DNA of 64,000 nucleotides from Planctomycetia bacterium (GCA_005776885.1 SXOD01000020.1:1-64000); one strand, 5' to 3'; counted from the first letter of the stretch, positions 1-64,000 are shown. Made by a program: numbers and translations. The notes: generated from the letters alone by a model not told the origin.

Positions 1-2
1 AC

Positions 3-1976
3 GTGTTCTATGGCGAGTACCTCATCAATGCGCAGGGCGAGGATGTGGTCGCTGGCGTCCGCACGCCGTTGCCGGTGGCCGAGATGGCCAACGATGCCAA
101 GATCGGCGGCGCCTACAAGCAGCTCCTCAAGGTTCGCAAGACGCTGGAGAAGAACTTTGGCGATGTGCAGGACTTCGAGTTCACCATCGAGCGCAAGACG
201 CTCTACATGCTCCAGACCCGCAACGGCAAGCGCACCGCGCTGGCCTACGTGAAGATCGCGCATGACATGGTCCGCGAACGCCTCATGACCGCGGACCACG
301 CGCTGGCCAGCTCCGATCCCGAGGCGATGAACCAGCTCCTGCAGCCGGTCTTTGAGCGAGGCGCGTACGCAACGGCGCAGCGCGATGGTCGCGTCCTCAC
401 CAAGGGCCTCGCTGCCGGCCCCGGCGCGGCAAGCGGCGAAGCGGTGTTCAGCCCGGCACGAGCCGTGGAGTGGGCGGCCAAGGGTCGTCGAGTCGTGCTC
501 TGCCGAGTGGAAACAAGCCCCGAAGACCTTCGAGGCATGATCGCCGCGGAAGGGATCCTCACGGCTCGCGGCGGCGTGTCCAGCCATGCGGCGCTCGTTG
601 CTCGCCAGATGGGCAAGGTGTGCGTGGCCGGTGCGGGTGAACTCTCGATTGACTACCACGCGGGCACGATGACCTGCAGGGGGCGCGCCGTGCGCGAGGG
701 CGACCACATCTCCATCAACGGCACGACCGGCGAGGTGATCGTGGGACTCATCCCCACCGCCGACAGCGAGCTCAAGCAGGTCCTCATCCAGCGCACGATG
801 AAGCCCGCCGACAGCGCGGTCTACGGCTACTACGCCTTCGTGATGGGCCTGGCGGACAAGGCTCGCACGCTGGGACTGCGCACCAACGCAGACGGCCCCG
901 AGCAGACCAGGAACGCGATCGCGTTTGGCGCGGAGGGCATCGGCCTCACCCGCACCGAGCACATGTTCTTTGAAGGCGACCGCATCGACGCCGTGCGCGC
1001 CATGATCCTCGCCGGCGACGCCACCGCACGCGCAGCGGCACTGGCTGACATCCAGGTCTTCATGCGAAGCGACTTCGCCGCGATGTTCCGCGTGCTGGAG
1101 GGTCGACCCGCCTGCATCCGCCTCCTGGACCCGCCGCAGCACGAGTTCCTGCCCCACACGGCGCAGCAGCAGGCTGACCTCGCCGCGACGCTGGGGATCG
1201 CGCCCGAGCGCATCGCCGAGCGAGTGCACGCGCTGCACGAAGCCAACCCGATGCTTGGCTTCCGCTGCTGCCGACTGGGAATCGTCTTCCCCGAGATCAC
1301 GATCATGCAGGCGCGCGCCATCTTCGAGGCCGCTGCCGCCGTAAAGCGATCCGGCACGCCCGTCTTCCCAGAAGTCATGGTGCCGCTCACCGGTTTCGCC
1401 GGAGAGGTCAAGGACCAGATTGCGCTCGTCCGTCGCGAGGCGGAGACCATCATGGAGCGTGAGGGCGTGCGATTCAAGTACATGCTGGGCACCATGATCG
1501 AGGTCCCGCGCGGCGCACTGACCGCCAACGAGATCGCCAAGGAGGCCGAGTTCTTCTCCTTCGGCACCACCGACCTCACGCAGACGGGACTGGGCATCAG
1601 CCGCGACGACTCCAACATGTTCATGGCGCCGTACATCGACAAGGAGATCTTCAAGTCGAATCCCTTCGAGTCCATCGACCAGGTGGGCGTTGGCGAGCTG
1701 GTGCGCATCGCGTGCGAGCGCGGCCGCGCCACGCGCCCTGACATCAAGCTGGGTGTCTGCGGTGAACATGGCGGCGACCCCGCATCGATCGCCTTCTTCC
1801 AGGCGTGTGGCCTCAACTATGTCTCGTGCTCTCCCTTCCGGCTGCCGGTCGCTCGCCTCGCCGCGGGCAAGGCGGCGGTGATGGCCAAGCGCGCGGCGGC
1901 GGCCGCAGCAGCTTCGACGTCCGCCGGTGCCCCTTCCGCGAAGAAGTCCTCCTCCAAGCCGAAGCGAAAGGGCTGA
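3..1976 (+). CDS. ppdK: Pyruvate, phosphate dikinase, C-terminal portion (5' end runs off the window)
   Basis: GGVSSHAALVARQMGKVCVAGAG phosphohistidine domain and LRTNADGPEQTRNAIAFGAEGIGLTRTEHMFF / VCGEHGGDPASIAFF PEP-utilising C-domain motifs; ORF open at the left edge. Confidence 0.95.
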   Translation: MFYGEYLINAQGEDVVAGVRTPLPVAEMANDAKIGGAYKQLLKVRKTLEKNFGDVQDFEFTIERKTLYMLQTRNGKRTALAYVKIAHDMVRERLMTADHALASSDPEAMNQLLQPVFERGAYATAQRDGRVLTKGLAAGPGAASGEAVFSPARAVEWAAKGRRVVLCRVETSPEDLRGMIAAEGILTARGGVSSHAALVARQMGKVCVAGAGELSIDYHAGTMTCRGRAVREGDHISINGTTGEVIVGLIPTADSELKQVLIQRTMKPADSAVYGYYAFVMGLADKARTLGLRTNADGPEQTRNAIAFGAEGIGLTRTEHMFFEGDRIDAVRAMILAGDATARAAALADIQVFMRSDFAAMFRVLEGRPACIRLLDPPQHEFLPHTAQQQADLAATLGIAPERIAERVHALHEANPMLGFRCCRLGIVFPEITIMQARAIFEAAAAVKRSGTPVFPEVMVPLTGFAGEVKDQIALVRREAETIMEREGVRFKYMLGTMIEVPRGALTANEIAKEAEFFSFGTTDLTQTGLGISRDDSNMFMAPYIDKEIFKSNPFESIDQVGVGELVRIACERGRATRPDIKLGVCGEHGGDPASIAFFQACGLNYVSCSPFRLPVARLAAGKAAVMAKRAAAAAAASTSAGAPSAKKSSSKPKRKG

Positions 1977-1978
1977 CC

Positions 1979-2851
1979 ATGGAACGGCGAGTGGCAAGAT
2001 TTCTGGTCATGGCATGCGGAATCGGCGCATCGATCGCCGCCTGCACGCCGTACCGAGACGTGCCGCCCTTCACGGACGAGACGACCGGTCGCGAGATGCA
2101 CCGCCCCTTCAACTACCAGTGCGCCTACACGTCGGCACCACCAGCAATCGACGGTGAGCTGGTCGAAGGGGCGTGGGATCTGGCCACCTGGACGGCACTC
2201 TTCCGAGACATTGAGGGAGCTCGGAAGCCTGACCCGAAGTTTGCGACCCGCGTGAAGATGCTCTGGGACGACAAGTACCTCTACATCGCCGCGGACATGG
2301 AAGAGCCGCACCTGTGGGCGGAGTACACCGAGCGCGACAGCATCGTCTTCCACCAGCATGACTTCGAGGTCTTCATCGATCCCGATGGCGATCAGTCGGC
2401 CTATTACGAACTGGAAGTCAACGTCCTTGGCACGATCTTTGACCTCTACCTCCACAACATGTACCGGCAGGGGGGGCCCGCGGATCATTCCTGGGACTGC
2501 GCTGGCCTCAAGACGGCCATCGGCGTGCGTGGCACCGTGAATGACGGTTCGGACCGTGACACGGGATGGACCGTGGAGTGGGCGATTCCCTTTGCGTGCC
2601 TGGTGCCGCCGCCCGCTTACGCGGACGACTCGACGGACAGCAAGCGCGCGGGCAGGGTGCCGCTGCCAGGAGAGTCGTGGAAGATCAACTTCTCCCGTGT
2701 CGAGTGGCCGCTGCAGCTCCGCGATGGCCGGTACGAGAAGGTTCCCGGCACTCGAGAGGACAACTGGACGTGGACCCCGCAGTGGGCCGTGGACATGCAC
2801 CTGCCTCGCCACTGGGGCTTCGTGAAGTTCGTGAAGGAATCAACGCCATGA
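1979..2851 (+). CDS. Carbohydrate-binding family 9-like secreted lipoprotein
   Basis: N-terminal lipobox-like MACGIGASIAACT; APPAIDGELVEGAWDLATWT...FRDIEG...DKYLYIAADMEEPHLWA...DFEVFIDPDGD resembles CBM9-like proteins. Confidence 0.75.
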   Translation: MERRVARFLVMACGIGASIAACTPYRDVPPFTDETTGREMHRPFNYQCAYTSAPPAIDGELVEGAWDLATWTALFRDIEGARKPDPKFATRVKMLWDDKYLYIAADMEEPHLWAEYTERDSIVFHQHDFEVFIDPDGDQSAYYELEVNVLGTIFDLYLHNMYRQGGPADHSWDCAGLKTAIGVRGTVNDGSDRDTGWTVEWAIPFACLVPPPAYADDSTDSKRAGRVPLPGESWKINFSRVEWPLQLRDGRYEKVPGTREDNWTWTPQWAVDMHLPRHWGFVKFVKESTP

Positions 2852-4179
2852 AGAGAGCCGTCGACGCCGAAACGGCGCTCCGATCCACGTCGCACACCGC
2901 CGAGCTTGCCGGCATCGGGAGCGAGTCGGGCGGACTTCATGCGCGCATCTGCCACCGGATGCTTGACGCCGCGACGTTGGCGGGAGTCCCCGAGAGCGTG
3001 CAGCTGATCATGGCGCAGCCTCGCAACGAAGTGTCGTTCCACTTCCCCGTCCACATGGACGATGGATCATGGGAACTCTTCAAGGGGCTCCGCGTGCAGC
3101 ACAATGACGCGCTGGGCCCGTTCAAGGGTGGCCTCCGGTTCTCGCCGCGCCTTGACCTGGACACGGCCAAGGGACTGGCGCTGCTGGTCACGCTCAAGTG
3201 CGCGCTTCTGAACGTGCCCTTTGGCGGCGCGTTCGGCGGCGTGGTGTGCGACCCGCGGATCCTTTCGCGCGCCGAGCTGCAACGTGTGGTCCGGCGATTC
3301 GCGGTCGCCGCGCGCGGCCATTTTGGCCCCGTGCATGACATCCCCGGCCCCGACCAGGGCGCGACGCCGGAGATGCTCGCTTGGTTCCTGGACACCGCCA
3401 TCCAGATGTCGCCATCCGGCGTGCAGCAGGAGATGCGGCCCATCGTGACTGGCAAGCCGGTGGAAATCGGCGGAGTGCCCGGCCGTGCCACCGCGGTCGG
3501 CCTCGGCGTGGTGCACCTGCTGGAAGCACTGGGGAGTGACCTTCAACTGAACCTGGGCCGATCGCGCGTGACGATTGCCGGCTTCGGCCGCATCGGACGC
3601 CAGATCGCCTCGGCACTGGAATTGCGAGGCGCCAAGATCGTGGGCGTGCTCGACCGTGGCGGCGGCGTGTCCAATGCCGAGGGCATCCCGGTGGAAGTCA
3701 TGGAGCGACAGCTTGCGGCGACAGGCTCCGTGCATGGGGTGCTGGGGGGCCATGAGGTCGATGCGACCCGTTTCTTCGGGCTGGACAGCGACGTGGTGGT
3801 GCTGGCGTCGGGCGAAGGCACGGTCAACGAACACCTGGCCCAGCAGATCCGTGCGCCGATCGTGCTGGAAGCGGCCAATGCGCCGTGGACCGCCGAGGGC
3901 GACGAGGTGCTGATCCAGCGAGGCATCGAGGTGCTGCCGTCGATCATCGGCAATGCCGGCGGCGTGGTTGGATCATGGCTGGAGTGGCGAAACGACCGGC
4001 TTCACGGCGGGATGGGTGCCGACTGGTTCGACGCGGAAGTCAGCAGCCGAGTGGCGGACGGCGCGCGCCGGATGCGCGCGGCGCGTGAGCGGTTCGACAC
4101 TGACTGGCGCACGGCGGCATACGCCGCAGCGATGGAGCACATCGGACGCGTGTACGAGCTCCGCGGCGTCTTCCCGTGA
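2848..4179 (+). CDS. gdhA: Glu/Leu/Phe/Val dehydrogenase (glutamate dehydrogenase family)
   Basis: FPVHMDDGSWELFKGLRVQHNDALGPFKGGLRFSP and VTIAGFGRIGRQIA Rossmann motif; ATGA overlap with the preceding stop. Confidence 0.92.
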   Translation: MKRAVDAETALRSTSHTAELAGIGSESGGLHARICHRMLDAATLAGVPESVQLIMAQPRNEVSFHFPVHMDDGSWELFKGLRVQHNDALGPFKGGLRFSPRLDLDTAKGLALLVTLKCALLNVPFGGAFGGVVCDPRILSRAELQRVVRRFAVAARGHFGPVHDIPGPDQGATPEMLAWFLDTAIQMSPSGVQQEMRPIVTGKPVEIGGVPGRATAVGLGVVHLLEALGSDLQLNLGRSRVTIAGFGRIGRQIASALELRGAKIVGVLDRGGGVSNAEGIPVEVMERQLAATGSVHGVLGGHEVDATRFFGLDSDVVVLASGEGTVNEHLAQQIRAPIVLEAANAPWTAEGDEVLIQRGIEVLPSIIGNAGGVVGSWLEWRNDRLHGGMGADWFDAEVSSRVADGARRMRAARERFDTDWRTAAYAAAMEHIGRVYELRGVFP

Positions 4180-4211
4180 TCGCACGGCGCCCGCGCTGAG
4201 GTGATTGCCCC

Positions 4212-4640
4212 ATGGCCACCATCTTCACCAAGATCATCGATCGCCAGATTCCGTGCCATCTCGTCCTTGAGGACGAACACACGATCGCGTTCCTGGACAT
4301 CGGCCCACTCTCGGAGGGACACGTGCTGGTGGTCCCCAAGGAAGAGCGGGAGTTCCTGCACCAGCTGAGCGACACGTCCGCCGCGGCGTTGGGGCTGGCG
4401 GTGGCCAGGGTGTCGCGTGCCGTGGTGGAGGAGTTGGGCTGCACGGCCTACAACGTCCTGCAGAACAACGGATCGGCTGCGCATCAGGCCGTGCCGCACG
4501 TCCACTTTCACGTGATTCCGATGCAGGCGGACGGGCGCGGGTTGGGCGTGCGGTGGGACACGGGCACGCTCGATCACGCCGCCGGCGCAGCACTCGCGGC
4601 ACGGCTCAAGGCCCGCGTCTCGCGCGGGCCGGGCGCATGA
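4212..4640 (+). CDS. HIT family hydrolase
   Basis: FTKIIDRQIPCHLVLEDEHTIAFLDIGPLSEGHVLVVPK and HQAVPHVHFHVIP (HxHxH). Confidence 0.93.
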   Translation: MATIFTKIIDRQIPCHLVLEDEHTIAFLDIGPLSEGHVLVVPKEEREFLHQLSDTSAAALGLAVARVSRAVVEELGCTAYNVLQNNGSAAHQAVPHVHFHVIPMQADGRGLGVRWDTGTLDHAAGAALAARLKARVSRGPGA

Positions 4641-5539
4641 ACATGCCCGCGACGTGCGCGCCCACCCTGGAAGCAGCCGCGCGCGACGCGGTGGCCCGTG
4701 GCCTCGCGGAAGACATCGGAACGAGTGGCGCGGGGCTGGACATCACCAGCGCGTGCGCCATCGACGAGTCCGTGGCGGGTCGATTCGTCGTTCGTGCTCG
4801 CACCTCGGCGACGATCGCCGGCATGGCATGCGTCGGCGAGGCCGCGCGGGCCTGTGGTGTGTCCAGTTGCGCGCTGCTCCAGGATGGTGACCAGGCCACG
4901 GCTGGACAGGCGGTGGCCTACCTCGACGGGCAGGTGCGGGGCGTCCTGTTGGCCGAGCGCACCGCACTCAACCTATTGGGGCTTCTCTCGGGAACGGCGA
5001 CGACAACGCGCGCGTTCGTGGACGCGGTGAGGGCAGGGGGTGCCGGAACCCGGGTCTGCGCCACGCGCAAGACGATTCCCGGGCTGCGGACGCTCCAGAA
5101 GCACGCGGTGCAATGCGGTGGCGGCGAACCGCACCGCTTTGGGCTCCATGACGCGGTCCTCCTCAAGGACAACCATCTTGCGGGGCTCGACCCCGCGGCA
5201 GTCGCCTCATGTGCCCATCGAGTGTCTCGCGAGGCGCGCGCCCGATTTGCCCCGGCCTTCGTGTGCTGCGAGGTCGACTCGACGCCGCAGCTTGACGCGC
5301 TGCTGGCACTCCCGGATGGCGTGATCGACATCATCCTGCTTGACAACTTCGGCATTGACCAGCTCGCTGAGGCGGTTGGCCGACGCGACGCCGCACGATC
5401 GCGCGTGCTCCTGGAGGCCAGCGGCGGCGTGGCCATCAACACGGCGGGCGCCATCGCCAAGACCGGCGTCGACCGCATCTCGGTTGGCGCCCTGACGCAC
5501 AGCGTGCCGTGGGTGGACTTCGGCCTGGACGACGCATGA
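4637..5539 (+). CDS. nadC: Nicotinate-nucleotide pyrophosphorylase (carboxylating)
   Basis: AERTALNLLGLLSGTAT, CATRKTIPGLRTLQKHAVQCGGGEPHRFGLHDAVLLKDNHL, LLEASGGV...ISVGALTHS; ATGA overlap with the HIT stop. Confidence 0.95.
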   Translation: MNMPATCAPTLEAAARDAVARGLAEDIGTSGAGLDITSACAIDESVAGRFVVRARTSATIAGMACVGEAARACGVSSCALLQDGDQATAGQAVAYLDGQVRGVLLAERTALNLLGLLSGTATTTRAFVDAVRAGGAGTRVCATRKTIPGLRTLQKHAVQCGGGEPHRFGLHDAVLLKDNHLAGLDPAAVASCAHRVSREARARFAPAFVCCEVDSTPQLDALLALPDGVIDIILLDNFGIDQLAEAVGRRDAARSRVLLEASGGVAINTAGAIAKTGVDRISVGALTHSVPWVDFGLDDA

Positions 5540-6300
5540 GCGCCCAGTCGTGGATGGAGGCACTGCGGCCCCAAGTCGCCATGCTCCGGCGCATCCGCGA
5601 CCTCGTCGTCGTGGAGTCCTGCAGCAGCACGCAGGACCTGGCCCGCGAGCGCGGCGCGGGATCGTGCGTGATCGCGCTCGAGCAACGTGAGGGGCGTGGT
5701 CGCCTGGGTCGCCGCTGGATCGATGTTCCCGGTGCCGGCCTGGCCATGAGCGTGGCGCTGGACACCGATCCCGCCGATGGCACTCTCTCCGTCCGTGCGG
5801 GGGTGGCCGTCGCAGAGGCGCTGGAGTCGAAGCCCTCAGCCCAGCGAGTGGGACTGCGTGTCGGACTGAAGTGGCCCAACGACCTCGAGATCGGCGGCCA
5901 AAAGCTGGGCGGCATCCTGGTTGAGCGAACTGGGCGCTGCGCGGTCATCGGCATCGGCATCAATGTCAGCCAAGAGTCCATGCCAAGCGAACTTCAGTCG
6001 CGTGCCACCAGCCTGGCGATGTCGGGTTGCCAAGTCTCGAGGCTTGACGTCGCCGGAGCGATCCTGCAGGCCATCGACCACATGGATCAGGTGTCGCCGC
6101 ACGAGTTGGCGGCTCGATTCGCCACCCGAGATCGGCTCACCGGATGCACCCTCGCCTTCCGCACGCCGGAGGGGCTCGTGCGCGGCGAGGTCCGGCGGCT
6201 GGACCCGCTGCGTGGCTTGGAAGTGTGGTCGGGCGGCCGCCTGCTGTTCCTCCCCGCCGACACCACAAGCGTCGTTCCCGCCGAGGAAGGGGAATCTTGA
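5536..6300 (+). CDS. birA: Biotin--[acetyl-CoA-carboxylase] ligase
   Basis: VVVESCSSTQDLARE, EQREGRGRLGRRWIDVPGAGLAMSV, VGLKWPNDLEIGGQKLGGILVE; ATGA overlap with nadC. Confidence 0.93.
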   Translation: MSAQSWMEALRPQVAMLRRIRDLVVVESCSSTQDLARERGAGSCVIALEQREGRGRLGRRWIDVPGAGLAMSVALDTDPADGTLSVRAGVAVAEALESKPSAQRVGLRVGLKWPNDLEIGGQKLGGILVERTGRCAVIGIGINVSQESMPSELQSRATSLAMSGCQVSRLDVAGAILQAIDHMDQVSPHELAARFATRDRLTGCTLAFRTPEGLVRGEVRRLDPLRGLEVWSGGRLLFLPADTTSVVPAEEGES

Positions 6301-6341
6301 ACCAAGGGTCGAGCCGATTGATACGCTGCTGGATCACAACG

Positions 6342-7088
6342 ATGTCGACCCTTGTCTCACTGGTCTCGCAGGTCTCACTTGTCACGATTGCCTCCGCCGT
6401 CGCGTTCGCCGCGCCGCTGGGGCCTTCGCCCGTGAAACGATCAGATTCGACGTTTTTTTGGTCGATTCTGATCAATTCACGGCAGGGGGCCGCACCCGCC
6501 GCACCCACCGCACCCGCACCCGCACCCGCACCCGCCGCCCCCGGCGCGCAGGCCGTCGGTTCCGCGGCACGCGGCACCAGTGCGGCAGCGTCGACCGGCA
6601 CGGGGCAGGGGACGAAGCCCGACGCGACCGCGATCGACATGGGTGACTTGATCCCCGTGGCCGCCGGAGAAGATGGCGATCCTGGCCGCGCCAGGAGCAT
6701 CGATCCCCGAGTGAGCCTTCGCGTGGACGATTCGTTCGCCGGCACGTACTCGGTGCGAGGGACCGACTTCTTCGCTCGACGCGCCGGCGGCCTCTACGCG
6801 GTCTACCCGCGCGGCGAGTACGTTCGGTACGCGGGCCGGGACGTCGCGGTCGTGCCCGCAGGGACCGTGTACACGATCGGCGAGACCGACATTTCCCGCA
6901 CCTACGGCTCGGAACGCCCGGCGGCACAGGAGCCGAGTCGCGCCAGCTCAGGCCACAGCGCGGCGCGGAGCGTGTCGATCACTCGCGAGCTGCCGCCGGA
7001 ACGGGACGCACAAGGCTCGCGCATCCTCCGCGACCCCGAGTATCGGTCCAAGCGTCTACAGGACCTTCTCTCGCCCGCACGGCCTTGA
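6342..7088 (+). CDS. Hypothetical secreted protein with Pro/Ala-rich linker
   Basis: Signal-like N-terminus, then PAPAPAPAAPGA linker and FFARRAGGLYAVYPRGEYVRYAG; start uncertain (an in-frame TTG at 6297 is possible). Confidence 0.6.
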   Translation: MSTLVSLVSQVSLVTIASAVAFAAPLGPSPVKRSDSTFFWSILINSRQGAAPAAPTAPAPAPAPAAPGAQAVGSAARGTSAAASTGTGQGTKPDATAIDMGDLIPVAAGEDGDPGRARSIDPRVSLRVDDSFAGTYSVRGTDFFARRAGGLYAVYPRGEYVRYAGRDVAVVPAGTVYTIGETDISRTYGSERPAAQEPSRASSGHSAARSVSITRELPPERDAQGSRILRDPEYRSKRLQDLLSPARP

Positions 7089-7090
7089 CC

Positions 7091-8947
7091 ATGGATCGAT
7101 TCACCCGCATCGGCGCGATGGAATGCGCGATGGAATGCGCGAGTGTCGTGCTCGCGGGCGTGCTCGCGGGCGTGCTCGCACTCTCGTCTGCCGAGGCGGT
7201 GGGTGCGCAGGGCCAATCTCCCACCCAGCCATCGCCGCCTCCCATCCCCGGCTCGTTGCTGGAGCAATACCTCCGCGACCTTGAGGCTGCCGACGCGACG
7301 CTTGATCCCGCCGCCTCTGACGGCCCCGATCTCGTGGCGATCGCGGCCGGCGGGAATTTTGCCGTCAGCTGGGCGCCACCAACGGTTCTTCGCGGGGGGT
7401 TGGCGATGGCGATCGTGGAGCGGACGAACCCCGAGTCGTCCTGGCCCCAGTCGTTCGACGTGAGAGTGGCCGATCACCCAGTGCAATCCGCGCCGTGCCT
7501 GGCCATCCAGCCACTGGCCACGCAGGGTGCTCCGGCATGGTCTGACCCGGTGCAGTGGCTGGCGGCGGCGCAACCCACCGACCAGTCGTGGGCGTGGATC
7601 ATCGTGTCGATCCCGGTTGACGCGCCTCGTCAACTCTCATGGCCCTGCCCATCGACTCCGCCATTCACCAGCAGCGTTCTTGATCCGATCGCACCTGGCA
7701 CGCTCTCCGTACCCGATCCGGTCCTCGACGCTGGCCCAGGGGCCAACCTTGAGAATGCCTCGCCGGCCGCTCGAGCCCCGGCCGAGCACATCCGCGATCG
7801 CATCACGGCACGGGAACTTGGCCGGGCGATCGCGCCCGAGGCCGGGCAGCCGCTGGATCGAACCCTCGCGATGGCGCTGGCCGATCGGTGGGACGCTGCG
7901 CTCGCTGGCGTGGCGGCAGTCGACCCGCTCGCAGCCGAACGATTGGTGCACGCGTTGGCGTCGGTTTCCAAGGGAGCCGCCGAGGATGGTCGCGAGGTGC
8001 TCATCGCGAGCTGGGTGAGTGACCCTGGACAGCTTGACCGGCTCCTCACGGGGCTGGAACAGTCGACGCGCGACGTCGGGCCGGAGTCCGCGGCAGCCTT
8101 CGCGCGCGCGTGGGTCGATGACCAGCCGCTTGTTGGCGTGTGGATCGAGCGACTTTCTCAGGAGGGGGTCGTGCTTGGTGCCATGAACGGCAGCTTCGAG
8201 AATCGCGTGCTCGAGGCCACGTGGCTTGGAGCAGACACCACCGTCACGATTCCGGTGCTCTCAGGCTCGTACCAATCGGTCGTGGTGCCGGTGCCAGCCG
8301 AGGCGGCCTCCAGCCTGAAGACGCTCCTGGTCACCTCTCCAGGGCGCGAGTGGCGATTCGCGGTGCCGCCCGCCGTGGTCCCCGCGCAAGCGCCGGGAAT
8401 CTCCTTCGGCCCGTTCTTCCGCACGGCGACGCTCGCGGAAACCTTGCAGGGAGTCGGCTCGACCGCGACAGCGGAGTGGGCCACCGATGCTCGACTGCGG
8501 CGGCGGCCGTCCGGATGGGAACTGGCGATCGAGGCCCATCGACCCATCGCTGATGAGGGCCGTGACGAGCTCATCATCGACCTTCCCTCGCGCGGTGCCC
8601 GGCTGGTCGTGCCGGAACTCGGCCCCATCAAGATCATGAGCCTGGCCAGCGGCCAGCCACTGCTGGACTCGCCCATGAATGCGCGGCGCATGGAGCGACT
8701 CTCCGGCGCCGACGCCTGGTCCGTCACCATCGAGCTCCCCATGGCCTGGATGGGAGGCGAGCACCCGCCCTTCGGCACGTTCGTGCCCATCGCGATTTCC
8801 CGGCGGATCGCCGGCATGGGTCGATTCACCCCGATGCGACCGCTGGTCCCGTGGAACGAGCGCGGGCACGACGTCGTGGTGGACGTGGGAGCCTGGCCGC
8901 TGCCCGACGAGCCGGCGACTCGTCGCACTGGACTGCTCGCGCCGTAG
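7091..8947 (+). CDS. Hypothetical secreted protein
   Basis: 618-codon ORF with signal peptide MDRFTRIGAMECAMECASVVLAGVLAGVLALSSAEAVGAQ; no family recognised. Confidence 0.75.
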   Translation: MDRFTRIGAMECAMECASVVLAGVLAGVLALSSAEAVGAQGQSPTQPSPPPIPGSLLEQYLRDLEAADATLDPAASDGPDLVAIAAGGNFAVSWAPPTVLRGGLAMAIVERTNPESSWPQSFDVRVADHPVQSAPCLAIQPLATQGAPAWSDPVQWLAAAQPTDQSWAWIIVSIPVDAPRQLSWPCPSTPPFTSSVLDPIAPGTLSVPDPVLDAGPGANLENASPAARAPAEHIRDRITARELGRAIAPEAGQPLDRTLAMALADRWDAALAGVAAVDPLAAERLVHALASVSKGAAEDGREVLIASWVSDPGQLDRLLTGLEQSTRDVGPESAAAFARAWVDDQPLVGVWIERLSQEGVVLGAMNGSFENRVLEATWLGADTTVTIPVLSGSYQSVVVPVPAEAASSLKTLLVTSPGREWRFAVPPAVVPAQAPGISFGPFFRTATLAETLQGVGSTATAEWATDARLRRRPSGWELAIEAHRPIADEGRDELIIDLPSRGARLVVPELGPIKIMSLASGQPLLDSPMNARRMERLSGADAWSVTIELPMAWMGGEHPPFGTFVPIAISRRIAGMGRFTPMRPLVPWNERGHDVVVDVGAWPLPDEPATRRTGLLAP

Positions 8948-9003
8948 CGATTCGGCGACGAGGCAGGGCGGAACGGAAGGGCTGAATGGCCGAGGGCGCG
9001 ACC

Positions 9004-9009
9004 TATACT
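9004..9009 (+). promoter_or_regulatory. Candidate -10 (TATACT) 7 nt before the parA ATG
   Basis: gcgacctatactcgctcccATG. Confidence 0.4.
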
Positions 9010-9016
9010 CGCTCCC

Positions 9017-9922
9017 ATGCCGCCGGCCAGACACGCGAGGATTGTCGCGATCCTGAACCAGAAGGGCGGCGTGGGAAAGACGACCAGCGCCGTCAACCTC
9101 GGGGCCGCGCTCGCGCGTGCGGGCAAGAAGGTGTTGCTGGTGGACCTGGACCCGCAGTCCAACCTCTCCATGCACCTGGGCCACGAGCCCACCGACGACG
9201 CGCCAAGTGTCCGCGAACTGCTGGCCGACCCGGCCGTCCGCGTGAAGCATGTGTTGGTCAAGGCGAGGCCGACGCTCCACCTGGTGCCGTCCACCACGGA
9301 GCTGGCGCTGGCCGAGGGCGAGCTGGCGATGCTTGAGGGCATGCACTACCGGCTCGCCGAAAAGTTGGCGGCATCGCGCAAGGACTACGACCTCATCCTC
9401 ATCGACTGCCCTCCGAGCCTGGGCGTCCTCACGGTCAATGCGCTCGTGGCGTCCCAGGAAGTCATCGTCCCGATCGTGCCGCAGTACCTGGCGCTGCGAG
9501 GCCTGGAAAACCTCGTGAAGACCATCGGCATGGTGGTCGCGCACCTCAACCCTGGCCTGGAGCTGGGGGGGGTGATCCTCACCCAGTTCGACAAGCAGGC
9601 GCTGCACTCGCGCGCGGTCGTGGACGAGATCGAGTCGTTCTTCGCGGCCGCTCGAGGCACCGACGGGCCGCTTCGCCGTGCCAAGGTGTACGAGCCGCAC
9701 GTCCGCCGCAACATCCGCCTCGCGGAGGCCCCGAGCTTCGGCAAGACTGCGGTGGAGTATGCGCCTGACAGCCCTGGCGCCCAGGACTACATCGCACTCG
9801 CCGCGCAGTTGGTGACGACGTGGGACGCGCTCGCCGCCACGGCGCCCGCTGGCGGAACGACCGGCGCCACCGCCGCGGAGGCCGCTCCCGCACCGGCTCC
9901 CGCACCGGCACCGGCGGCGTGA
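9017..9922 (+). CDS. parA: ParA-family ATPase with Ala/Pro-rich C-terminal tail
   Basis: VAILNQKGGVGKTTSAVNLGAALARAGKKVLLVDLDPQSNLS deviant Walker A; LILIDCPPSLGVLTVNAL Walker B region. Confidence 0.93.
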   Translation: MPPARHARIVAILNQKGGVGKTTSAVNLGAALARAGKKVLLVDLDPQSNLSMHLGHEPTDDAPSVRELLADPAVRVKHVLVKARPTLHLVPSTTELALAEGELAMLEGMHYRLAEKLAASRKDYDLILIDCPPSLGVLTVNALVASQEVIVPIVPQYLALRGLENLVKTIGMVVAHLNPGLELGGVILTQFDKQALHSRAVVDEIESFFAAARGTDGPLRRAKVYEPHVRRNIRLAEAPSFGKTAVEYAPDSPGAQDYIALAAQLVTTWDALAATAPAGGTTGATAAEAAPAPAPAPAPAA

Positions 9923-10728
9923 TGCATCGGTTCCGGCAAGGCATCGCGTGGGGCATGCTCCTGTGCAGCTTCGTGGCCACGCACTGGCCTGCACTCCAGC
10001 TGCCGCCCACCTTCGAAGGTGGCGACCAAGTGCTGCACTTCGTGACGTTCCTCGCCGTCGGCCTCGCCGTGTGGTGGGCCGACTGGTTCCCGACGCCCAG
10101 CCGGTTCCTCCTGGCGGCGCTGGGGTGGTCGCTCCTGGACGAGTCGCTCCAGGGCATCGAAATCATCCAGCGATGGACCGTCGACACGGACTTCCTGGCC
10201 AATGCGTCCGGCGTCACGGTGGCGTGGGCCTTCGCCTCAGCCAATCGATCGACCCCCGCGACGCGACTGGCGATGGAGCGTGCCGTCGTCTCGAGGCGCA
10301 ATGCGATTCCCGCGCTCGCCAGCGCCACGCTCCTGGGTGCGATGGCGGGATCGACCCTGGCCATGGCCGCACTCCCCCTCCTGCGCTGGCTTCACCAGCT
10401 CCCCGCCGTGCAGTCGGCGATCATCGGGGCCGTGCTCGGCGTGTGCGTCGCCTTCCAAGCGATGTGGTGGAGCCTTGCCCAGGCCATCGGCGCGGCACGG
10501 CCGCCTCGCAACGTCCGCGCGCGGGCGGCGTCCACGCTCAACGCCGCCGCCATGCTTGTCGGGGTGGCCCTTGCGTGCGTGGGGGTGGCGCGACTGGGGG
10601 TCGCCCTCGGCGGATTACAGCCTGGCCCATGGGAGCCCGACGCCATCCTCGTGGTCGCGATCCCATTCCTCGTCGTGCCGATCCTCGCATGGATTCGCCC
10701 TGCGGGCGTTCCTTCGACGCACGAATAG
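9922..10728 (+). CDS. VanZ-like membrane protein
   Basis: HWPALQLPPTFEGGDQVLHFVTFLAVGL...LGWSLLDESLQ...ANASGVTVAW resembles VanZ-like proteins; several hydrophobic segments. Confidence 0.65.
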   Translation: MHRFRQGIAWGMLLCSFVATHWPALQLPPTFEGGDQVLHFVTFLAVGLAVWWADWFPTPSRFLLAALGWSLLDESLQGIEIIQRWTVDTDFLANASGVTVAWAFASANRSTPATRLAMERAVVSRRNAIPALASATLLGAMAGSTLAMAALPLLRWLHQLPAVQSAIIGAVLGVCVAFQAMWWSLAQAIGAARPPRNVRARAASTLNAAAMLVGVALACVGVARLGVALGGLQPGPWEPDAILVVAIPFLVVPILAWIRPAGVPSTHE

Positions 10729-10742
10729 ACTGGCCGGGCTCG

Positions 10743-12074
10743 ATGCAGACCGACGTGGCCATCATTGGGGGGTCGATCGCAGCGCTTCGTGCGGCCCACG
10801 AGTGCGCGCGCAGCGGCGTGCCGTGGCTGCTGCTGGTCGCGGAGGATCACCTCGGCGACGGGACCGAGTCCCTGCGGCGCGGCGGATGCGTGCTGGATCA
10901 TCGACCCGCCATCATCGGAGGCGACGAAGAGGAGTGGGTGAGCTGGGACGAGTCGATCCTCGCCGGCGTCGGCCCCACGCCTCCCATGGTCGTCCGCTTT
11001 CGCCACGCCGGGCAGTTCCATGAGATGGCCGATCCGCTGCGGCACCCACTCGCCTCCACGCTGTCCCGCTGGCGAGGCCTCTTCGGCAGTGGACTTGGCG
11101 CCAGCCACTGGTCTGCCATCGCTCGACTGTCACAGATGGCGTCGGCGTGGCATCGATCGAAAGGCAACCAGACTGTGGGCGACGGCGAAGAAACCGTGGA
11201 CGAGATGCTCGATTCCGCTTCGTCGCCGAGGTCGCTCGCGGCCGCCGTCCTTCCACTGGTGCGCATGTTGGGGCTGGATCCGCTGGCCGCGGGAAGTGCG
11301 CGTGGGGCCGCCCGGGCGTGGCGCGGAGGCTCGTTTGGCCCCGCGATCTATGAAACCGGATTGTCGGGACTCCTGGATCATGTGGGTGCCGGCCTGCCCG
11401 TCCTCGACGACGAGCTGTCGGCTTCGCCGTCCGGCGTCCTGATGGACCACCCGGTCACGCGATTGGAACTCACGCATGATGGCGCCACGCTGCGCGTCGG
11501 CGACGATGAGATCCGTGCGCACGCCGTCGTGGTCGCGACCGCGAATCGTCCGTGGGAGCACGCGGACGATGTGCCCGATGATGCCGTCCGCCCGCCCACG
11601 GCGGCCACCATCCACTACCTCCTTCCCGCCAAGTCGCTTCCGTCCATGCTTGCCGGCGGCGCACTGGTCGTGAGTGACGAAGCGGGGCCCATCAACCACA
11701 TCATGGCCACCAGCGACGTGGCACCCGGATGTGCACCGGCGGGACGCGCGCTGGTGTCATGCACCGTGGTTGACCCGGGAGCGGTGGCGCTTGGCGATGT
11801 CGGCGTCGATCGCGCCGTCCGAGCACAACTTGAGGATTGGCTGGGAGCGCGGAGCTTGTCGGCGTGGCGAACCGCCGCCGTGCAGCGATCCCATCGAGCA
11901 CCGGACGCCTCCGGTGATGGCGTGTTGGTGGACGCCACCGGCACGCTGATCGACTGCGACCGAGGCGCGCTCTGCGGGCCACTGGTCGGGCAAGTCAGGG
12001 CCGGGCGGCTGGCGGCTCGGCGGGCGCTGGAGTTGATGGGGCTTCCTGGTTCGCCCCCGCGGCCGTCGAACTGA
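10743..12074 (+). CDS. FAD-dependent amine-oxidase/protoporphyrinogen-oxidase-like protein
   Basis: N-terminal dinucleotide-binding motif VAIIGGSIAALRAAHECARSG; C-terminal CGPLVGQVRAGRLAARRALE. Confidence 0.7.
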   Translation: MQTDVAIIGGSIAALRAAHECARSGVPWLLLVAEDHLGDGTESLRRGGCVLDHRPAIIGGDEEEWVSWDESILAGVGPTPPMVVRFRHAGQFHEMADPLRHPLASTLSRWRGLFGSGLGASHWSAIARLSQMASAWHRSKGNQTVGDGEETVDEMLDSASSPRSLAAAVLPLVRMLGLDPLAAGSARGAARAWRGGSFGPAIYETGLSGLLDHVGAGLPVLDDELSASPSGVLMDHPVTRLELTHDGATLRVGDDEIRAHAVVVATANRPWEHADDVPDDAVRPPTAATIHYLLPAKSLPSMLAGGALVVSDEAGPINHIMATSDVAPGCAPAGRALVSCTVVDPGAVALGDVGVDRAVRAQLEDWLGARSLSAWRTAAVQRSHRAPDASGDGVLVDATGTLIDCDRGALCGPLVGQVRAGRLAARRALELMGLPGSPPRPSN

Positions 12075-12546
12075 CGTCAATCGTCGCCCGCGACATCTCG
12101 GGATCGATTGAGTTGAACTCGACCAGCACGATCGCGCGGCGATCGCCCTTGAAGTAAGTCGTCTCCACCCGGTCACGGGAGCCCGTGCGCTTGAGCACCG
12201 CCCACCCGTGGTCCGCGAAGCGGCAATCCGTCTCCTTCACCGCCGCCTCGGCGTCTTCCATCGCACCGAAGCAGATCGCGTGGCCCGAGAGGAGCTCGCC
12301 GCCGCGCAGGTGAATGTCGGTGGAGAGGCGTACCTCGGTCCCGGCGACCAAGGGCACGTCCGATTCCAGGATGGTGGTCGGCCCGCTGGAACACCCGGTG
12401 AGGCCAACGGTGACCGCGATCGCCGCGGCGACGGTCGCGGCCACGGCCCGCACCGCCCGCACGGCCCATGTTCGCGACAACGCGCCGCACATCGGAGTGT
12501 CGCGCCGTGCGCCGCGGTTGGCGATTTGTGCCTGCGCCAAGTCCAT
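11995..12546 (-). CDS. Hypothetical lipoprotein
   Basis: VAATVAAAIAVTVGLTGCSSG lipobox; convergent 80-bp overlap with the FAD gene. Confidence 0.65.
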   Translation of the reverse strand: MDLAQAQIANRGARRDTPMCGALSRTWAVRAVRAVAATVAAAIAVTVGLTGCSSGPTTILESDVPLVAGTEVRLSTDIHLRGGELLSGHAICFGAMEDAEAAVKETDCRFADHGWAVLKRTGSRDRVETTYFKGDRRAIVLVEFNSIDPEMSRATIDVSSTAAGANQEAPSTPAPAEPPAARP

Positions 12547-12569
12547 CGAGCCGAGAAGATACCGCCGCG

Positions 12570-14156
12570 ATGTCCAAGGGCTTTGAGCACCACGCCCGCA
12601 CCTTCACGCTCTTGACGGTGGCCAGCCGCCTCACCGGGCTGGCCCGCGACGCGGCACTCACCCGCGCCTTCGGACTGGGACCGGTCGCCGACGCCTTCAC
12701 GTTCGCGTTCATGATCCCAAACCTGTTCCGGCGGCTCTTTGGCGAAGGGGCACTCTCGTCCGCTTTCCTGCCGGCCTACGCCAAGCGCCTCGAATCAGGC
12801 GGCGAAGCGGAGGCGGGCTACCTGGCGTGGCGAGTCCTGTCGATTGCGACGGTCGTGATGGGCTCGATCGTGGTCGCCGGTGAGCTGGTGCTGGGCGGCA
12901 TCCACCTCACGGACGGCCGCGAGGACACCAGGCTCACGGTATCGCTCTTGGCGATCATGCTGCCGTACATGCCGCTGGTGTGCCTGGTGGCGTTGCTTGG
13001 GGCCGTGCTCCAGGTGCACCACCGGTTTGGCCCAACGGCCAGTGCCCCGGTGATCCTCAACCTGCTGGTGGCGGGGACGGCCGTCGGCGGGTGGTGGCTC
13101 CTGGGGGAGGGGGATGCCACGGGAAGAGTCCTCGCGGTCGCGATCGCGGTGCTTGCCGCCGGCGTCCTCCAGCTGGGCTGGTGCCTTCTCGCGGTCCGGC
13201 CGTTGCGAGCCATCCGTCGAGGTTCGTCGGACTCATCGCTGGTCGCCTCGCGCAGCGTCTGGAAGACGACGCTCCCCATGCTGCTGGGACTTGGCGTCCT
13301 CCAGGTCAACACGTTCGTGGATGGCTTGATCGCCAGCTGGCCCACCACGTTTGGCTCGACGATCCTCGGGTTTGAGTATCCATTGCCAGAGGGCTCGATG
13401 GCCACGCTGAGCTTTGCGCAGCGTCTCTACGAGTTCCCGCTCGGCGTCTTCGGCGTGGCGATCGCGACGGCGATCTTCCCGCAGTTGGCCCGCGAGTCCC
13501 ACGATCCGGCACGATTCCAGTCCACGCTCCGGCGCGGGCTCAGGCTCTCTGTCTTCATCGGCGCGGCCGCGAGCACCGGCCTGGCGGCCGTCTGCTTCCC
13601 CCTCGCCGCCACGCTCTACGTCGGCAATGCCTTCTCGATGGACGACGCGTGGCGCGTGGCGTGGGTGGTCCTCGGGTACGCCCCCGCGATATGGGCCTAC
13701 AGCGTGAACCAGCTCTACACGCGGGCCTTCTATGCCATGGGAGACACGACCACTCCCGTGCGGCTGAGCATCGCCATGGTCGCACTCAACTTCACCCTCA
13801 ACATCATCCTCATCAACACGCCCCTCGGCGTGGCGGGCCTGGCGTGGAGCACGTGCGCGTGCGCCGTCCTGCAGTGCCTCATCCTCGGAAAGAAACTGGC
13901 GCGCCGGACAGGCCAGATCGTCGATCGCGAGGTCGGGCACTCCTTGCTGCGCAGCGCCGGGATCGCGCTCCTGATGGGGATCACGGTCGCCGTCACGCTC
14001 TCGACGATCACCGTGGACTCCTGGCTGAGCGCCGCATTGGCACTCGCCGCAGGCACGACGCTCGGCGCGGGGCTGGCGATTGCCGCCGCCGCGCTGCTGA
14101 AGGCGCCCGAGCTCAGTTGGGCGATGGGGCGACCTGGGGCAGCGGCTTCAGGCTGA
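12570..14156 (+). CDS. murJ: Lipid II flippase MurJ (MviN family)
   Basis: LLTVASRLTGLARDAALTRAFGLGPVADAFTFAFMIPNLFRRLFGEGALSSAFLPAY. Confidence 0.95.
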   Translation: MSKGFEHHARTFTLLTVASRLTGLARDAALTRAFGLGPVADAFTFAFMIPNLFRRLFGEGALSSAFLPAYAKRLESGGEAEAGYLAWRVLSIATVVMGSIVVAGELVLGGIHLTDGREDTRLTVSLLAIMLPYMPLVCLVALLGAVLQVHHRFGPTASAPVILNLLVAGTAVGGWWLLGEGDATGRVLAVAIAVLAAGVLQLGWCLLAVRPLRAIRRGSSDSSLVASRSVWKTTLPMLLGLGVLQVNTFVDGLIASWPTTFGSTILGFEYPLPEGSMATLSFAQRLYEFPLGVFGVAIATAIFPQLARESHDPARFQSTLRRGLRLSVFIGAAASTGLAAVCFPLAATLYVGNAFSMDDAWRVAWVVLGYAPAIWAYSVNQLYTRAFYAMGDTTTPVRLSIAMVALNFTLNIILINTPLGVAGLAWSTCACAVLQCLILGKKLARRTGQIVDREVGHSLLRSAGIALLMGITVAVTLSTITVDSWLSAALALAAGTTLGAGLAIAAAALLKAPELSWAMGRPGAAASG

Positions 14157-15651
14157 GCGGATCGCGCGCGGGCAGGTGCTGCACCGGGCCAAAGACAGCC
14201 TCGACATCCTTCATGCTTGCGCGGCCGTTCTCGTCGCCGGGAGCGATCTCCTCCCAGTCGCCCACCACCAGCACGGCCATGGCGCCGGGCTGGAGGAGGC
14301 GCTGCGCGACGCGCTGGACATCCTCTCGCGTGACGGCGTTGACGCGGTCGCGGTAGGTGTCCCACCAGGCCGCGTCGCGCCCGGTCATTTCATCCTCGGC
14401 GAACACCGCGACGGTCGCGGCCTTGGAGCCAAACGTCTGTGGGAAGGTCTCGATGAACGACTTCTTGGCCGTGGCCAGTTCCTCCTCCGACACGAGCGTG
14501 TCACGCATCCGCGCGAACTCCTCGAGGATCAGCTTGATCGAGAGGGCGACGGTCGCATTCTTGCTCTGGACGCCGGCGTTGATCGTGCCAAGCGTGAAGG
14601 GGTCCGCCCTGAAGCCGCTGCCGGCGGAGTACGCCAGACCCTCGTCGGACCGGACGCGCTTGGTGATACGGCTGGTGAAGCCGCCTCCGCCGAGGATCTC
14701 GTTCATGAGCGTCGCCGCGACCACGTCAGGGTCGTCGCGCTGGAGGCTGCGGCCGCCGATGAAGACCTTGCCCTGTGGAATGTCCTTCTGGGCGTGATAG
14801 AGGCCATGGGGCGTCGTGTGGGCATCGGCACCGGGCGCGGCGTTGCGGGCCTGCGCCGGCGTCTCGCTGACGAACGCCTTTTCCAGCTTCTGCATCATTT
14901 GGTCGGGATCAAAGTCGCCCGACACGGTGAGCACGTAGTTGCCGGGGCGGAAGACCTGGCTGGAGGCCTCGCGGAGCTGGCCTTCGCCCATCGCCATGAT
15001 CTCGTCGGCGGTGGGCTGGGCGCCGCGCCATGTGTCTTCGCCGTACAAGAGCATCTTCCACTCGTAGCCCGCGATGGAGTCCGCATCGTCGTTGCGCTGC
15101 TTGAGCCCCTCCAGCATCGTCTCCTTGGCGATGCGGAGCCGATCGGCGTCGAAGCGCGGGGCCTTGAGCATGTCCATCATCATCGACAGCGTGGCGTCGA
15201 AGTTGGTGGCCAGCGCATTGAGGCTGGCTCCGCTGGACCATGGTCCGGACGTGACGCTCACGCTGCTGGCCATGAAATCGAGGTTCTCGTCCACTTCCGA
15301 CGGCGTGAGGCGTTCGGTGCCGCCGGTGCGCATCTGCGACGCGGCGAGCCCGGCGAGGCCGACCATCTCGCCGCCGATCTGGTTCTGCCCACCCATCGCG
15401 TTCACGCTGAGCGTGACCAGCGGGAAGGTCTTGTCCGGTGCCATGAACACGATCGTGCCGTCGCTCAGCGTGCGACGGAACTCGGAGGCCTTCGGTGCCG
15501 CAAACGTGAGTGGCGGGTACTGGATGTCGCGCGGGTGGGAGGGGATGGCGTCATCCGCGGTGGCGATCGCCGACGCGGCACCGGCCAGGCAGGGCAGGAG
15601 GAGCGCGGCGCACAGGAACTGGCACAGGGGAATGGAGAGTCGGTTCAGCAT
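14113..15651 (-). CDS. M16 family peptidase-like protein, apparently non-catalytic (no HxxEH)
   Basis: M16 fold signatures (LVTLSVNAMGGQNQ, VLTVSGDFDPDQMMQKLEKAF, LMNEILGGGGFTSRITKRVRSDEGLAYSAGS); the zinc-site position reads GLAASQM. Confidence 0.88.
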   Translation of the reverse strand: MLNRLSIPLCQFLCAALLLPCLAGAASAIATADDAIPSHPRDIQYPPLTFAAPKASEFRRTLSDGTIVFMAPDKTFPLVTLSVNAMGGQNQIGGEMVGLAGLAASQMRTGGTERLTPSEVDENLDFMASSVSVTSGPWSSGASLNALATNFDATLSMMMDMLKAPRFDADRLRIAKETMLEGLKQRNDDADSIAGYEWKMLLYGEDTWRGAQPTADEIMAMGEGQLREASSQVFRPGNYVLTVSGDFDPDQMMQKLEKAFVSETPAQARNAAPGADAHTTPHGLYHAQKDIPQGKVFIGGRSLQRDDPDVVAATLMNEILGGGGFTSRITKRVRSDEGLAYSAGSGFRADPFTLGTINAGVQSKNATVALSIKLILEEFARMRDTLVSEEELATAKKSFIETFPQTFGSKAATVAVFAEDEMTGRDAAWWDTYRDRVNAVTREDVQRVAQRLLQPGAMAVLVVGDWEEIAPGDENGRASMKDVEAVFGPVQHLPARDPLSLKPLPQVAPSPN

Positions 15652-15737
15652 GGTCGTCTCGTGACTTTGTTCGTCGTGTGATGGCTGGGGACGTCGCGCG
15701 GTGGCGACGCCATGTCGGTCGATGTGGTGGGGGGGCG

Positions 15738-17633
15738 TCAGTCCTTGGAGGCGGCTTCCAGTTCCGCCAGGCGTTCATTCGCCTTCTTCACCATGTAGTC
15801 CACCAGTGGCTTGGCCTGTGGCGGCATCTGGCTGGCCTGCGCCTCCATCTCGGCGATGGCGCCACGAAGTGTCTCGACGTCGGCAATCGCCATGATCTGC
15901 TGCACCGCCTGCTTGGCCATTCCCTGCATCGGCGCGGGAAGGGCGGCAAGGTCGGCATCCTCGGCGGCGGGGGCCGAGCCGGCCTTTCGCCGGTAGATGG
16001 CGACCGAGCTGTTCTCCGGCGTGAAGTACTTCTTCGCCACGCGCTGGATGTCGTCGGCGGTCACGGCCTGGAGGAGCTTGGGCTCCTCGTTGATGTACCT
16101 CCAGTCGCCCATGTTCTCGGCGAACCCCAGCTGGATCATCAGGAAGAAGTTGTTCTGCAATCGGCGGTAGGCGTCAGCAGCGGACTGGTTGCGGACCTTC
16201 TGCAGCTCGTGGTCGGAGACCGGCTCGTTCTGGAGCTTGGCCACCTCGGCGTACCAAGCCGCTTCCAGCTGCTCAGGCGTAGAGTCGCCCTTGACTTCGG
16301 CCTCGAAGGCAAATGCGCCCGCGTACTTTCGCGAGTCCGATCCGGCGTTGGCGCTGGATGCGATTTCCGATCCCTCGATCATGCCCTTGTAGAGCCGGCC
16401 GGTGCGGCCGTTGAGGACCTGCGACAACATGTCCAGCGCGTAGGAGTCCTTGTGCCCGAAGGGTGCCGCGTGGTACTGCACCGTGACGCTGGGCTGCGCT
16501 TCGGCTTCGGCGACCATCCGCATCGCGGCGCGCTGCGGGACCTCCTCGGTGACGACCGGCGGCGGATTGGTCTCGCCACGCTCCAGTCGCGTGAAGTAGC
16601 GGGTGATCTGCTTCTTGGCGTCGGCGGGGTCAAAGTCGCCGACAAGCACGCCCACCAGGTTGTTGGGGCGATAGTAGATGTTGAAGTAGCGCTGCGCCTC
16701 CTCGAAGGTGTAGGAGTTCAGGTCGCTGGGCCACCCGATGACCGGCCAGGAGTACGGCGACGACTGCCAGAACATGCTCTCGAACTGCTCCTGGAACACG
16801 CCAGTCGGCGTGCTCTCGGTGCGGAGCCGACGCTCCTCGTGGACGACGTCGCGTTCGCTGTAGAACTCGCGGAACGTGGAGTTGGCCAGGCGGTCGCTCT
16901 CCATCCAGCACCACAGCTCGATCTTGTTGCTGGGGATCGTGATGATGTAGAAGGTGATGTCGTAGGAGGTGAAGGCGTTCATTCCCGAGGCGCCGGCCTC
17001 GGTGTAGATGAGGTCGAACTCGTCCTTGACGACGGTGCCGCGCGACTTCTGGTCGGCCTCCAGCCGAGTCAGCTCGCCCTCGAGCGACGACTTCAGGTCG
17101 GCCGTGCCCGGCAGCGCGGGGTCGAGGGCGCCCAGTTCCTTCTTGATCGTGGCGATGCGCTCGGCATGCACGCGGCCCTGCTGCTCCTCCATCTGGGAGC
17201 GGAGCTCGGAGCGAAGGGCCTTGATCTCGTCGGTGTCGTTCGCGGCGTCCCACGGATTGTCGATCTCGCCCGCGCGTGCCCGCTTGTACTGGCCATCCCA
17301 GATGAGCGCATTGATCCGGTCGCGCAGGTCCTTCTGCTTCGCGCGGAAGGCGGCATCGCCCTTGGCGTCGCGGGTGCCGATCGTGTCGGTCCCCTTGAAC
17401 ATCATGTGTTCAAAGAAGTGGCTGATCCCCGTGATGCCGGGCCGCTCGTTGACGCTGCCCACCTTGGCCACCCACCCGGCGGCGATCGCGTTGGGCTGGT
17501 CATGCCGGGGGCACAGGAGGAACTTCATCCCGTTGGGGAGGGTGAACTCCTCGACCTCGACCTGCTGGGCCAGGCAGGGGCTGGCCAAGAGGGCGAAAGC
17601 AAGGAGCGCGATGGCGGTGATTGGGTGCTTCAT
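15738..17633 (-). CDS. M16 family zinc peptidase (catalytic subunit)
   Basis: GISHFFEHMMFKGTDTIG (HxxEH); signal peptide ITAIALLAFALLASPCLAQ. Confidence 0.92.
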   Translation of the reverse strand: MKHPITAIALLAFALLASPCLAQQVEVEEFTLPNGMKFLLCPRHDQPNAIAAGWVAKVGSVNERPGITGISHFFEHMMFKGTDTIGTRDAKGDAAFRAKQKDLRDRINALIWDGQYKRARAGEIDNPWDAANDTDEIKALRSELRSQMEEQQGRVHAERIATIKKELGALDPALPGTADLKSSLEGELTRLEADQKSRGTVVKDEFDLIYTEAGASGMNAFTSYDITFYIITIPSNKIELWCWMESDRLANSTFREFYSERDVVHEERRLRTESTPTGVFQEQFESMFWQSSPYSWPVIGWPSDLNSYTFEEAQRYFNIYYRPNNLVGVLVGDFDPADAKKQITRYFTRLERGETNPPPVVTEEVPQRAAMRMVAEAEAQPSVTVQYHAAPFGHKDSYALDMLSQVLNGRTGRLYKGMIEGSEIASSANAGSDSRKYAGAFAFEAEVKGDSTPEQLEAAWYAEVAKLQNEPVSDHELQKVRNQSAADAYRRLQNNFFLMIQLGFAENMGDWRYINEEPKLLQAVTADDIQRVAKKYFTPENSSVAIYRRKAGSAPAAEDADLAALPAPMQGMAKQAVQQIMAIADVETLRGAIAEMEAQASQMPPQAKPLVDYMVKKANERLAELEAASKD

Positions 17634-17735
17634 GGCGGGAATTGAGTCGCGAAGCCTAGCCCCCTTTGGCCGGGAACGGAGGAAACATCAGGATCTCGTT
17701 TGGAATCTCACGAATCGGCCCTACATTGCAGGCAG

Positions 17736-19562
17736 ATGAACCCACTTCCCCTCGCGATGGCCGTTCTGGCGACCGCGTGCTGTTCGCTCCCGGCAGCCGC
17801 CCAGATGCGCGTCATGTCTTGGAATGTCGCCAAAATGGTGGGTGATGTCACGGCCATCGAAGGGGTGATCGCCGCGGCGCACGTCGATGACAAGCCCGGG
17901 TTTGCCGTCCCTGTCGACGTTTTTGCCTTCCAGGAGGTTCCGTCGAGCATTTCTGCCGACCTTCTCGCCGCCGTGCAGGCCGCTGCCCCCGCCGGCTCGA
18001 CCTATGCGATGGCGACGTTCACGTCGGCCAGTGGAGAAGACTCCGCGGGTGGCGCCCAGTGCCTTGTTTATCGGACACAGTCGATCGCCGAAATCACCGC
18101 CGGCCACGCGGACATTTCGACAGGCGCCAGTCGGTACTCGGACCGCTGGCAACTCCGACTCGTTGGTTACGACTCGACTGTTGCGCGTTTCTACGTTTAC
18201 TCGTCGCATCTCAAGGCGAGCACGGGTTCGTCCAATGAGGACACTCGACTCGCCGGGGCGACGGCATTGCGCAACAACAGTGACGCGCTGGCGGTGAATG
18301 CCCATCTCCTGTTTGTCGGTGATTACAACGTCTACTACAACACCGAACCAGCCTTCCTGCGGATGCTCCAGGCTGGCAACAATCCTGGCGTGGACCCCTA
18401 CGGCGGCAGTGCGTGGGATGGCCAGGGCAATGCGCTCAAGCACACGCAATCGCCCCGGCTCGCCTCTGGCACGTTGGTCGGCGGTGGCATGGATGATCGA
18501 TTTGACCTGCACCTCCCGAGCCCGGCGATGTTGGATGGCGCGGGGCTTTCGGTGATCTCAGGATCGCTGCGGCCATTCGGCAACGATGGCCAGCACTACA
18601 ACCTGGACATCAACAACGGGAACAACACCTATTACCCAACGAACGTGGCTCGATCCAATGCGCTCGCCGACGACGTGTGGGCGGCCAGCGATCACATCCC
18701 GGTCATCGTGGACTACCAGGTCCCCGCGCGGCTGTTGGCGTCTGTCGTGGGACTTCCCGCGAAACTGATAGAGGGTGCCGCGATCCCCGTGACGCTCCGG
18801 GTCACCAACGCCGCCAACGCGGTGGTCCCGCAAGGCGGCGACGAACTGGTCTGGCTGGCGAACGTGTCCGGCAACCTTCAGGGGTCCTGGTCCGGAAGCA
18901 CGCCCGCCGGCTCCTCCAACGACGGCTTCTTCGAGCTCTTTGCCCCCACCCCAGGCGCGGCGTACGGCACCATCGCGATCCAGACCAACTCGCAGATGGC
19001 GTTCCCGACCAGCGCCACGCTGGAAGTGCAGGTTCCCGTGCTTCGGCACGCGCACCCATCGCTGGACGCCGCGTCCATCGTGACCACACAGGCACTGGAA
19101 ATCGACCAGCCATCTGCGGCAACGGTCATCGACATCCCCATCTGGAACAATGGGTGGACGGCCCTGCAGTCATCCACCTCGATCGGCTCCGCGACCTTGG
19201 ATGCCGGAACGAACTGGACGGCGGCGGTCATCACGTCCGGTGCCATCACGAGCGGCTCAGGGAAGGTGCGGGTCACGATCCCCGCCGGGACCAAGGCCAA
19301 TCAGGGGACGCTTCGCGTCACCATGAACGAGGAGGCCGTGCCGGGCGCGGTCTCCAGCCAGCTCGTCGTGTCGATCTCCATCCTGGGTGATGCCTGCCCC
19401 AATCCAGCCGACCTGGACTGTGATGGGGTCGTGTCCGGCGGGGACTTGGCACTGATGCTGGCTGACTGGGGCACCACGGGATCCGTTCCCGCGGACATCG
19501 ATGGAGATGGCATCGTGGGGGGCGGCGACCTGACGGTCCTCCTGGCCAGTTGGGGCAGTTGA
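17736..19562 (+). CDS. Secreted endonuclease/exonuclease/phosphatase family protein with C-terminal dockerin-like doublet
   Basis: [36 protein letters not shown]-term [21 protein letters not shown]...[22 protein letters not shown]. Confidence 0.88.
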
Positions 19563-19627
19563 CCGTCGCCGTTGACGGGAGACACACGAGAAACGAAGCG
19601 AAGAAAAGAGAGCGAGCGATCGAGACA

Positions 19628-21811
19628 ATGACCACGTGCTTCCAAGTCCGAGCCGCCTGCCCCACGATGGCGGTCGTCGCGGCCGCTGCATCGACCGCAC
19701 TCGCGCAGGTCGACCTCGCCCTCTCGGGGATGTACTTCAACCAGGGCAACAACTTCACCACGACCACGCTGGCCGGCCAGTGCCCCACGATGGTGCGCGC
19801 CCGGTTCTCCACGGGGTCGACCTCGGCGGTCGCCGGGGTCGATGCGATCCTCCGCGTCTTCCAGAATGGCGAGGAGATTGCGGGCTCGCCCTTCTTCAGC
19901 GTGAATGGTCCGATCGCGGCGCCCGCAAGCCCCAACCTGGCGACCATCGACCACACGCTCAACTTCATCGTGGTCCCGCCGCAGGGATCGCTTGAGTTCG
20001 TCGTGGAAGTGGATCCAGGCGATGCGATCACCGAGACGGACGAGGCCGACAACGTGTCTCCGCCCTTTGCGCGATCGTTCCTCTGCCGGGACATCGTGGA
20101 CTTCGCCTATGTCACGGTGGACTACACGCCGGGCGGTGGCGTGCCGTCGACCGCCTACACGCAGCCGGGCATCGGCGAGGGGTTCTTGCGCGGCATCTAC
20201 CCGGTCGGGGAGTGGAACTACCACCGGGTTCCATTCGCGCCGCTGACCTGGACCTCCAACATCAACGGCAGCAACGACGCGTTGCTCACCGAGTTGCTGG
20301 ACATCCGCCAGAATGAGATGACCTCGGCGGGCTACGCGCGGCCCGACTTCATCTATGGATGGCTGCCGGGCAACCCGTTCAGCGGCAATGGCCAGGCGAG
20401 CGGCATCCCCGGATACGCCGCGTTCGGGAACACCGACAACTCGCGGTTCCAGCGCACGCTGGCCCACGAGATCGGCCACTGCTTCGGGCTGTCGCACACG
20501 TCCAACACGTGCCTGCAGCCCGGGATCGACGTGGAGCACCATTTGCGCAACCCGCTGAACCTCGCGGTGCTGCACGCCGCCGGCCAGTCCGACGTCATGG
20601 TGGCGGGTCTCCTCACCAATCAGGCCTGGGTGAACCAGTCGACAATCAACGCGGAGCTCGCCGACTCGCGGACACAGTGCGCGCTGGGTGCGACTGCGTT
20701 CGAGGCCCCCGTCCTCCGCGTGGCTGGTCAGGTCAATCACGCCGACGACTCGATCACGCTGGTGCCGGCCCAGCGATTCCCCGCTGGCGAGCCGACGGCC
20801 ATCGATCCCGCAGGAGACCTCATCGTCCGGGTGCTGGACGCCACGGGAGCCGAACTGGGTGCCGTCCGGACGACCGCCGGATCGTGCCGCGAATCCTGCT
20901 GTGCCCAGACGAAAGGCAAGTCGATCCTGCACCCGACGTCGTTGCTCTACGCCGCAGTGGCCATGCCAGGCGACGCCGTGCCTTCGCGCGTGGAGGTGCT
21001 CGACGCACGAACCGGGCGGCTCCGGGCGGCGATCGACCGCACGGCCCATGCCCCGGTCATCGATCAGCTGACGGCGGGGCTCGACGTCGGAATGGCGACG
21101 GTCGGCGGCGGCGCCGATGCGGGTCCCGAGGCGTGCCTGCGGGTGGCCTGGCACGCTAGCGACAGCGACGGCGACTCATTGCGGACCACGATCCTCTACA
21201 GCCCCGACAACGGCCATCGATGGATACCCATCGTGCACGGGGCCACCGGCGAAGGCGAGGCCCTGATCCCGCTGTCGTCCATCCCGGCTTCCCGGGGGAG
21301 CGCCATCGTCCGTGCGCGCGTGCAAGATGGCCTCGACGTGACGGATCACGACTTCGTGGTGACGGCGCAGATGATCGGCAATCCGCCCGACGTGCACATC
21401 ATCACGCCCAACGCGTCGGCCTCGCACTCGGAGTGGTCCAGCGTGCTGCTCCACGCCAGCGGATGGGACCTTGAGGACGAGTACCTCCCGGACGCAGCGT
21501 TTTCGTGGTCAAGCAGCATCGATGGCGCGCTTGGCACCGGCCGGGAGTTCGTCGTGAAGCACCTCTCGCCAGGCACGCACACGATCACGCTGCTGGGGAC
21601 CGACCTGGACGGGCAGTCGACGCAGGTGCAGACGGTCGTCACGATTGTCCCGCGAACGGTCGTCGTGGGCGACCTCAGTGGCGACGCCCTGGTGGACGGT
21701 GCCGACCTGGGTGCGTTGCTGGCCCGGTGGGGACTCCCAGGGCGCGGCGACCTGGACGGCTCCGGCCAGGTCGATGGCGGTGATCTGGGGCTCCTGCTGG
21801 CAGCGTGGTAG
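19628..21811 (+). CDS. Secreted metzincin-type metalloprotease-like protein with CARDB-like region and dockerin-like C-terminus
   Basis: HEIGHCFGLSH (HExxHxxGxxH) near 20465-20497; VDPGDAITETDEADNVS CARDB-like; C-term GDLSGDALVDGADLGALLARWG...DLDGSGQVDGGDLGLLLAAW. Confidence 0.85.
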   Translation: MTTCFQVRAACPTMAVVAAAASTALAQVDLALSGMYFNQGNNFTTTTLAGQCPTMVRARFSTGSTSAVAGVDAILRVFQNGEEIAGSPFFSVNGPIAAPASPNLATIDHTLNFIVVPPQGSLEFVVEVDPGDAITETDEADNVSPPFARSFLCRDIVDFAYVTVDYTPGGGVPSTAYTQPGIGEGFLRGIYPVGEWNYHRVPFAPLTWTSNINGSNDALLTELLDIRQNEMTSAGYARPDFIYGWLPGNPFSGNGQASGIPGYAAFGNTDNSRFQRTLAHEIGHCFGLSHTSNTCLQPGIDVEHHLRNPLNLAVLHAAGQSDVMVAGLLTNQAWVNQSTINAELADSRTQCALGATAFEAPVLRVAGQVNHADDSITLVPAQRFPAGEPTAIDPAGDLIVRVLDATGAELGAVRTTAGSCRESCCAQTKGKSILHPTSLLYAAVAMPGDAVPSRVEVLDARTGRLRAAIDRTAHAPVIDQLTAGLDVGMATVGGGADAGPEACLRVAWHASDSDGDSLRTTILYSPDNGHRWIPIVHGATGEGEALIPLSSIPASRGSAIVRARVQDGLDVTDHDFVVTAQMIGNPPDVHIITPNASASHSEWSSVLLHASGWDLEDEYLPDAAFSWSSSIDGALGTGREFVVKHLSPGTHTITLLGTDLDGQSTQVQTVVTIVPRTVVVGDLSGDALVDGADLGALLARWGLPGRGDLDGSGQVDGGDLGLLLAAW

Positions 21812-21819
21812 TCCCGGAA

Positions 21820-21893
21820 AGGCCGGAGCGGGATTTGAACCCGCGAATAACGGATTTGCAATCCGTCCCCTTAGGCCACTTGGGTATCCGGCC
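21820..21893 (-). tRNA. tRNA-Cys (anticodon GCA), CCA not encoded
   Basis: Minus strand GGCCGGATACCCAAGTGGCCTAAGGGGACGGATTGCAAATCCGTTATTCGCGGGTTCAAATCCCGCTCCGGCCT: 7-bp acceptor, ACGGA-TTGCAAA-TCCGT anticodon arm, GCGGG-TTCAAAT-CCCGC T arm, U discriminator. Confidence 0.95.
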
Positions 21894-21927
21894 GCAAGTG
21901 AATCGTTATTCTCCCACACGATCGACC

Positions 21928-23043
21928 GTGCGTCAACGTGTCTGCCTACAAGCCTCCCGCGGCATCCGAACCACCTTCGGCGCGCCATCACGTGCGGCGC
22001 ACGCGGCCTTGGCCATGCTCGTGTGTCTGGCCGATGCTTCACTCGTGACGGCAGGCACAGCATCCCAGGACGCCGCCGCCGTGGGCGTCATCCCAGCGGC
22101 GGATGGCGCCATCCCAATCGACGGCGAACAGTTGACTGCGCCACTCTTCCCCGATGGCTCGCTGCTGAAGCGAGCCCAGGGGCAAGTCAGCGTCGACCAC
22201 GCCTCTGGCATTCCCATCTTCGTGCTCTGGGCTCGAGACCTCTCCGGGGCAAAGCGGCGGCTCTGGCTGATGCCGTGTGCGTCAACCGACGAGCTGATCC
22301 GACTCCAGTCGCGCGAGGGTGGTCAGCAGCTCATTGAACTCAGCGGCCTCATCACCGCAAGCCAGGGGCAGAACTGGCTGCTGCCTGCGGTGGCCAATCT
22401 TGGCGGCACGACGCTCACGGCGGTGGAGAGTGAACCTCCCATCCCGCCGGGTGGCCGACGCCGCACCACCCCGGCCGCCGTCAGCGGCGCCGTGCCTCAC
22501 ACGCCCCTCGACGCCGCGGATCCAAGCGCCGCGGATGCCACGGCCGCGGGCCCCGAAGTCGTCGCCATCGCCCCGGAGACGATCGCCGACGAGCTGGACA
22601 AGATGCTGGACGATGCCGTGCCGGTCGTCCCGCGATCGGCCGATGCCGGCGCCCCCACCATCGCGCCAGCCAACCCGACGGAGCAGGAGCGCGGCGTGAT
22701 CAGCGGCGGCGATGGAGGGGCGGAACATGCTGGATCCAATGCGCCGTCGAACCCGATCCTGCAGCGGCCGACGCGGGTGCAGGATCGACGCGTCACGCTG
22801 GTGCGCGACGAGCGCACGGGCGCTTGGCGCGCGGTCTTCGCGGGTCGCGCCGCCGGGCTCCCGTCCAGTGCACAGCTCCTGCCGTGCGCTCGGCTTGATG
22901 CCATCAACTCGATGGCGCGTGGCGCAGCGCCGGGGACGCCATTCCTCGTGTCCGGGATCCTGACGCACGACGCCGAAGGCAGTGCCTACCTGCTGCCCAC
23001 GCTGGTGCGGCCGCTCCGCGCGGGCAAGTGGATCCTGCCCTGA
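21928..23043 (+). CDS. Hypothetical secreted protein with two related segments
   Basis: ORF with a plausible GTG start giving a signal-like N-terminus (ALAMLVCLADASLVTAG); internal similarity between LMPCASTDELIRLQSREGGQQLIELSGLITASQGQNWLLPAV and LLPCARLDAINSMARGAAPGTPFLVSGILTHDAEGSAYLLPTL. Confidence 0.65.
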   Translation: MRQRVCLQASRGIRTTFGAPSRAAHAALAMLVCLADASLVTAGTASQDAAAVGVIPAADGAIPIDGEQLTAPLFPDGSLLKRAQGQVSVDHASGIPIFVLWARDLSGAKRRLWLMPCASTDELIRLQSREGGQQLIELSGLITASQGQNWLLPAVANLGGTTLTAVESEPPIPPGGRRRTTPAAVSGAVPHTPLDAADPSAADATAAGPEVVAIAPETIADELDKMLDDAVPVVPRSADAGAPTIAPANPTEQERGVISGGDGGAEHAGSNAPSNPILQRPTRVQDRRVTLVRDERTGAWRAVFAGRAAGLPSSAQLLPCARLDAINSMARGAAPGTPFLVSGILTHDAEGSAYLLPTLVRPLRAGKWILP

Positions 23044-23084
23044 CGAAACGCGCGACGGAAGGGTGTGGTAAAATCCCCGCCCTC

Positions 23085-23555
23085 ATGGCCTTTCCCACTG
23101 CCACAATCGAGACGGATCACGGGACTGTTGCAGTGGAGCTGTGGGACGACGTCGCCCCGAAGCACGCGGCCAACTTCATGAAGTTGGCGAAGAAGGGCTT
23201 CTACGACGGCCTTTCCTTCCACAGGATCATTCCCGGTTTCGTCATCCAGGGCGGCTGCCCCAAGGGCGACGGGACCGGCGGACCCGGATGGACCGTGAAG
23301 GCCGAGTTCAACGACCGGAAGCACACGCCAGGGGTGCTGTCGATGGCTCGATCAGGCGATCCCGACTCGGCCGGCTCGCAGTTCTTTGTCTGCCTGACGC
23401 GTGAGCAGTGCCAGCACCTCGATGGCCAGTACACGGCGTTCGGCTGCGTCACCGAAGGGATGGACGTCGTGCGGAAGATCGCCGCGACCCCGCTCAAGGG
23501 CAGCCAAGGCACGCCGGTCAAGGCCCCGAAGATCGTCTCCGTCTCCGTCGCCTGA
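23085..23555 (+). CDS. Cyclophilin-type peptidyl-prolyl cis-trans isomerase (cytosolic)
   Basis: FYDGLSFHRIIPGFVIQGGCPKGDGTGGPGW and GVLSMARSGDPDSAGSQFFVCL. Confidence 0.95.
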   Translation: MAFPTATIETDHGTVAVELWDDVAPKHAANFMKLAKKGFYDGLSFHRIIPGFVIQGGCPKGDGTGGPGWTVKAEFNDRKHTPGVLSMARSGDPDSAGSQFFVCLTREQCQHLDGQYTAFGCVTEGMDVVRKIAATPLKGSQGTPVKAPKIVSVSVA

Positions 23556-23574
23556 GCCGCGCCGCCTGAAGGCG

Positions 23575-24756
23575 CTAGCGATGTCCTGCCGAATCCCCGG
23601 GTGACTGCCTGGTGACGCGCTGCGTCGCACGGGCCGTGCCCACGGCACGTGGCGGGGCGGGAGCCAGTGTTGCGGAGAGGATTCGCGGCGGAACCACGGG
23701 ACGTTGCGTGGCGGGGTCCTCGATGACGCACGATTCAAGTGCGCGAATCGTGGGCTCTCCCTCCACGCAGTACGCGAACGGGCTGTACTTGCCATCCAGT
23801 CGCGCGGTCCCTTCGCGGCCGAGGGAGATGAAGAACTGGCAGCCGATGCTGTGCGGGTCGTCGGCGCGCGCCATCCCGACGACGCCATAATCGAACGGCA
23901 GGCTGGACTCCTCCAGCGTGATCGCGTAGCCAGGCGTGCCGTCGCCGGTGCCGGCGGGGTCGCCGCCCTGGACCACGAATGGATTCCCCAGCCGGTCGAC
24001 GGATGCAATGCGATGGAACGTCAGCCCGTCGTAAAAGCCCTCGCGGGCGAGCTGCCGCAAGTTGTGGCCCGTGGCGGGGGCCTCGTCGTGGGCGAAGGCC
24101 ATCCGAAGGTCACCTCGATCCGTGGAGAGGAGCAGGTCCTCTTCCGGGTAGAGCCGGAACCCGGCCGTGATCTGCGGCTCGACGGGGCGCGGCGTTGACA
24201 TCGCCTCACGCTCCTCGCGCGTGGCGTTGGGGAGCGGGTCCGCATCCCACCCGATGACGTCGGTGCGCACGGTGCCGGACTCATCTGTCCGGTCGCGCGT
24301 CCGCACGCGGCGCGGCGTGCGAAGGGGTTCGACGACGAGCGGTGCGCCGATCGACTCGCCACGCACGGCCCCTTGCAGGTACGACGCTCGTTCGATCTCC
24401 AGCATCGCGGGGATCACCTGCCGAAGGTCGATGGTGGAGGCTCGCACCGGCGACTGGCCGATCAGCTGGCCGTTGGCGTCCAGGAGCATGAGCGTCACTT
24501 CCTCGACCAGGCCGTCCGTCTCGACGCGCACCAGCACGGGAGCATCCTTCGCGTGCCACTGGCGCACGCCGGTCAGCCGCACCGATGGACCGACTTCCGT
24601 GGCCGCCGTGGCCGCCGATGGCGGCGCCAGCAGCGGACCCGGCATCGAAGGCGCATCTGGCGTGGACTGTGCGTCCTGCGCGATGGCCGCGGGCTCCAGG
24701 GCGAGCGCCGTCAACAACGCGAGGGCGGCGTATCGAGTGGTCGTGGTTCGTATCAT
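23575..24756 (-). CDS. Secreted cyclophilin-type peptidyl-prolyl isomerase with unknown N-terminal domain
   Basis: Signal peptide MIRTTTTRYAALALLTALALEPAAIAQ; FYDGLTFHRIASVDRLGNPFVVQGGDPAGTGDGTPGY and GVVGMARADDPHSIGCQFFISLG. Confidence 0.9.
   Translation of the reverse strand: MIRTTTTRYAALALLTALALEPAAIAQDAQSTPDAPSMPGPLLAPPSAATAATEVGPSVRLTGVRQWHAKDAPVLVRVETDGLVEEVTLMLLDANGQLIGQSPVRASTIDLRQVIPAMLEIERASYLQGAVRGESIGAPLVVEPLRTPRRVRTRDRTDESGTVRTDVIGWDADPLPNATREEREAMSTPRPVEPQITAGFRLYPEEDLLLSTDRGDLRMAFAHDEAPATGHNLRQLAREGFYDGLTFHRIASVDRLGNPFVVQGGDPAGTGDGTPGYAITLEESSLPFDYGVVGMARADDPHSIGCQFFISLGREGTARLDGKYSPFAYCVEGEPTIRALESCVIEDPATQRPVVPPRILSATLAPAPPRAVGTARATQRVTRQSPGDSAGHR
24751..24756 (+). promoter_or_regulatory. 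Candidate -10 (TATCAT) for gatB, overlapping the divergent PPIase start codon
   Basis: TATCATggttcgATG. Confidence 0.35.
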
Positions 24757-24762
24757 GGTTCG

Positions 24763-26277
24763 ATGCCAAGCGCGACGGGCACCAGAACGGTCGTCTCGCG
24801 CCGACTCATCGTCGGCCTCGAGATCCACGTGGAGCTGGCGACGCGCACCAAGATGTTTACCCGCGCGCCCAACTTGGCGCACCCCGGAAATTTCGACGCG
24901 GCCCCCAACTCGCTGGTCGATCCCGTCGTGCTGGCGCTTCCGGGAACGCTCCCGGTCATGAACCGGGAGGCTGTCGAGATGTCGTTGATGGTGGGGTTGG
25001 CCCTCCACTGCCACATCGCCGGCCACGCCAAGTGGGACCGCAAGAACTATTTTTATCCGGACCTCCCCAAGGGGTACCAGATCAGCCAATACGACCAGCC
25101 GCTCTGTGGTGAGGGGTGGCACACGCTTCGATCTGGGCGGCGAATCGGGATCATTCGTGCCCACCTCGAGGAAGACACGGGAAAGCTGGGGCACGAGCTC
25201 CCTGGAGGTCATTCCGCCGACGGATCGCTGGTGGACTTCAACCGGGCCGGGACGCCGCTCCTGGAAATCGTCACCGCACCCGACTTCGGGAGCGCGGAGG
25301 AGGTCGTGGCCTTCGGCGAGGAGCTCCGCGACCTCTGCCGGTTTGTCGGCGTGACCGAGGGGATCATGCAGAAGGGGCACATGCGCTTCGAGCCAAACGT
25401 CAACGTCGCGCTCACGCTGGACGATGGCTCGGAAGTGCGCACGCCCATCGTGGAAATCAAGAACCTGAATTCCTTCCGGGCCGTCCGCGGTGCGATCGAG
25501 CATGAGCTGGTCCGGCAGGAGGCCGAGTGGTGCGCGACCGGCCGCGAAATGGGACCTGGTGCCAAGAGCACGCGGGGCTGGGATGACGTTTCGCTGGAGA
25601 CCGTGCTGCAGCGCGAGAAGGAAGACGCGCACGACTATCGATACTTCCCCGACCCGGACCTGGTCGGCGTCGATGTCGATGACGCCTGGCTGGATCGCAT
25701 CCGCGCCCGGATCCCCACGCTTCCAGCGGCCCACCACGCGCGCTTTTCCGCGTGGGGATTGACCGAGAAGGACATTCGCCAGCTGCTGGACGACCCGGCA
25801 CTGGCGACCTGGCTGTGCGAAGGCCATGCCGTGGCGGGGGGCGCTGCCGAGGATGGCTACGCGCTGGCCAAGCTGCTGCTCAACAACGTCATGAAGCTGG
25901 CCAACGAGCGCGGATGCGGTCCCGCGGCGCTGGGGCTTTCAGCGTCGCAGGCTGCCGGGATCCTGGCCCTGCGCAAGGCGGAAGCCATCGGTGCGCAGGC
26001 CGTCGATCCCGTGCTCGCCGCGCTCTGCGGCACGCCAGGCACGGCACGGCAGGCCGCCGAGCGGCTGGGAGTGCTCCAAGTGCGCGACGAGAGTGCACTG
26101 GACGGTTGGGTCGATGCCGCCATCGCCGGCAACGACCAGGCGGCGGCCGACGTGAGGGCCGGCAAGATGGCGGCCATCGGGCGACTGGTCGGTGCCGTCA
26201 TGAAGCAGTCGGGCGGTCGCGCGAACGCCAAGGATGCCCAGGCTCGCCTCCTCCAGCGACTCGGGAACGGCTCGTGA
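24763..26277 (+). CDS. gatB: Aspartyl/glutamyl-tRNA(Asn/Gln) amidotransferase subunit B
   Basis: IVGLEIHVELATRTKMF, GHAKWDRKNYFYPDLPKGYQISQYDQPLCGEG, DYRYFPDPDL. Confidence 0.96.
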   Translation: MPSATGTRTVVSRRLIVGLEIHVELATRTKMFTRAPNLAHPGNFDAAPNSLVDPVVLALPGTLPVMNREAVEMSLMVGLALHCHIAGHAKWDRKNYFYPDLPKGYQISQYDQPLCGEGWHTLRSGRRIGIIRAHLEEDTGKLGHELPGGHSADGSLVDFNRAGTPLLEIVTAPDFGSAEEVVAFGEELRDLCRFVGVTEGIMQKGHMRFEPNVNVALTLDDGSEVRTPIVEIKNLNSFRAVRGAIEHELVRQEAEWCATGREMGPGAKSTRGWDDVSLETVLQREKEDAHDYRYFPDPDLVGVDVDDAWLDRIRARIPTLPAAHHARFSAWGLTEKDIRQLLDDPALATWLCEGHAVAGGAAEDGYALAKLLLNNVMKLANERGCGPAALGLSASQAAGILALRKAEAIGAQAVDPVLAALCGTPGTARQAAERLGVLQVRDESALDGWVDAAIAGNDQAAADVRAGKMAAIGRLVGAVMKQSGGRANAKDAQARLLQRLGNGS

Positions 26278-26822
26278 GCGCCAAGGGACACGTCGGCGAA
26301 TCCGTTGTCGATGCGGACCGCATCCGCGGGCGTGTTGCGCTCCTGGCACGCGAGATCCACGCGGCGCACCCCGACACCGACGAGCCGCTGGTGGTCATCG
26401 TGGTCCTCGCCGGCGCGGTGATCTTCGCGGCCGACCTCATTCGCGCGCTGCCGCACCGCGTCGTGATGGCGTTCGTCAAGGTCAGCTCCTACCCGGGGCG
26501 ATCGACCACGAGCCAAGGCATCGTGGAGAGCGGCAGCATGCCTGATGCGGTGCGTGGGCGCGACGTCCTCGTCATCGACGATGTCCTGGACACCGGCCGC
26601 ACGCTGCAGCACCTCCGCGCGGAGCTGACCCTGGCGGGGGCGCGGAGCATCCGTTCGTGCGTGCTCTTGCGAAAGGACCGGCCCGAAGCGCGCCTGGTGG
26701 CGTGCGAGCACGTCGGGTTCGACATTCCGGATGTCTTCGTCGTCGGGTACGGCCTGGACTTTGACGACGAGTATCGACACCTCCCCGACATCCGTGCCTT
26801 CACCGTGGTGCCGCCGGCATGA
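26274..26822 (+). CDS. hpt: Hypoxanthine phosphoribosyltransferase (GTG start)
   Basis: VVIVVLAGAVIFAADLIRAL, VLVIDDVLDTGRTL PRPP loop, VVGYGLDFDDEYRHLPDI; GTGA overlap with gatB. Confidence 0.93.
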   Translation: MSAKGHVGESVVDADRIRGRVALLAREIHAAHPDTDEPLVVIVVLAGAVIFAADLIRALPHRVVMAFVKVSSYPGRSTTSQGIVESGSMPDAVRGRDVLVIDDVLDTGRTLQHLRAELTLAGARSIRSCVLLRKDRPEARLVACEHVGFDIPDVFVVGYGLDFDDEYRHLPDIRAFTVVPPA

Positions 26823-27349
26823 CCATCGCGGGCGACGTCACCACCCTCCGCGCCATCCCCTGCGCCTCCACGGGAGCGGTGGGCGATGGGGAGACGATCT
26901 TGCTCGCACTCAAGCCCAGTCCCGTGATGCTGGTCCACTGGGGACGTCGGTGGTGCGCCGGCGCGGTGATGTTCATCTTCCTCGGCGCGGTGGCGCAACT
27001 GGCCGGCGACGTGCCCATCGACGTGCGTCACGGCATCCTGGCGGCGATGGCCGTGGGACTCGCGCGCACCGCGTGGCGTGCCGCGCAGTGGGCCACGACC
27101 ACGTACGTCCTGACCGACCGTCGGCTGGTGCTGTGCACGGGCCCGGTGCGTCGACAGTCCGAGATCCCGCTCCGGGTGGCCAGCCTCATCGACATTCACT
27201 TCCCGCGATGGGGCCGGCCGATTCGAGTGGGGTCGATTGGCTTCCGCGCACTCACGACGGAGCCCGACCGGATGCGGTGGGAGCATGTCCGGAAGCCCCA
27301 GGCCGTGCGTCGGGCGATCCTCGACGCTCGCAGCCGCTACGGCCGGTAG
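26819..27349 (+). CDS. Membrane-anchored PH-like (bPH2/DUF304-type) protein
   Basis: Two hydrophobic segments then TYVLTDRRLVLCTGPVRRQSEIPLRVASLIDIHFPRWGRPIRVGSIGF; ATGA overlap with hpt. Confidence 0.6.
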   Translation: MTIAGDVTTLRAIPCASTGAVGDGETILLALKPSPVMLVHWGRRWCAGAVMFIFLGAVAQLAGDVPIDVRHGILAAMAVGLARTAWRAAQWATTTYVLTDRRLVLCTGPVRRQSEIPLRVASLIDIHFPRWGRPIRVGSIGFRALTTEPDRMRWEHVRKPQAVRRAILDARSRYGR

Positions 27350-27388
27350 CGGGAGCGGGAGGGGGAGCGGGAGCGGTCGCCGAGCAGC

Positions 27389-28381
27389 TCACGTCCCAAT
27401 CCACGGAGACTTCGCGCGCGGGTTCCCGACCGCCTCGCCAAGCGACGCGAGCGACTCGCGCGCCGAGTCCGTCAGTTCGCTCGGTGCCACCACGTCCACG
27501 ACGACGAAGAGGTCGCCCTTTTCGCCGCGCGCCGCCGGGATCCCTTGGCCGGCCAGCCGGATTCGCTTGCCGCTTGATGTTCCCGGCGGCACCCGAACGG
27601 ACGCGGTGCCGCGGAGCAGCGGGACGTCCACGGTGGCGCCGAGCGCGCACTCCACGATGCTCACCGGCACGTGGACCGCGAGATTCAGCCCATCGCGAGT
27701 GAACCACGGGTGCGGCGCGACATGGATCTGCACGAGCAAGTCACCAGCCTCGCCGCCCCCCGCACCGGGGTGACCCTGGCCGCGAAGCCTGATGATCGAT
27801 CCCTCTCCGACGCCGGCCGGGATCCTTACGTCGATCGTCTTGTCGATCCCCTCGCCGTGAAGGCGAAGCGAAGCGTTGCCGCCGAGCGCGGCCGTCTCGA
27901 ACGCGACATGCACTTCCGCATCGATGTCTTCGCCGCGACGCTTGCGGCCACGAGTTCCGCCGCGAGGCGTCCGGCCGGCGTTCCCGGACCCGGCCGTGCC
28001 CCCGTCACCGCCAAACCCGCCGAAACCGCCAAATCCGCTGCCTCCTCCGCCGAAGTGTTGGTCAAAGAAGTCCCGCAGGTCTTCCTCGTTGACCTGTCCG
28101 TGGCCACCCGTTCCTCCGGGCGGCCATCCCGATGGCGATCCCCCGGTTCCTCCCGCGGCTCCCGACACCCCAGCCTCGCCGAACTGGTCGTATCGCGCGC
28201 GCTTCTCCGGATCGGAGAGGACGTCGTAGGCGTTCTGGAGTTCCGCAAACGTGGTCTGGGCGTCGGCGGCCTTGTTCACGTCGGGATGAAGTTTCCGGGC
28301 GAGCGCACGATGCGCCTTGCGGAGATCGTCGGCGGTTGCCGTGCGCGGGACGCCAAGCACTTCGTAGTAGTCGCGAGCCAC
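27389..28381 (-). CDS. DnaJ type II / CbpA-like co-chaperone (GTG start preferred)
   Basis: ARDYYEVLGVPRTATADDLRKAHRALARKLHPDVNKA J-domain with HPD; Gly-rich linker; C-terminal DnaJ domain, no CxxCxGxG zinc repeats. GTG at 28381 preferred over the upstream ATG at 28426. Confidence 0.93.
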   Translation of the reverse strand: MARDYYEVLGVPRTATADDLRKAHRALARKLHPDVNKAADAQTTFAELQNAYDVLSDPEKRARYDQFGEAGVSGAAGGTGGSPSGWPPGGTGGHGQVNEEDLRDFFDQHFGGGGSGFGGFGGFGGDGGTAGSGNAGRTPRGGTRGRKRRGEDIDAEVHVAFETAALGGNASLRLHGEGIDKTIDVRIPAGVGEGSIIRLRGQGHPGAGGGEAGDLLVQIHVAPHPWFTRDGLNLAVHVPVSIVECALGATVDVPLLRGTASVRVPPGTSSGKRIRLAGQGIPAARGEKGDLFVVVDVVAPSELTDSARESLASLGEAVGNPRAKSPWIGT

Positions 28382-28389
28382 GGCGCGGA

Positions 28390-28395
28390 AGTGTA
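28390..28395 (-). promoter_or_regulatory. Candidate -10 (TACACT) 8 nt before the dnaJ-like GTG
   Basis: Minus strand tctacacttccgcgccGTG; mirrored by TACACT on + at 28409-28414. Confidence 0.4.
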
Positions 28396-28408
28396 GACGC
28401 GACGCGCC

Positions 28409-28414
28409 TACACT
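28409..28414 (+). promoter_or_regulatory. Candidate -10 (TACACT) 10 nt before the polyferredoxin ATG
   Basis: cgcctacactcgcgtgcgacATG. Confidence 0.4.
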
Positions 28415-28424
28415 CGCGTGCGAC

Positions 28425-30410
28425 ATGAGCGCCTCGCCGCGATGCACGGATGTCCCGCTGACCATCCTCGCCGGGGGCCCTCGGTCCGGGGGCGATGCCG
28501 GCCAGCGACGCGTGAACCGCATGTCGCGGCGGCGATTCACCGTGCTGATCGCGATCCAGGTCCTGCTGGCCCTCCACGTGGGACTCTGGCTCTGGGCCGG
28601 CGGCGAGACGCTCTCGCCCGTCGAGCCCAGCGAGAGCATGGAAACGCTCAAGCATGGCATCATCAACGTCGGTGCGCTCCTGTTTGGCACGGCGTTGCTG
28701 AGCACCGCGATCCTCGGCCGCTGGTTCTGCGGCTGGGGCTGCCACGTGATCTTGCTCCAGGACTGGTGCGAGCGGCTCTTGGTGCGATGGGGAATCCGCC
28801 CGAAACCGTTCCGCTCGCGGCTCCTTTTGTGGGTCCCCTTGGCGCTGGCGCTCTACATGTTCGCGTGGCCCGTCGTCTACCGACTTGCACTCGCCCCGTT
28901 CGTGCAACCGGACTTGCACTGGCCAGGCTGGTCCTGGCAGCTCACGACCAACGACTTCTGGAAGACCTTCCCCTCCTGGGCCGTCGCCATCCCGTTCCTC
29001 TTCGTCTGCGGATTCGTCACGGTCTACCTGCTGGGCGGCAAGGCGTACTGCACCTACGGCTGTCCCTACGGCGGGTTCTTTGCCCCCCTGGACCGACTCG
29101 CCCGCGGCCGGATCCGGGTCAACGACGACTGCGAGGGGTGCGGCCACTGCACCGCCTCGTGCTCATCCAACGTGCGCGTGCACGAGGAAGTCCGGGACTT
29201 CAAGATGGTGGTCGATCCAGGCTGCATGAAGTGCCTCGACTGCGTGGCAGCGTGCCCGAAGGAGGCGCTGCGGTTTGATTTCGGCCCCGCACCCGACTCC
29301 TCGCAGCGCCCGGCCGCCGGTCGGCTGTTTGACTTGCGACTGTGGGAAGAACTGGTGATCGCGATCGTCGGCGTCGGCACGATGCTCGCGGTGCGCGGTG
29401 CCTACGGCGCGGTTCCACTCCTCTTTGCCAGCGGCATCGGCGCGTGCGTGGCCTTCGTGGCGTGGAAGGCCACGCGAGTGATCCACGGCGGATCCGCCGC
29501 GTTCCATGGCCACCAGCTCCGGCGCAACGGGAAACCGACGGCGCTTGGGCTGGCGTGGGTCGTGGGTGCGGCACTCGCGCTGGCCGCGGTCGCGCACACC
29601 GGCTGGATCAGCGTGCTGGCCGAGCGGGGCAACGCGGCCTACGTTTCGCTCGACCTTCCGGAGTCCGACGTCTTCGGCGATCACCGGGTGGAACTGGAAC
29701 CCACGCGCCGCGACGCGGCGCAGCGCGGCCTGGAGGACCTCACGGCGGCCTCCAACTTCCGCTCGGGTGGATGGGGAGTGGGCAGCCAGTCCTGGCAGGA
29801 CGGACTGGACCTCCGTCGCGCCTGGATCCACTGCGTGCTGCATGACTACGCCGCCGCGCAGTCACTGCTCCAGGCGATGTACGACCGGTCCCCCACGGAG
29901 GCAGTGGCCGCCAACATCGGGCGGATCATGCGCGCGCAGGGCGATGACCTGGGCGCGGAACGCAGCTACCAGGATGCCATCACGGCGCACCCGGACTGGG
30001 GACGCCTGCGCGACGAGCGGATCCTGTGGCTCATCCAGTCGAGCCGTTACGACGAAGCGCTTGCCGCCGCACGGCACTGGGTGGCCGACCGCCCCGATGA
30101 CCTCATGGGGATGCGTCGACTCTCCTTGGTGCTCCTGGACTCCCCGCAACCGGAGCTGGTGGAGGAGGGGATTGCCTTGGTGCGGCACACACTCACCATC
30201 GACCCATCCAATGGATTTGCCCACTACGCACTTGGGCTGGCGGAGGCTCAGCGCGGGAGGCTGGACCTGGCGTTGCCGGCATTCGAGGAGGCATTGCGGC
30301 TGCAGCCCGAACACCCAGCCGTTCGGCAAGCCTTGGCGCAGCTCTACTCGGAGATTGGACGGGAGTCCGAGGCCGCCAAGTTGCTCGCGCCAGCACAGCC
30401 GCCGCGGTAA
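28425..30410 (+). CDS. NapH/CcoG-like membrane polyferredoxin fused to TPR repeats
   Basis: FCGWGCHVILLQDWCERL, CTYGCPYGGFF, CEGCGHCTASC, CMKCLDCVAACPKEAL; C-terminal TPR-like repeats (GFAHYALGLAEAQRGRLDLALPAFEEALRLQPEHP). Confidence 0.85.
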   Translation: MSASPRCTDVPLTILAGGPRSGGDAGQRRVNRMSRRRFTVLIAIQVLLALHVGLWLWAGGETLSPVEPSESMETLKHGIINVGALLFGTALLSTAILGRWFCGWGCHVILLQDWCERLLVRWGIRPKPFRSRLLLWVPLALALYMFAWPVVYRLALAPFVQPDLHWPGWSWQLTTNDFWKTFPSWAVAIPFLFVCGFVTVYLLGGKAYCTYGCPYGGFFAPLDRLARGRIRVNDDCEGCGHCTASCSSNVRVHEEVRDFKMVVDPGCMKCLDCVAACPKEALRFDFGPAPDSSQRPAAGRLFDLRLWEELVIAIVGVGTMLAVRGAYGAVPLLFASGIGACVAFVAWKATRVIHGGSAAFHGHQLRRNGKPTALGLAWVVGAALALAAVAHTGWISVLAERGNAAYVSLDLPESDVFGDHRVELEPTRRDAAQRGLEDLTAASNFRSGGWGVGSQSWQDGLDLRRAWIHCVLHDYAAAQSLLQAMYDRSPTEAVAANIGRIMRAQGDDLGAERSYQDAITAHPDWGRLRDERILWLIQSSRYDEALAAARHWVADRPDDLMGMRRLSLVLLDSPQPELVEEGIALVRHTLTIDPSNGFAHYALGLAEAQRGRLDLALPAFEEALRLQPEHPAVRQALAQLYSEIGRESEAAKLLAPAQPPR

Positions 30411-30422
30411 CCTTCGCGATTC

Positions 30423-30884
30423 ATGACTGCGGCCCTGAGCGAGATCCTGTCCCTGACGGCGGTGAAGGTGCCGCTTGTGGCCACCACTCGGCAGGGGGCG
30501 ATCGACGAACTGGTGGACCTGCTCGCGGCGCAGGGCGACATCGGTGACGCGGAGACACTCAAGAAGAGCGTCTGGGAGCGCGAGTGCCAACGATCGACTG
30601 GCATTGGGGAGGGGCTGGCCATCCCGCACGGCAAGTGCGCGACCGCCTCACGGCTGGCGCTCGCGGCGGGCATCTGTGCCGAGCCGATTGACTTTCAGTC
30701 CATCGACAAGAAGCCGGTCCACATGATCCTGCTCCTCATTTCGCCACCGGACCGAATCACCGACCACATCCAGGCCCTCGGGCGGATCAGCCGCGCGCTC
30801 TCCAGTGCGTCGGTGAGGCAGCAGGCATACTCGTCCAAGGACGCGAGGGCGCTCTACGAGCTCCTCGCCCAGCACGGCGCCTGA
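30423..30884 (+). CDS. ptsN: PTS EIIA (fructose/Ntr type) domain protein
   Basis: STGIGEGLAIPHGKC phosphorylatable-His motif; FQSIDKKPVHMILLLISPPDRITDHIQALGRISRAL. Confidence 0.88.
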   Translation: MTAALSEILSLTAVKVPLVATTRQGAIDELVDLLAAQGDIGDAETLKKSVWERECQRSTGIGEGLAIPHGKCATASRLALAAGICAEPIDFQSIDKKPVHMILLLISPPDRITDHIQALGRISRALSSASVRQQAYSSKDARALYELLAQHGA

Positions 30885-30915
30885 TCGACCGGCCGGTCGG
30901 CGCGAGATCGCCCCG

Positions 30916-32346
30916 TCAGTCGGCGCGCCGCAGCAGTGCGTGGAATGAACCGTTCGCAATCGTCTCCGGGGGAGCCCCGGGTTCGCCGGCGGGAAGCGAC
31001 GTCGCCATGGACTCGGTCTCGAACTCCGCCATCTCGCCGAGTTCCTCAACCATGTGCTCGTTCTCCTCGGAGTCGATGCTGCACGTGCTCCAGAGCAGGT
31101 GCCCGCCGTGTTCCAGGACCCGGATCGCCTTGAAGGCGATCTCCTTCTGCACGCGAAGAAGGGACGAGATCGTGCGACCCGACCAGCGGTAGCGCGCTTC
31201 CAGGCGTCGCGAGAGCACGCCGGAGTTGGAGCAGGGGACGTCCAGGAGGATGAGGTCGTAGCGCTGCCGCGTGGCCAGCGCCTCGTCGAATGTGACCGCG
31301 CGTGCCTTCTCGAACCCACCTTCGGCGAGCCTGGACCGAAGCGAGTCCAGCCGCGCCGCGTCGGTGTCGCAGGCCACGACCTCGGCGTCCGGGTGCGCGT
31401 GCAGCAGCTGCATCGTCTTCGTGCCACGGCCGGCGCACAGGTCCAAGATTCGCCTGGGACCCAGGCCATCGGCGGAGGCGACGGCGAGGGAACTGGCAGG
31501 ATCCTGCACGCGCGCGTATCGGCCGCCCGACTGCAACGCGGCGGACAGCTGCGCATCATCGCCGTGGAAGACCAGCCCGCCACGAGCGTGCGGCGTGGTG
31601 AGTGCCCGCAGCTCTCCCGGGAGCGAGTCGGGATCGACCCCCATCAGCACGACGGGTGATTGGCACAACGACGCGGCCATGACTCGTTCGGCCCGATCGT
31701 CGCCCAGCCGTTCACGCCAGCGGGCGCAGAGTCCCTCGGCCAGGGAGGTCTGTTCGGACATGCCCTCGTTGCGCCCACGGGCAAAGACGCGCGTGGCGAG
31801 ACGACGGACGCGGCCGTCCGCCATCGGGAGCGAGCGCGGGTCCTTCAGCCACTCCGAGGCCGGGACGCGTTCGGTGCTTGGGTCGCCGATGAGCGCCTGC
31901 ACCCGACGCAGCACGGCGTTGGCAAAGGCTCCGGCGCCCATCCGGACATTGGCATCCACCCAATCCACCGTCTCGTGCACGATCGCGTGGTGCGGCACCC
32001 GGTCCAGGAAGCACATTTGTGCCGTCGCGGCAAAGAGCGCTCCCCGCAGCCCCGGCTCGACGTCACGGGCGGGGCGAGTCGAACAGGTCCGGAGCATCGC
32101 GCCAATGGCACGCCAGTGGCGAAGGAGCACCTGCTCGCTGGCTCGCACCAGCGCAGCATCACGGGCATCGATCGCTTCGGTGAGCGGGGGGCTGATCGGC
32201 AGGTCGGGGAATGCATCCACCAAGCGGCTGGCCCTGGAGAGGAGTGCGCCCCGCGCAGGGGAGATGGGGCCACCACTCACAACCGGAGGCTGCGGGTCGA
32301 TGCCAGTCGATTCGTCCGACGGCGTGGGGACCGTGTCACTCATCAA
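30916..32346 (-). CDS. rsmB: RsmB/NOL1/NOP2/Sun family rRNA (cytosine-C5) methyltransferase
   Basis: NusB-like N-term ([16 protein letters not shown]...[13 protein letters not shown]), [53 protein letters not shown]. Confidence 0.92.
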
Positions 32347-33587
32347 CGGCTACGCGCGCGCGAGGCGGCCTTGCGCAGGGCGGCAGCCATGTCGGTGCGC
32401 TCCCACGAGAAGGTTCCCTTGCCCGCCTCGTCCGGCTCGCGGCCGAAGTGGCCGTGATACGCGGTGTGCGAGTAGATGGGCCGGAGCAGGTCGAGGGAGT
32501 CGATGATGCCGGCGGGGGTCAGGTCAAAGTGGTCCTCGACCAGCTTGGCCAGCACCGCATCGGTCACGGTGCCGGTGCCCCAGGACGTCACGAAGACGCT
32601 GGTGGGTTCCGGGACGCCGATCGCGTAGGCCAGCTGGACCTCGCAGCATCGAGCCAGCACGGCCGAGACGATGTTCTTGGCGACGTAGCGAGCCATGTAG
32701 GCCGCGCTGCGGTCCACCTTGCTCGGGTCCTTGCCGCTGAAGGCGCCGCCGCCATGACGGCCGCGTCCACCGTAGGTGTCCACGATGATCTTCCGGCCCG
32801 TGAGCCCGGAGTCGCCGTGCGGCCCGCCAACTTCAAAGCAGCCGGTGGGGTTCACGAAGACTTCGATGCCGTTGTGCCACCAGTCGCCCAGGACGGGCTT
32901 GATGATGTGCTTGATGACCGCGTCGCGAAGGGCGCCTTGCTTGTCGTTCCACTTCGGGTGGTGCTGCGTCGAGAGCACCACGTTGCGGATCCGCGTGGGG
33001 TCGATCCCCGCGTAGTCGACGGCGACCTGGCTCTTGGCGTCGGGGCGGAGGCCGCTCACGATGTCCTTCTCGCGGACCTCGGCCTGCCGCGCCACGAGTC
33101 GATGGCTCAGCGCGATCGGCAGCGGCATGCACGAGCGGGTCTCGTCGCAGGCAAACCCGAACATCATGCCTTGGTCGCCGGCACCCTGCTTCTTGCCCTT
33201 GCCCTTGCCGGCCTTGCCAACCACCCCCTGCGCGATGTGCGGGCTTTGCGAGTGCAGCAGGTTGATGACGCCGCAGCCGTGCGCATCGAATCCGACGCCG
33301 GGCTCGTTGTAGCCGATGCGGCGGATCGTCTCCCGCGCGATGGCCGACACGTCCAGCGCCGGCAGCTTCGCGTTGTCGCGGAAGGTCGTCTCGCCGGCCA
33401 CGATCACCTGCCCGGTCGTGACCATCGTCTCGCACGCGACCCGGCCACGGGAGTCCCTCGTGAGGATCGCGTCGAGCACGGCGTCCTTGATCTGGTCGGC
33501 CTCCTTGTCGGGGTGGCCCATCGACACACTCTCGGAGGTGAAGGTGAAAGTGTCCTGGGCTTGAGACGATTCGCGGGACTGGCTCAT
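32343..33587 (-). CDS. metK: S-adenosylmethionine synthetase
   Basis: [72 protein letters not shown]; alternative upstream start at 33632. Confidence 0.96.
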
Positions 33588-33766
33588 AATCGCGGCCGGA
33601 TTCTGGGATTGCTGACGGGTTTTGTTTGGCATTTCCTGCGTAGAAGGCACGATTGAGGTGAGTCTACCAGTCATCGGGGAGGGCTTGTCGCTTGGCATGC
33701 CCTCAACCCGTGGCGATCTTGCGTGCCGACTGCTGCCCTAGGCTTTGGAAAGGCAGCCCCAACTCC

Positions 33767-35272
33767 ATGAATCGAATCCCAAGAATGTCATTCTCGAACG
33801 TGCTCGGCACGTTGGCCCTGGCATTGGGCGGACTCCTCATCGCCTCCACGCCCACGCGCGCCGACGAAGCCGTGCAGCCCGCGACGTTGCTGGTGAAGCT
33901 GGCCACCGGCGTGGCGTGGCAGCACGGGCTCGCGCGTGCGGGCGACGCCGGGGACTGGTTCCCTGCCGGTGCCGACGAAGCCACTCGACGTGCCTGCGCC
34001 TGGGCGGAACTGGGCGCCCCCGAACCGCTCTACCGCGCCGGCATCGGGACGGACGCTCCGTCCCTGGCGCTCGCCGCGCAACTTGGCCTGGATCGATGGC
34101 ACCGTGTGGCGTGCGGCCACGGCGAGGATCCGCGCATCATCGCCACGCTGCTGCAGTCAATGGCTGGGCCATTCGAAGTCGTCGAAGCAGACCCGATGGG
34201 TGGGCTGGCCACGAATGACCCAATCTGGGACATGCAATGGAACATGGAAAACACGGGAACGAGCGGCGGGACGGCCGGCGCCGACATCAGTGCGCCGGAG
34301 GCGTGGGCGCAGGCACCGCGCGGTGGCGATGGCATCGTGGTCGCCGTGCTTGATGCCGGCGTGGCCGCTCACCTGGACCTGGCCGGCAGGATTCTCCCCG
34401 GGTGGAATGTGCCGTTGCAGAACACGAATACCGGCGACGTCTGCTCGTACCACGGGACGCATGTCTGCGGCACGATTGCCGCCGCGAGCAACAACCAGGT
34501 CGCGATGGCCGGGCTGGCCTCCCAGGCCCTGGTCTTGCCTGTCGTCGTCGTGAATCCATGCTCTGGCTCGGAATCATGGGTGGCGGAAGGGATCGCCTGG
34601 GCCGCCGATCATGGCGCTGACGTGATCAACATGAGTCTCCAGTACGGCGTGGGTTCGCAGGCGCTGCACGACGCGGTCCTGTATGCAGACGGACTGGGCA
34701 TCCCGATGGCGGCGGCCACCGGCAACAGCGCGCTCGCGCAACCAGCGTTTCCGGCCCGCTGGCCGGAGACGATCGCCGTGACCGCGACCGACAAGTGGGA
34801 TGAGGTCTGGTCGCTCTCCAACACGGGGACCGAGGTGGATCTCGCTGCGCCAGGCGTCACGGTGGACTCGCTCTACGGCACGTCCGGCACGTCGAGCCGA
34901 TCGGGGACCAGCATGGCCGCACCGCATGTGTCGGGCACGATCGCCCTCATGCTCGGTGAAGTGCCGACGCTGTCGACGCCGCTCCTCCGCGCCGCGCTGG
35001 AAGGCACCGCATCCGACATCGAGACGCCCGGCTTTGACACGCTCTCCGGGTCGGGTCGATTGAATGCCGGGGCCGCCGTGGCCGCTGCGATTGCCTTGGG
35101 GCCGGGGCCCGGCGACGTCAATCGCGACGGGGTGGTCAACGGGGCCGATCTCGCGCTCGTGCTGGGCGCGTGGGGCGTGTGCGGTTGCCCCTGCCCGGTG
35201 GACACGAATGCCGATTGCGCCATCGACGGCATGGACCTTGCCGCCGTCCTGGGAGGCTGGAGCAGCGACTGA
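33767..35272 (+). CDS. S8 (subtilisin-like) serine protease with dockerin-like C-terminus
   Basis: VVAVLDAGVAAHLDLAG (Asp), YHGTHVCGTIAAA (His), SGTSMAAPHVSGTIALM (Ser); C-term GDVNRDGVVNGADLALVLGAWGVCGCPCPVDTNADCAIDGMDLAAVLGGW. Confidence 0.93.
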   Translation: MNRIPRMSFSNVLGTLALALGGLLIASTPTRADEAVQPATLLVKLATGVAWQHGLARAGDAGDWFPAGADEATRRACAWAELGAPEPLYRAGIGTDAPSLALAAQLGLDRWHRVACGHGEDPRIIATLLQSMAGPFEVVEADPMGGLATNDPIWDMQWNMENTGTSGGTAGADISAPEAWAQAPRGGDGIVVAVLDAGVAAHLDLAGRILPGWNVPLQNTNTGDVCSYHGTHVCGTIAAASNNQVAMAGLASQALVLPVVVVNPCSGSESWVAEGIAWAADHGADVINMSLQYGVGSQALHDAVLYADGLGIPMAAATGNSALAQPAFPARWPETIAVTATDKWDEVWSLSNTGTEVDLAAPGVTVDSLYGTSGTSSRSGTSMAAPHVSGTIALMLGEVPTLSTPLLRAALEGTASDIETPGFDTLSGSGRLNAGAAVAAAIALGPGPGDVNRDGVVNGADLALVLGAWGVCGCPCPVDTNADCAIDGMDLAAVLGGWSSD

Positions 35273-35318
35273 TTCCGGCCCGGGCGTGACCAGCCCTGCG
35301 ACCTAGACTCCATTCACG

Positions 35319-35864
35319 ATGGCCGATCTGGTCCCGGTGACTCTGGCGCGACTGCTCATCCGCGAGATGGCCGACATGCAGTTGGTGGAGCTCCGGGAGA
35401 AGGACGGGGATCGACGATTCCCGATTGCGATCGGCCTGCCCGAGGCGTTCGCCATCGAGCGTCGCTGCAAGGGCCAGGCCGTCGAACGTCCCCAGACGCA
35501 CGACCTCCTGGCGAGCACGATCCAGGCCCTTGGCGGCACACTGGCCCGCGTGGAGATCAACGACCTGCGCGATGGCACGTTCTTCGCGCGGCTCGTCGTC
35601 GTGCACGATGGGACCGAAGTCATGATCGACAGCCGCCCCAGCGACGCGATCGCCCTTGCCGTTGCGGAAGACACGCCGCTCTTCGTCGCCGAACACGTGC
35701 TGGGCGAAGCATCGATCGATGCCTCGTGCCCAGACCTGGCCGCTCAATCGTCGGACGAGGACGAGGGTGACGACGGCCCGGAATCGACTTCATCCGGGTC
35801 CGACGACGACTCAGACGACGACTCAGACGACGACGCAGACGACGACTCAGACGACGACGACTGA
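35319..35864 (+). CDS. Bifunctional nuclease (BFN/DUF151)-like protein with poly-Asp/Ser tail
   Basis: FPIAIGLPEAFAIERRCKGQAVERPQTHDLLASTIQALGGTLARVEINDLRDGTFFARLVV...IDSRPSDAIALAV; tail GSDDDSDDDSDDDADDDSDDDD. Confidence 0.88.
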   Translation: MADLVPVTLARLLIREMADMQLVELREKDGDRRFPIAIGLPEAFAIERRCKGQAVERPQTHDLLASTIQALGGTLARVEINDLRDGTFFARLVVVHDGTEVMIDSRPSDAIALAVAEDTPLFVAEHVLGEASIDASCPDLAAQSSDEDEGDDGPESTSSGSDDDSDDDSDDDADDDSDDDD

Positions 35865-37153
35865 TCGCGATGGCGGCGACGGCTGGCATCCTCAGGCGCG
35901 GCGCCGAGGAGTTCGTGGAGGAGGCTGGTCGCGAAGGCGCCGGCGGGAAGGTCAAACGCCAGGCGAATCGAGCCGCCGTGCTCGTCCATGCTGGCTTCCA
36001 CGTGAGGGTTCCTGATCGGGACGCGCAGCGGCCGCCTCGCACCCAGCGCGGCGTACTGGCTGGATCGCCATTCGCCTCCGTCCAGACGGAAGGCGGCCAT
36101 GGCCTCTCGTTCCATGGCGAGCACCTCGCCTGCCGGCTCGTCCATCTCGGTCCCGAAGAGCGGGCCGCTGGGCGAGAGTTCGCCGGCGGCAATCCGAGCC
36201 TCGATGTCCAGCCGCTGGGGCGAATCGGACGCCCGCGCCTCGTCAAAATGAAAGCGGCCATGCGCACCCGGCCGCCAGAGAATGTCGCCCAGCAACGGCC
36301 GGTGGATCGTCCCCGCCCCAAGTCGCAGGTCGACGACCCGGTTGAAGACCGCGCTCTGGATGCCGCTGACGAAGAACTCCAGGGCCTGCGCGCCCGCCGC
36401 GTGGATCGCCATGGGAAGGGGCCGTCCCTTCGCGCACGCCAGGAGGACGCGCCGTTCGTTCCGCTGTCCTCCACCGAGGAGCGCTGCGGCATCTTGAAAC
36501 TGCCCGGCGGCAGCCAAGGCCCGAGCCCGTTTCAATCGATCCGAATCGAGCGCCGAGCCCTCGCCGAGCATCACTGCGAGGAATCGATCCCACTGCCCGT
36601 GGAGGAGGCACCAGCCCAGCACGTGGTTGGTCTGGAAGAGGCCGAATCGCTGCGGACCGTAGGCGTCCGGCAAGCCAGTCTCCACCAGCGACTGCATGCG
36701 CCGCCAGATGGTGGGAACGAGCAGGGGATCGATCGAGCGAAGCCGGATGCTGAATCGATTGCCGCGCAGCTGCCCTCGCCGAAGCCGGTGCCGGTGCCGC
36801 ATCGACCAGAGGATTCCCATGTCGTCCCACTGCGGATCCACCGCGGGCGCGTTCCGTTGGCACAGGTGAATTGAAGCGGTCTGAAGCGTGATCGCGTGGC
36901 GATCCTTCATTCCCGCAGTGCCGATCGACGACGACGGCACGCCGAAGTGGCGAGCCAGGCGTGCCACCATCTCCTGATGATCCACACCGCGCTTCTGGAC
37001 GCCGACGTAGAGGTGTTCTCCCTCTCCGGTGGGATCGAACAATGGAAGTTCATCCACGAGGAAGTCCTCGGGTCGCTCCTTGATCGATGCATGGATGGGC
37101 GCAACGTCCAGCAGCGTGCGTCGCGCCAGCGGCGGTGGCAGGTCGGGACTCAT
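35744..37153 (-). CDS. truD: tRNA pseudouridine(13) synthase TruD with Ser-rich C-terminal tail
   Basis: IKERPEDFLVDELP, GTAGMKDRHAITLQ (catalytic Asp), RGNRFSIRLR, GLPDAYGPQRFG. Confidence 0.9.
   Translation of the reverse strand: MSPDLPPPLARRTLLDVAPIHASIKERPEDFLVDELPLFDPTGEGEHLYVGVQKRGVDHQEMVARLARHFGVPSSSIGTAGMKDRHAITLQTASIHLCQRNAPAVDPQWDDMGILWSMRHRHRLRRGQLRGNRFSIRLRSIDPLLVPTIWRRMQSLVETGLPDAYGPQRFGLFQTNHVLGWCLLHGQWDRFLAVMLGEGSALDSDRLKRARALAAAGQFQDAAALLGGGQRNERRVLLACAKGRPLPMAIHAAGAQALEFFVSGIQSAVFNRVVDLRLGAGTIHRPLLGDILWRPGAHGRFHFDEARASDSPQRLDIEARIAAGELSPSGPLFGTEMDEPAGEVLAMEREAMAAFRLDGGEWRSSQYAALGARRPLRVPIRNPHVEASMDEHGGSIRLAFDLPAGAFATSLLHELLGAAPEDASRRRHRDQSSSSESSSASSSESSSESSSDPDEVDSGPSSPSSSSDD
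35802..35861. repeat. 12-bp minisatellite (GACGACGACTCA-type), coding on both strands
   Basis: gacgacgactca gacgacgactca gacgacgacgca gacgacgactca gacgacgacgac. Confidence 0.95.
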
Positions 37154-37163
37154 TGGGCCGACG

Positions 37164-38486
37164 TTAGCGTCGGCGGCGCCCGCGGGCCATCATCGAACCG
37201 CCAAGTCCCAGGAGCACCAAGGCGCCGGGGGCGGGGACGCTCGGCGCAGCGTCCCCGTCGGTGCTGTTTGGCACGACGGAGTCGTCCAGCGGATCGGTCG
37301 GCACCTGTGGGCGGACGACGATCACGCCATTGTCAGGCGGATTGCGATGGCCGGGGTCCTTCCCGTCGGGGTCATCAGGGTCGTTGGGGTCACCGGGACC
37401 ATCTGGGTCATCAGGATCGCCAGGATCATTCGGGTCGGTCGGGTCAGACGGGTCACCCCCGGTCGGGTCGTCCCCATCTGGCTCAAAATCCTCGCCATCG
37501 ATTGGCAGGTCCGGATTGGTCACGATCGTGTACTCATTGCCCGCCTGGCCACCGTCGGGGTTGATGGCGGGAGCGTTTCCGTACGTCATGGAGATGGCGG
37601 AAGGGATCGGGAGGGTTCCTTCCATCTCGCCGTCGTCGTATTGGTCCGGGAACAACACCTTCAGGCGCGAGACACTTGCCTTGTCGATGCCAAGCTGCCC
37701 GCCAAGCGCGGCATCGGGATCGCCGGAGGCGCAGACAGGAATCAGCTGGATGCGCGTGCTGGAGCCCGGCGGAAGCGTGATTTCATAGCCCGTGATGAAC
37801 GCGCCAGTCGGGATGCCCAAGTCGCGCGAACCATCCAGCCCGAGTGCGACAAAGTCCGTGGCGGGCGAGACGCTCAGCGGATCCTCCACGCTGCCCCGTC
37901 CTTGCGCGAGCATGTCAGCCGTGATCGTGAAGGAGTTCTTGCACTGGATCGGGGATTGGTCAGCGCCGCCACACATCGCGCGGAAGTTGGTGCCCACCGG
38001 GAACTCGCCCATCACGATGAGCTCCGGGTCTCGATCCTCTTCCTCCGCCAGGTCAGGCTGTGACGAGCCAAGAAAGAGCTGGATCTTCGTAGGCGCCGCA
38101 CCAGAAAGGTGGACCCACTTGTCGATGGCCGGCCATGCCTGACTGCCGCCCTTGAGGGCGTCGTGGAGTGCTGGGTCGCTGTTGGGGACGAACGAGCCGT
38201 CCACGCTGCCCTCAAGCACCTCGGTCTTGCCGACAGGGAAAACATACGACGAACTGGTGATTGGGTTCTTCCCGCCGAAGTCAAGCGTGTTCAGCGTCAG
38301 GCGTTGCGTCGCGGCGTTCACCTCGAGCCCGCTGCGGCTGCCGGCGAAAGATTGCGCCATCGCCGTGCCGCTCACGAGGAGACTGAAGGCCCCAACGGCT
38401 GCCACGGGCAACGAGAACGGCGGTGCCGATCGCACGGTTGCGCCGAAGCGACTCAAGCCTCCGCAAGGTCCAAGCTCTCGAAGCAT
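37164..38486 (-). CDS. Secreted PEP-CTERM-like anchored protein with Asp/Pro-rich spacer
   Basis: Signal VGAFSLLVSGTAMAQ; spacer GDPSDPTDPNDPGDPDDPDGPGDPNDPDDPDGKDPG; C-term VPAPGALVLLGLGGSMMARGRRRR; SD-like gagggaaag upstream of ATG. Confidence 0.82.
   Translation of the reverse strand: MLRELGPCGGLSRFGATVRSAPPFSLPVAAVGAFSLLVSGTAMAQSFAGSRSGLEVNAATQRLTLNTLDFGGKNPITSSSYVFPVGKTEVLEGSVDGSFVPNSDPALHDALKGGSQAWPAIDKWVHLSGAAPTKIQLFLGSSQPDLAEEEDRDPELIVMGEFPVGTNFRAMCGGADQSPIQCKNSFTITADMLAQGRGSVEDPLSVSPATDFVALGLDGSRDLGIPTGAFITGYEITLPPGSSTRIQLIPVCASGDPDAALGGQLGIDKASVSRLKVLFPDQYDDGEMEGTLPIPSAISMTYGNAPAINPDGGQAGNEYTIVTNPDLPIDGEDFEPDGDDPTGGDPSDPTDPNDPGDPDDPDGPGDPNDPDDPDGKDPGHRNPPDNGVIVVRPQVPTDPLDDSVVPNSTDGDAAPSVPAPGALVLLGLGGSMMARGRRRR
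37366..37485 (-). repeat. Degenerate codon-phased repeat encoding Asp-Pro-rich linker
   Basis: Successive gtcatcagg / gtcaccggg / atcgccagg-type 9-mers on the + strand. Confidence 0.7.
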
Positions 38487-38647
38487 CACTTTCCCTCTCT
38501 GACGTGCACAAACGGTGCCAGACGCGCCATCCGACGCCCAACGGGCGATCGGGGCACGGCTTCCGAAGGGAAGTATGGCGTTCGCACGGCAGAAGTCAAG
38601 ACGAATCCGGAAGTGTTCCGGCTCAGGCCCGGAACGGTCCTGCGTGG

Positions 38648-39160
38648 TTATCGGATTGCGGCGGCCCGGCGGGCCCGAAAAAACGTCCGGAGCAATCCGG
38701 CCGAGGCGGCGGCAAGCACCCCGCCGACGACCGCTGGGCGGTGATTGAGGCGGGCGTCCTGCGGGATTCGGTAGAGGGATCGGCACGCACCGGCCTTGGG
38801 GTCATCCGCGCCGTACACGATCCTGGCGAGTCGGCCGTTCACGGTGGCCCCGGCACACATGGTGCAGGGTTCCAGCGTGACGGCCATCGAACACCCCTCC
38901 AGCCGCCATCCGCCCAACCGCTGCGCGGCCAACCGCATGGCGACGATTTCGGCATGGTCCGATGGATCCGTGGATGCCTCCCGTCGATTCCCGGCCTCAC
39001 CCAGCACGTCGTCGCCCCGGTAGACGACGGCACCCACGGGCACCTCCCCCTCACCCGCCGCCCGTGCCGCCAGCGCGAGCGCTCGCTGCATCATCCTGAC
39101 GTCAAGGGCCGAGCACCCGGCGGGCAGCCGGCGGCGGCGCCTGGCCAGCGACGAACTCAT
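38648..39160 (-). CDS. tadA: tRNA-specific adenosine deaminase
   Basis: VPVGAVVYRGDDVLGEAGN, DPSDHAEIVAMRLAAQRLGGWRL, LEPCTMCAGA. Confidence 0.92.
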   Translation of the reverse strand: MSSSLARRRRRLPAGCSALDVRMMQRALALAARAAGEGEVPVGAVVYRGDDVLGEAGNRREASTDPSDHAEIVAMRLAAQRLGGWRLEGCSMAVTLEPCTMCAGATVNGRLARIVYGADDPKAGACRSLYRIPQDARLNHRPAVVGGVLAAASAGLLRTFFRARRAAAIR

Positions 39161-40200
39161 TCACCCCCCGATGCGTCGCCATCCGGCTCACGCATTCGGC
39201 GTCCCACGCTTCCGGCGGCCACGCGATGGGCGGGGGCGATCACGAGCAGCACGATGCTTCCCTCGTAGAGTGCGTAGAGCGGGACGATCAGGAGCACCAT
39301 CGTCAGGATGTCGCCGGGCCCGGCGATGGCGGCAACCACCGTGATGGCCATGAGCGCGATCCGCCGCTTGGATCGAAGCATCGGGGGATCGACCACGCCA
39401 AGCCAGCCGAGGAGGAGCACGGCGACCGGCAGCTGGAACGTGATGGCCACCGCGGCGGCGACCAGCAAGACGAAGTCGATGTAGTCCTTGAGCCGGAAGA
39501 CTTGGTGCAGCGCGTTGGGCCGGTTCATCCCGATCGTCACGATTTCCAGCCCAGCGGAGGCCATCCCCTCCGCCGTCGGCGACGAGGCCTCGGATTGTTC
39601 GGTGGTCGCTGGAATCGCCAGGCGCAGTTCGTGTGCCGTCGAGTTGAACCACATCTCGCCCGGTGCGGCGACCGTGGGATCGGCGGTGACCACGGGCAGC
39701 GACGGTGACCCATCATGCGCCCGGGCGCCAGCGGTGATGACGGTCGGAGCCGACTCGCCGAAGCCGATGAGCCCCGCCATCATCAGGGGCAACATCACCC
39801 AGTAGAGGAGCGACATGCCTCCCACGACGAGGAGGGACGAGAGCGGCACCAGGAACCGCGCAAAGCGCCGTTCGTGGATGTAGAGGCCGGGGGAGACGAA
39901 GAGCCAGAACTGCCAGAGCACCCACGGTGCGCTCACGACCAACGCCGCGATGAGGGAGAGCTTGAAGTCGGTGGTGAGTGCCTCGACCGGCGACATCACC
40001 TGCATCGACGTCGGGAGGCCGCGCGCTTGCTGCGCCGCAAAGACGGGCGCGCACAGGAACTGGCGCATGTGCGGCGCAACGAAGAACAGGGCGATCGAGG
40101 CGGGGAGCGGGATGGCCAGCGCCCAGAAGATCCTGCGACGGAGCTCCTCCAGGTGCCCACCGAAGGGCATCGACCCACTCTCCTGTGACGAATCGATCAT
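39157..40200 (-). CDS. tatC: Sec-independent translocase TatC with extended periplasmic loop
   Basis: FGGHLEELRRRIFWAL, FVSPGLYIHERRFARFLVPLSSLLVVGGMSLLYWVMLP, DYIDFVLL...QLPVAVLLLGWLGVVDPPMLRSKRRIALMAITVVAAIAGPGD; ATGA overlaps on both sides. Confidence 0.92.
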   Translation of the reverse strand: MIDSSQESGSMPFGGHLEELRRRIFWALAIPLPASIALFFVAPHMRQFLCAPVFAAQQARGLPTSMQVMSPVEALTTDFKLSLIAALVVSAPWVLWQFWLFVSPGLYIHERRFARFLVPLSSLLVVGGMSLLYWVMLPLMMAGLIGFGESAPTVITAGARAHDGSPSLPVVTADPTVAAPGEMWFNSTAHELRLAIPATTEQSEASSPTAEGMASAGLEIVTIGMNRPNALHQVFRLKDYIDFVLLVAAAVAITFQLPVAVLLLGWLGVVDPPMLRSKRRIALMAITVVAAIAGPGDILTMVLLIVPLYALYEGSIVLLVIAPAHRVAAGSVGRRMREPDGDASGGE

Positions 40201-41015
40201 GGGGCTGGTGGTGGTGACGGGGCGGCGCACGCCGCCGCCAGTGCGGGGCCGAAGAAGGTTACCGCGTTGGCGTCCAGCTGACGCTCGAACGCTTCAGGGT
40301 CGATGCCCCGCACGCGCGCCAGACACTCGGCGACGTGCCCGACGAATCTCGGGGCATTTGGACGCACGGACCGGTGGGGCTCGGGCGTGAGGAACGGGGC
40401 ATCGGTCTCCACCATCACGCGGTCCGCGGGAACAAGCGCAGCGGCTTCGCGGATGGCGGCGGCATTCTTGAAGGTCGCCGCGCCGGTGAAGGAGATCCAC
40501 GCTCCCGCGTCCAGAATCTGGCGTGCCTCGTCCGCCGTCTCGGTGAAGCAGTGAAAGACCATCTCGTCCATCGGGATGCCCGAGGCACGCAACACGGGAA
40601 GGAGCCTGGGGACGGCCTTGCGGCAATGGACGACCAGCGGCTTCCCCACGCCTTCCGCGCGCAGGCATCCGATCCGAGCGAGTTGCTCGGTCAACACGCG
40701 CTCCTGCACGGCGGGCAGGGGGCGCTCGTGGTGTTCGTCAAGCCCGAGCTCGCCGAAGGCCACGCACCGCTCGTCACGGGACAGTTCCGCGTGCCGGGCC
40801 CAGTCGATGGGCTGGTCGGCGTAGCTCGGATGGATGCCGACGCTGAACACCACCCGAGGATCGGCATGCGCGATGTCCCGGGCCTCCCCGGCATCGGTCG
40901 TTGTCGTGGAGATCGTGATCGCGGCCCGCACCCCCGCGGCGCGCGCGTCATCCATCACTCGACGGACATCGTGCCTGAACTCTGGGAAGGTGAGATGGCA
41001 GTGGGTGTCGATCAC
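40197..41015 (-). CDS. tatD: TatD family hydrolase (GTG start)
   Basis: VIDTHCHLTFPEF, FSVGIHPSYAD, FGELGLDEHHER, VVHCRKA, VFHCFTET, VMVETDAPFLTPEPHR. Confidence 0.94.
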   Translation of the reverse strand: MIDTHCHLTFPEFRHDVRRVMDDARAAGVRAAITISTTTTDAGEARDIAHADPRVVFSVGIHPSYADQPIDWARHAELSRDERCVAFGELGLDEHHERPLPAVQERVLTEQLARIGCLRAEGVGKPLVVHCRKAVPRLLPVLRASGIPMDEMVFHCFTETADEARQILDAGAWISFTGAATFKNAAAIREAAALVPADRVMVETDAPFLTPEPHRSVRPNAPRFVGHVAECLARVRGIDPEAFERQLDANAVTFFGPALAAACAAPSPPPAP

Positions 41016-42418
41016 GGGAGGGTCGATTCGTCTCGTCGCAGCGCCAGGCGCAGGAACGCCGGCCCGAGCAGTGCATTGAACACCACCATCCCCAGCAGCA
41101 TGGCGTGCATGGATCGAGCCCACGGATGGCCACCGAGTTGGCTCTCGAAGTCCGCCAGCAGCGCGATGGCCACGGCCGCCTGCGGGAGGAAGGCCATCCA
41201 GGCATTGGCGCGCAGCGATGGCGATGGCGCGCGAGTCGCCGGCAGGGCGGCCCGGCATGCCAGCCAGAGTCCGCCCGCGCGCATCAAGGCCAACCCGAGC
41301 GCGACGGGGGCCAATGCGAGGGCGGCACCCAAGTCCAGTCGCGCCCCGATGATGGGGAATGCCACGCAGAGCACGGGAACGAGATAGGTGTCCGTCGCGT
41401 GGGTGAGCCGAGCGGCGTCCAGTCTCGGGAAGTTGGCGGCAGCGATGCCTGCGGCCAGGCTGGTGAGCAGTATGGAGAGGTCGAAGTGGATGGCCACCGC
41501 AACGATCACCACGGCCGAGAGTCCGGCGAGAGCATCGTCACGGATCGGTGTTCGTGCGGCCAACCACGCCAGCATCGGCCCGACGATCGCCCCGGCGAGC
41601 AGGCTTCCCACCAGGTGGGTGGCGACCGTTGCCATTCCTTCCACCAATCCGGCGCCTTCGGTGCTTCCGGGGCCCAAAGCCACGGCGCCGCCGAGCACCG
41701 CCGTGAAGGCGACGGTCAGCACCAGGTCCTTGAGGATCGTCGTGGCCAGTGCGGTGCGCGCGACGATCCCCCTTGCGCCAAGTTCGCGCACCACCGCCAC
41801 GACGATGGCGGGGCTGTTGGCAACCAAGACCATCCCCGCCGCCAGGCTCCCCAGGATGAGGCCCGGCTGGAGCGATCCTTCCAGGTGCCACCCGGCGGGT
41901 GCCGCGATGGCCACGGCGAAAAGGGCTGCGGCCCCCGCTGGCGCCAGGAGTGCCAGCTGCCAACCCACCAGTCGGAGCGAGACGTGGAGGTGAGGTCGCA
42001 ACACGCTGGCGCGGAGCTCACTGCCGGCCAGCAGGCCGATCAACGCGATGGCGGCGTCGTCGACCAGTGCCACGCTTGAGAGGGCACGATCATCAAGGAT
42101 CGTGACCGGGAAGTGGGCGAGCGCCGCAAGTCCTGGGCCGGCGGCGAGTCCCACCAACAGGTAGCCGGTGACTCGCGGGAGTGACGCACACTCCGCGAGT
42201 CGGCCCGCGACCCACCCGCTGAGCAGGAGCCACCCAAGCATGAAGGGCCCCAGTGCCGACTCGGGCACGTCCCCGACGCTGCCCCACCGCACGGCAGCAC
42301 CGGCAATCGTCAACATCAGCATGGCCAGCGCCAGCATGTGTGGACCGCGCACCGCGGCCTTTGTGATCGCGAACGCAGGATTGCCTTCGCGTCCGCTCAA
42401 CCGGGAACCCTCCGCCAC
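41012..42418 (-). CDS. CPA2-type cation/proton antiporter-like membrane protein
   Basis: Kef/Nha-like TM protein: LPRVTGYLLVGLAAGP...LSSVALVDDAAIALIGLLAGSEL, LGSLAAGMVLVANSPAIVVAVVRELGARG. Confidence 0.78.
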   Translation of the reverse strand: MAEGSRLSGREGNPAFAITKAAVRGPHMLALAMLMLTIAGAAVRWGSVGDVPESALGPFMLGWLLLSGWVAGRLAECASLPRVTGYLLVGLAAGPGLAALAHFPVTILDDRALSSVALVDDAAIALIGLLAGSELRASVLRPHLHVSLRLVGWQLALLAPAGAAALFAVAIAAPAGWHLEGSLQPGLILGSLAAGMVLVANSPAIVVAVVRELGARGIVARTALATTILKDLVLTVAFTAVLGGAVALGPGSTEGAGLVEGMATVATHLVGSLLAGAIVGPMLAWLAARTPIRDDALAGLSAVVIVAVAIHFDLSILLTSLAAGIAAANFPRLDAARLTHATDTYLVPVLCVAFPIIGARLDLGAALALAPVALGLALMRAGGLWLACRAALPATRAPSPSLRANAWMAFLPQAAVAIALLADFESQLGGHPWARSMHAMLLGMVVFNALLGPAFLRLALRRDESTLP

Positions 42419-43626
42419 GCCATGCGCCGAATGTTCGCAATGGCCAGTGGCGCGATCGACACGAACGGCGCCGTCAGGGCCACGGCCAGCAGGAGGCCTC
42501 GCGCCAGCGGCGATGGAGTGAACAGCGCAAAGTTGAGGGCCAGCGCCACGGCGAGCGGTGCCTGCCGTGACGTGGCGTGCATGAGTGGGCTGGCAAGATC
42601 AACGGAGGTTCCTTCGTGGCGAAGGGCGTCACGCAAGAGCGCGGGCTTCAGCACCAGTCGGGTTGCCGCGAACGCCATCGGCAAGAGGAGCCACCACATG
42701 GAATGCCCGGAGGCCCCGTAGAACCCCGCTCCCAGTTGGACCAGCCACGCCGCGAGCGGCTCCAGCTTTTGTGCGACGGATTCGATGGAGAGCAGTGCGC
42801 CTCGAACGTTGGCCACTGCCGCGCCGACGAGCAGTGCCAGCAGCATCGGCCCGATCCCGACGATGCCAGCCGCGCCAGCGGCAAATGCCATCATGCCGAT
42901 GAGGACCACCATCCGGCGTGTCGCCATGGCGGAATCCGGGACTCGGTCGGCCATCACCACCCAGCCCGCACCGACGATGGCGGCCGCTGCCACCAGCGCA
43001 CGCGCCAGGCCCACCGGTTCCTGCCAGGATGCGGCCACGCTGGCGATCGCGAGGCCGAGGAGAGCCGCCAGGCCGCTCCCGGCCTGCACGATCGTGGCGA
43101 GTCGACCCGACGCCACCTCAAATCGAACGCGGAGCGACCGGGTCTCTGGATTCCACCCGGACAGGGCCACGAAGATCGTGACGCCGCCCAGGAGCAGCGC
43201 ACTTGGTCCAGCCGCGACGCCTGTGCGGGCGAGGATGACGGTGGCCAACAGCGCGAGCAACGCGGCGACGACCAAATCGATCCACACCAGCCGCCAGAGC
43301 ACGCCGGGCACCCTGCGCAAGAGCAGGGGACGGGCCTGCATTCCCACGATGAGGGCCACCCACGCACACCCGATCACGAAGAGGGGTTCCAGTTTTGTGG
43401 CTGTGTCCGAGTCGACCATGGACAGGCTCTCCGGTCCGGCCGCTGCGCCAAGGGCCAGGGGAATGACGCCGGATGAGGCAAGGGCGGCGACGGCCGGCCG
43501 ACGGCGCCACCGTCGAAAGCGCGTGCTGATGGTGGCCAGCGCCAGCACTCCCACGATCGTGGCCAGAAGGGCGAGCAGGAGGGGGCTGGCTGGCGTGGCA
43601 GCGGTATGGGTCACGGTGTCAGTCAC
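42397..43626 (-). CDS. Second antiporter-like polytopic membrane protein (GTG start)
   Basis: About 12 hydrophobic segments; organisation resembles the downstream CPA2-like gene; 22-bp overlap with it. Confidence 0.65.
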   Translation of the reverse strand: MTDTVTHTAATPASPLLLALLATIVGVLALATISTRFRRWRRRPAVAALASSGVIPLALGAAAGPESLSMVDSDTATKLEPLFVIGCAWVALIVGMQARPLLLRRVPGVLWRLVWIDLVVAALLALLATVILARTGVAAGPSALLLGGVTIFVALSGWNPETRSLRVRFEVASGRLATIVQAGSGLAALLGLAIASVAASWQEPVGLARALVAAAAIVGAGWVVMADRVPDSAMATRRMVVLIGMMAFAAGAAGIVGIGPMLLALLVGAAVANVRGALLSIESVAQKLEPLAAWLVQLGAGFYGASGHSMWWLLLPMAFAATRLVLKPALLRDALRHEGTSVDLASPLMHATSRQAPLAVALALNFALFTPSPLARGLLLAVALTAPFVSIAPLAIANIRRMAWRRVPG

Positions 43627-43975
43627 CGGGGAGGACCGATCCGGCGAGCGGGAGTGCCGCGATGATCGGGCGGTCGGACGCCGGGAGCTGACGAGCGAAT
43701 CGCAACGCCGTGTCGGCGGCCGCCGCGGGGGCGATCGCGAGCAGCACTCGACTGCCGCTCGCGGCGGGAAGCAATGCAGCGAGCCCGGAGAAGATCGGGA
43801 GTTCTTCACGGAGGATCGACGCGAGGCCCCGACTCTCTATGACGGTGCCCCCCGGCACGCCGGCATCGAGGAACACATTGACCAGTTGTTCAAATCCGGA
43901 CTCGGACCGGGCGATCCCGATCAGGAGTTGCTGCGAGGAGCCCGAAAGTCCGGCGCTTGGAGCAGGGTCAGTCAT
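43619..43975 (-). CDS. Small P-II-like (ferredoxin-like fold) regulatory protein
   Basis: LLIGIARSESGFEQLVNVFLDAGVPGGTVIESRGLASILREELPIFSGL...RPIIAALPLAGSV resembles P-II-like GATVIESRG / IIxxLPV pattern; overlaps both neighbours by 8 bp. Confidence 0.6.
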   Translation of the reverse strand: MTDPAPSAGLSGSSQQLLIGIARSESGFEQLVNVFLDAGVPGGTVIESRGLASILREELPIFSGLAALLPAASGSRVLLAIAPAAAADTALRFARQLPASDRPIIAALPLAGSVLPGD

Positions 43976-44426
43976 GGCGCTGGTCCTCCTCCCGAAGTGC
44001 GGCCTCGAGGCTCGCGGAATCGATCGATCCCCGGAGGCGGGCAGCGCTTGCGGGGTCGCGGAGGATCCTGGCCAACCTCGCGAGCAGTTGCACATGATTC
44101 CATGGCTGTGTCGAAGGTCCTATAATGCATATCACTAGTGTTATAGGACTATGAGGTCCATCCCATTCGATTCCGGACTTCACGAGTAGCGGTAGGACCT
44201 GAAACTTGGTCGCCTTTGGGAGGATGGCGTGCGGAATGGCCAACCCATCGGCCACGATGGTCCCTCCTTGTGCCTCGCGGGCGAGGAGAGCTCCCTTGAC
44301 CGCCGATTGATCGAGGGCCGGATCTTCGGCCGCTGCGAGCGCAGCCAATCGCCGAAACGCATCGTCGCGAGAGAGCCGATCTTCCACCTGGGCGGCTCCG
44401 AACGCGAGTGAGTCTCTGACACGCAT
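43968..44426 (-). CDS. EIIA(Ntr)/fructose-type PTS domain protein
   Basis: GTIVADGLAIPHAIL His motif; PITLVICIIGPSTQPWNHVQLLARLARILRDP. Confidence 0.82.
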   Translation of the reverse strand: MRVRDSLAFGAAQVEDRLSRDDAFRRLAALAAAEDPALDQSAVKGALLAREAQGGTIVADGLAIPHAILPKATKFQVLPLLVKSGIEWDGPHSPITLVICIIGPSTQPWNHVQLLARLARILRDPASAARLRGSIDSASLEAALREEDQRHD

Positions 44427-44458
44427 TGTTGAAAGGTTATCGCCTGCTTGACCGACCG

Positions 44459-44486
44459 GAACTCAGGACACTACGATCCTGAGTTC
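44459..44486. promoter_or_regulatory. Perfect 10-bp inverted repeat (GAACTCAGGA-N8-TCCTGAGTTC) upstream of the ACIII operon
   Basis: Arms 44459-44468 and 44477-44486, 8-nt spacer, in the short divergent intergenic region. Confidence 0.6.
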
Positions 44487-44489
44487 GAG

Positions 44490-44509
44490 ATTGTGAAAAA
44501 ATGCACAAT
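44490..44509. promoter_or_regulatory. CRP/FNR-like palindrome ATTGTGA-N6-GCACAAT
   Basis: ATTGTG aaaaaatg CACAAT; TGTGA-N6-GCACA matches 9/10 of the CRP core TGTGA-N6-TCACA. Confidence 0.4.
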
Positions 44510-45181
44510 GTCGCAGGGCCGCCACCCGTGAGCAGATTCCTCTTCCCTCGTTGGACCAATCTCGTCCTGCCCCTGATCCTCATCGTGGGGGCCACCGCGC
44601 CGATCTACATGGCTTTCGTGGTGGCCTACGGGCTCAGCCCGAAGACGCTTGACGTGGGGTACCAGCCGACGCAACCCGTGCCGTACTCCCACGCGCTCCA
44701 CGTCGGGGAGCTTGGCCTGGATTGCCGGTACTGCCACAACACGGTCGAGTCATCCCCGCAAGCCTCCGTCCCGCCGACGCAGACGTGCATGAACTGCCAT
44801 ACGCAGATCCGCAAGGAGTCGCTCAAGCTGGAGCCCGTCCGAGCTTCCTACGAGTCGGGCATGCCGATCGAGTGGACGCGGGTGAACAAGGTTGGCGATT
44901 ACGCCTACTTCGACCACAGCGCCCACGTGAATCGCGGCGTTTCGTGCGTGGAGTGCCACGGACGCGTCGACCAGATGGAAGTGGTGCAGCGCGCTGCGCC
45001 GCTGAGCATGGGGTGGTGCCTGGAGTGCCACCGCGACCCGATCGATCGCATTCGCCCCGTCAGTGAGGTCTTCAACCTCGGGTGGGACGCTGCGGCCAGC
45101 CTCACGGATGCCGACCGCGACGCCCTCGTCCGGCAGTACCACCTCAACCCCAGCGAGAACTGCTCGACCTGCCATCGCTGA
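44501..45181 (+). CDS. actA: Alternative complex III subunit ActA, pentaheme c-type cytochrome
   Basis: Five CxxCH motifs (CRYCH, CMNCH, CVECH, CLECH, CSTCH) after one TM; alternative GTG start at 44528. Confidence 0.93.
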   Translation: MHNVAGPPPVSRFLFPRWTNLVLPLILIVGATAPIYMAFVVAYGLSPKTLDVGYQPTQPVPYSHALHVGELGLDCRYCHNTVESSPQASVPPTQTCMNCHTQIRKESLKLEPVRASYESGMPIEWTRVNKVGDYAYFDHSAHVNRGVSCVECHGRVDQMEVVQRAAPLSMGWCLECHRDPIDRIRPVSEVFNLGWDAAASLTDADRDALVRQYHLNPSENCSTCHR

Positions 45182-45272
45182 TCGCGACGGACGGGACTGA
45201 GCATCCCAGACAAGCACGACCGAGACAGACACTGGCCGCCCCGCGGCCGACCAGCACAGGTACCACGAAGCG

Positions 45273-48200
45273 ATGCAGACCCCGCCCACCTGCCAGTCGA
45301 AGGCCGAGACGACCAGCGCGAGCGTTGCCCCCAAGGGGAAGACGCTCTGGCGCAGCGTCGCCGAGTTCGAGGGAACACCTGAGTTCGCCGCGCTCGTGCA
45401 GCGCGAGTTCCCCGAGGGCGCCGACACGGCCAGCCACGAGGAACGTCGACAATTCATCCGCGTCATGGGCGCCAGTTTCGCCCTGGCCGGCTTGGCGATC
45501 ACCGGATGCCGCCGATGGCCTGAGCAGAAGATCGCCCCGTATGCCAGCCGACCGGCCACCCGCATGCCCGGGCAGGCGGTTCGCTACGCCACGTGTGTGG
45601 AGATCGACGGCGTGGGCACGCCGATCCTCGCCAAGAGCCTGGATGGCCGGCCGATCAAGGTGGACGGCAATGGCAGCGTTGCCGGCGCGACCGGCGGCAC
45701 GAGCGCCGGCGTCCAAGGAACGGTGCTTGATCTCTACGACCCGGACCGGCTCCGCGTCGTGCTTCACGAGGGTCACGAATCCAGCGTGCCCGAGTTCCAG
45801 GCCTTTGCGGCAAACGAGATTGGCAGGCTCCGCGGGACGCAGGGTGCCGGATTGGCGTTCCTCCTTGAGCCGACCGCGAGCCCCTCCCGCGTCGCGATGC
45901 GGCAGGCGATCGCCAAGAGCTTTCCCAAGGCTTCCATGCACGAGTGGACGCCGCGTCACGGCGACGCCGAGCGGGCCGGCACCGCGGCAGCCTTTGGCAG
46001 TGCCAAGCGGCCTTTCCTGAAGTTGGATGAGGCAAAGATCGTCGTCGCGTTTGACGCCGACGTCCTGATGGATGGCGCCGATGCACCCCGAGTGACCGCA
46101 GCATGGGCCTCCACCCGCCGCGTGAACGGGGAGGGCGCAGCGCACCAGGAACTGTCCCGCCTCTACTCGTTCGAGAGTCGACTCAGCGTCACCGGCATGA
46201 ACGCCGACGAGCGCGTGGCGATGCGCTCGAGCGAGATCGCCAATGTGGTGGCAGAGTTCGCCAAGCGACTGGGGGTCGACGGCGGCGACCTCAACGTCCG
46301 CAACGCGCTGGCCGGATTGGGAAGCGGCGCCAAGCTCGACTCCCATGCCGAGGCCGTGCTGGCCGCGGCCGTGAAGGACGTCCAAGCCGCCAAGGGCAAG
46401 TGTGCCGTGGTGGCCGGTCCTGCCCAACCCGCCGCGGTGCACGCGCTGGTCGCGCTGGTCAACGAGCGGATCGGTGCGGCTGGACGGACCGTCACCTATG
46501 CGCCCGCGACGGGCCCGTCCTCATGCGTCGACAGCATTGCCGCGCTGACCGCTGCACTGAACGCGGGCTCGATCGAGACGCTGGTCATCTGCGGCGCCAA
46601 CCCGGCCTACGACGCCCCGCCGGAGCTGGCCTTCGGTGATGCGATGGCCAAGGCCAAGCACGTGGTTCGACTTGCCGAGAAGCTCGACGAGACCGGCGCG
46701 CTCACTTCGTGCCACTGGAGCATTCCCGCCGCGCACTCGTTGGAGTGCTGGGGCGATTCGGTGGCGGCCGACGGCACGATCCTCCTGCAGCAGCCGCTCA
46801 TCCTTCCGCTCATCGAGCCGAACGCCGGCGGCCTGTCGGAAATCGAGCTGCTCGCGATGCTGGCCGATGAGAAGGCCACGACTCGCGCCGGCTACGACGT
46901 GGTGCGAGAGGTGCATGCCAAGCGCGTGGCGTCCAGCGGCTCCGCGTTTGAAGCCTCCTGGCGCGCCGCACTCGAGTCCGGAGCCATGGGCTCCAGTTAC
47001 AGCACTTCCGCCCCGACCGTCAACGCCGGGGCCGTGGCCTCCATGGCACTGAGCCACAAGGCCGCGACCGGGCAGGGCATCGAGCTCGTGCTCTTCACCG
47101 ACAGCAAGGTCCTCGCGGGCCGATGGTCCAACAACGCCTGGTTGCAGGAGTTGCCGGATGCGGTCACCAAGGTCACCTGGGACAACACGCTCAACCTCGC
47201 TCCAGCGACCGCGAAGTCGATGGGTGTCAGGCACGGCAGCGTCGTCACGGTGACGGTCGATGGCCGCAGCGTCGACGCCGCAGTCTTCGTCCTCCCCGGC
47301 CATGCCGAGGGATCGGCCTCACTCGCTCTCGGCTACGGCCGCGGCGCGGTCGCCGGCCGCATCGCCGACGGTGCGGGATGCGATTCCTTCTCGCTCCGCG
47401 AAGGTGGCGCCGACCTCCAGGCCGCCACGTTCCAGCCCACCGGCCGGACCTACCCCATCGCCAACACGCAGGACAAGGGCATCGCCGAGGCGATCATGCC
47501 CGAGGTTCCGCTGCAGGGCATCCAGGATCGACTCCCCACGCTGGTGCGCGAAGGCACGCTGGAGGAGTATCGGCTCCACCCGGACTTCGCCAAGCACCGC
47601 ACGCACGTGGTGCATCGACTGAGCCTGTGGGAAGAGTCCAACCTGGACGGTGCGCAGTTCCGCTGGGCGATGTCGGTGGACCTCAACACCTGCACCGGCT
47701 GCAGCGCGTGCGTCACCGCGTGCCAGTCGGAGAACAACATCCCCGTCGTCGGCAAGTCGATGGTCCTGCGCGGACGCGAGATGTCGTGGATTCGCCTCGA
47801 CCGCTACTTCAAGGGAAGCGACCCGAGCAGCCCCGTCGACTATCGCATCCAGCCCGTGGCGTGCCAGCACTGCGAAAACGCGCCGTGCGAGCAGGTGTGC
47901 CCCGTCGCGGCGACCGTCCACGACAAGGACGGCCTCAACGTGATGGTCTACAACCGCTGCATCGGCACGCGGTACTGCTCCAACAACTGCCCGTACAAGG
48001 TCCGTCGATTCAACTTCTTCGACTACAACGCGAAGCGGCCCGAGCGCGAGGAGGGATTCCTCAAGACCGACCTGGGCTACTACGAGCGCTACTACACGCT
48101 CAACCGTGACGAGGGCCCGGACCTCTTCCGGCAGATGCAGTTCAATCCCGATGTCACCGTGCGTTCGCGCGGCGTCATGGAAAAGTGCACCTTCTGCACG

Positions 48201-48544
48201 CAGCGCATCCAGGAAGCCAAGATCGACTTCAAGAACCGGTGGGCGCAGAAGGGTGGCGAGAAAGCCGGCACGGCCAACTTCTCGATTCCCGACGGCGCGA
48301 TCGTCACCGCCTGCCAGCAGGCTTGCCCGGCGGGCGCCATCGTCTTTGGCGACCTCAACGACGCCAACAGCCAGGTCGCCAAGCTGTTCAGCCAGGGACG
48401 CTCCTACCAGATGCTCGAGGAACTGAACACGAAGACCCGCCTGCGCTACCTGGCCAAGGTCACCAACCCGGCCTTGCCTCGCGAGGATGACCCGCACGCC
48501 GGCCACGACCACAGCCACGACGGCCACGACCACGAGACCCACGC

Positions 48545-48548
<4 letters not shown>
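45273..48548 (+). CDS. actB: Alternative complex III subunit ActB, molybdopterin-oxidoreductase-like plus Fe-S domain
   Basis: TAT-like [84 protein letters not shown]. Confidence 0.95.
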
Positions 48549-49969
<1,421 letters not shown>

Positions 49970-50032
49970 CCGCACCCGCTGAACTGACCGCCATCGCCGA
50001 CCAGCCATCCCCCAGGACGCCAAGGAAACACA

Positions 50033-50656
50033 GTGTCGACCCTCACCATCGAACGCCCAACAGCCACCAAGGCCCACGACGGCTCCACCAGCCGCCTCTG
50101 GGGATTGATGGCGGAGTTCAAGACGCCCGCCGCCATCTTTGAGGCGGCCGGGAGAGTCCGCGACGCGGGCTACCGCCACTGGGACTGCCACGTGCCGTTC
50201 CCCGTGCACGGGCTCGACAAGCAGATGGGCGTCAAGCGGACCATCATCCCGGTGATCGTCTTCTTCGCCGGCCTGACTGGCTGCTCGGTTGGCTTCCTGC
50301 TGCAGGCATTCACCAACGGCACGGGTGCCGAGTGGTCCTTCTGGGCCATCGTGTGGGTCACCGGTTACCCCTTCCTCATCAGCGGCAAGCCCCTCCTCTC
50401 CATTCCCGCGTTCGTCCCCGTGATGTTCGAGCTCACGATCCTGCTGAGCGCACTCACCACCGCCGGCGTGATGCTCCTCTTCAACGGCCTGCCGCGCTGG
50501 AATCACCCGCTCCTGGCGAAGAAGCGGTTCCTGCGTGCCTCGGACGACCGGTTCTTCATCGTCATCGAGGCCCGCGACTCCCGATTCATCCGATCCAAGA
50601 CCGAGGACTTCCTGAAGTCGCTCGGGGCCACCCATGTCGAAGCGGTGGAGGACTGA
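50033..50656 (+). CDS. actD: Alternative complex III subunit ActD (DUF3341)
   Basis: GLMAEFKTPAAIFEAAGRVRDAGYRHWDCHVPFPVHGLDKQMG. Confidence 0.93.
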   Translation: MSTLTIERPTATKAHDGSTSRLWGLMAEFKTPAAIFEAAGRVRDAGYRHWDCHVPFPVHGLDKQMGVKRTIIPVIVFFAGLTGCSVGFLLQAFTNGTGAEWSFWAIVWVTGYPFLISGKPLLSIPAFVPVMFELTILLSALTTAGVMLLFNGLPRWNHPLLAKKRFLRASDDRFFIVIEARDSRFIRSKTEDFLKSLGATHVEAVED

Positions 50657-50657
50657 C

Positions 50658-51338
50658 ATGCCATCGATCCCGCGCATCCTCATCTACATGGCCCTGCTCG
50701 GCACCCTCGCCGCGGCTGTCCCGCCGCTCGTGGTGGCGTGGTCGCGCAGCGAGCCAGTCGACAAGCGTCCGGTCACCATGTTCCTGGACATGGACCTGCA
50801 GAAGAAGTTCAAGGCCCAGTCGACCAACGACCTCTTTGCCGACGGCCGGTCGATGCGGCCCCTCATCGAGGGAACCGTCGCGCGGGGCGAGTCGTTTGGC
50901 GACACCCACCTCTACGGCGGATTCGTCGGCAGCGAGTGGGCCGCCACGCTCCCCAATGGCATGACGATGTCGATGGACCTCCTCGTGCGCGGACAGGAGC
51001 GGTTCACCATCTACTGCACACCGTGCCACGGCCAGGCTGGCGAGGGCAACGGCATGGTGAACCAGCGCGCGATGGCGCTGGTGGCCAATGCCAACGGCCC
51101 CGTGCAGGGGACCGTCTGGGTGCCGGCCAAGAGCCTGCACGACGCCACGGTGTCGGGGCAGCCCATCGGCCAGATCTACGGCACGATCACCAACGGCATC
51201 CGCAACATGGCGTCGTACTCGGCGCAGATCCCGACCGAAGACCGTTGGGCGATCGCGGCCTACGTCAAGTCGCTGCAACGCGCATTCGACGCATCCCTGC
51301 AGGACGTTCCTCCCACCGAGCGGAGCAAGATCCAATGA
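50658..51338 (+). CDS. actE: Alternative complex III subunit ActE, monoheme cytochrome c
   Basis: RGQERFTIYCTPCHGQAGEGNGMVNQRA; position between ActD and ActF. Confidence 0.92.
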   Translation: MPSIPRILIYMALLGTLAAAVPPLVVAWSRSEPVDKRPVTMFLDMDLQKKFKAQSTNDLFADGRSMRPLIEGTVARGESFGDTHLYGGFVGSEWAATLPNGMTMSMDLLVRGQERFTIYCTPCHGQAGEGNGMVNQRAMALVANANGPVQGTVWVPAKSLHDATVSGQPIGQIYGTITNGIRNMASYSAQIPTEDRWAIAAYVKSLQRAFDASLQDVPPTERSKIQ

Positions 51339-52672
51339 GCGGCCACGACCACCACGCTGCAGCCCCCGAGCTCCCGCAGAGCGCCATCGTTGACGATGGC
51401 CGGATTGCCACCTTCGCCCGTGCGATCTTCGCCGCAGGCGTCATTGCGCTTGGCGTTGGCCTGTACGTCGGCTGGAAGCAGGGCGACCCCAATCAGTTCG
51501 CGAAGATCTACCTGGTGAACTTCATGTTCGTCCTGGCGCTCGCGCTGGGCGCATTGGTGTTCACGATGATCCAGCACCTGACCAAGGCGGGCTGGAGCCC
51601 CGCGGTTCGGCGCGTCGCGGAAGCGCACGGCGCGAACCTGCGATGGCTCTGGGTGCTGGCGCTCCCGATCGTGTGGCTCTGGTGGAACGGTCGGTCCCAC
51701 GCCGAGGGGCACGGTCCGGGCCTGGACCTCCTCTGGCCGTGGGCCAACCTCGAGCACCTGGCCGCGCATGACCCAGCCGAGGCGGAACTCGTGGCGAAGA
51801 AGTCGGCGTACCTGAACCCGGACTTCTTCATGATCCGGAACCTGGCCTACTTCGCCATCTGGGCGTTGCTGGCCAACTTCTACTTTGGCCGGAGCGTCCA
51901 CCAGGATTCCACCGGGTCCGAGGCGGACACCAGGTCGATGCGCAAGTGGGCCGGTCCCGCCATCATCCTCTTTGGCGTCACCACCACGTTCGCCGCGTTC
52001 GACTGGGCGATGTCACTGAACCCGGCTTGGTTCAGCACGATGTTCGGCGTCTACTTCTTCTGCGTCTGCTGCACGATCGGCTTTTCCGCGATCGCCGTCA
52101 CGCTCCTGAGGCTCAAGCACCTGGGCTTCCTCAATGGGGTCGTCACTGCGGAGCACATGCATGACATCGGCAAGTTCATCTTTGCCTTCGGCGTCGTCTT
52201 CTGGGCCTACATCGCCTTCAGCCAGTACATGCTGATCTGGTACGGCAACATCCCCGAAGAGACCACCTGGTTCGCCGCCCGGCAGGTCGGCGCGTGGGCG
52301 TGGGTCAGCGCCGCGCTCCTCTTTGGCCACTTTGTCATCCCGTTTGTCTTCCTCATCTCCAGGTGGGTGAAGCGCTGGCCGACGCTGCTCCTCATCGGCG
52401 GCATCTGGATGCTGGCGTTTGGGTGGCTGGATGTGTGGTACCTGGTGGTGCCGGTCATCCCCTCCGACATCGGCACCTTCGACACCTGGAACGCCTTCGC
52501 CGCAGCCCACGCCGGCGCGACCACCGGCCTTGGCAATCCTGCGATCTACCTCATGCTGTTTGGCATGTTCGCCATCTGCATCGGCAGCGCCGCGAAGCGC
52601 CTTGCGCGAGTCGGGCTGACCTGCCGCCGCGATCCCCGCATGGCCGAGAGCATCGCGTTCGAAAACTTCTGA
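51335..52672 (+). CDS. actF: Alternative complex III subunit ActF (ActC paralogue-type membrane protein)
   Basis: Polytopic protein with WAMSLNPAWFSTMFGVYFFC and HDIGKFIFAFGVVFWAYIAFSQYMLIWYGNIPEET; start after the actE stop (ATGA). Confidence 0.93.
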   Translation: MSGHDHHAAAPELPQSAIVDDGRIATFARAIFAAGVIALGVGLYVGWKQGDPNQFAKIYLVNFMFVLALALGALVFTMIQHLTKAGWSPAVRRVAEAHGANLRWLWVLALPIVWLWWNGRSHAEGHGPGLDLLWPWANLEHLAAHDPAEAELVAKKSAYLNPDFFMIRNLAYFAIWALLANFYFGRSVHQDSTGSEADTRSMRKWAGPAIILFGVTTTFAAFDWAMSLNPAWFSTMFGVYFFCVCCTIGFSAIAVTLLRLKHLGFLNGVVTAEHMHDIGKFIFAFGVVFWAYIAFSQYMLIWYGNIPEETTWFAARQVGAWAWVSAALLFGHFVIPFVFLISRWVKRWPTLLLIGGIWMLAFGWLDVWYLVVPVIPSDIGTFDTWNAFAAAHAGATTGLGNPAIYLMLFGMFAICIGSAAKRLARVGLTCRRDPRMAESIAFENF

Positions 52673-52690
52673 TCCCACACGGAACCCACC

Positions 52691-53086
52691 ATGTCTCACG
52701 GTCACGCCACTGACGCCCACCTCGAGGTCCACGACGACCCGGAACCAACCCAGACCTGGGTGGCTTCCGTCGTCTTCGTGCTCGGCACCGTCATCACGAT
52801 TGCCGCGGTTGCCGCCGCCTACTTCAACATCGACCGGTCCGGGGTCGAGGCGCGAGTGGTGGACCCAGCCTTCCAGGAGCTGGTTGACCTGAAGGCCGCG
52901 CAGGCCGCCTTGCTGACCAGTTACGGCACCATGACCACCGAAGTCGATGGCAAGCCCGTGAAGAAGATCCGCATCCCGGTCGCCAAGGCCATGGAGCTCA
53001 TCGTCGCCGAGAGCGCCACGGCGAAGACCGTTTCGGCCGTTCCCGCGCCGCACATCGCCTCGAAGAACCAAGCTCCATCCCACTGA
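52691..53086 (+). CDS. Small single-TM hypothetical protein between ActF and SCO
   Basis: 131 codons; WVASVVFVLGTVITIAAVAAAYF TM; IPVAKAMELIVAES near the C-terminus. Confidence 0.75.
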   Translation: MSHGHATDAHLEVHDDPEPTQTWVASVVFVLGTVITIAAVAAAYFNIDRSGVEARVVDPAFQELVDLKAAQAALLTSYGTMTTEVDGKPVKKIRIPVAKAMELIVAESATAKTVSAVPAPHIASKNQAPSH

Positions 53087-53094
53087 TTCCACCC

Positions 53095-54039
53095 GTGTCA
53101 CTCCGCTTCCCACAGATGACCCTCGCATCGCTCGCCGCCGCGGCTGCGATGTGCCTTGCCTGCGCGTCGATGGTGCATGCACAGGGCGGCGATGTCGGTC
53201 CCGCCTACGGGATTGGCGAGCTGGCGGAACTGTCCACCGCCATGCCCACCGAAGTCCAGGGAGTGGACATCGTCGAGCACCTGGGCGAGGTGGTGCCGCT
53301 GGATGTGTCGCTCACGCACGACTCGGGCAAGCAGGTCACGATGCGCGAGATCCTCGCCTCCGGCCGGCCCGTGCTACTTCACTTTGGATACAACCGGTGC
53401 CCCATGCTCTGCAGCCTCGTGCTCAACGAGCTGGTTCGAGGGCTGGAGGGCGTGGACTGGACCGCGGGCACCGAGTTTGATGTCGTGAGCATCTCGGTGA
53501 ACCCCGACGAGGGGACGGAACTGGCGCACGCCAAGAAGCTGGGCTACTTGGCGCAGTACGAGCGGGCGGGGAGCGAGCGCGGCTGGCACTTCCTGACCGG
53601 GAGCGCCGAGGACACCAAGGCGCTCGCTGACGCGGTTGGCTTCCAGTACAAGCGACTCCCGGACGGGGAGTATTCGCACCCGGCGATGGTCGCTGTGCTT
53701 GCGCCCGACGGCACGGTTGTCCGCTACCTCTACGGCGTCAAGTACGAGCCGGCCACGCTGCGCATGGCCTTGCTTGAGGGTTCGCAGGGAACCATCGGCA
53801 CGCCGCTGGATCGATTCATCCTCTGGTGCCACCAGTATTCCGCCAGCGACGGCGGCTATGTCCTCGGCGCCTTCCGACTCATGCAGCTGGGCGGGCTCGC
53901 TGCAGTCGTCGTGCTCGGCACCGGCATCGCCGGCTTTGTGGTCCGCGAGCGGCGCGCACGGCGGCTTGCCCCACCGAAGGCGAGCGGGTCCGCCGGTGCG
54001 GGCAGCACCACGACACCCACCACCACGATTCACGCTTGA
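53095..54039 (+). CDS. SCO1/SenC family copper chaperone
   Basis: VLLHFGYNRCPMLCSLVLNELVRGL (CxxxC) and YLYGVKYEPATLRMALLE; GTG start. Confidence 0.9.
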   Translation: MSLRFPQMTLASLAAAAAMCLACASMVHAQGGDVGPAYGIGELAELSTAMPTEVQGVDIVEHLGEVVPLDVSLTHDSGKQVTMREILASGRPVLLHFGYNRCPMLCSLVLNELVRGLEGVDWTAGTEFDVVSISVNPDEGTELAHAKKLGYLAQYERAGSERGWHFLTGSAEDTKALADAVGFQYKRLPDGEYSHPAMVAVLAPDGTVVRYLYGVKYEPATLRMALLEGSQGTIGTPLDRFILWCHQYSASDGGYVLGAFRLMQLGGLAAVVVLGTGIAGFVVRERRARRLAPPKASGSAGAGSTTTPTTTIHA

Positions 54040-54055
54040 ACCACCAGGTTTCCCC

Positions 54056-55171
54056 ATGACGATGCTTGACTCCATTCCCACGATGCTCGCCACGCTGGCC
54101 GCCGCAGCGCCCGCCGAGAGCGCCCCGTCGCCAGCCGGATTCTGGATGCCCGTTGGGGCGTCGACCGTGGCCGGTGACGTCGATTTCACGATGGACTTCA
54201 TCAACTGGGTCTGCGGGTTCTTCTTGCTCCTGGTTACGGTGCTGATGGTCATCTTCGTCGTGAAGTTCCGCGCGAAGCCGGGCGACGCGATCCGCATGGG
54301 CGGCCCGGTCCACCACACGGGACTGGAACTGACCTGGACCATCATCCCCGGCATCCTCTCGATGGCTTTCTTCTGGTTCGGTTTCAAGGGGTACCTTGAC
54401 ATGCAGACCGTCCCGAAGAACAGCTTTGATGTCAATGTCACGGCGATGAAGTGGGCGTGGAACTTCAAGTACCCCAACGGGGCGCAGAGCGAGGACCTCT
54501 ACGTGCCGGCCGGGCGACCCGTCCGCCTGATCCTCCGCGCCAGCGATGTCCTGCACTCGTGCTACATCCCGGCCTTCCGCGTCAAGAAGGACTGCGTTCC
54601 CGGCCGGACCACCAACATCTGGTTCCAGTGCGACTTCCCCACCGGCCTCGATGTCGATGCCGCCCACGCCCTGCGGTGCGCCGAGTACTGCGGCACCGGC
54701 CACAGCAACATGAACCGCAAGGTCTACGTGCTGGTCCAGGAAGATTTTGACAACTGGGTCACCAAGCAAGCCAACTGGCTGGACGAGGTCCCTGACTCCG
54801 AGTTGTCCAGCATCGCCGGTCCCAAGCTCTACGCGCGCTGTGCGCAGTGCCACTCCCTGGACGGAACGCCCGGCATCGGGCCCACCTGGAAGGGGCTCTG
54901 GGACCGCGTGAACGGCGGCGCCGGGAGCGATGGGAAGTTCACCGATGGCAAGGGCTACAAGGACATCATCGGCCCCGGCAAGGAGTTTGAGACTCCCGAG
55001 GCCTACATCGAGGACAGCATCTGGAACCCCGGCAAGCATGTCGTGGCGCCATTTGGCAATGTGATGCCCACCTTCAAGGGCCAGGTGAACCAGCGAGGCG
55101 CGGAGGCCATCATCGGCATGATGAAGTCCCTCGACCAGTTTGATGCCAAGGGGAAGCCAATCGCCAAGTAA
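54056..55171 (+). CDS. coxB: Cytochrome c oxidase subunit II with C-terminal cytochrome c domain (caa3 type)
   Basis: CuA motif CAEYCGTGHSNM; heme c CAQCH. Confidence 0.95.
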   Translation: MTMLDSIPTMLATLAAAAPAESAPSPAGFWMPVGASTVAGDVDFTMDFINWVCGFFLLLVTVLMVIFVVKFRAKPGDAIRMGGPVHHTGLELTWTIIPGILSMAFFWFGFKGYLDMQTVPKNSFDVNVTAMKWAWNFKYPNGAQSEDLYVPAGRPVRLILRASDVLHSCYIPAFRVKKDCVPGRTTNIWFQCDFPTGLDVDAAHALRCAEYCGTGHSNMNRKVYVLVQEDFDNWVTKQANWLDEVPDSELSSIAGPKLYARCAQCHSLDGTPGIGPTWKGLWDRVNGGAGSDGKFTDGKGYKDIIGPGKEFETPEAYIEDSIWNPGKHVVAPFGNVMPTFKGQVNQRGAEAIIGMMKSLDQFDAKGKPIAK

Positions 55172-55210
55172 GGCTCGCCCGAGAGAAGTGACTCCAAGAG
55201 ACGACAGACC

Positions 55211-56938
55211 ATGAGCACGATTTCCACAGCATCGCCCGCTGCCGCCCCGCACGGCGGCCACACGGCCGACGAGAACTACCTGAACTGCTCGCGAGGGTTC
55301 CTCTCGTGGATCCTCACGCTGGACCACAAGCGCATCGGCGTGATGTACACGGTGAGCGTCCTCGTGTCGTTCCTGGTGGGCGGCATCTTTGCGCTCTTGG
55401 TGCGCACGGAGCTCCTGACCCCCGGGCCGACGATCACCGACAGCGCCGAGACCTACAACCAGTGGTTCACGCTCCACGGCGCGATCATGGTGTTCCTGGT
55501 GATCATCCCCAGCATCCCGGCGGCGCTGGGCAACTTCATCCTCCCCATCATGCTGGGCGCCAAGGACGTGGCCTTCCCCAGGCTCAACCTTTTCTCGTAC
55601 TACCTGTGGATCGCTGGCGCCGTGCTGGCCGTGACCTCCCTGCTCATGGGCGGCTTCGACACCGGCTGGACCTTCTACACCCCGTACTCGACCACCACCA
55701 CGGCGGGCGGCGTCATCCCGGTCGTGGTGGGTGTGTTCATCCTGGGCTTCTCAAGCATCTTCACGGGGATGAACTTCATCGTCACGATCCACAAGCTGCG
55801 TCCACCGGGCATGACCTGGTTCCGGATGCCGCTCTTCCTGTGGGCGCTCTACGCCACGGCGCTCATGCAGGTCTTGGCGACGCCGGTGCTAGCCATCACC
55901 CTGGCCCTCCTCGTGGTGGAGCGTTCGCTGAACATCGGCATCTTCAACCCGGACATGGGCGGCGACCCGGTGCTCTTCCAGCACTTCTTCTGGTTCTACA
56001 GCCACCCGGCCGTCTACATCATGATCGTGCCGGCCATGGGCATCATCTCGGAGCTGATTGCGGTGCATTCGCACCGGCACATCTTTGGCTACAAGTTCAT
56101 CGCCTTCTCGTCGATCGCGATTGCGATGTTCTCGTTCCTCGTGTGGGGCCACCACATGTTCCTCAGCGGCCAGTCCGGGCTCATGAACGTGATGTTTTCG
56201 TTCATCTCGTTCTCGGTGGGCATCCCCTCGGCGGTCAAGATCTTCAACTGGCTCTCCACGCTCTACAAGGGGACGATCAGCCTCAACACGCCGATGCTGT
56301 ACGCGCTGGCGTTCCTCTTCCTGTTCACCATCGGCGGCCTGACGGGCATGCACCTGGCCACGCTGTCGACCGATGTCCACCTCCATGACACCTACTTCGT
56401 CGTGGCCCACTTCCACTATGTCATGATGGGCTCGGCGCTGATCGCGATGGTCGGCGGGTTGCATCACTGGTGGCCCAAGATCACGGGCCGCATGTACGAC
56501 GAGAAGCTGGGCATGATCGCCTGCGGCTTCGTGTTCGTCGGCTTCAATGTCACATTCTTCACCCAGTTCATGCTGGGCAGCCAGGGGATGCCGCGTCGCT
56601 ACTACGACTACGCAGCCGAGTTCCAGACCTACCACGTGGTCTCCACCATCGGCTCGTACATCATGGCCACCGGCTTCTTCATGACGGCCGGCTACCTGCT
56701 CCACTCGCTCTTCCACGGCCGAAAGGCGCCCGCCAACCCATGGGGGGGTCGGAGCCTGGAGTGGCAGTGCGCCTCGCCGCCGCCGCACTTCAACTTTGAC
56801 GAGACGCCCGCCGTGGGCGACTGCTACGACTTCTCGGTCGTCAAGTGGGACCCGAAGCAGCAGGGGTACTACGTCGACCGTTCCGCCGACCCTGAGATTG
56901 CCAAGGCCGAGGCTGAACGCGGCCACATGCACATGTGA
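55211..56938 (+). CDS. coxA: Cytochrome c oxidase subunit I
   Basis: [89 protein letters not shown]. Confidence 0.97.
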
Positions 56939-56970
56939 GGCCCACCTTGAGCACACTGAACCCAAGCACC

Positions 56971-57948
56971 ATGGGCACCACCGCCTCCAATCACGACGCC
57001 GCTCAGGGTCACGCCAACGATGGCGGGCACACCCATGCCCACCATCCGATGCAGGCCCACCATTTTGAGTCGATGGGCCAGCAGTTCGACTCGGCCAAGC
57101 TGGGCATGTGGCTCTTCCTGGCCACGGAAGTGCTCTTCTTCGGCGGGCTGTTCGTGGCCTACGCCGTGCTCCGCGCGCGGTTCCCGGAGGTGTTCAAGTA
57201 CGCCAGCCTGTACCTGGACACCCAGATGGGAGGCATCAACACCTGTGTGCTGATCCTCTCCAGCCTCACGATGGCGATGGCGGTCTACTTCGCGCAGACG
57301 AGCAAGAAGGGGCCGATGCTGGCGTGCCTGTGGCTGACGCTGGCCGGCGCCTTCGGGTTCATGATCATCAAGTACTTCGAGTACACCCACAAGATCCACG
57401 AGCATCTCGTGTGGGGCCCCACCTTCTACGTGCCGCCCCATGACCGTGCGGGCGAGGAGCTGACGGTCGAGCTTGGCGCGCATGCCCCAGGAGAACCGCA
57501 GCCCTCAATGCCGGCCGTGACCGCCACCGGCGAGCCTTCACAGACGCCAGTGAAGGCGTTCCAGCTGGCTGTGGCCGGCCCCGCGTCGGAGGCATCCGCC
57601 ATCGCACCAGCCGCGACCGGACCCTCGAACGTCAGCTTTGCCGTGGCTGAGCCATCGACGGTGGCGCACGGCGACGAAATCGCCGCCGACGAGCCCGAGA
57701 TGCACCTGGCTGATGCCCAGATGCCGCCCAACACGCACTTGTTCTTCGCGATCTACTACGCGATGACCGGGCTCCACGGCATCCACGTCGTGATCGGCAT
57801 CTTCGTCATCTCGTGGCTGATCTGGCGCGGGATGAAGGGTCACTTCAACGCCAGCTACTACACCCCGGTCGACTTGGTGGGCCTCTACTGGCACATCGTC
57901 GACCTTGTCTGGATCTTCCTCTTCCCGCTCTTCTATCTCATCGACTAG
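56971..57948 (+). CDS. coxC: Cytochrome c oxidase subunit III with extended loop
   Basis: KLGMWLFLATEVLFFGGLFVAYAVLRARFPEVF; TGLHGIHVVIGIFVISWLIWR; DLVGLYWHIVDLVWIFLFPLFYL; GTG at 56935 is an alternative start. Confidence 0.94.
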   Translation: MGTTASNHDAAQGHANDGGHTHAHHPMQAHHFESMGQQFDSAKLGMWLFLATEVLFFGGLFVAYAVLRARFPEVFKYASLYLDTQMGGINTCVLILSSLTMAMAVYFAQTSKKGPMLACLWLTLAGAFGFMIIKYFEYTHKIHEHLVWGPTFYVPPHDRAGEELTVELGAHAPGEPQPSMPAVTATGEPSQTPVKAFQLAVAGPASEASAIAPAATGPSNVSFAVAEPSTVAHGDEIAADEPEMHLADAQMPPNTHLFFAIYYAMTGLHGIHVVIGIFVISWLIWRGMKGHFNASYYTPVDLVGLYWHIVDLVWIFLFPLFYLID

Positions 57949-57950
57949 CC

Positions 57951-58388
57951 ATGAGCCACGACCACGCACACGCCACAGCGGATGCCCACCAGGGCGGCGA
58001 CGGCCACGAGCACGTCGGCCACGTCGTCAACCCGAAGATCCTCTTCGCGACGGCGTTCGCCCTGCTCGCGCTGACGGGCGCCACGCTTTTCTTCCATTCC
58101 ATCGACGCCGAAGACCTCAACATCTGGATCGCGCTGGGCATCGCCTTCGTCAAGGCGTCGCTGGTTGGCGCATTCTTCATGCACCTGGTCTGGGACCGGC
58201 CGTTCAACCTGCTGGTGTTTGTCGGGTGCACGCTCTTCGTGGCGCTCATGATGGCGTTTTGCCTCATGGACACGGCGCAGTACCGACCGACCCAGTTCCT
58301 CGGGAATCCGCCGGCGGCGCAGGCCGTGCTGGACAAGGACGCTCCCGACGCGCCGATCGCCGCGCACAAGCAGATCACGGGCGAGTGA
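57951..58388 (+). CDS. Cytochrome c oxidase subunit IV (prokaryotic)-like protein
   Basis: His-rich N-term then three TMs: ILFATAFALLALTGATLFF, IWIALGIAFVKASLVGAFFMHLVWD, LVFVGCTLFVALMMAFCLMD. Confidence 0.85.
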   Translation: MSHDHAHATADAHQGGDGHEHVGHVVNPKILFATAFALLALTGATLFFHSIDAEDLNIWIALGIAFVKASLVGAFFMHLVWDRPFNLLVFVGCTLFVALMMAFCLMDTAQYRPTQFLGNPPAAQAVLDKDAPDAPIAAHKQITGE

Positions 58389-59065
58389 ACCGCCGCACGA
58401 TCCTCGGCCGGCTGCTCCTCGACCCCGCGGGCGAGGAGCGCGACCCATTCAGCGGAGAACTTTCTCGCCAGCGGGCCAGCGTCCTGGGGATGTGGCTCCT
58501 CATCCTGACCTTGGCGATCCTTTTCGCTGCGGCAATCATGGCGTTCGTGGTCGTGCGCTTCGACCTCTCGTCGCGGGGAGAACGATTCGTTCCGTTTGGC
58601 TCACCGGGATTGCCAAGGATGCTCTTGGCCAGCACGGCGCTGCTCATCGCGTCGGGGGTCGTGCTGCACGGGGCGGTGAGGTGCGCTCGCCAGGCGGGTC
58701 GGCCTGACCGCGTCGCCCGATCGCTCAAGGTCTCGCTCGTTCTTGGCCTGGGATTCCTGGTGACGCAACTGATCGCCTGGTGGCAGATGGCCACGGCAAT
58801 GGCCCCTGATGCCAGCGGCCTTCGCGCCGTGCTCGCCGCCGCGACCGCCAATCTCTACGGGTGGACCTTCTTCGTGATGACCGGACTCCACGCCGCGCAT
58901 GTCGTCGGAGGCTTGGTGCCGCTGGCCATCGTCACGCACCGGGCCGGAAAGGGTTGGTACTCAGCCGGCGCCGAGCGCGGCCTCGTGATGGTGTCGATGT
59001 ACTGGCACTTCCTCGATGCCGCCTGGATCGTGCTCTACCTCACGCTCTGGCTGGCGACGGGGTGA
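58385..59065 (+). CDS. Second cytochrome c oxidase subunit III-like protein (GTG start)
   Basis: GMWLLILTLAILFAAAIMAFVVVR; FFVMTGLHAAHVVGGLVPLAIV; SMYWHFLDAAWIVLYLTLWL; GTGA overlap with the subunit IV gene. Confidence 0.87.
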   Translation: MNRRTILGRLLLDPAGEERDPFSGELSRQRASVLGMWLLILTLAILFAAAIMAFVVVRFDLSSRGERFVPFGSPGLPRMLLASTALLIASGVVLHGAVRCARQAGRPDRVARSLKVSLVLGLGFLVTQLIAWWQMATAMAPDASGLRAVLAAATANLYGWTFFVMTGLHAAHVVGGLVPLAIVTHRAGKGWYSAGAERGLVMVSMYWHFLDAAWIVLYLTLWLATG

Positions 59066-60120
59066 AAGACCTCCCAGGCGCCGCGGCAAGCAGGCACGGT
59101 CTGCCACGCTGCGGCATCGCCGGCGAGGAGAGCACCACTGGCCCCCACCAAGGCGTCAAGATCGAGGTCAATCGTCAACGGCACTTCGCGCGTGAAGCCC
59201 GCCGCCCCGGTGCCGGCCGGCAATGACTGGACCAGCCATGGTGCGTCGGCGTGGCCCGCGCCCCGGTAGGCAAGGATTGGGGCTTTCCATGCCATCGGAT
59301 CGTCCGAGGAAACGCCAGGGGGAAGCGCGCGCTGTGCGTACCACCGCACATAGGACGTGTCCTTGATCATCTTCTTGTCTGATTCAGGCGCGAGGGCAAC
59401 CGTGGACTCGGGGTGTGCCGTGGACCAGGTCTCCCACGAACACAGCGCCACGCCCGGGAGTGGCTGGAATGCTTCGCCCGCCGACTGTGCCGGTCCACTC
59501 ACGGCACCAAACGCCAGCGGCGACCACAGGCTGCGAGGGGGCGCCTCGGATGTGTCGTAGAGAAGCATGCTCCCCGCCAACAACAGGCCGGAGAGCGCGA
59601 AACGGCGCTCGCGCCCACTGATGCGCCGATCGATGACGACAGCGCTCCGAGTGAGCGGGCTCCAGGTCACGCACACGGGGATGCCGGCGACGGTGTCATG
59701 CACGACCTCGTGCACATTGAGGAGGGGGACGGGCCAGGCGCGTGCCTCGCTGCCCAGCACGATGCCGACGACTTGGTCCGATGGCACCACCGCGCGCATC
59801 CGGTGCGACTCGTTGTAGGCGGGCACCTCGCTTGCCGGAAGCGACGCAGGGGCATCCAATGGCCGGAGGAAGTCACGCGGATTGCCGCTGGCCGCCAGGT
59901 GCGGTGCGAGCGTGGAGGGGAGGTCCAAGTCAAAGCCGTACGACTCTGGGTGTCGCCCATCGCCGATGCGCGGCGTTCCCATGACAACCCCCGAGAGTGC
60001 CCACGCCATGAGGCTCAAGATCACCAGCCCGCTCGCCGCCAACACCCATCCGCCGCCGCGCCAGTCCAGCGACTGGGCTCGTCGGCTGGCCGTGCCATCA
60101 CCCTGTGCCCGCTCGCTCAC
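59035..60120 (-). CDS. DUF3179-like domain membrane-anchored protein (GTG start preferred)
   Basis: NESHRMRAVVPSDQVVGIVLGSEARAWPVPLLNVHEVVHDTVAGIPVCVTWSPLTRSAVVIDRRI; SMLLYDT; LCSWETWSTAHPESTVL-like. GTG 60120 overlaps the ctaB stop (GTGA). Confidence 0.82.
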   Translation of the reverse strand: MSERAQGDGTASRRAQSLDWRGGGWVLAASGLVILSLMAWALSGVVMGTPRIGDGRHPESYGFDLDLPSTLAPHLAASGNPRDFLRPLDAPASLPASEVPAYNESHRMRAVVPSDQVVGIVLGSEARAWPVPLLNVHEVVHDTVAGIPVCVTWSPLTRSAVVIDRRISGRERRFALSGLLLAGSMLLYDTSEAPPRSLWSPLAFGAVSGPAQSAGEAFQPLPGVALCSWETWSTAHPESTVALAPESDKKMIKDTSYVRWYAQRALPPGVSSDDPMAWKAPILAYRGAGHADAPWLVQSLPAGTGAAGFTREVPLTIDLDLDALVGASGALLAGDAAAWQTVPACRGAWEVFHPVASQSVR

Positions 60121-61139
60121 GGCCCACCCGGGGGAGCGGGAAGCGCGTCCACCCCTGGCGGCGTCGCCGATGGCATCACCGGCGGCGTCACCGATGGCGC
60201 CACCGATGGCGCCACCGATGGCCATCCATCGCGGATGGCGATGCCACTGCCGCGAAACTCCGCCGCGACGGTCGCGGGTCCGCGATCGAGCACCAGTGCC
60301 GCCAGGACTGGAGGCAAGTACACGAGGCTGGCCAAGAAGAGTCGCCGCGCACTGGCGTCGTCACGGCATCGCGCAAACCGGAGGGCTGCCCAGCTGAGCC
60401 ACAGTCCCAGGATCGTCGCCACCAGCGCGTACCAGATGCCAGCGACACCCTCAAGCGTCGCCATGAGCGAGGTGGGCACCAAGAGCAGGCTGGTGCTGAG
60501 GCACACGAGTGCCGTCACCCGCCCATCGGGGTCAAACACCGGAAGCATCTTGAGGCCGCCACGGGCGTAATCGTCCCGGTACATCCAGCTGAGCGCGAAG
60601 AAATGTGGGAGCTGCCACACGAAGAGCAGCGCGGCGAGCGTCCATCCGCCGCCGCCAAAATCGTCGTGCCTCGCGGCGACCCAGCCGATCAGCGGGGGGG
60701 TGGCGCCAGTCACCGCCCCGACGATGGTGTTGAGGGTCGAGAGCCGCTTCATCGGCGTGTACACGGCGGCGTAGAGCACAATCGTGCCAAGCGCCAGCAT
60801 GGCGGCGCCCACCGTGGACCACGCGAGCAAGATCGCCCAGCTGGCAAACGAGAGCAGCGTCGCGGCGACGAACACATGGAGCACCGAGACCCGGCCCGCG
60901 GGGAGCGGCCGTCCCGCCGTGCGCTCCATCGACGCGTCCGTCCGGCGCTCCAGGAACTGGTTCCACATGGCGGCGCTGGCGGCGGCGATCGCGGTGCCCA
61001 GGAGCGTCCAGCCAAGCAGCGGCCAGTCCGTGTCGAGGCCCCTCGGAGTGGCGGCCAGGAAACCGGCGAGGGTCGTGATCACGACGAGCGTGCTCAGCCG
61101 TGCCTTCGAGAGTTGCAGGTAGATGCGCACGACTTCCAT
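60117..61139 (-). CDS. ctaB: Protoheme IX farnesyltransferase
   Basis: YLQLSKARLSTLVVITTLAGF, AAMWNQFLERRTDASMERTAGRPLPAGR, YAAVYTPMKRLSTLNTIVGAVTGATPPLIGW. Confidence 0.95.
   Translation of the reverse strand: MEVVRIYLQLSKARLSTLVVITTLAGFLAATPRGLDTDWPLLGWTLLGTAIAAASAAMWNQFLERRTDASMERTAGRPLPAGRVSVLHVFVAATLLSFASWAILLAWSTVGAAMLALGTIVLYAAVYTPMKRLSTLNTIVGAVTGATPPLIGWVAARHDDFGGGGWTLAALLFVWQLPHFFALSWMYRDDYARGGLKMLPVFDPDGRVTALVCLSTSLLLVPTSLMATLEGVAGIWYALVATILGLWLSWAALRFARCRDDASARRLFLASLVYLPPVLAALVLDRGPATVAAEFRGSGIAIRDGWPSVAPSVAPSVTPPVMPSATPPGVDALPAPPGGP
60187..60222. repeat. Three tandem 12-bp units (GCCACCGATGGC)
   Basis: gtcaccgatggc gccaccgatggc gccaccgatggc; encodes APSVAPSVTP in the CtaB tail. 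Confidence 0.9.
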
Positions 61140-61170
61140 GCAGGTGCTCGGGCCTTAGCATAGGTCCCCC

Positions 61171-62553
61171 ATGTCGACCCAGATCCACTCCAACGCATCA
61201 CGCGCCGTTGCCCACGCGACAGCAACCCCAGGCCGATTGCTTGCGCCAGCCTTCGCAGCGGCGGGACTGTTGTGGGCCTGCGGCTATGTCGCGCTGACGG
61301 CTCCCGGGCAGGCCATTGGCGAAGCCCTGTTTGCGGCGATGGCGGTGAGCGTGGCGTTGGGCGGGGCCGCAAGCGTCGTGCTTGGCGCCTCCTGCGGGAG
61401 CAGCGCTGCGTCTGCTGGTGCTCGAACCGGTGCGCTGGTGGGCGTGATCAACCTCCTGATCGTCGGCTCGCTTGCGCCGCGCAACGCCGACGGCCAGGTG
61501 GAATGGCTCATGCTCGGCGTGTGGGCGGCGGGGATGCTGGTGGGATGCGCGGTGCTGGGCGCCATCGGCGGAGTGCTGGTTCCTGCCCCCCGCCAGGGAT
61601 CGCGTGCGTGGATGGACCCGACGGCGCTCTTCGCGGCGGTTTCGGCGGCGTTGATCTTTGGCATGCTGGTGACCGGTGGGATCGTGACGGGCGAGGAGTC
61701 GGGACTGGCGGTGCCTGATTGGCCAAACTCGTTTGGCCACAACATGATCCTCTTGCCGCTCTCCGCGATGAAGGCCGACCATGGCGTCTTCTACGAGCAC
61801 GCCCACCGCCTTTCGGGCATGCTGGTTGGCTTGACCTCGATCGCGCTGGTGATCCAGGCCTTCCGCTCAGGCCAACGCGCCGCAGTGCGAAACCTCGCCG
61901 TGCTCGCCGTCGCGCTGGTGTGCGTGCAGGGACTCCTTGGCGGGCTTCGCGTCACGGGAGAGCTCACGCTTTCGCAGGACCGTGCCCAGCTGGCTCCCAG
62001 CACGGCCATGGCGATCGTCCATGGCGTGAATGGACAGGTGGTGTTCGCGATCTTCTGCGTCATCGCCGCCATGACCAGCCGCGCCTGGAATCAGCTGGGT
62101 GCCGAGCAGGTCGCCCGCTCCACGATGGGCACGCGGATCCCGACGATCGGGCTCGTCGTCGTGTTGCTCCAGGTCACGCTTGGCGCGATCTACCGGCATG
62201 TCCAGGTGGTCAACCCGGAGACACTGGTGCCGTCGGGCGTGAAGTGGGCCCTCCATGCACATCTCGGCGTGGCGCTCCTGGCGCTCGCCGCGATGGTGAT
62301 GGTGGGCATCAAGGCCATGCGCGATGGCGCGTGCGTGCGTGCAGTCAAGCGCGCCGGCATGTCGATCCACGCACTGCTCCTGATCCAGATCGTGCTGGGA
62401 ACCCTGGCCCTGGTCGCCGTGATGATGCGAAAGTCCGGCTCGATCCCCGCGTGGGAGGTGGCTGTCACGACCGCCCACCAAGTCTGCGGCGCGGCGATCG
62501 TCGCGGCGATGGCGCTGGTCCTGGCCTGGGCGCTCCGGATGCGCCGGGGCTGA
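61171..62553 (+). CDS. ctaA: Heme A synthase (COX15/CtaA) with N-terminal membrane extension
   Basis: GGIVTGEESGLAVPDWPNSFGHNMILLPLSAMKADHGVFYEHAHRLSGMLVGLT; LLQVTLGAIYRHVQVVNPETLVPSGVKWALHAHLGVALL. Confidence 0.9.
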   Translation: MSTQIHSNASRAVAHATATPGRLLAPAFAAAGLLWACGYVALTAPGQAIGEALFAAMAVSVALGGAASVVLGASCGSSAASAGARTGALVGVINLLIVGSLAPRNADGQVEWLMLGVWAAGMLVGCAVLGAIGGVLVPAPRQGSRAWMDPTALFAAVSAALIFGMLVTGGIVTGEESGLAVPDWPNSFGHNMILLPLSAMKADHGVFYEHAHRLSGMLVGLTSIALVIQAFRSGQRAAVRNLAVLAVALVCVQGLLGGLRVTGELTLSQDRAQLAPSTAMAIVHGVNGQVVFAIFCVIAAMTSRAWNQLGAEQVARSTMGTRIPTIGLVVVLLQVTLGAIYRHVQVVNPETLVPSGVKWALHAHLGVALLALAAMVMVGIKAMRDGACVRAVKRAGMSIHALLLIQIVLGTLALVAVMMRKSGSIPAWEVAVTTAHQVCGAAIVAAMALVLAWALRMRRG

Positions 62554-62593
62554 GTCTCGCGCACGCGGCGTCTCGCCCCCTCGCGCGCTCCCG

Positions 62594-63937
62594 TCACTCC
62601 ACCTTGAGTGTCGGCTTGAGCGCTTCCTCCAGCGCGAGGAGCGCGTAGATCGTCACCAAGTCGGCGTGGCCCTCTTCCCAGCGGTCGGCAGGATTCACCC
62701 ACGAGCCATCGGGCTGCTGCATCGCGACGAGGGCCCGCACGAGCTCGTTGCGCCAGTTGTGCGAGGCACCATTCGCGTCGATGACCTCGTCTTGCTGCGC
62801 CGCCGCGAGCGCACGCGCCATCGCGTGCAGGTAGTAGTAGTGGCCCTGCGCGCCGAGCCCTGGGTTTTCCGCGAACGTCCAGTGGTGCCTGACCCAGTCC
62901 CATGCCGCGCGCACTCGCGGATCGTCGCGAGTGAGGCCTGCGTAGAGCATGCTCTTGAGTCCTGCGTAGGACATCGATCCATAGGAGCGGAGGGACTGCG
63001 GGGCGCCCTCGGGCCGGATCTCGCCGTATCGACCCTCGCCCGCGGCCTCGCTGGCAAAACTCTCGCCGCCACTGGTCGGGGTGTAGACGAAGCCCCCATC
63101 GTTGGATCCATGTCGGGCCCAGGCGGCATCATTGGTCGCCCTGAAGTTCTGCGTGCGCGCCACGAACACGAGGGCGCGCTGGACGGCGGGATCCTCCGGA
63201 CTGATGCCCGCATCATGCAAGGCGTCGAGCATCACCTGGGTGTTGGACAGGTCTGGCCGACCGTGCTTCCCGTAGCCGGCCCCGCCGAACCAGTCCTGCG
63301 TCGGCTGGATTCCCTCGGCCTGGTCCCATTGGTTCGACTTCAGCCACTGGACCGCCGCATCTCTCAGTTGGACGACGCGCACGTCGGAGGTGTCGCCGAG
63401 CGCGGCCCATCCGCTGGCCACGGCTGCAGCGACGTAGTTGCCCAGTCCTCCCTTGCCGTCGGGCTCGAACACTCCATCCCGCATGGTCCGAAGCGTCACC
63501 CAGTGACAGGCCTGCGCGACGGCGGGGGACGTCGGCGGCTCGCCCGACTGCACAAAGGCGCGAACGCCCAGGGCAGTCACGGCGGTGCTGGCGGCCAGCG
63601 ATCGTTGTTCCTGGTCCGTCCCGGCGGCGGCCTCTCCCTCCATCCATCCGCCTCGCGGGCCTTGCGACGCCTTCAGGAACTGGAGCCCTTTCTCCAACGA
63701 CGCGCGCGCGGCAGCGAAGTCGCCGGCATCCATCGGCACCTCTGGCGCACGTGCGGCGATCCGTGTGGCCACGGGGAGCGGCTGTGCCAGCGAGGACGGA
63801 AGCGTCGGCAGTGCCCGGGTGCCCACCTTGTCCGGCTGAACGCGGGCATCGACGGCACCGGCGGCGGGCGCGAGCAGCGTGTCGTCAGCCATTCGAAGTG
63901 CCATGGTGGCGGTGAGGATCAGGCCAATGGTGAGCAT
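62594..63937 (-). CDS. Prenyltransferase/squalene oxidase-repeat (alpha/alpha barrel) secreted protein
   Basis: Repeats: LEKGLQFLKASQGPRGGWMEG, VQLRDAAVQWLKSNQ, RNELVRALVAMQQPDGSWVNPADRWEEGHADLVTIYALLALEEAL. Confidence 0.8.
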   Translation of the reverse strand: MLTIGLILTATMALRMADDTLLAPAAGAVDARVQPDKVGTRALPTLPSSLAQPLPVATRIAARAPEVPMDAGDFAAARASLEKGLQFLKASQGPRGGWMEGEAAAGTDQEQRSLAASTAVTALGVRAFVQSGEPPTSPAVAQACHWVTLRTMRDGVFEPDGKGGLGNYVAAAVASGWAALGDTSDVRVVQLRDAAVQWLKSNQWDQAEGIQPTQDWFGGAGYGKHGRPDLSNTQVMLDALHDAGISPEDPAVQRALVFVARTQNFRATNDAAWARHGSNDGGFVYTPTSGGESFASEAAGEGRYGEIRPEGAPQSLRSYGSMSYAGLKSMLYAGLTRDDPRVRAAWDWVRHHWTFAENPGLGAQGHYYYLHAMARALAAAQQDEVIDANGASHNWRNELVRALVAMQQPDGSWVNPADRWEEGHADLVTIYALLALEEALKPTLKVE

Positions 63938-63943
63938 GGTTCC

Positions 63944-63949
63944 AGTTTA
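63944..63949 (-). promoter_or_regulatory. Candidate -10 (TAAACT) 6 nt before the 63937 start codon
   Basis: Minus strand ctctaaactggaaccATG. Confidence 0.35.
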
Positions 63950-64000
63950 GAGCGGGTAACGTGCCGGGATGAAGATCACTGCGATGTCGACGATGATTTC

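Follow-up and report, generated by a model that had tools for sequence, protein, structure and literature searches.

The stretch of DNA analysed here (the window, 64,000 nucleotides from a Planctomycetia bacterium) carries on its minus strand four overlapping genes, which encode a PTS_EIIA_2 regulator (EIIA), a small PII-like protein (PIIL) and two membrane proteins of CPA antiporter type (AntA and AntB). This arrangement raises the question of whether the four genes form one system, in which two soluble regulators act on a pair of membrane proteins, or are simply neighbours. In a sequence-only reading of the same DNA, the overlaps were taken as a sign of probable translational coupling, and an ion antiport system gated by two metabolic inputs was proposed. 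The four open reading frames lie at the coordinates and in the frames given in that reading (Table 1). From the evidence described below, we consider it fairly probable that they constitute one regulated cation/proton exchange system, in which EIIA and PIIL jointly gate a heteromer of AntA and AntB.

Table 1. Features of the EIIA-PIIL-AntA-AntB locus and its flanks; coordinates are counted from the first nucleotide of the window.
Feature	Coordinates	Strand	Remarks
EIIA (PTS_EIIA_2 regulator)	43968..44426	-	152 aa; His66 codon 44231-44229, motif IPHAI; Pfam PF00359, E=1.1e-18
PIIL (PII-like protein)	43619..43975	-	118 aa; assigned from AF2 model, Foldseek and family profiles
AntA (CPA-fold membrane protein)	42397..43626	-	Ala187 at the TM5 Asp site; Glu161 in TM4, Arg354 in TM10
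AntB (CPA antiporter)	41012..42418	-	TM5 Asp231 codon 41728-41726; PF00999, E=1.8e-16
EIIA/actA divergent intergenic region	44427..44500	.	74 bp; presumed promoter region; actA belongs to alternative complex III
TatD-like gene	40197..41015	-	GTG start at 41015; 4-bp overlap (GTGA) with the end of AntB; downstream neighbour, outside the conserved cassette

The overlaps between EIIA and PIIL (ATGACTGA) and between PIIL and AntA (GTGACTGA) are both 8 bp long, as had been proposed. The third proposed overlap, of 22 bp between AntA and AntB, depends on the choice of the GTG at 42418 as the start of AntB. Read from the sequence, the alternative TTG at 42400, which lies shortly behind a GGAGGG and would overlap the AntA stop codon by 4 bp (TTGA), is at least as plausible a start. 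The overlapping run continues 3' of AntB through the TatD-like gene and TatC (ATG at about 40200, 4-bp overlap) to TadA, so that the overlaps by themselves do not set the limits of the system. Since these downstream housekeeping genes overlap in the same manner, the overlaps are weak evidence of translational coupling, and the notion that they prove it was rejected. Promoter and terminator scans returned nothing useful above shuffled sequences, and no convincing minus-strand sigma-70 match was observed in the intergenic region upstream of EIIA. Judged by comparison of genomes, the system is delimited by the conservation of gene order, not by overlap.

The nearest named relatives of the window genome are Planctomycetota MAGs, including many Phycisphaerales. 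A search with AntB matched 21 relatives besides the genome of the window itself, and 20 neighbourhoods were fetched. EIIA, PIIL, AntA and AntB were found together, in identical order, in 19 of these 20 neighbourhoods; the exception, from a near relative (locus L035, genome G033), contains AntA and AntB without EIIA and PIIL. Among 61 genomes, 20 encode both PIIL and AntB, 2 encode AntB only, none encodes PIIL only and 39 encode neither (Fisher P=4e-14, a value inflated by the relatedness of the genomes). This pattern is patchy within one family, and the co-occurrence is therefore not just a matter of clade membership. Additionally, a scan of 84,980 genomes yielded 55 loci, many of which were found via PIIL motifs of a Phycisphaerae alignment and thus represent a biased bacterial sample. 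After removal of duplicates, the exact order of the window was observed in 39 of 73 distinct loci, distributed over Planctomycetota, Myxococcota and one deltaproteobacterium, and several further loci were near variants. The conservation of the four-gene order in relatives, on which the proposal of a single system had been made to depend, was thus borne out.

Other arrangements of the same genes were also identified. In four Desulfobacteraceae loci (L123, L124, L127, L129), and likewise in a locus labelled only as Proteobacteria (L130), the EIIA-PIIL pair converges with an AntA-AntB pair on the opposite strand, while three further Desulfobacteraceae loci (L122, L125, L131) encode EIIA-PIIL with no antiporter within the sequence stretch examined. 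A few Phycisphaeraceae loci contain a second AntB, and three loci from Firmicutes (L121, L126, L128) combine PIIL with a single CPA antiporter, with no adjacent EIIA and no AntA. Furthermore, in one planctomycete family (f17; L069, L070, L073, L075) PIIL and an EIIA-like domain form a single fused protein of 270-290 aa, encoded upstream of AntA. The EIIA part of the fusion keeps the His and was detected by Pfam in 4/4 proteins at 5e-7 to 3e-3, with one match above the curated cut-off, and its hhalign comparison with the cassette EIIA gave E=4.5e-8. In the genomes compared, this fusion and the joint rearrangement of the genes are the strongest signs suggesting that the parts work together.

The assignment of the first gene product as an EIIA, made in the sequence-only reading, agrees with its PF00359 match (Table 1) and with the phospho-acceptor His66, which is kept in 59/59 aligned cassette EIIAs, 57 of which share a second conserved His. 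Its score against the PtsN equivalog model of NCBIfam (TIGR01419) was 43.8 bits, below the cut-off of 138.7. The protein is therefore a fructose/Ntr-superfamily EIIA and not a PtsN equivalog. In the genome (2.49 Mb, 84.6% complete), of which the window represents one contig, a single HPr adjoins a third EIIA on contig C27, and a single EI (N-terminal domain) is encoded on contig C57. A second EIIA of the window (30423-30884) had been put forward as the generic one; with three EIIAs in the genome, the likeliest generic protein is instead the one that adjoins HPr on the other contig. No sugar PTS permease was found above cut-off in this incomplete genome, and since EIIC was matched only below cut-off, the PTS looks regulatory. 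A role of EIIA in sugar uptake was rejected on the weakness of this EIIC match and because neither EIIB nor EIIC was seen beside the gene.

The window sequences of PIIL and AntA have no match in Pfam or NCBIfam, and both were therefore assigned from their relatives and from structure. Their folds were taken from structure prediction, as searches of PDB sequences with the single PIIL sequence and with the AntA profile returned only noise. The AF2 model of PIIL (pLDDT 83) displays the element order E H E (H H) E H E, that is, beta-alpha-beta / beta-alpha-beta, and among the PDB matches listed by Foldseek, 50/50 were PII, SbtB or other PII-like proteins (prob 0.99-1.00). Among 20 aligned relatives of PIIL, 15 matched the Pfam P-II family PF00543 (best 3.3e-6). 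A broader family profile (A4) matched PDB PII sequences at 5.5e-6 over nearly the full length, and a narrower one (A1) gave only weak PII matches. The predicted structure and the profiles place PIIL in the PII superfamily, and the PII-like fold that had been assigned by pattern withstood comparison with the model in both element order and structural matches.

The canonical features of GlnB/GlnK (the B-loop G-D-G-K, the T-loop Tyr51 and the C-loop Arg pair) were not found in PIIL. The family carries PGTGI in place of the B-loop GDGK and Phe in place of Tyr51 (P-I-F-A-G), and the B-loop of the window protein and of its near relatives is 4 residues shorter and glycine-free, with no canonical Lys/Arg there in the window protein. 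Gating through nucleotide binding, which had been suggested from P-II proteins in general, is therefore not supported for the PIIL of the window. A canonical nitrogen PII was rejected as well, since PIIL lacks the residues for ligand binding and modification and no Pfam P-II match was found in the genome, an absence that is provisional at 84.6% completeness. The T-loop is replaced by a conserved segment (G-L-x-x-I-L/R-x-x-M-P-I-F-A-G-L), which is likely a contact surface.

AntA and AntB are not equivalent. AntB is the sole PF00999 match in the genome; the domain spans residues 66-457 of 468, and AntB has neither an RCK nor any other C-terminal regulatory domain. With the TrkA_N model, no RCK match was found in the rest of the 84.6%-complete genome either, again a provisional absence. 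A single-sequence PDB search with AntB gave only noise. AntB keeps the TM3 Glu, the S-P break of TM4 and the TM5 Asp (TM helices are numbered by the usual CPA scheme, from alignment and not from coordinates). Across the family, 60 of 61 sequences retain the TM5 Asp, which in most cases follows a Lys (Lys-Asp), and 56 of 61 have the TM3 Glu. For AntA, 12 of 44 relatives matched PF00999, and the AF2 model (pLDDT 92) matched NhaP, SOS1, SLC9C1, KefC and NapA in Foldseek (best E 2e-5, prob 1.0), with a KefC D156N structure among the PDB matches listed. AntA has, according to this model, the CPA (NhaP/KefC) fold. Family-to-family comparison by hhalign (99.6%) relates AntA and AntB as distant paralogues; the match of AntA to a single AntB sequence was weak.

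At the TM5 site, Asp is present in 7 of 59 AntA sequences and lost in the other 52, including that of the window. The 7 Asp-bearing proteins are deltaproteobacterial, myxococcal and, in a few cases, planctomycete, and their other motifs are also nearer the standard. In 45 Asp-less AntAs, the window protein among them, a TM4 Glu (GWxPE) and a TM10 Arg (RQ) both occur in 45/45, a count that may reflect one ancestral event and not 45 independent ones. The pair is fixed although identity to the window protein falls to 22-34% for most of these sequences. The register of the TM5 alignment is uncertain by one residue, but even with such a shift none of the 45 would have an Asp at this position. The Gln of the TM3 motif G-x-Q is invariant. 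Characterised CPA antiporters require the TM5 Asp, and the idea of two equivalent antiporters was rejected on its distribution (60/61 AntB vs 7/59 AntA). The alignments point instead to a transport subunit and a remodelled, probably non-transporting partner. In the earlier description of two cation/proton-antiporter-like genes, the CPA fold applies to both, and equality of the two does not, as AntA lacks the TM5 Asp. The hetero-oligomer suggested there receives more specific support from these unequal subunits, with Asp in AntB and Glu/Arg in AntA.

In the mechanism that we propose, AntB would be the transporting CPA subunit, exchanging a monovalent cation, perhaps K+ or Na+, for protons. AntA would be its paralogous CPA-fold partner, with the ion site replaced by the Glu/Arg pair; it would most likely form a heterodimer with AntB and serve as the docking or locking subunit for EIIA and PIIL. 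EIIA would report PEP/carbon status, being phosphorylated on His66 via EI and HPr, and its unphosphorylated form would bind the exchanger and hold it shut, as PtsN does with YcgO. In E. coli, unphosphorylated PtsN binds and inhibits the K+/H+ CPA1 antiporter YcgO (CvrA) and docks on its C-terminal RCK/CorC region (PMC11808508), a precedent that makes the earlier idea of an EIIA-controlled antiporter realistic. Because this C-terminal domain is missing in AntB, the contact made by EIIA must differ from that of PtsN with YcgO, and the docking element may be AntA or PIIL itself. PIIL would be a trimeric PII-like plug or adaptor, possibly with a ligand of its own and closely linked to EIIA, with which it is fused in family f17; together the two would set the state of AntA/AntB from the cytoplasmic side. 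The stoichiometry is awkward, since CPA antiporters are dimers and the known PII plugs act on trimeric transporters, and a simple trimeric plug is doubtful.

A more specific form of this model is offered tentatively, as possible and somewhat short of probable: AntA and AntB would be an obligate CPA heterodimer of a catalytic and a pseudo-antiporter subunit with a Glu-Arg latch, switched by EIIA~P and the PII-like protein. In that case, bacteria of several phyla would couple PEP/carbon status directly to the exchange of ions at the membrane. The loci with AntA-AntB alone (L035/G033), with PIIL and one antiporter (Firmicutes) and with EIIA-PIIL alone (Desulfobacteraceae) count against the best model.

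In many Phycisphaerales, the cassette lies between divergent actA/actB genes (alternative complex III, ACIII) and tatD-tatC-tadA-truD, and the four genes could be unrelated members of a compact housekeeping block whose overlaps have no functional meaning, in a genome that is small and GC-rich. Such a view fits the similar overlaps of TatD, TatC and TadA and the synteny of the wider block in Phycisphaerales. However, the cassette also occurs without the ACIII/TatD/TatC/TadA block in Phycisphaeraceae, other planctomycetes and Deltaproteobacteria, and it is therefore the flanking block that represents ordinary synteny. Even in lineages without the block (L041, L064, L065, L117, L119), the four genes are found together, they rearrange jointly, and EIIA and PIIL are fused in one family, so that this explanation is largely refuted and very improbable. 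The neighbouring actA/actB genes, together with the Desulfobacteraceae loci in which EIIA-PIIL have no antiporter in the stretch examined (L122, L125, L131), would also suit a soluble EIIA-PIIL pair that acts mainly on a different target (ACIII, transcription or another transporter), the antiporters being merely co-expressed. We regard this as quite unlikely, given that PIIL and AntB co-occur almost perfectly, that many cassettes have no adjacent ACIII, and that other Desulfobacteraceae keep the antiporter pair beside EIIA-PIIL, though on the opposite strand.

A more serious alternative, still unlikely in our judgement, is that AntA and AntB are separate homodimeric antiporters of different specificity, the Glu/Arg core of AntA carrying another ion or solute, with EIIA and PIIL regulating one or both. 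AntA does have a complete, high-confidence CPA fold, its conserved Glu161 and Arg354 and its invariant TM3 Gln suggest function and not decay, and deltaproteobacterial AntA retains the Asp. These points are set against the position of AntA, which adjoins AntB in nearly all complete loci; the few AntA-only loci include contig-end cases and a divergent fusion family. The need for the TM5 Asp in characterised CPA antiporters also speaks against independent transport by AntA.

If the preferred reading is true, namely one exchange system gated jointly by EIIA and PIIL, the locus would be a defined genetic unit for PEP/carbon control of ion exchange where the PTS imports no sugar, and would provide a natural example of a CPA dimer with one subunit that has abandoned transport in favour of control. 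The four-gene set points to control of ion exchange by carbon or energy status. A literature search that included few subscription journals found no description of the cassette, of an EIIA-PII fusion, of a paired pseudo-antiporter or of a single exchanger under both an EIIA and a PII protein. The four genes may already be recorded as neighbours by annotation pipelines.

Parts of the cassette resemble known systems. Like PtsN-YcgO/CvrA, it combines a CPA antiporter with an EIIA that has a His open to phosphorylation, but YcgO has the C-terminal RCK/CorC region that AntB lacks and no paired degenerate CPA subunit. To our knowledge, ptsN and ycgO are not in an operon with a PII-like gene. Gating of transporters by the PII family is established for GlnK on AmtB and SbtB on SbtA, and is restricted to trimers (PMC10710835). 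In these systems, as proposed here, a PII-superfamily protein is encoded with the transporter that it gates, and the PIIL model matches both SbtB and GlnK; in contrast, their targets are a trimeric bicarbonate transporter and an ammonium channel, adenine nucleotides exert control via a B-loop that is missing in the window PIIL, and no EIIA is involved. In KhtTU and CpeAB, a CPA K+/H+ antiporter is likewise controlled by a soluble subunit that is a separate protein, encoded alongside it (PMC10117811), but this subunit is an RCK_C protein that binds c-di-AMP, there is only one membrane subunit, and both EIIA and PII are absent. KefC/KefF and NhaP/NapA share the fold of AntA and AntB, and the TM5 Asp with AntB; the known members are homodimers, KefC has Gln-Asp (D156) where AntB mostly has Lys-Asp, and AntA is without the Asp. 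PEPE_1480 of Firmicutes (PDB 3m05) is a structural match of PIIL at Foldseek rank 29, a match of fold only, and PII-like proteins of this type have no adjacent EIIA and no AntA. The comparison suggests that what is new is the joining of EIIA-regulated and PII-regulated transport, each already known alone, in a single exchanger that has a remodelled partner subunit.

Locus comparison revealed that the entire block formed by the cassette (the four overlapping genes for EIIA, the PII-like protein PIIL and the membrane proteins AntA and AntB) and its flanking genes is syntenic in many Phycisphaerales. A further EIIA gene of the genome, its third, adjoins the HPr gene on contig C27.

Features of the window outside the cassette
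Feature	Position	Strand	Remark
Second EIIA of the window	30423-30884	+	28% identity to the cassette EIIA
tatD-tatC-tadA-truD run	35744-41015	-	Other side of the cassette
Alternative complex III genes actA, actB	44427-48548	+	Divergent from the cassette, on one side

The cassette EIIA gene is GC-rich except for a brief AT-rich segment (about 44109-44160, minus strand), where rare codons and an 8-bp inverted repeat (TCCTATAA...TTATAGGA) occur. The protein sequence across this segment is normal for the family.

The PIIL family extends beyond the cassette, since homologues in four of the compared loci (L066, L067, L068 and L074) stand without neighbouring EIIA or antiporter genes.

In a Desulfobacteraceae locus (L131, 49-2428), an EIIA-domain gene carries, ahead of that domain, a stretch that looks DNA-binding-like (helix-turn-helix) by eye, and the gene after it, also judged by eye, is ClC-like channel; a separate EIIA-PIIL pair lies nearby.

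Locus L072 (2598-6539), from the same phylum as the window, encodes EIIA, antiporter, PIIL, antiporter and PIIL consecutively, an antiporter-PIIL pair in duplicate. Both antiporters are of the Asp-Asp type.
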